The translations under genes and the position numbers were made by a program. The notes beneath the pieces were generated by a model. The model saw nothing but the letters and a program-made list of their open reading frames with translations, had not been told where the DNA came from and searched no databases. Positions 1 through 20,524 of a DNA stretch of 20,524 nucleotides are shown here, in pieces. The number at the start of each line of letters is the position of its first letter. Within the stretch, counting starts at the first letter, position 1. The stretch is from a virus. Location of the stretch: the IMG/VR virus record IMGVR_UViG_3300035703_000464, positions 1-20,524 of that record, one strand, 5' to 3'.

Positions 1-554
1 CCAGGGAACTCTGGCACTTCTGGTGCTGGCACTTCTGCCATTACCTCGTTACCGTTGTAGTTGGGACGACCCCAACCCACAATGCTAACGGTGACCTTCT
101 TCTTGTTGGCTTTGTATGCTCGCACTTGCTTGCATACTTCGCCACCATTGCGCTGGCTACCCTTCTTGTTGGAAGAGGTATTGCCTTCGATGGTCAAGAC
201 TACACCATCAGAGTCGATGCCAGTGCAAATCCCTACGTGAGAGATACGATTGACACCATCTCCTGGGAAATCGAAGAACAGGATATCCCCAGGTTGTGGA
301 GTTTGTCCACAGTCTGCTTCAAACCAGGTCTTCATCTTCTTAAATGCTGATGCCCCTGCCACTGTAGACACACAGTTAGGGACCTTTACTCCTGCTTGGT
401 CAGCACACCAGTTTACAAATGAGCCACACCAAGGTAGGAAGTTAGCCTTAGTGAACTTGCCGTACTTGGTTTCATTGTCCTTAGGACCTTCAACGGTTCC
501 AACTTCCCCACGGGCAACCTCAATGATTGCTGCTGCGGTTCCTTTTTCTGCCAT
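1..554 (-). CDS. CHAP-domain endolysin, 3' end cut by the window
   Basis: Peptidoglycan-degrading lysis enzyme, probably an amidase or endopeptidase. The reading frame is open from an ATG at 554 to position 1, so about 184 residues are visible and the C-terminus is missing. The CHAP pattern is clear: catalytic Cys43 in LPWCGSFVNWC, catalytic His106 in ISHVGICTG after a GDILFFDFPGDG turn, and the following TIEGNTS strand carrying Glu123 and Asn125, the usual third catalytic positions. The start is fixed by AGGAGAT a few bases upstream. After about residue 165 the sequence becomes a Pro/Glu/Val linker (EVPAPEVPEFP), which normally leads to a cell-wall-binding domain; that part lies beyond the window. 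It is the last visible gene of the lysis region, directly after a holin. It has no signal peptide, so export would depend on the holin. The CHAP family call is firm; the cleaved bond is not known. Confidence 0.93.
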   Translation of the reverse strand, partial: MAEKGTAAAIIEVARGEVGTVEGPKDNETKYGKFTKANFLPWCGSFVNWCADQAGVKVPNCVSTVAGASAFKKMKTWFEADCGQTPQPGDILFFDFPGDGVNRISHVGICTGIDSDGVVLTIEGNTSSNKKGSQRNGGEVCKQVRAYKANKKKVTVSIVGWGRPNYNGNEVMAEVPAPEVPEFP

Positions 555-563
555 TGGTATCTC

Positions 564-863
564 CTAGTTGTAGTCTGGTGCGTCTGGTACTGTTGCTGTA
601 GGTGTGGTAGAAGTCTCATCTTTCTTGTCAGAGTTCTTGTCTACCTTGGCAAATGCTGCGTTGATTTCGTCAGCGGTTAATGTTCCATCTTCTAGGTAGA
701 AGCGGGCTAGAGCCTCAAGTACGCGTGCTGCACCAAGTGCACCTGCTAGTACTGCTGCTTGCCATACTTCAATGCCTACGAGGGAACCAGCACCGATAAC
801 TCCAAGAGATTCTGCTGCAATAACAGCAAAAATTCTCATCATTATTTGCTTGAATGTTTTCAT
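564..863 (-). CDS. Holin, 99 aa
   Basis: Small membrane protein with two hydrophobic segments (about residues 10-31 and 34-52) and a charged, Lys/Asp-rich tail after residue 58 (LTADEINAAFAKVDKNSDKKD). Size, topology and position just before the endolysin fit a phage holin, which forms lesions in the cytoplasmic membrane so that the endolysin reaches the wall. Its ATG at 863 overlaps the stop codon of the upstream membrane-protein gene as TAATG, so translation is probably coupled. The stop is TAG, ten bases before the endolysin start. From memory, similar sequences containing ARVLEALARFYLEDGTL occur as holins in actinobacteriophages; I cannot verify this here. Confidence 0.8.
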   Translation of the reverse strand: MKTFKQIMMRIFAVIAAESLGVIGAGSLVGIEVWQAAVLAGALGAARVLEALARFYLEDGTLTADEINAAFAKVDKNSDKKDETSTTPTATVPDAPDYN

Positions 864-1033
864 TATTCGTCCTTAGGGTTGCGTAGTTTGAAGGTCAATC
901 CCCAGACAACTGAGGAAAGAATGATTGCGTAACCAACTACTGTCTTGGCTGACCCCTCAAGGACTACCCAAGCCACGAACATTCCAAGGAGTGTCCATAG
1001 TTGATTTGCTATATCTGAAAAGAAGTTCTTCAT
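863..1033 (-). CDS. Small two-helix membrane protein, 56 aa, possible second holin or antiholin
   Basis: A 56-codon reading frame starts with ATG at 1033 (MKNFFSDIANQLWTLLGMF) and ends at TAA overlapping the ATG of the following holin gene (TAATG). A good Shine-Dalgarno, AGGAGA, lies about 8 bases upstream, inside the end of the preceding gene. The protein has two hydrophobic segments, about residues 12-25 and 32-48, and a charged C-terminus (KLRNPKDE). Its place between a secreted lysis-region protein and a holin suggests a role in timing or forming the membrane lesion. I do not recognise a named family; holin partner or antiholin is inference from size and context. Confidence 0.72.
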   Translation of the reverse strand: MKNFFSDIANQLWTLLGMFVAWVVLEGSAKTVVGYAIILSSVVWGLTFKLRNPKDE

Positions 1034-2475
1034 TAAGGTTTTCTCCTGTATGCGGCTGTCGCTGCAGCGGATGCTGCTGCTTGGGTTGCTATGCCACCAG
1101 CGATGATGGCTGATACCACGACCTTCTCTGAGTCTTCTCGAACCTCATCCGACATATCGGCACCGATGTTTGAGAGAGCCATCAAGGCTTGGCTAGGGTC
1201 TGTAAAGATTGCGTTCAGTAACTCTGCTGGGTTCTCAAGCAACTGGATTGCTATGACTACCTCTGCAGTTAGCACGACACCGTTCTCCAGTAGGATGGGG
1301 AAGTCTGCTGGAAGTTCTTCTAAGTTCGTGTCCTCTGTTAAAGCGATTGGCTCTGGTGTAGGATTAGGCTCTACGACAGGGGGTTCAGGTTGACTAGGGA
1401 TGACAGGCACTGGCTCTGGTTCAGGCGTAGGCTCTGGCTCAGGGGCAGGTGGAATCACCTCAGGTTCTGGCTCTGGTTCTGGTTCAGGAGTGGGCGGTAA
1501 AGGCTCCACAGGGGGTTCTACAGGCTCTACAGGGGGTATTACAGGCAGGATTTCAGGCTCAGATGGCAAGAGATTAGGGGTCTCCCCACCTTCAGGTGTA
1601 GCCTCTTCTAGTATTGCCTTCAACTCAGCCTCTAATGTTGCTTGCTCTGCAGCCTTGGCTGCTTCTTCAGCGATTCGTGCATCCTCGATAGCCTTTAACT
1701 CTGCTAGCCTTGCTTCCTCAGCAGCCTTAGCCGCCGCTTCCGCTGCTGCGATTCGTGCCTCAACCTCTGCTACTTGACGGGCAAGTTCAGCAGCCTGTAT
1801 TGCTGCTATCTGTTCTGCAGTAGGAGGTTGAGGTTCTCTTACTGGTTCAGGGACAGGAGATGGTGATGGTGCAGGAGTTGGTTCTGGTTGTGGCTGCGGT
1901 GATGGCTGCGGTTCTGGGGTACTTGTTGGGGATGGCTCAGGCGCGGGAGGAGTTGGTTCAACTGTTGCCGTCTCAGTCTCTGACACGGAAGGTTGAGTCG
2001 TATCAGGTGTTGGTGAAGAAGTTGGAGTCGGACTCGATTCGGGCTGAGGCGCAGGACTTGGTTCTACAGTCGGAGTTGGACTCGGCGAAGGTGAGGCTTC
2101 AGGACTCTGAGTTGGAGTTGGCTCGGGTGAAGGCTCAACTGGAGCGGGCTGAACTGGCTCTGGAAGAGTTCCGTTATAGAAACCAAGAGACTGATTGGAA
2201 AGGTCATCACTAACGTAAGTAGTGTAACCATTGGGTGCATACCCACCTTCACAGAATAATCTAGGGATGTATCCCTTATCAGCAAAGAACTGATTAGAGT
2301 TATCCCAACCAATCTGAAATGACTGTTGATTAGTTCCGTTAGAGCAAACTACATTTGCATTTGCTTGTTCTGCATTTGCATAGGGTAGGAATATAAAAGA
2401 TGTTCCTAGCGTTAGAAACAGTACTGCAGTTAGATTACTTATCCTTCTCGCAAAGGAGTAGGTAGATTTGGTCAA
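1033..2475 (-). CDS. Secreted Pro-rich/coiled-coil envelope protein in the lysis region, 480 aa
   Basis: Unrecognised modular protein. Residues 1-35 look like a signal peptide: basic n-region ending RR, hydrophobic LTAVLFLTL stretch, AxA-type cleavage after YANA. A small domain with two Cys (C44, C75) follows. Residues about 104-222 are Pro/Ser/Thr/Glu-rich (repeated PSPTP and PEP units). About 222-290 is an Ala/Glu/Arg coiled coil, about 290-385 a Pro/Glu spacer (repeated PE), and the last 30 residues include a hydrophobic AIIAGGIA run ending YRRKP. The start is TTG inside the upstream gene (41-base overlap) with GGAAG before it; no ATG lies near. The stop overlaps the next ATG as TAATG. It could span or brace the cell wall and promote lysis, or be a secreted adhesin; function is inference. 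Confidence 0.82.
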   Translation of the reverse strand: MTKSTYSFARRISNLTAVLFLTLGTSFIFLPYANAEQANANVVCSNGTNQQSFQIGWDNSNQFFADKGYIPRLFCEGGYAPNGYTTYVSDDLSNQSLGFYNGTLPEPVQPAPVEPSPEPTPTQSPEASPSPSPTPTVEPSPAPQPESSPTPTSSPTPDTTQPSVSETETATVEPTPPAPEPSPTSTPEPQPSPQPQPEPTPAPSPSPVPEPVREPQPPTAEQIAAIQAAELARQVAEVEARIAAAEAAAKAAEEARLAELKAIEDARIAEEAAKAAEQATLEAELKAILEEATPEGGETPNLLPSEPEILPVIPPVEPVEPPVEPLPPTPEPEPEPEPEVIPPAPEPEPTPEPEPVPVIPSQPEPPVVEPNPTPEPIALTEDTNLEELPADFPILLENGVVLTAEVVIAIQLLENPAELLNAIFTDPSQALMALSNIGADMSDEVREDSEKVVVSAIIAGGIATQAAASAAATAAYRRKP

Positions 2476-2635
2476 CTCGTTCTTCCAATCGGTTCACTTG
2501 GTCTTTCACGGAACCGCCCCCGTTTGGCTTTAATTCAGCCAGATAATGCTTTACTAGCCACTTAGTTGCACCAGCAAATCCTGCGATAATACTCATCAGT
2601 GCTACGGTAAACGCAGCCCAGTCTTGCGCTGTCAT
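2435..2635 (-). CDS. Single-pass membrane protein with C-terminal coiled coil, 66 aa
   Basis: Starts at ATG 2635, overlapping the stop of the tail gene (TAATG). Residues about 5-27 are a hydrophobic helix, followed by a basic KWLVKHYLAELK segment, a GGGS turn and an amphipathic coiled coil (DQVNRLEERVDQIYLLL). From memory, small proteins of this layout occur between tail and lysis genes of actinobacteriophages and are sometimes annotated as holin-like. It could be a class III holin, an antiholin, or a membrane anchor for the neighbouring secreted protein, whose TTG start lies inside this gene. Confidence 0.78.
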   Translation of the reverse strand: MTAQDWAAFTVALMSIIAGFAGATKWLVKHYLAELKPNGGGSVKDQVNRLEERVDQIYLLLCEKDK

Positions 2636-4614
2636 TAGACCGTCCTAATCGTTATCTCTAGCACACCACCGAAGCCGCTAAATGTTTTATCTGGTGGTGT
2701 TGTACGGGTGAATGTAACTTGTTCGATTACTGCTTGACGTGTTTCTCCAGTAGATAAATCCTGGAATGTCAGTACGTCACCTGACTCTTCAATGTCTTCT
2801 AATATTTGAACTCTGTCAAATGCTCTGCCTTCATAGCCAACTACTGTGTTGTACTTGTCTGTCTCTGTATCAAAGCAGTAAACAGGGAATCGCATCACTC
2901 GCTGACGAGGTGTAGCAATAGTTGCCTTAGCCTGGTAGCCCTTGAATACAGGACCCTTAGTTGAATCAGTGCCATCACGATAGAGGATGAACTTAAAGGC
3001 AACATACTCTTGTGCAGTTGCAGGATTAGATGTACCTACTTCAATAGGGTCAATGGTTGCATCGTATGAAATGTGGTCATACTCTGTGCCATCTTTGTCG
3101 ACAGTCTCAAGTGTCATCGAGCCGTAGGTAAAGTCACCACGTCCAAGTAAACGCTTGAAGTTCTTAGGCTCAAGTGTTCCATATCGGATGTTACCTGTTG
3201 TCAGGAATCCTGAGGTGCGGAGTGTTGATGCGTCCTCAATATAAATTCCACCATCGTCAGTTCCATTATCTGCTGTGCAGAATACTAGTCGGCTGGTTCC
3301 ATCTGCGAATGCACAGCCAGTTGTTACGTGACCTGTAACTCCGTCCATATAAACATCGTTAGCCCAAGCAAAACGTAGTGCTTCAATTTCATTACTTAGG
3401 TCAAGACGAATTACTCCAGCCTCACCGTCAACTCCAGTGGCGCACCATACATAGTGGTCGCGTGCTGCAAAGTCATAGCAAGGTTGTGATGTTTCTACAA
3501 TCAGTGGACCATAGTTGATTGAACCATCCTGGTCAGAGATAACCGCAGCGCGGATACCCTTGTTGGTACCAATCATTAGATAACCAAGGTAGTAGTAAAT
3601 CTTGTGGACAATCTCTCCTACTGGCAGTTCTGCTGCAACTACCGCTGATGTAAGAGTTGGCATAACTCCAGCAGAAGATAGTGTGAACTTCTGAATGGTT
3701 GACTGAATGCCGTTGTAGCCAGCAATGTAGATAGCAGGACCAGATGCGGTAACTGATGTATAAACGTGGCTAGTTGTTGGGTGTGTGTAAACAGCCGTAG
3801 GCATAGCAGATGCTGAGGTAGAGAACTCGTAGACTTTGTTGTTAGCGCAAAGAACAATACGGTCCTTGACATACTCCATTGCTGCGTTAGTTACTGTTCC
3901 GATTTCGTCAAACATTGTGACGACATCTGCAGTTGATGCAGCGCTACCAGTCAATGGTTTCTTGTATACAGTCTTCTTAGTTGCTGTGTTTGTAATCCAG
4001 TATGCGTATGTTCCGTCATCACAGATGGCATAGACTGGTGAGTCAGTACCTGAGATGTAGTCGATAAAGTGTGTGACTGTTCCGTCTACTGCAATCTTGT
4101 CTACGTCATACTCGTCGTGTAGCAATACACCGTCAGTAGAGTTCCACTTAATGGAACGAATATGCTGTTGGACATTGCCATTAGATGCAATAGGTCCAGT
4201 GGCTGGGTGGTCAACTGTTGTGCAGTTCTTAAGTAGAGTTACCTCACCCTTGTTCCAGACGTTGAGTCCCTTGGACTCGTGGAATCGGTAGTGACCGTTC
4301 TCATCTGTAGTTGCTGGGTCGTAGAAGTTAATACCTGAACCAGAGTGGAATGACATTTGACTGCGAATCCACCAACCAGTCAGTGACTGCTCACCTGGCT
4401 CTGCTCCGTTGTCGAACTGGTCCTTACGGAATGGTGCAGTCTGACGGATGTACGGACGTGAATCATTGATTGCATAGATGAATGGCATACCGCCAACTGC
4501 TACATCGTATGCAATATCAGTGTTCTGCCACAGCGAAGTAGATGAAACTACACCTACGTCGACTGCAATAGAACGGGTACTTCTACCATCCGTGATATCT
4601 CTACCAGCCACCAT
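2635..4614 (-). CDS. Tail protein, probable beta-propeller-like tail hub or minor tail protein, 659 aa
   Basis: Large beta-rich protein with alternating short hydrophobic strands and turns through roughly residues 160-480 (for example YAICDDGTYAYWITN and DRIVLCANNKVYEF), a pattern typical of beta-propellers. The N-terminal region has a conspicuous segment with AEPGEQSLTGWWIRSQ followed by FHSGSGINFYDP; from memory this recurs in minor tail proteins of actinobacteriophages. The C-terminal part is also beta-rich. The ATG at 4614 follows AAGGAG very closely. The gene sits just after a Rho-independent terminator, so it needs read-through or its own promoter; I see no clear promoter in the short gap. 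Virion tail role is likely; the exact part (hub, nozzle or side fibre) is inference. Confidence 0.72.
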   Translation of the reverse strand: MVAGRDITDGRSTRSIAVDVGVVSSTSLWQNTDIAYDVAVGGMPFIYAINDSRPYIRQTAPFRKDQFDNGAEPGEQSLTGWWIRSQMSFHSGSGINFYDPATTDENGHYRFHESKGLNVWNKGEVTLLKNCTTVDHPATGPIASNGNVQQHIRSIKWNSTDGVLLHDEYDVDKIAVDGTVTHFIDYISGTDSPVYAICDDGTYAYWITNTATKKTVYKKPLTGSAASTADVVTMFDEIGTVTNAAMEYVKDRIVLCANNKVYEFSTSASAMPTAVYTHPTTSHVYTSVTASGPAIYIAGYNGIQSTIQKFTLSSAGVMPTLTSAVVAAELPVGEIVHKIYYYLGYLMIGTNKGIRAAVISDQDGSINYGPLIVETSQPCYDFAARDHYVWCATGVDGEAGVIRLDLSNEIEALRFAWANDVYMDGVTGHVTTGCAFADGTSRLVFCTADNGTDDGGIYIEDASTLRTSGFLTTGNIRYGTLEPKNFKRLLGRGDFTYGSMTLETVDKDGTEYDHISYDATIDPIEVGTSNPATAQEYVAFKFILYRDGTDSTKGPVFKGYQAKATIATPRQRVMRFPVYCFDTETDKYNTVVGYEGRAFDRVQILEDIEESGDVLTFQDLSTGETRQAVIEQVTFTRTTPPDKTFSGFGGVLEITIRTV

Positions 4615-4627
4615 TACTCCTTAATGT

Positions 4628-4656
4628 AAAAAACCCTACCAGTGACGATAGGGTTT
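4628..4656 (-). terminator. Rho-independent terminator after the sulfation cassette
   Basis: On the minus strand AAACCCTA and TAGGGTTT form a perfect 8-bp stem around a 10-base loop, followed by a run of T (six in all, partly inside the stem). It lies between the DUF2061 stop at 4674 and the tail-gene start at 4614. It would end or attenuate transcripts leaving the sulfotransferase/APS-kinase/DUF2061 operon. Confidence 0.82.
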
Positions 4657-4673
4657 ATTTGTTTACTATTAAA

Positions 4674-4877
4674 TTATTTTCTGCCCCAGGAAATCTTGTC
4701 CCAGATTCTTTCGTGCCAGTAGTAGACACCAACCTTAAGTACTGTCTCCCAGAATGCAATCAGAGCAGATAACGTTCCTTCGCCAGTAATGGCATAGACA
4801 ACAATAAAAGAAGTTAGTGTCCCAAATATTCTATAACTAAGCGACTTCGTAAACGAACGTGACTTAGTTACTTTCAT
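4674..4877 (-). CDS. DUF2061 family membrane protein, 67 aa
   Basis: Small membrane protein with the hallmarks of DUF2061: a basic N-terminus with KSLSYRIFGTLTSF, a TG turn near residue 31, a second hydrophobic helix, and the closing YYWHERIWDKISWG. Predicted helices are about residues 17-31 and 36-53. The molecular function of DUF2061 is not established. Its ATG at 4877 overlaps the stop of the APS-kinase fusion (ATGA), so the two are translationally coupled, and it is the last gene before a terminator. From memory DUF2061 genes also appear beside sulfate-activation genes in some bacteria; if so, a role in sulfate supply or in placing the sulfation enzymes at the membrane is plausible. A sampled stretch (4801-4860) has 20 G/C in 60, more AT-rich than the kinase gene. 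Confidence 0.85.
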   Translation of the reverse strand: MKVTKSRSFTKSLSYRIFGTLTSFIVVYAITGEGTLSALIAFWETVLKVGVYYWHERIWDKISWGRK

Positions 4878-5623
4878 AGACCCATTTCCTTACGTTTCTG
4901 CGTTGCAGAGATGGAATGTATTTCTGCTCCTAAATCTACTTGCTCAATCTTGTAGCCAACATCTCGACCATAAACTATGTTGGTGATGTTAGGAAACTTT
5001 ACAACAAAAGATGACCGTTCTTCGGCTCGTATCCGCTTAGCAACTTCTTGGTAAGGGAGAGGGTCTTTCTCGCTAGTACCGTGAGTATCCCGAACAGCGA
5101 TAACAACTTGCTCTGTGCGCTCATATGCCTTCTCCAATAGTGCGTGATGACCTTCGTGCCAAGGTTGATAACGACCTAGCAGCAAGGTAGTTGGTTTCTT
5201 CCAGTCGTGTAGACCAAAGACTCTGATGACATCATCTACTTCTTGCTCAACTGTAAGTCCCTCAAGGATTACTAGGTCAGCATTAGTTGGGTTTTCCCAC
5301 AACTTGTTAGTATCTTCAAAGCGTCCCGCTTCGATACGATTAACCCAGATAAGAATGTCAGGCTTGCCAAAGGCTGCACGAGTCTCTTCTGTAGGACAGA
5401 TAAAGTCAACTACAGTAATGTACCCTTGCTTGCTTGTAAGGCGTGCTAGTGCACCCATACGTCGTGCTTGTTCTACTCTAGCCTCTGGTGTAAACCCAAG
5501 GTCAGAGTTCAGGTCAGCACGTACCTCATCTGCATTAAAGTGAATTGCATTGATGCGGTCTGCCAGTGCGGTAGCCAGTGCAGTCTTACCTGCCCCTGGT
5601 AATCCAATAATTTGTATAATCAT
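4874..5623 (-). CDS. APS kinase-like / nucleotidyltransferase fusion, 249 aa
   Basis: Two-domain enzyme. Residues 1-140 are a P-loop kinase like adenylylsulfate kinase (CysC): Walker A GLPGAGKT at 7-14, then NADEVRADLNSDLGF at 30-44, matching the DxVRxxLNxxLGF signature, and a FED...NADL stretch at 102-117 where CysC proteins bind APS. CysC makes PAPS from APS and ATP. Residues 145-249 are a short HIGH-superfamily nucleotidyltransferase: GRYQPWHEGHHALL at 150-163 (HxGH at 156-159) and the closing ISATQKR at 238-244. The order kinase then nucleotidyltransferase mirrors animal PAPS synthetases, but the second half is far shorter than ATP sulfurylase and resembles NadM or cytidylyltransferase folds. 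It overlaps the sulfotransferase stop as TAATG. Making APS with the second domain is inference; a NadR-like role is the main alternative. Confidence 0.86.
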   Translation of the reverse strand: MIIQIIGLPGAGKTALATALADRINAIHFNADEVRADLNSDLGFTPEARVEQARRMGALARLTSKQGYITVVDFICPTEETRAAFGKPDILIWVNRIEAGRFEDTNKLWENPTNADLVILEGLTVEQEVDDVIRVFGLHDWKKPTTLLLGRYQPWHEGHHALLEKAYERTEQVVIAVRDTHGTSEKDPLPYQEVAKRIRAEERSSFVVKFPNITNIVYGRDVGYKIEQVDLGAEIHSISATQKRKEMGL

Positions 5624-6429
5624 TACTTCCTCCAGAACTCTAAGTTTGAGTACTTGTTTAACACATAGTCAGATAGTACATCTTCTGGCTTAGGGGAAGT
5701 CTTTTTTAGGGCAGGTCTTACTTTGTGCAAGTCCTCTGGTAAACCAATCTTGGTGTCATCATCTACTTCTAACTTTTTAATATTCTTAAAGTTATGGTTA
5801 AATGACTCGACACCTATAAACTTATAGATGTTATCCATTACCTGCTGAGGATTCTCAGTTAAATCAGAGTATTCAACAATATGGAAGATATTTTTATTTT
5901 CTGGCTTAGTCACTTCATTGAGTGCTAACAAACCTTGGTCTATCTCACCATAGGAACGCATAAGGTAATCACAACGATTATCATTTTGAGTCAGGTATGA
6001 CTTGTAATTCCAACCATTATTGACTATACCTCTGTCAATCCAATCAGTATTAAGTGTCATAAAAGACGCTAGTATCTCAACTATTGGTCTAACAGTGTAG
6101 ACAATTTTAGGTTCTTTTGTAAAGTATGTCTTGATAAGAGATAAGTTTGCTGGCGTACCCCAGGCTTTTTCTCTATCAAAAATAATAGGCTTATCTATAT
6201 TTGCATAGTGGTTAGTTAAAAGATTTGAGAAGATGGCATCTGAGCCAGACCTGTCTTTATTTCTAATAACATTTTCTTGATTTAAGGAAGATTGATGAAG
6301 CACCCATAAGTACTCACATACAGGACTTAATGCACTACTATAAATATTTGGGTTTTGATTAAGTAGGCTTGATACTACCGTGTTACCAGAACGCGGTAGT
6401 CCTGACAAGTAATGAAATGTTTTATCCAT
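5623..6429 (-). CDS. PAPS-dependent sulfotransferase, 268 aa
   Basis: Transfers sulfate from PAPS to an acceptor hydroxyl or amine. The 5'-phosphosulfate loop LPRSGNT is at residues 11-17. The 3'-phosphate motif is in VRPIVEILAS, with Arg114 and Ser122 eight residues apart as in known sulfotransferases. A YSDLTENPQQVMDNIYKFIG helix near residues 188-207 matches the usual EDL...P..v...i..FlG segment. Length is normal for the family. No signal peptide or membrane helix is seen, so it should act in the cytoplasm. It is first of three coupled genes with the APS-kinase fusion and DUF2061. No clear Shine-Dalgarno precedes its ATG, and composition is unlike the neighbours: 18 G/C in 6181-6240 against 31 in 5041-5100 of the next gene. 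This suggests separate acquisition. The acceptor cannot be read from sequence. Confidence 0.9.
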   Translation of the reverse strand: MDKTFHYLSGLPRSGNTVVSSLLNQNPNIYSSALSPVCEYLWVLHQSSLNQENVIRNKDRSGSDAIFSNLLTNHYANIDKPIIFDREKAWGTPANLSLIKTYFTKEPKIVYTVRPIVEILASFMTLNTDWIDRGIVNNGWNYKSYLTQNDNRCDYLMRSYGEIDQGLLALNEVTKPENKNIFHIVEYSDLTENPQQVMDNIYKFIGVESFNHNFKNIKKLEVDDDTKIGLPEDLHKVRPALKKTSPKPEDVLSDYVLNKYSNLEFWRK

Positions 6430-6440
6430 ACTGACAAGAC

Positions 6441-6455
6441 TACCACGTTGTGGTA
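6441..6455 (-). other. Short hairpin before the sulfotransferase gene
   Basis: TACCAC and GTGGTA form a 6-bp stem with a 3-base loop in the 37-base gap between the Gly-rich adhesin stop and the sulfotransferase ATG. There is no T-run, so it is probably not a terminator. It could be an RNA processing site or limit ribosome access. Confidence 0.4.
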
Positions 6456-6466
6456 TAAGTTGTTGG

Positions 6467-7240
6467 TTAATACCAGATTAGAACTGCACCTGCTCCGCCT
6501 GAGCCTGATGTAGTACTGGTTGATGTACCACCACCACCGCCACCGCCTGAGCCGCCATTTTTGTTGGTTGCAGCAGCAAGCAAGCCACCACCGCCACCGC
6601 CAATTCCGCCAGAAGCGGCAGCACCAGAAAACTTGCCAGCACCACCAGCGCCAGAAGGAGAACCTCCACCGCCTGCGACAAGACCTGCTCCACCCGCACC
6701 GCCAGAGGCAGCACCAGCACCACCGCCAGAACTATAACCAAGTCCACCAGGACCAGCCTGAGTTCTGCTTCCACCATTAGCGCTACTACCTGGTATATTA
6801 TTTGAAGTTCCTGCTGAACCAGCAGCACCTTGAGTAGGACCAGAGGTTGTTCCTCCACCGCCTCCGCCTGCTCCACCTGCAGAACCACGACCACCTCTTA
6901 AACCAGCATATCCACCTGCACTTCCACCTCCACCGCCACCTGCACTAAGTGTTGAAAAGGTTGTTGTTCCACCAGTAGTTGAGCCGCCGCCACCTGCTCC
7001 AATAGTTGCAGCATCGCTTGCTGGCACCCATCCTTCAATAAATCCACCTGCACCGCCACCCCCGCCTTGGTAGTATTGGTTACCACCGCCACCGCCACCT
7101 CCGCCGACAAGTTGGGCAAATACATATTTAATATCTGCTGGGATTCCAATAGAACCTGTAGTAGATGTCACAGTGTGACGTAATGTTATTTTAGTAGGGT
7201 CAAAACCCCCACCTGCTGCTACTAATGAGGATACAGCCAT
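6467..7240 (-). CDS. Gly-rich tail adhesin, second copy, 257 aa
   Basis: N-terminal strand-rich segment (KITLRHTVTSTTG, then YVFAQLVGGGGG), followed by about 200 residues dominated by Gly runs broken by Ser, Ala, Thr, Asn and Gln, and a closing hydrophobic AGAVLIWY. This is the Gly_rich_2-like layout found in phage tail tips and resembles adhesins such as gp38 of T-even-like phages, where Gly-rich stretches pack as polyglycine II helices and the loops between bind the receptor. It is a clear paralogue of the Gly-rich gene at 7913-8779: shared TLR.T.TSTT start, GGGGGA..(V/I)(Q/E)GW(L/V)PA motif, TIGAGG motif and GGAG.VLI.Y end. Its ATG overlaps the stop of the small beta protein (TAATG). Receptor binding is inference. 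Confidence 0.8.
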   Translation of the reverse strand: MAVSSLVAAGGGFDPTKITLRHTVTSTTGSIGIPADIKYVFAQLVGGGGGGGGNQYYQGGGGGAGGFIEGWVPASDAATIGAGGGGSTTGGTTTFSTLSAGGGGGGSAGGYAGLRGGRGSAGGAGGGGGGTTSGPTQGAAGSAGTSNNIPGSSANGGSRTQAGPGGLGYSSGGGAGAASGGAGGAGLVAGGGGSPSGAGGAGKFSGAAASGGIGGGGGGLLAAATNKNGGSGGGGGGGTSTSTTSGSGGAGAVLIWY

Positions 7241-7569
7241 TATGCAATCTCGCTTCCAAATGCTGAGAACGTTAGGTCAGCAGTTGATGCGTAAACCGTA
7301 ACAACATCAGTGTCACCTAACGTAGCGCCAATAGTAATAAATGTGCTGTTGTTTGCAGTAATTGCTGCGTCATATGCAATGTAGTGTGATGTAGCAAGTG
7401 ACGCTCCGTCAGGACGAATAGCCACACGGAATGTTGCATTAGATGCTCCACGATTACATACAGCAATAGTTGAAACTACAGCCTGGGTGCTTGATGGCAC
7501 TGTGTATAGAGTTGTCGCTGTTGTTGCACTAGGCGCTGACTGCCCTAGTACTTTATATGTAGTTGCCAT
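7240..7569 (-). CDS. Small beta-rich tail protein, second copy, 109 aa
   Basis: Strand-rich Thr/Ala/Ser-rich protein without Lys beyond the N-terminus. It shares TTLYTVPSST, the following V..I.V.N...SNATF pattern, and the C-terminal EIA with the 100-residue protein at 8779-9081, so the two are paralogues. Each copy is followed directly by a Gly-rich adhesin gene, here through a TAATG overlap, which suggests that the small protein is an adaptor joining the adhesin to the tail. From memory such small proteins with a LYTVP..T..VV..I.V.N pattern are common among phage tail genes. Exact role unknown. Confidence 0.75.
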   Translation of the reverse strand: MATTYKVLGQSAPSATTATTLYTVPSSTQAVVSTIAVCNRGASNATFRVAIRPDGASLATSHYIAYDAAITANNSTFITIGATLGDTDVVTVYASTADLTFSAFGSEIA

Positions 7570-7572
7570 TGG

Positions 7573-7710
7573 TTATGCTCCCATTGTCATTAGTGCTGTC
7601 GGGGTTGAGTCAGGCAAAGGAATGGCAGCGATAGACGCTGCCACCTCTGCATCTGTTGCCAAGCCTGTTGCAGAACCTGCAAGGTTGGCTAGGTCACGGG
7701 CTTTTGTCAT
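7573..7710 (-). CDS. Tiny tail-associated protein with TKARDLANLA motif, 45 aa
   Basis: ATG at 7710 overlaps the stop of the 63-residue gene (ATGA), and TAA at 7575-7573 lies three bases before the next ATG. The product starts MTKARDLANLAGSATGLATD and ends ALMTMGA. The TKARDLANLA motif is familiar from the ends or joints of phage tail-fibre proteins; here it stands alone as a 45-residue gene. It has no membrane segment. It may be a detached fibre piece left by module shuffling, or a small linker peptide. The tight junctions on both sides support a real gene. Confidence 0.68.
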   Translation of the reverse strand: MTKARDLANLAGSATGLATDAEVAASIAAIPLPDSTPTALMTMGA

Positions 7711-7898
7711 TCAGTCTCTTCTTCCGTGGCTACAACTGGAGCAATAAATGTAGAGCCATCATAGGTTCCACCAATTACTGCTGGGTTTTCATCTGTGTAT
7801 TCAACACAGGTAAGACCAGTTACTTCTTCTGCTACCTCTTTTGAATCTGCAACGATAATATTTGTTACTTGATTTCCTGTAAGCACTGCAAAGTTCAT
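7707..7898 (-). CDS. Small conserved-looking phage protein in the adhesin region, 63 aa
   Basis: Begins MNFAVLTGNQVTNIIVADS, then EVAEEVTGLTCVEYTDENPA, and ends in an acidic tail (VVATEEETE). The start is supported by AGAGGAG 8 bases upstream. From memory, similar 60-80-residue proteins accompany tail-fibre genes in cyanophages and other aquatic phages. No catalytic motif is visible. It lies between the two adhesin modules and may be a fibre assembly helper or a tip component. The stop overlaps the next ATG. Confidence 0.72.
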   Translation of the reverse strand: MNFAVLTGNQVTNIIVADSKEVAEEVTGLTCVEYTDENPAVIGGTYDGSTFIAPVVATEEETE

Positions 7899-7912
7899 TA
7901 TTTTTTCTCCTC

Positions 7913-8779
7913 TTAGTAGTAAATTAATACGCAGCCTGCGCCTCCTGCGCCACCTGCTCCAGCAGTAGAATTATTTGCACCACCACCGCCGCCGCCACCG
8001 CCACCGCCTGAACCTCCAGCACCACCTGCACCACCTGCACCAGAAGTTCCATTAGAACCATTAGAACCATTGGCTAAGATTCCCGCTCCGCCTCCGCCTC
8101 CGCCTGACCTAGGTTGGTTTCCTCCTGCACCTGTTCCGCCAGAGCCGCCTGTGTAAAGTGAATTAGAACCACCTGCCCCTCCAGTTGCTCCATTACCAGA
8201 ACCACCATTTGGTGAAGAACCCCCTCCACCACCGCCGCCTGGTCCATTTGTTCCAGGACCACCAGCGCCACCAGCAAGACCTTGGTAACCATTGCTACCG
8301 CCGCCACCGCCACCGCCACCAGAGTTTGCGACTAATCCTGGTGAACCTGTTTGGTCTGTGCCACCAGTTGCACCATTGGCACCACCAACAGTTAACCCTA
8401 AAAGAGAACTAGTAGAACCTCCAGCGCCAAAGCCACCGCCTCCGCCCATTGCAAATAGTCCACCAACAAATGTTCTACCACCTAAAGAATTAGCGCTTCC
8501 GCCAGCACCGATAGTTACAGATGTAAAAGTAGCAGGTAGCCAACCTTGAACAATTGCTCCTCCACCACCGCCAGTTGGTCCTTGGGCACCACTTGAACCA
8601 GAGCCACTTCCACCACCTTGACCACCACCAACTGCAACTACATATACCTGTGAAACAGGAAATGAAAGACCAGTAGTTGTAGATGTGTAAGTATTGCGAA
8701 GTGTTAGACCAGAAGGTACGCCAACTATTGTTGGTGGGTTAGATGCTGATGAAGGAATAGGAAAAATTGATACACCCAT
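7913..8779 (-). CDS. Gly-rich tail adhesin, first copy, 288 aa
   Basis: An N-terminal strand-rich segment (LTLRNTYTSTTTG, then VYVVAVGGG) precedes a long stretch of Gly runs separated by short Ser/Asn/Thr/Pro loops, ending AGCVLIYY. It is paralogous to the gene at 6467-7240, with matching start, GW(L/V)PA and TIGAGG motifs and C-terminus, while the loops differ. Gly-rich phage adhesins of this type are thought to form a polyglycine-helix core with variable receptor-binding loops. ATG at 8779 overlaps the stop of the upstream small beta protein (TAATG). Gly codons make many CCACCGCC-like repeats on the plus strand, which could favour recombination. Adhesin role is inference. Confidence 0.8.
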   Translation of the reverse strand: MGVSIFPIPSSASNPPTIVGVPSGLTLRNTYTSTTTGLSFPVSQVYVVAVGGGQGGGSGSGSSGAQGPTGGGGGAIVQGWLPATFTSVTIGAGGSANSLGGRTFVGGLFAMGGGGGFGAGGSTSSLLGLTVGGANGATGGTDQTGSPGLVANSGGGGGGGGSNGYQGLAGGAGGPGTNGPGGGGGGGSSPNGGSGNGATGGAGGSNSLYTGGSGGTGAGGNQPRSGGGGGGAGILANGSNGSNGTSGAGGAGGAGGSGGGGGGGGGGANNSTAGAGGAGGAGCVLIYY

Positions 8780-9081
8780 TACGCTATCTCCACTCCGCTA
8801 ATATGGAATCGAACTGTTGTCGCTGATGCAAGACCAGCAATAATCTTTGTTGTAGCAAGTACCTGCTTGAGGTCAAACATTGCTGTTGTATTTGCAGCCA
8901 GTGCTACATCCTTGAACAAGTCAACTGAATCTAGTGTGATTGTAAAAGTAGCAGATGTTGCTGCTGAGTTAGTTACTACAATATTAGTTACTACTGTAGT
9001 TGTTGAAGAAGGAACTGTATATAGGGTTGTGCTTGATGTTGATGCTGCTGTTCTAGCCAGAGCCTTAGTTGTTGTAGCCAT
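8779..9081 (-). CDS. Small beta-rich tail protein, first copy, 100 aa
   Basis: Thr/Ala/Val-rich protein with the motif STTLYTVPSSTTTVVTNIVV and C-terminal GVEIA, paralogous to the protein at 7240-7569. It directly follows the large fibre gene (gap of 16 bases) and precedes the first Gly-rich adhesin with a TAATG overlap. Likely a small tail-tip or adaptor component; no catalytic features. Confidence 0.74.
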   Translation of the reverse strand: MATTTKALARTAASTSSTTLYTVPSSTTTVVTNIVVTNSAATSATFTITLDSVDLFKDVALAANTTAMFDLKQVLATTKIIAGLASATTVRFHISGVEIA

Positions 9082-9097
9082 TAGTTACTACCCTTTC

Positions 9098-11272
9098 TTA
9101 GTACGCACCCATTATGTTCATAATGGTGTTGTCGTTTTCGGTTGTTGCGTTTGTGTTAACAGTTGTAATAGTTGCATAAGTCGATGCTGCAGTTGAAGAT
9201 GTCAAGTAAGATGACAGGTCTACCTGCGCCCACTCAAGACCAGTTGCTGTAGACGAGTTAGCCTTGAGGAAATATCCATTAGTGCCAAGTGCTAACTTGC
9301 CTGGCGTGTCTGCGCTAGTAGCAACTAAAATGTCACCCTTTGCGTCAAAGAGTGAACGAGCAATTGAGTCTGCTAGTTCAAAGGCTGTAAAGGTAATAAT
9401 CTCCACAATGTCATTTGCAGCCAACGCTGATAGAGATGTAATGCTTGAGCCATTAGATGCTGTGTAATCAGATGTACGAGCAAGAAGTACACCGTTAAGG
9501 TATACCTGCTCTTTGCCTGGGATATAAGCAAGTGTTAACCCATTAGCATCAGGACCTGAAACTGAAGTTTCTCCGCCAGATGCTGTGTAGCGGAATCGGT
9601 AGATGTCAGCAGTAGATGAGATTGAACCCCACTCTGTGCCAGTCCACGCGTACATTGCATTAGTAGATGAATTCCAGTAGATAGCACCTACAAGAAGTGT
9701 ATTGCCATCATTGTCTACAGATGGAGCAGTTGACTTGGCTCCTAGGTAACGGTCATCAAAGTTGTCGTAAGTCGTAGCAGCGGCAGCAGCACTTGCTGCA
9801 GCAGCAGTAGCAGAACCAGCAACTGTATCTACATACGCCTTAGTGGCAGCGTGTAGGTCTACAGTTGGAGCACCTGACAAAGTGAGAGCACCCGTCATTG
9901 TTGAACCTGACTTGAGTACGAATGACTCATAGACAGTTCCGCCTGACTGGATTGCGCTAGCAATTTCACCAAGTGTGTCAAGTGTAGATGGTGCTGAGTT
10001 AACTAGGTCTGCAACCTTTGTATCTACATACAACTTAGTCGCAGCATCTGCATTGTCAGTTGGTGTAGCAAGTGATGTTACCTTTTGGCTATTGAGTGAT
10101 ACTGAGCCAGTAGGCGCTGCCATCTGGTCTAGACGATTAGTACGCACTGCAGTGTTAAAATCTGAAATAGTAGATGCAGTTTGAGTGCCAGTATGGTTGG
10201 CACGTGCGTATGGGTCAGATACCATCTTGGCTGCAGTGATTGTTCCATCTGCGATGTCAGAGGCAACGATAGTTCCGTCAACTAAGTCAGCAGAGGTGAT
10301 TGTTCCACCAAGGTCTAACTTAGTCTTAGCGATTGCTGCTGATGCGTTAATGTCAGCGTTAACGATAGTACCATTAGCAATCATCGTTGAGGTTACTGTA
10401 CCTGTATCAGCAGCAGTAATTGCTGTACCTGAAATCTTTGTTGCTGCGATAGCAGCAGAAGCATTTATGTCAGCATCTACAATTGTGCCATTAGCAATCA
10501 TTGTTGAGGTGACAGTGCCAGTGTCTGTTGTATAAACACCGTTAGTTACTGTTCCAGCATTTCCTGAAACTGTGCCAGTTACGTTACCTGTCAAGTTACC
10601 TGTGAAGGTACCTGCAATAGTTCCTGTACCAGTAATCGTTGGGCTAGTAATTGTAGGAGTAGCAATTGTTGGGCTAGTGCCAAACACTGCAGAGCCTGTT
10701 CCAGTCTCATCTGTGAGAGCAGAACGTAGGTTTGCGCTAGATGGAGTTCCAAGGAATGTAGCAACTCCTGTACCTAAGCCAGACACACCAGTTGAGATTG
10801 GTAAACCAGTTGCATTAGTAAGAGTTCCAGATGCTGGAGTACCAAGTGCTGGAGTAGTAAGAGTTGGAGAAGTTAGAGTCTTATTGGTTAAAGTCTGAGT
10901 ATCTGTTGTACCAACTACAGAACCAGTTACACCGTGAACTCCAGTGCTTGCTTCGATGTGGGTATTGGCTTCGCGGTAGTCACGACCAATTGCCATATGT
11001 CGAACTACTGCACCTGCTGAGTGAGCCTGTCCTGTTGAACCGTCAACTCCACGAACGATTGTTAGTGTGTTAGTGCTGACGGCACTGACGTCTACAATTT
11101 CTTCGAGTGCTGTATCTGGGTCGATGACAACTGTGAAGAGTTCTCCAGCAGAGATGGTTACACCACCTAGTAAGCCAGAGCCTGATACAACAGTCGCTGA
11201 TGTTCCAGACGATGTGAGTGCGCCAGTCAGCGTAGTTTGCTGAGAGCGGGATGAGTATTTTCTAGTTGTCAT
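9098..11272 (-). CDS. Tail fibre protein, 724 aa
   Basis: Long fibrous protein rich in Thr, Ser, Ala, Gly and Val. The N-terminal 100 residues ([39 protein letters not shown]) look like a virion-attachment domain; the latter pattern is common near the start of phage fibres. The middle (about 115-350) is repetitive: [20 protein letters not shown] and [16 protein letters not shown] stretches and a 30-residue near-duplicate. Around 396-417 and 460-480 are KVTSL.TPT...DAATK.YVD and [23 protein letters not shown] units, standard phage fibre motifs. An Ala-rich helix follows near 483-496 and a QVYLNGVLL strand near 590. Start ATG at 11272 follows AGGAACC. It probably forms a trimeric side or tip fibre; trimerisation is family knowledge, not seen. 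Confidence 0.88.
10319..10525 (-). repeat. Near-perfect 30-residue repeat pair inside the tail fibre gene
   Basis: Residues 250-279 and 289-318 of the fibre both read [16 protein letters not shown] followed by (D/N)[10 protein letters not shown] and (A/K)TK, with a 39-residue period. DNA copies are 10436-10525 and 10319-10408. A weaker related stretch follows ([20 protein letters not shown]). Typical of shaft repeats that change fibre length. Confidence 0.85.
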
Positions 11273-11280
11273 TCAGGTTC

Positions 11281-12204
11281 CTATCGGCGGGAGAAGTGAA
11301 CTCGTGGTGGGTAATTCTTTTGATGTGACTTTGTTTCCTCTTGCAAACGCTGTGAGTACAAAGCGTAAAGTTGCTTGGTCGCACTCTGTGAAGCACCGTA
11401 TGGGCGCTTGCTGTCTGTCTCGTCAGCCTGTGGGCTAACCTGAGCAGCACGTGCTGGGTCAAGGAATGATAGAAGTCTGTATGCAGTTCCGAGGATTACA
11501 ACATCTCGTGTTGACTCTGGAAGTCCTGTCTGCGTTGCATAATCTTGTGAGTTAGTTGTGAACTCAACTGGGTCAGTTGCATACACAATTCGGACTGAAC
11601 GTCCTGGGATTGGTGCTTGACCTAGTGTGATTGTCTGTGCGTTAGAACCAAATGCTGTGGCATCTGCAGTTGAATCAAAGTCCCACTTGCGAATCGGAAT
11701 CCACTCTTTAGATGGTCCGATTGATTCCCAGGCAACAGTCAAGATAGTCTTGATGTTAAGGTCGTTGAATGCGTATGTTGACTGAGCGGCATTGAAGGTA
11801 AATGATGTGCTCTTGACTGCAAAGATGTTTGCACCCAGTGAGCGGATTGTGTCATTGATTGCACGCTTGACAACATTGCGAGGGAAGGTTGGGGAGATGG
11901 TTACCTTGGAATCTGCGCTATGAGTAGCAGCGGTAGAACCTAGATAACCACGTCCATAGGGAGCAATTGTCGCAGTGTTTGCAATGCGGTCAAATGAATC
12001 GACCCACATCAACTCTTCGTCAATTTCCAAGATTCCCTTACCAACGTTCTCAGTCGAACCCAGAGACAGGATTAGCGGTGAAGCACTTGAAGATGTTGTA
12101 GTAGTAACTGCAGTCCTCAAATAGGTTGCTCGGTCTTGCTGGAATGTATATCCAGACAAGTTCAGGACAACCTCATCAATCATCTGACTCAGGGTGTACG
12201 ACAT
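11281..12204 (-). CDS. Probable head-tail connector or neck protein, 307 aa
   Basis: Starts MSYTLSQMIDEVVLNLSGY and contains a strand-rich central part (ILEIDEELMWVDSFD, YGRGYLGSTAATHS), an FPRNVVKRAINDTIRSLG helix near residue 112, and an Ala/Gln-rich C-terminal helix ending YPPRVHFSRR. The mix of helices at the ends and a beta insertion resembles phage adaptor or neck proteins that join the portal to the tail, and its place between head genes and fibre genes agrees. I do not recognise a specific family with certainty. ATG overlaps the glycosyltransferase stop as TAATG. Confidence 0.6.
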   Translation of the reverse strand: MSYTLSQMIDEVVLNLSGYTFQQDRATYLRTAVTTTTSSSASPLILSLGSTENVGKGILEIDEELMWVDSFDRIANTATIAPYGRGYLGSTAATHSADSKVTISPTFPRNVVKRAINDTIRSLGANIFAVKSTSFTFNAAQSTYAFNDLNIKTILTVAWESIGPSKEWIPIRKWDFDSTADATAFGSNAQTITLGQAPIPGRSVRIVYATDPVEFTTNSQDYATQTGLPESTRDVVILGTAYRLLSFLDPARAAQVSPQADETDSKRPYGASQSATKQLYALYSQRLQEETKSHQKNYPPRVHFSRR

Positions 12205-12884
12205 TATTTCCTCTTATTCCCTACGAACGCGTCGTAGTAGTTAACATCAAAGGAGAACCGCTTCATATGCGGAACTGTTGCTGCAGTGTGAGCAAAGACT
12301 GGAATGTCAGCCTTGTCACATAGAGCGAAGAAGTAGATATCTTCACCCATAAAACTTTTACCGTGTCCCACATCTGAGAAGAGTGGTGCTGTCGGTAGGA
12401 CCTCACGGATGCGGTCAACTACACTGCGGTGCATCAGGACGAATCCCATACCCGCTGCGCCTACCTGTATTAACTTGTCTTTAGGAAGTGGATGGACTCG
12501 CTTGATTCCTACCTCTTCGCCATTGGCTACGAACCAGAACAAAGTTGGCATTGGTTCCATCAATGGTTCTTCAGGATGGTCAGTTGTGAAGTACACACCC
12601 GTAAGGATTGGTCGCTTCTCAACATCTTTGTTATCCCAAAGTAACTTGAAAGTATCTGGGCTAATGACAACATCTGAGTCGACCCATAGGAGCCAGTCTG
12701 CTTTGTTGCCTTCATACCAGTGATTGATTACTCTGTCACGTTGTCTTGCAATTTGATTGCCTTGGCTACGCAGGGTGGTCACGACTTCAACTCCTGAGTG
12801 GAGCATTACATCTGTGACCCCTTGCATAAACTTGCCATCGACCATACCGTTATCGCACCAGGCGATTGCTAACTTGTCGTTCAT
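12204..12884 (-). CDS. GT-A glycosyltransferase, family 2-like, 226 aa
   Basis: Nucleotide-sugar-dependent glycosyltransferase. The metal-binding DxD is in ADWLLWVDSDVVISPD (D69, D71), following a conserved helix with IARQRDRVINHW. PILTGVYF, a GAAGMGFVLMHRSVVDRI segment and GEDIYFFALCDKADI, with an acidic pair in the position of the catalytic base, complete the usual GT-A layout. There are no membrane helices. ATG at 12884 has AAAGGTGG about 8 bases upstream and is preferred over a GTG nine bases earlier. It sits among head and connector genes, unusual for a host-envelope enzyme, so it may modify virion proteins; alternatively it decorates host glycans. The sugar cannot be inferred. Confidence 0.85.
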   Translation of the reverse strand: MNDKLAIAWCDNGMVDGKFMQGVTDVMLHSGVEVVTTLRSQGNQIARQRDRVINHWYEGNKADWLLWVDSDVVISPDTFKLLWDNKDVEKRPILTGVYFTTDHPEEPLMEPMPTLFWFVANGEEVGIKRVHPLPKDKLIQVGAAGMGFVLMHRSVVDRIREVLPTAPLFSDVGHGKSFMGEDIYFFALCDKADIPVFAHTAATVPHMKRFSFDVNYYDAFVGNKRK

Positions 12885-12899
12885 TGTCCCCACCTTTAT

Positions 12900-13052
12900 T
12901 TATTTTTTCTTTGCTCTTGCGTTATCGACAAGATTTGGATAAGGTCGCCCAGCCTTCTTAGCCATTGCCTTAGCCTTAGCCTTCTGAGCAGGTGTCAGAG
13001 GTGTTGACTTTTTCTTTGGACTCTTCTTGTCCCAAAATGCTTTCTTCACCAT
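12900..13052 (-). CDS. Lys-rich small phage protein, 50 aa
   Basis: An ATG at 13052 opens a 50-codon frame ending TAA at 12900, overlapping the 85-residue gene upstream. The product begins MVKKAFWDKKSPKKK, continues TPLTPAQKAKAKAMAKK and has AGRPYPNLVDNARAKKK at its end. The AGRPYPNLVDN motif is, from memory, repeatedly present in short basic proteins near phage structural genes. It is strongly basic and has no hydrophobic segment, so a DNA-binding or capsid-internal role is possible. Function unknown. Confidence 0.75.
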   Translation of the reverse strand: MVKKAFWDKKSPKKKSTPLTPAQKAKAKAMAKKAGRPYPNLVDNARAKKK

Positions 13053-13303
13053 TTCACCTTATTCGCCCAGTACGCTGCAGACATCTTGCCCTTGGCAATG
13101 TTCTTTGCGTGACGTGCCTTGAATGAAGCCTGACGCTTCGTAGGTTGTCTGTCCCCAGTGACACCCTGTTGACCAAAGCGAATAGTCTTTACCTTCTCGC
13201 CCTCTTTAGCCACAACAACGTGTGACTTAGTTGGGTGAGACGGTGTTCGCTTTGGCTTATTAAAGCCAGAAACTCCTGCTCGCTTTAGTCTTGGGTCTGC
13301 CAT
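13046..13303 (-). CDS. Conserved basic phage head-region protein, 85 aa
   Basis: Begins MADPRLKRAGVSGFNKPKRT, has VKTIRFGQQGVTGDRQ in the middle and SFKARHAKNIAKGKMSAAYWANKVKW at the end. This pattern is widespread in phages, including cyanophages, and I believe it corresponds to DUF6321, though I cannot verify the number. The protein is basic with no membrane segment or catalytic motif. It follows the 41-residue gene with no gap (TAA then ATG). Likely a virion or packaging-associated protein. Confidence 0.8.
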   Translation of the reverse strand: MADPRLKRAGVSGFNKPKRTPSHPTKSHVVVAKEGEKVKTIRFGQQGVTGDRQPTKRQASFKARHAKNIAKGKMSAAYWANKVKW

Positions 13304-13429
13304 TTACTTCTTCTTTGCAGCCTTCTTGACAGCCTTCTTCTTCATCATCTTCTTACCCATCTTCATTTCCATCATCTTTTCAGCCTTGGACTCCATCTTT
13401 TCGCCCATCTTGTATGCCTTTTTCTTCAT
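13304..13429 (-). CDS. Lys/Met-rich micro-protein, 41 aa
   Basis: ATG at 13429 overlaps the TGA of the 141-residue gene (TGATG), and the TAA directly touches the ATG of the next gene. About half of the 41 residues are Lys and nine are Met (MKKKAYKMGEKMESKAEKMM and then MKMGKKMMKKKAVKKAAKKK). Such a peptide could bind DNA or RNA or line the capsid. The precise abutment with both neighbours is the main reason to call it a gene. I know of no function. Confidence 0.62.
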   Translation of the reverse strand: MKKKAYKMGEKMESKAEKMMEMKMGKKMMKKKAVKKAAKKK

Positions 13430-13854
13430 CATTTCTCCACCGCTTTCATCACCTCGGCTACGGATTTCGTAACCTTGTCTGCTCTAACACCCATTGTTCC
13501 TGCGTCGTATGCTTTACCTAGTATCTCGCTTGCCTTGTGTGCAGCCTCAACCTGAGCAGGGTGTGTACCCGCTGGTTGGATTCCTTGGTTTCTAGCATCC
13601 TTGTAGAACTTCAATCTACCCTGCCACTTCTTATCTGAGACAGGTCGACCAGCATCTCCAGTATTTAACTGAAGTCCTTTAGCCTTGCAACCGAAACAAT
13701 CTTCGTCGCACTGCGTGTGGTCAATTGAAACTTCTTCATATTCAAATGGTTTATCTTGTGTCTCATCACAGAGAACGCATCCCCATTTTGTAGCCACAAA
13801 GTCGTGCTCTGGGGTGAAGCCCCAATCAAGTACCTTGCTGATGTGCTGGTGCAT
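13429..13854 (-). CDS. Zinc-ribbon-like small protein, 141 aa
   Basis: N-terminal half carries five Cys: C26 and C29 (GCVLC), C49, C53 and C56 (CDEDCFGC), plus H46, a likely zinc site. The C-terminal half is helical and Lys/Ala-rich (AQVEAAHKASEILGKAYDAG, VTKSVAEVMKAVEK). It lies downstream of the capsid gene within the head cluster, in a run of small coupled genes. It could be a minor virion or regulatory protein. No family recognised with confidence. The start has only a weak AGGGA upstream. Confidence 0.72.
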   Translation of the reverse strand: MHQHISKVLDWGFTPEHDFVATKWGCVLCDETQDKPFEYEEVSIDHTQCDEDCFGCKAKGLQLNTGDAGRPVSDKKWQGRLKFYKDARNQGIQPAGTHPAQVEAAHKASEILGKAYDAGTMGVRADKVTKSVAEVMKAVEK

Positions 13855-13861
13855 AGTGTCC

Positions 13862-14134
13862 CTACTCTGCTACGAAGTTTGCCTCTGTAATGTCAATGTC
13901 TGCTGCAATCATTGCTGCCTTTGTTGCTTCACTGATACCAGGATGTTCGTGTCCACCTAGCCAATACTCGTCATAGGCATCGAGTTGGTCTTGTGTGAAC
14001 CATCGTCCAGTGCTGTATGTGGAGCCATCACGAACTACTGTCAGTCCGCGATTAAGTCGGAAGAAGTAGAACAAGCGGTGTCCACCAGTGGGACCTTCTT
14101 CTACTACAGGTGTAGTAAATAAATAAGTTGTCAT
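13862..14134 (-). CDS. Small protein directly after the capsid gene, 90 aa
   Basis: Begins MTTYLFTTPVVEEGPTGGHR, followed by LFYFFRLNRGLTVVRDG, GRWFTQDQLDAYDEYWLGGHEH and an Ala/Ile-rich end. The ATG at 14134 is chosen because AAGGAG lies 5 bases upstream, better than an alternative start 21 bases earlier. It is aromatic-rich and beta-like in its first half. It lies just behind the post-capsid hairpin. From memory, proteins of this size and pattern follow capsid genes in several actinobacteriophages, perhaps as head-completion or decoration proteins. Function unproven. Confidence 0.72.
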   Translation of the reverse strand: MTTYLFTTPVVEEGPTGGHRLFYFFRLNRGLTVVRDGSTYSTGRWFTQDQLDAYDEYWLGGHEHPGISEATKAAMIAADIDITEANFVAE

Positions 14135-14160
14135 TGTTCTCCTTAATGAACTCACCCCAA

Positions 14161-14191
14161 AGGGGTAGACTTTTCAAATTTGCCTACCCCT
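14161..14191 (-). terminator. Hairpin after the capsid gene, possible partial terminator
   Basis: On the minus strand AGGGGTAG and CTACCCCT form a perfect 8-bp stem around a 15-base loop, 14 bases after the capsid stop codon. Only three T follow, so termination may be partial, or the hairpin may protect the 3' end of capsid mRNA and set its dosage relative to downstream genes. Confidence 0.62.
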
Positions 14192-14204
14192 CAGAGTCAA
14201 TCAA

Positions 14205-15158
14205 CTAAGCGATTGATGAACCTGACTCGATGCGGTATAGAGCCTCTTCACGGAAACGTGCGAAGCCAAGTACGCCGTACCATCCGATTGGACGGAAGCG
14301 GTTCAACTTATCGGTGACTGGACCGATAACTGTGTGTGGCTCTTCTGCCACTGCCTCAGCAAGTGCTTGCTGTCCGCAGATGATTGTGCGGTACACCTTT
14401 GCAGATGAAGCACCATCAGTTGCTACGTATAGGCGTGGTGACTCTACGAAGTAGGCACCCTTGTAACGACCAACTTCTCCAGCCCAGATACGGTCCTGTG
14501 AGATACCGTATGCGTTAGGTACTACCCAACCTGCTGCTGATGATTCAAGCATTAGGTCGTGTGCTACGTCTGGGTGGATTCCAGCCCAGAACTCATTGCC
14601 ACGGCGACCTGAAGCCTTGTTTGTACGCAACTTAGCAACTGCCTTAGCGATGTTCGCTGTTGACAATGTTGCTGCTGCTGTAACTGTTGCTGTTGATGTT
14701 GCTGTTGAACCTGAGTAGATTACGTTTGTTCCGCCGCGTAGTGCTGTCATAGCAAGTGCGTCGATTGAATCTGCCTGGTTGCGTGCCATCAATGTAACGA
14801 TGTCTGGGTCTACTGAGTTCAATGAGAACAACTGTAGAGCACGTGTGTTAGTTGTTGCGTTACCGAACTCCTGCATTGTGATTGTCACAGATGTAGGTGT
14901 TCCGATTGTAACGCCGTCGATGTCTGTAGACTCTGTGAGCGCTGTTGTTGCGTTCGCTAGGTCTGCATACTTCTGTAGGACAACAACGTTTCCGTTGTTT
15001 GTTGGGGATACTGGGCGCTTGTCTGCTACTGCACGAATTAGGGGTTCGTCGCGAAGGGCAAATTCGATAGACTTATCGTATGCCTTCTGTACTAGACCTG
15101 CGCTACCTGCTGTTCCGCCGAGAGACGCTGAGTCTGTCGATGTGTAGTTTGTAGCCAA
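14205..15158 (-). CDS. Major capsid protein, N4-gp56-like (HK97 fold), 317 aa
   Basis: Forms the icosahedral shell. Recognised by the N4-gp56-type segments: PTSVTITMQEFGNATTNTRA at about 87-106, then LQLFSLNSVDP, ARNQADSIDALAMTALRGGTN, the GIHPDVAHDLM loop near 192-202, and the C-terminal FRPIGWYGVLGFARFREEAL. Length is normal. The start is TTG, but with a consensus AGGAGGTG placed ideally upstream and no in-frame ATG nearby. It follows a scaffold-like gene, the usual order, and is separated from downstream genes by a strong hairpin that fits high expression. No N-terminal delta domain is obvious; the separate scaffold gene agrees. Confidence 0.92.
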   Translation of the reverse strand: MATNYTSTDSASLGGTAGSAGLVQKAYDKSIEFALRDEPLIRAVADKRPVSPTNNGNVVVLQKYADLANATTALTESTDIDGVTIGTPTSVTITMQEFGNATTNTRALQLFSLNSVDPDIVTLMARNQADSIDALAMTALRGGTNVIYSGSTATSTATVTAAATLSTANIAKAVAKLRTNKASGRRGNEFWAGIHPDVAHDLMLESSAAGWVVPNAYGISQDRIWAGEVGRYKGAYFVESPRLYVATDGASSAKVYRTIICGQQALAEAVAEEPHTVIGPVTDKLNRFRPIGWYGVLGFARFREEALYRIESGSSIA

Positions 15159-15163
15159 GTGTT

Positions 15164-15171
15164 CACCTCCT
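15164..15171 (-). promoter_or_regulatory. Consensus Shine-Dalgarno of the capsid gene
   Basis: AGGAGGTG on the minus strand is followed by AACAC and TTG. It is the strongest ribosome-binding site noticed in the window and decides the TTG start; an overlapping GTG is in another frame. Confidence 0.85.
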
Positions 15172-15196
15172 GGTGATTAGATACTATGAATGTTTG

Positions 15197-15667
15197 TTAG
15201 TTTGAGGCAAGGATTCGGTTGAGTTCTTCCTGGCTCTGAGCCTGGGCAATTCTCATTTCCAAATCTTCTGCTCGGTCAGGTGTTAATGCACCCTGTGTAA
15301 CAGCATTTTGCTTACGTAATTCAGCAAGGTTGCCGTCATCTGCAGGTGTTTCCTCTTGCTTAGTAAACCCAAAGAGGTCGCCGTTTTCTTCGAGCCAGTT
15401 ATTAACTGACTCTGGAGTTACGTCGTCCAAGTCTTTGAGAATTAACCGTGCAGCCTTAGGATTAACACCTTGTTTTTCTAGGACTTCTTTGATGGAGAAC
15501 TCTTTCTCCTTCTTAACGTATCCGCCAAGTTGTTCTTCGAGTTCCTTGATACGCTTCTCTTTGGAACGGTCAAGTTTCCGCAACTTTTTAATTAAGTCGT
15601 TTTCACTTTCTTGTCCAGTGATTGTTGTATCGTTGTCATCTTCTTCGTCCCAGTAGTTGTTGCTCAT
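15197..15667 (-). CDS. Capsid assembly scaffolding protein, 156 aa
   Basis: Acidic N-terminus (MSNNYWDEEDDNDTT), a charged coiled coil (LIKKLRKLDRSKEKRIKELEEQL), a region with EVLEKQGVNPKAARLILKDL, and a helical C-terminus (DRAEDLEMRIAQAQSQEELN). This charged, helical composition directly before a major capsid gene is typical of phage scaffolds, which guide shell assembly through a C-terminal capsid-binding helix. The ATG at 15667 is chosen because AGAAGGGTGG lies upstream; a longer version from 15718 would add residues unlike the rest. Confidence 0.83.
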   Translation of the reverse strand: MSNNYWDEEDDNDTTITGQESENDLIKKLRKLDRSKEKRIKELEEQLGGYVKKEKEFSIKEVLEKQGVNPKAARLILKDLDDVTPESVNNWLEENGDLFGFTKQEETPADDGNLAELRKQNAVTQGALTPDRAEDLEMRIAQAQSQEELNRILASN

Positions 15668-15741
15668 AGCAACTGTCCACCCTTCTATTCGTTGTAGTTC
15701 GCAAGCCGCAGTATCCAATCGGGGAATTGGGCTGGCTCTTG

Positions 15742-15773
15742 CTACCAGTCTTTTACGCTGACGGGGCTGGTAG
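15742..15773 (-). other. Hairpin in the gap before the scaffold gene
   Basis: CTACCAG and CTGGTAG form a 7-bp stem with an 18-base loop in the 128-base gap between the coiled-coil protein gene and the scaffold gene, the longest gap in the window. No T-run follows on the minus strand. It may be an mRNA processing or stability element at the border of the capsid block; I see no convincing promoter in the gap. Confidence 0.4.
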
Positions 15774-15795
15774 GTCCGTTCAGGATTCTATTTAT

Positions 15796-17172
15796 TTAGA
15801 AGTTGCCCTTATTCTGTGTGCTCAATGCAGTCTTTGAAAGACCAGATTGTCCACCGAACTGCGCTACTTCAAGTGACGTCAATCTTTGACGAGCACGTTG
15901 TGCTGATGCAAGAGAGTTAAATACTTCTTGCTCTGCTTCTGATTGACCGTATGTCACACCAGATGTCTCACCGTAAATCGATGATAGTTTCTCAGCGGTA
16001 GGAAGAATGTCTGCGATAGTTGCATAACCCTTCTGTGCCTCAGCCTGTGTGACTCCTTGTGCTGCTAGTTGCTCTGCAACTCCAACACCAACATTGAGTC
16101 CTTGACGACCTGCTGCTACACCAATCTCTGCTGCTGCAACCTGACGCTCAATCTTCTGGAACTGCTGTTGTGGGTCAAGTACGTATGCAACCAAGTCTGC
16201 TGAACCGATTCCGTAGAAGTCACGTAGTTGCTTTGATACTGCAGGGTCAGCGTTCTGTACACGCTGTACTGCTGTCACAACTCGGTTAGATAGTTCTGCT
16301 GCTGATACGTCGTTAGCAATAAACTGCTGGACATAATCATCGTTGTCGAAAGCCTTTAGTCCGTATGAACGTAGGACCTGACGGTATCCATCTTCAAGAT
16401 TGAGATACTCTGCTGGCTGAAGGACTGATAGTCCATTCTTCTGACGAACTTCATTAGCCTTGAATCGCATCTTATATTCATCAGTTGCCTGAAGACCTAG
16501 AGTAATTGTCGCCTCTGTTGCTCCGTCGATAGCAAGGTCTTTAATCTTACTAGCAAGTCCTGATAGACCATACTTAGCAAAGCGGTCTTGAAGAACTGCA
16601 ATGATTGACTGACGCTCTTGTGCTGCTTTAGCATTTGCTGCAGCCGTCGCTGCTGCTGCTCTTGCATTGGCATCCGCATTGGCACGAGCATTAGCGTCTG
16701 CAAGCGCTCTTGCATTGGCATCTGCTGCGTTTCGTGCAGCAAGTTCTGCTGCTAGACGTGCTGCTTCTTGGGCTGCTAGACGTGCAGCCTCTTCTGCTGC
16801 CTTGCGTGCTGCTTCTGCCGCTGCAATCTCTGCTGCGGTTTTTGCTGCTGCTAATGCTGCATCGGCTGCAGCCTTATCTGCTGCCGCTTGTGCAATTGCT
16901 GCTCTAGCAGCATCTGCTGCTGCGTTAGCCTCTGCTGCTGCAGCATCTAATTCTGCTCTTCCTTCATCCCAGTTGTATGGAGATGGTGGCTTTACTGGAG
17001 GTAAACCTAGGTATGCACGTTCTGCATCAGTGAGTGCTTGACCTGACTGAAGTTTTCTAACAGCCGCTTGTCCTTGTGCTGGTGTTAATGTTGCAGTCGG
17101 TGTGTAAGTAGGGTTATTAGGTATAGCCCCGCCACCATCAAGCATCTGTAAATCTGGATTGAAACGTGCCAT
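15796..17172 (-). CDS. Virion-associated protein with long Ala-rich coiled coil, 458 aa
   Basis: N-terminus has Pro/Thr-rich segments (NNPTYTPTATLTPAQGQ, YLGLPPVKPPSPYNW). Residues about 74-187 are an almost pure Ala-rich helix with Glu, Lys, Arg and Asp, including a heptad repeat ADANARA. The rest is helical (RFAKYGLSGLASKIKDLAID, LRSYGLKAFDNDDYVQQF, YVLDPQQQFQKIERQVAAAE). The start is taken at ATG 17172, overlapping the upstream stop as TAATG; a TTG 15 bases earlier is less likely. In this class of phage, large helical proteins before the scaffold are probably internal virion proteins or portal-associated factors. No enzyme motif is seen. Confidence 0.7.
   Translation of the reverse strand: MARFNPDLQMLDGGGAIPNNPTYTPTATLTPAQGQAAVRKLQSGQALTDAERAYLGLPPVKPPSPYNWDEGRAELDAAAAEANAAADAARAAIAQAAADKAAADAALAAAKTAAEIAAAEAARKAAEEAARLAAQEAARLAAELAARNAADANARALADANARANADANARAAAATAAANAKAAQERQSIIAVLQDRFAKYGLSGLASKIKDLAIDGATEATITLGLQATDEYKMRFKANEVRQKNGLSVLQPAEYLNLEDGYRQVLRSYGLKAFDNDDYVQQFIANDVSAAELSNRVVTAVQRVQNADPAVSKQLRDFYGIGSADLVAYVLDPQQQFQKIERQVAAAEIGVAAGRQGLNVGVGVAEQLAAQGVTQAEAQKGYATIADILPTAEKLSSIYGETSGVTYGQSEAEQEVFNSLASAQRARQRLTSLEVAQFGGQSGLSKTALSTQNKGNF
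16612..16953 (-). repeat. Ala-rich coiled-coil coding repeat
   Basis: Codes residues about 74-187 of the 458-residue protein, dominated by Ala codons with regularly spaced charged residues (for example AARLAAQEAARLAAELAARN) and three ADANARA-like heptads. Slippage-prone low-complexity DNA. Confidence 0.8.
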
Positions 17173-18071
17173 TATGCTAGACCCCAATCACGAAGTACTT
17201 TCAAAGATAAAGAGTCAATGGTGTCACGAGCATTGTTCGTGTACTCCCAGCGAGAATCCATACGGAGTTCCTTCTCGAATTGCCATAGTGGTTTAGTGGT
17301 TGGCTTACCATCTGCACCTACAGCCTGTAGTGTGCGACGCAATGTTGGGTCGTTGTAACCAATTGAGTCAGGGTCAATCTCTAGGATGTTAGCCATAGAT
17401 GACTTATATGCGGATGCTAAAGCATCAACGCTTACGCCCTTGTTAATCTGGTCAGCATAAGCAGGGAAAGCAGACGCTGCATCTGTACGAATCTTCTGCT
17501 GTAGGTCTTCTACTGTCGTAGTTCCTGAGAAGATGTTACGTGACCAAGAATCGAAGTCTTTATCCTGGTATGACATACCAAAAGAGTTTGCATATTCTTT
17601 AAGGTTCTGAACAGTTCCAAGTGGAGTACCACCTAGTTTGCCAGTGAATGCACCAATAGCCTTAAGGTCTAACTGGTTGTCATCCATACCAAGGTCGAAT
17701 GCGTTCTCAGTAATTGAGTTAAATGACGCATCATCAAGGTTGATACCCTTGGCAATCAAACGCTTCTTTTGCGATAGACGATATGACTCTAGTTGCTGGT
17801 CATATACTCCACGCTGCGTAGCCTTAAGTGCGCTACGGTTCTTAGATGTAGACGATAGGTTCTGATAATAGTTTGTGTTGTAGTAAGCAAGTTTTGCATC
17901 AGTTAGATTGCCAGCAAGGAAGAGTTCCCATACCTGAGCAAGTTCTGGATACTGCTTGATAAGCGCCTCAGTAATACCGAATGCTTGGGCTGCTACTTTA
18001 TTAGCATTGACTTCGGCATTAGCCGCTGCATTAGGGTCTACTGGTGTGTCTTTATCGAATGCGCCAGCCAT
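17172..18071 (-). CDS. Helical virion-associated protein, 299 aa
   Basis: Starts MAGAFDKDTPVDPNAAANAE, followed by LIKQYPELAQVWELFLAGNL, AYYNTNYYQNLSSTSKNRSA, a Lys/Arg-rich helix and YANSFGMSYQDKDFDSWSRN. Mostly helical, no signal peptide or membrane segment. It has its own Shine-Dalgarno (GGGAGG) within the end of the previous gene and ends with a TAATG overlap into the coiled-coil gene. Its SFGM...DFDSW...I pattern faintly resembles SYGL...DDYVQQFI in the next protein, so they may be distant paralogues. Internal virion role is inference from position. Confidence 0.66.
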   Translation of the reverse strand: MAGAFDKDTPVDPNAAANAEVNANKVAAQAFGITEALIKQYPELAQVWELFLAGNLTDAKLAYYNTNYYQNLSSTSKNRSALKATQRGVYDQQLESYRLSQKKRLIAKGINLDDASFNSITENAFDLGMDDNQLDLKAIGAFTGKLGGTPLGTVQNLKEYANSFGMSYQDKDFDSWSRNIFSGTTTVEDLQQKIRTDAASAFPAYADQINKGVSVDALASAYKSSMANILEIDPDSIGYNDPTLRRTLQAVGADGKPTTKPLWQFEKELRMDSRWEYTNNARDTIDSLSLKVLRDWGLA

Positions 18072-18074
18072 TGA

Positions 18075-18833
18075 TTAGCCTCCCAATTGTGATAAGAAGT
18101 TAGCAAAGTCAAGGCTCTTCTTCTGAAGATAGTCTTCTTGTTGACCTGCAGTACCTGATTTAATCTGCTTCTCAATCTCCATTGCTGCAGCCTCTTGGCT
18201 GAATCCTGGAGTTGTTGTAGAAACATTCATCTTCTTGCCACCAACAACCTTTGTAGTTGTAGTGGTTACAGTTCCTTCGTTAATCATTTCTTTTATCTTT
18301 GCGAAGAACTGCTTGTTCTCGTCGGCAGTAGCCTTACGTCCTAAGACGTTAGTAAGAGTGTTGTCAATGATTCCCTTGATTGCATCGTTATCGTAAAGAT
18401 AAACCTGCTTCTGTGGGAGTCTTTCCTCTGCTGCGCCTTGACCTTTTGAGTACCATTGTAGGTACTGGTCAGGTGTAATCTTCTGAGTTCCTTTAGAACC
18501 TGCATACCAGGTAGATGCACCATCGACTGCCATATCCCACATTGACTTTGCAGTAATGCGTGATACGTTCTTGAATCCGTAAGAACCTAGTCGAGAGATG
18601 AAAGAGTTTAACTTCTTATCATCCCAAGAGAAGAACTCGTTCTTAGCATCTGCAACAGACCTAGTTACATCTCCACCAGTAGTTGCCTGTGTGTATTGCA
18701 CTCCAGTTGGCGACATAGTTTTCTTACCCTTAGATACAGGAGTAGAACCTAGGTATACTTGGTTTACATATGTAGGACCATTTGCGTCTGCAGCGGGTGC
18801 GTTCCCGCCAAACAAGTTACTGAGTGCGTCCAT
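18075..18833 (-). CDS. Virion-associated protein, 252 aa
   Basis: Begins MDALSNLFGGNAPAADANGP, with a Gly/Thr-rich N-terminal arm, a helical core (WDDKKLNSFISRLGSYGFKN, KITPDQYLQWYSKGQGAAEE), the segment TLTNVLGRKATADENKQFF near residues 160-178, a Thr-rich strand, and a C-terminal ending DFANFLSQLGG. The LGR.AT..E pattern is, from memory, found in large virion proteins of aquatic phages. The start at ATG 18833 overlaps the upstream stop as TAATG and has AAAGG upstream. No catalytic motif found. Confidence 0.66.
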   Translation of the reverse strand: MDALSNLFGGNAPAADANGPTYVNQVYLGSTPVSKGKKTMSPTGVQYTQATTGGDVTRSVADAKNEFFSWDDKKLNSFISRLGSYGFKNVSRITAKSMWDMAVDGASTWYAGSKGTQKITPDQYLQWYSKGQGAAEERLPQKQVYLYDNDAIKGIIDNTLTNVLGRKATADENKQFFAKIKEMINEGTVTTTTTKVVGGKKMNVSTTTPGFSQEAAAMEIEKQIKSGTAGQQEDYLQKKSLDFANFLSQLGG

Positions 18834-20524
18834 TAGAAGCCTTTCCGAAGGTCATCATTTTCAAGTATGCGTGTGTATACTCTGCTGAATGTAATGTTTT
18901 CATCAATCAAATCACCGATGAATGAGTCCCACTTTTCCTTGATGTCAAGGTTCTCAGCGTTATCAAGTGATTGACTCTTACGTTGAGCAAGTAATCCACG
19001 GATGTATTCACGTCCTGCTAGGTAATCTGCTACAGCCTTTATGTCTGGTCGCTTGGCAGTACGCTTATCAAGAGTTAATTGCTTTGCAAATCCAAGGAAA
19101 TTGTCTACCTTGTTGGTATCAATCTTGCCTCGTTCTGTAGCCCAAGATGGGTTCTCAGCAGATAGTTCAAGAACGAACTGTTGCTTTGCAGCAAGCAAGT
19201 CCTCAGCACCCTTTGAGTTAAGGCTCTTCAAGCCACGAGCAATACGTTGTGACTCAATAAAGTCAATACCCTTATTGTAGGTATTCCAGCCCTTGCTTAC
19301 CTGTGTGTTAGCGATAGCATCATAAGGGTCTTGTGACTCACGGAATCTAGTAGTACTGCCAGGGGCAACTGCTAGGTCACGCTGCTTCTTGTAAACAGTA
19401 GGTGAGAACTCACCATTGTTTGCATCTCCTACAATGAACCAGCCATAATCAGGGTTCTTGGCAATAAGGTCACTGAGTTCAGTTGCACGCTTATCAGCCT
19501 CAATAGTTGCATTGACGCCAGTGTTGTTCTTAGAACGGCTAGTCGTGAAGATGTAGTAATCATCTCCATACTTCTTCCAGAAGTTCTCTGCTGCATTTGC
19601 TGAGTCTTCTTGACGCATCTTCTGGTACTCATCAATGTAGAACTGATAAGGAGACTTAGTGTTTGTAGCAAAAGGAAGGATGAATCGGCTTGCAGCCTCC
19701 ATACCAAGAATGCCTAAAGCCCTGTCGTTAATCTCTTTTGCTGTAGGTGGAGTATCACGAAGTCCAACATCGTACTTGTGATTCTCTTCCATAGCAATAG
19801 TAACTGTGAGGTTAGCACGCATTGGGTCGTTCTCATCAAAGCGTGCAAGTAACTTACGAGCACCAGCACTCTGGATAAGCAGGTCTTGCCATCCAGTACC
19901 GTCTGGACCGTAAGGAAGGATTTCCTTCATTATCGCGCTCTGTTCCAATTCAGGAACTTTCTTTAGCAATGCTGATGCACCGTACTGTACGAACCAACCA
20001 GCACCTGGGTTCCACCACGCTCCACCTTGGAAGATGAGGTTCAGTGATGCCTTAGGTACTGACAGTGGGCGGTCACCCAACTTCATACGCTTAGCCCATT
20101 CGCCAGGAATGTTGATGTATGTCTTACCATCGCGCTCTTCTGTGATACCCATACGGTCAGGAGAGTTGTATGTAGTCTCAAGAACACGTAGTTTACCTGG
20201 GTCATCTACAAGAATACGACCCCACTTTTGTGCAACGTCTGCGAATGCACCAAAGAATGGGAAGATATACTTAAGAGTTGTCGCTGAATCAACACGCTCT
20301 GATGTGTCATAGAGTGTACGACGCATCTCTGAACGTGCCCATTGACGTGCTGAGTTCTCTAGTTTACGCATATATGCAGGAGGAATAACATCACCTGGAT
20401 ATGATTCCATTGCATTACGGATAGATGCTTCTACACGTGTACGGTAAAGGTCTACGAATAATGGGTTACGAACCAATGCTGATTCAGGTACTTCGCCAGC
20501 ATACTTGTAGAATCCTTCAAGGAC
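18833..20524 (-). CDS. Large virion protein, C-terminal 563 residues, 5' end cut by the window
   Basis: The reading frame is open to position 20524 with no stop; residues EGFYKYAGEVPESALVRNP run smoothly into the rest, so a TTG at 20476 is not the true start. The visible part is a soluble alpha/beta protein: SIRNAMESYPGDVIPPAYMR, RTLYDTSERVDSATTLKYIF, PFFGAFADVAQKWGRILVDD, GAWWNPGAGWFVQYGASALL, YQFYIDEYQKMRQEDSANAA and a helical Lys/Arg-rich C-terminus. The composition suggests the tail end of a very large multi-domain virion protein injected with the DNA (large polyvalent or internal virion type). No polymerase or lysozyme motif is seen here. Stop overlaps the next ATG. Confidence 0.72.
   Translation of the reverse strand, partial: VLEGFYKYAGEVPESALVRNPLFVDLYRTRVEASIRNAMESYPGDVIPPAYMRKLENSARQWARSEMRRTLYDTSERVDSATTLKYIFPFFGAFADVAQKWGRILVDDPGKLRVLETTYNSPDRMGITEERDGKTYINIPGEWAKRMKLGDRPLSVPKASLNLIFQGGAWWNPGAGWFVQYGASALLKKVPELEQSAIMKEILPYGPDGTGWQDLLIQSAGARKLLARFDENDPMRANLTVTIAMEENHKYDVGLRDTPPTAKEINDRALGILGMEAASRFILPFATNTKSPYQFYIDEYQKMRQEDSANAAENFWKKYGDDYYIFTTSRSKNNTGVNATIEADKRATELSDLIAKNPDYGWFIVGDANNGEFSPTVYKKQRDLAVAPGSTTRFRESQDPYDAIANTQVSKGWNTYNKGIDFIESQRIARGLKSLNSKGAEDLLAAKQQFVLELSAENPSWATERGKIDTNKVDNFLGFAKQLTLDKRTAKRPDIKAVADYLAGREYIRGLLAQRKSQSLDNAENLDIKEKWDSFIGDLIDENITFSRVYTRILENDDLRKGF

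Follow-up and report, generated by a model that had tools for sequence, protein, structure and literature searches.

The window analysed here, the whole 20.5-kb stretch of DNA, is a virus fragment from IMG/VR. A sequence-only reading had proposed three coupled genes at 4674-6429, and these are confirmed as minus-strand open reading frames at those positions, with overlapping stop and start codons. The locus comprises the following features:

4631..4656, minus strand: terminator-like hairpin with an 11-pair stem and a 4-base loop, followed by a T-rich tail (sequence scan)
4674..4877, minus strand: DUF2061 small membrane protein, 67 aa (Pfam, hydropathy, position 3' of the fusion)
4874..5623, minus strand: kinase-nucleotidyltransferase (NTase) fusion, 249 aa, proposed compact PAPS synthase (Pfam APS_kinase and CTP_transf_like, phrog_10255)
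4874..5203, minus strand: HxGH NTase domain of the fusion, residues 141-249, proposed mini ATP sulfurylase (alignment, AlphaFold/Foldseek)
5213..5623, minus strand: APS-kinase-like domain of the fusion, residues ~1-137 (PDB profile, AlphaFold/Foldseek, motifs)
5623..6429, minus strand: sulfotransferase, 268 aa (Pfam, phrog_27463, motif positions)

The sulfotransferase gene overlaps the fusion gene in TAATG and the fusion gene overlaps the DUF2061 gene in ATGA; a GGAGG ribosome-binding site precedes the fusion gene. The cassette had also been described as ending at a terminator, and a hairpin with its T run is indeed found there, but it is weak by itself, with two terminator-like sites in the window against 1.1 expected in shuffles. 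Promoter-like sites in the window were no more numerous than in shuffles. The initial description of the flanks holds on the upstream side, where genes at 6467-8779 encode two extremely Gly-rich tail-type proteins of the phage-adhesin kind; the neighbour on the other side encodes a 659-aa phage protein (phrog_11667), and the tail role assigned to it is unsupported. Within the structural region lies a glycosyltransferase-like gene (12204-12893; phrog_34859, 3e-76), the product of which might build a glycan for the sulfotransferase to act on. The capsid protein shares up to 47% identity with capsids of Streptomyces phages and 63.5% with that of the unannotated Caudovirales ct2KA10; its likeness to the former makes an actinobacterial host plausible.

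The sulfotransferase exceeds the curated cut-offs of Pfam Sulfotransfer_1 (4.4e-11) and Sulfotransfer_3 (3.9e-10) and matches phrog_27463 (7.8e-89). Its 5'-phosphosulfate loop, LPRSGNT, begins at residue 11; the spacing between Arg114 and Ser122 is eight, as in the PAPS 3'-phosphate motif. The protein thus combines the Pfam match, the 5'-PSB loop and the Arg/Ser 3'-phosphate pair of PAPS-dependent sulfotransferases, as the sequence-only reading had recognised from the same loop and residue pair. Homologues occur in the Synechococcus phages S-SKS1 and S-SRM01 (36% and 30% identity); the records of these two phages yielded no fusion relative. A peptide-pattern search of IMG/VR with the window sulfotransferase gave no relatives; the patterns were too specific, and several relatives were seen beside the fusion. 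A PDB sequence search with this protein returned nothing useful. The role of phage sulfotransferases has been called unclear (PMC10580990; OM43-type phages).

The fusion as a whole matches phrog_10255 (7.2e-65). Residues 2-84 match Pfam APS_kinase (PF01583) at 5e-16, with 59.4 bits against a cut-off of 21.1, and carry the P-loop GLPGAGKT (from residue 7) and the motifs NADEVR (30), DLGF (41), ARRMG (53) and DFICPT (73). A profile of the fusion searched against the PDB matched APS kinases in 24 of 25 cases, the remaining match being an NMNAT aligned to the NTase half. The AlphaFold model of the kinase half (pLDDT 85) found only APS kinases or PAPS synthetases among its top 50 Foldseek matches, with E-values from 1e-9 to 1e-7. 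Neither the PDB profile nor Foldseek matched a non-sulfur kinase family, and the original call of an APS-kinase-like/nucleotidyltransferase fusion is thereby upheld. The window kinase nevertheless stays below the TIGR00455 APS-kinase equivalog cut-off (58.7 vs 138.7 bits), and it lacks the full lid DxKGLYKKARAGEIKxFTG, which is present in the OCS116 protein P0001, and has a short RFEDTNK at residue 101 instead. On account of this score and lid, we file the kinase half as APS-kinase-like and not as a proven CysC.

The C-terminal half matches Pfam CTP_transf_like above the curated cut-off (2e-5, residues 148-198). Its domain of ~109 aa contains GRYQPWHEGH (from residue 150), TSEKDP (183), GRDVGY (219) and ISATQKR (238), and an alignment of 37 sequences shows G10, R11, Q13, H16, G18, H19, P48 and GRxVGY to be invariant. 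The AlphaFold model (pLDDT 89.7) has PPAT and NMN adenylyltransferases as its nearest Foldseek folds, with weak E-values. The domain shares with NMN and pantetheine-phosphate adenylyltransferases the HxGH motif within a GR(Y/F)QP(W/F)HxGH signature, the ISxTxxR motif and the nearest folds; it differs from them in being ~50 residues shorter, in its conserved YGRDVGYK motif and in a genomic context of sulfate instead of NAD or CoA. Scores against NMN adenylyltransferase models remain below cut-off (TIGR01527 22.6 vs 181.2 bits, PRK01153 29.1 vs 127). The Sat family PF01747 did not match the window fusion, and a single split homologue reached 18.3 bits, below the cut-off of 24.3. Judged by such profiles, the NTase is outside the Sat and CysDN sulfurylase families.

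These likenesses would fit a cofactor salvage enzyme of the NadR type, in which the kinase acts on a nucleoside or a similar compound, the NMNAT-like domain adenylylates in NAD or CoA metabolism, and the sulfotransferases are incidental. The profile matches of the NTase are NMN adenylyltransferases (PRK01153 6.7e-7; 2qjt 1.5e-4), its Foldseek list names PPAT, NMNAT and NadR, and one phage has the fusion beside a NADAR gene. However, the kinase half resembles APS kinases and not NadR kinases, and the NTase is also joined to a bona fide APS kinase. On an OCS116 contig (L209), an NTase 50% identical to that of the window stands N-terminal to a kinase part that scores 243 bits with TIGR00455 (cut-off 138.7), the domain order thus being swapped; a gammaproteobacterial contig (L210) encodes the same swapped-order fusion. 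The ties of the NTase to sulfotransferases in many phages, its position next to aprBA in SAR11 and its alternation with CysD likewise speak against a salvage role, which we consider quite unlikely.

Other known fusions join an APS kinase to ATP sulfurylase or CysN. The window protein is comparable to human PAPSS1/2 and to the bacterial Sat-CysC and CysN-CysC fusions in that a kinase with the APS-kinase fold and a proposed APS-making adenylyltransferase share one chain. It differs from them in its size (~249 vs >560 aa), its shortened lid and an NTase of ~109 aa that is NMNAT/PPAT-like and belongs neither to PF01747 nor to CysDN.

The third gene encodes a DUF2061 protein (PF09834, 2.3e-16, 60.4 bits vs a cut-off of 23.1) with hydrophobic stretches at residues ~13-30 and 31-50, and the Pfam match together with the hydropathy supports its designation as a membrane protein. 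Mesorhizobium symbiotic plasmids show the gene order nodC-nodI-permease-sulfotransferase-DUF2061-cysD-cysN, and three Microvirga plasmids have cysD-cysN-DUF2061. Other plasmid DUF2061 genes lie in unrelated contexts, and DUF2061 is therefore a recurrent, non-exclusive partner of sulfate activation. The publications on DUF2061 that were consulted deal with polymyxin B resistance and iron regulation, and no link to sulfate was found in them. The rhizobial system for Nod-factor sulfation (NodH with NodPQ, that is, CysD and CysN-CysC) resembles the phage cassette in uniting a sulfotransferase, DUF2061 and sulfate activation in one operon on the Mesorhizobium plasmids; it is unlike the cassette in that CysD and CysN(C) replace the compact fusion and the acceptor is the Nod factor.

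An IMG/VR search with the fusion gave at least 600 matches, and at least 599 stretches encode relatives. We compared 186 viral fusion loci, which are the matches listed from three independent starts, namely the fusion, DUF2061 and a different sulfotransferase. Among these listed matches, the gene immediately 3' of the fusion encodes DUF2061 in 181 of 186 loci, and a sulfotransferase-like gene is found within 3 kb in 97 of the 186, nearly always upstream and on the same strand. When the listed fusions are clustered at 90% identity, DUF2061 is present in 62 of the 64 resulting groups and a sulfotransferase within 3 kb in 29. The neighbouring sulfotransferases fall into three sequence groups, and Pfam Sulfotransfer_1/2/3 were confirmed among the upstream neighbours; groups A and C exceed the Pfam cut-offs and group B (STB) is weak, so that counts including STB are perhaps too high. 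A search begun from a group C sulfotransferase gave 36 closely related loci, 34 of which carry the fusion. Within 22 long carrier records, a sulfotransferase was detected in 11 (two Pfam models, E 0.001; several below the curated cut-off), and no PAPS reductase was found in any of the 22 as a consumer of PAPS.

The architecture varies beyond the fusion itself. L148-L152 and L158 carry four separate genes in the order sulfotransferase, kinase, NTase, DUF2061, and the phage contigs L154-L157 have NTase and DUF2061 with no kinase recognised. Casjensviridae phages encode a fusion of 40% identity, with no recognised DUF2061 and no sulfotransferase detected. Fusions without a recognised DUF2061 also occur in Stenotrophomonas, Xanthomonas and Clavibacter phages, with NADAR-type or methyltransferase neighbours where inspected. 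Those of a Stenotrophomonas phage (L082) and a Clavibacter phage (L084) are distant, at ~40% identity; in L082 the fusion adjoins NADAR and methyltransferase genes, and both phages have a gene annotated as cysteine dioxygenase ~3-4 kb upstream of it.

The three families thus occur together in many loci other than the window. The stable unit is the fusion with DUF2061, a common phage module, and the sulfotransferase is an exchangeable partner. What stands of the self-contained cassette first proposed is a sulfotransferase beside its own donor supply; the extent of the unit needs amending, with a sulfotransferase neighbour in 97 of the 186 loci listed. Phage genomes do collect cargo genes, and about half of the fusion loci listed have no sulfotransferase within 3 kb, as would be expected if the genes were unrelated cargo assembled by accident in a single phage and did not act together. 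Yet the genes overlap, the DUF2061 pairing recurs in 181 of 186 listed loci, three sulfotransferase groups take the same upstream position and split four-gene versions exist; contradicted already by the co-occurrence counts, chance is barely credible as an explanation.

By sequence, the kinase/NTase family is not phage-specific, and SAR11 bacteria have both as separate genes. The NTase is encoded in 151 of 197 Pelagibacterales genomes and, in the sampled loci, mostly lies beside the same kinase. The SAR11 pair is the counterpart of the phage fusion, the same kinase and NTase being encoded separately; it differs in being cellular, in that the kinase is missing in some, and in that it may run in the sulfite-oxidising direction, from APS to ATP and sulfate. 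Of all the SAR11 genomes with coordinates, 41 have no more than 3 kb between NTase and AprA, in three spacing classes. One class sets the kinase-NTase pair against aprBA in all ten sampled loci. In L220 and L225 (SAR11 genomes G108 and G165), a lone NTase lies directly upstream of a gene for a 271-aa-type protein, aprB and aprA, no kinase gene being found within the stretch examined; here the NTase occupies the place where sat would be. Another SAR11 locus, L211, has a sulfoacetaldehyde acetyltransferase gene nearby.

CysD is absent from all 151 NTase-bearing SAR11 genomes and present in 10 of the 46 without NTase (Fisher 2e-7, a test that ignores phylogeny, on genomes of varying completeness). 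Moreover, 122 SAR11 genomes combine the NTase with Sulfotransfer_1 and have neither CysD nor Sat. No such exclusion exists between the NTase and Sat (PF01747) in SAR11, where seven of ten Sat genomes have the NTase. AprBA is present in most SAR11. For Ca. P. ubique, AprBA is reported as present and cysDNCHIJ and sat as missing, yet cysC and cysQ appear in the table of the same paper (PMC5069961); according to this table, most strains have cysC, cysQ and aprA, and a single strain has cysD (PMC5069961). The NTase thus stands beside aprBA or an APS kinase and alternates with CysD, as a sulfurylase would, in a correlation that ignores phylogeny. Most sampled SAR11 copies away from apr have a context with no obvious sulfur link, of Rieske oxygenase and enoyl-CoA hydratase. 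In this class (L214-L224, L236-L242), kinase and NTase are flanked by a Rieske oxygenase resembling glycine betaine monooxygenase and by enoyl-CoA hydratase with a CoA-binding protein.

Genomic context indicates that the NTase makes or uses APS, because it is fused to a true APS kinase, adjoins aprBA and alternates with CysD. Its adjacency to aprBA, the exclusion of CysD and the published lack of cysD, cysN and sat make it a good candidate for the missing sulfurylase of SAR11. Alternatively, the kinase alone could serve sulfation by making PAPS from host APS, with the NTase using APS otherwise, for recycling, sensing or adenylyl transfer elsewhere. That the NTase falls into no known sulfurylase family by profile, and that the AprBA of most SAR11 can make APS from sulfite, would agree with this division of labour. 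However, the phages L154-L157 keep NTase and DUF2061 with no kinase recognised, and SAR11 have an NTase beside aprBA without a kinase; both argue for an independent APS-linked function, and the CysD exclusion points to replacement of a sulfurylase. We therefore regard a kinase acting alone as unlikely.

A different donor is also conceivable. In Campylobacter methyl-phosphoramidate biosynthesis, a homologue of APS kinase has a CDP compound as its substrate and works alongside a nucleotidyltransferase. Given this precedent outside sulfur metabolism, the phage pair might likewise produce some other 3'-phosphorylated nucleotide. In SAR11, however, the NTase adjoins AprBA and never co-occurs with CysD, and in rhizobia DUF2061 stands beside cysDN; these facts speak against another donor, which we consider very improbable.

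We think it quite probable that the cassette encodes a compact, previously unrecognised PAPS synthase, consisting of a mini-sulfurylase and an APS kinase, which feeds the sulfotransferase and forms a self-contained sulfation module. Read onto the observed gene structure, families, conservation and context, the C-terminal HxGH domain would convert ATP and sulfate into APS, and the N-terminal kinase domain would phosphorylate APS with ATP to PAPS. The sulfotransferase would then transfer the sulfate from PAPS to an acceptor, releasing PAP. This acceptor, made during infection, is probably a surface glycan or protein of the host or virion. Its sulfation might serve the purposes first suggested, namely to block other phages, evade host defence or alter the receptor. 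DUF2061 may be a membrane partner, possibly aiding sulfate entry or tethering the enzymes at the membrane. If the NTase forms or uses APS as an adenylyltransferase, the fusion would cover the whole of PAPS synthesis, and its NTase would be more than an odd appendage to an APS kinase. Such a module would be needed by phages whose hosts cannot activate sulfate, and the Synechococcus phages that have related sulfotransferases, and in which no fusion was found, are consistent with this. The overall interpretation of the sequence-only reading, a sulfotransferase with its donor supply, was therefore largely right; the role of the NTase and the extent of the unit are amended, as is the distribution of the family, which extends beyond phages.

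It is on balance likely, if somewhat less firmly so, that the NTase domain represents a third kind of sulfate-activating enzyme besides Sat and CysDN, namely a minimal NMNAT/PPAT-like ATP sulfurylase. Phages would have spread it widely in the form of a one-chain PAPS synthase, and in SAR11, in which it is near-universal, it would supply the step reported missing among AprBA, APS kinase, sulfotransferases and CysQ. Searches of the literature, which covered a minority of subscription journals, brought up no such enzyme in a phage or in SAR11. If this reading is true, many environmental phages hold a complete route from sulfate to a sulfated product, and sulfation in infection could be tested with a defined set of genes. 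SAR11 bacteria, reported to lack cysDN and sat and to possess AprBA, cysC and cysQ (PMC5069961), would then have an ATP sulfurylase. It would explain their use of sulfotransferases and could close sulfite oxidation by AprBA with recovery of ATP. A sulfurylase of ~110 residues would, furthermore, be a handy small enzyme for PAPS regeneration.

The window cassette lies in the tail region, whereas elsewhere the module occurs in a longer conserved gene string. In ~30 related phage loci (L013, L020-L023, L159-L192), genes for a luciferase-like monooxygenase, Sulfotransfer_2, an Asp/Asn beta-hydroxylase, the fusion, one or two DUF2061 proteins and a tryptophan halogenase (PF04820, 340 bits) lie together, which suggests a multi-enzyme pathway of hydroxylation, sulfation and halogenation that modifies some acceptor.
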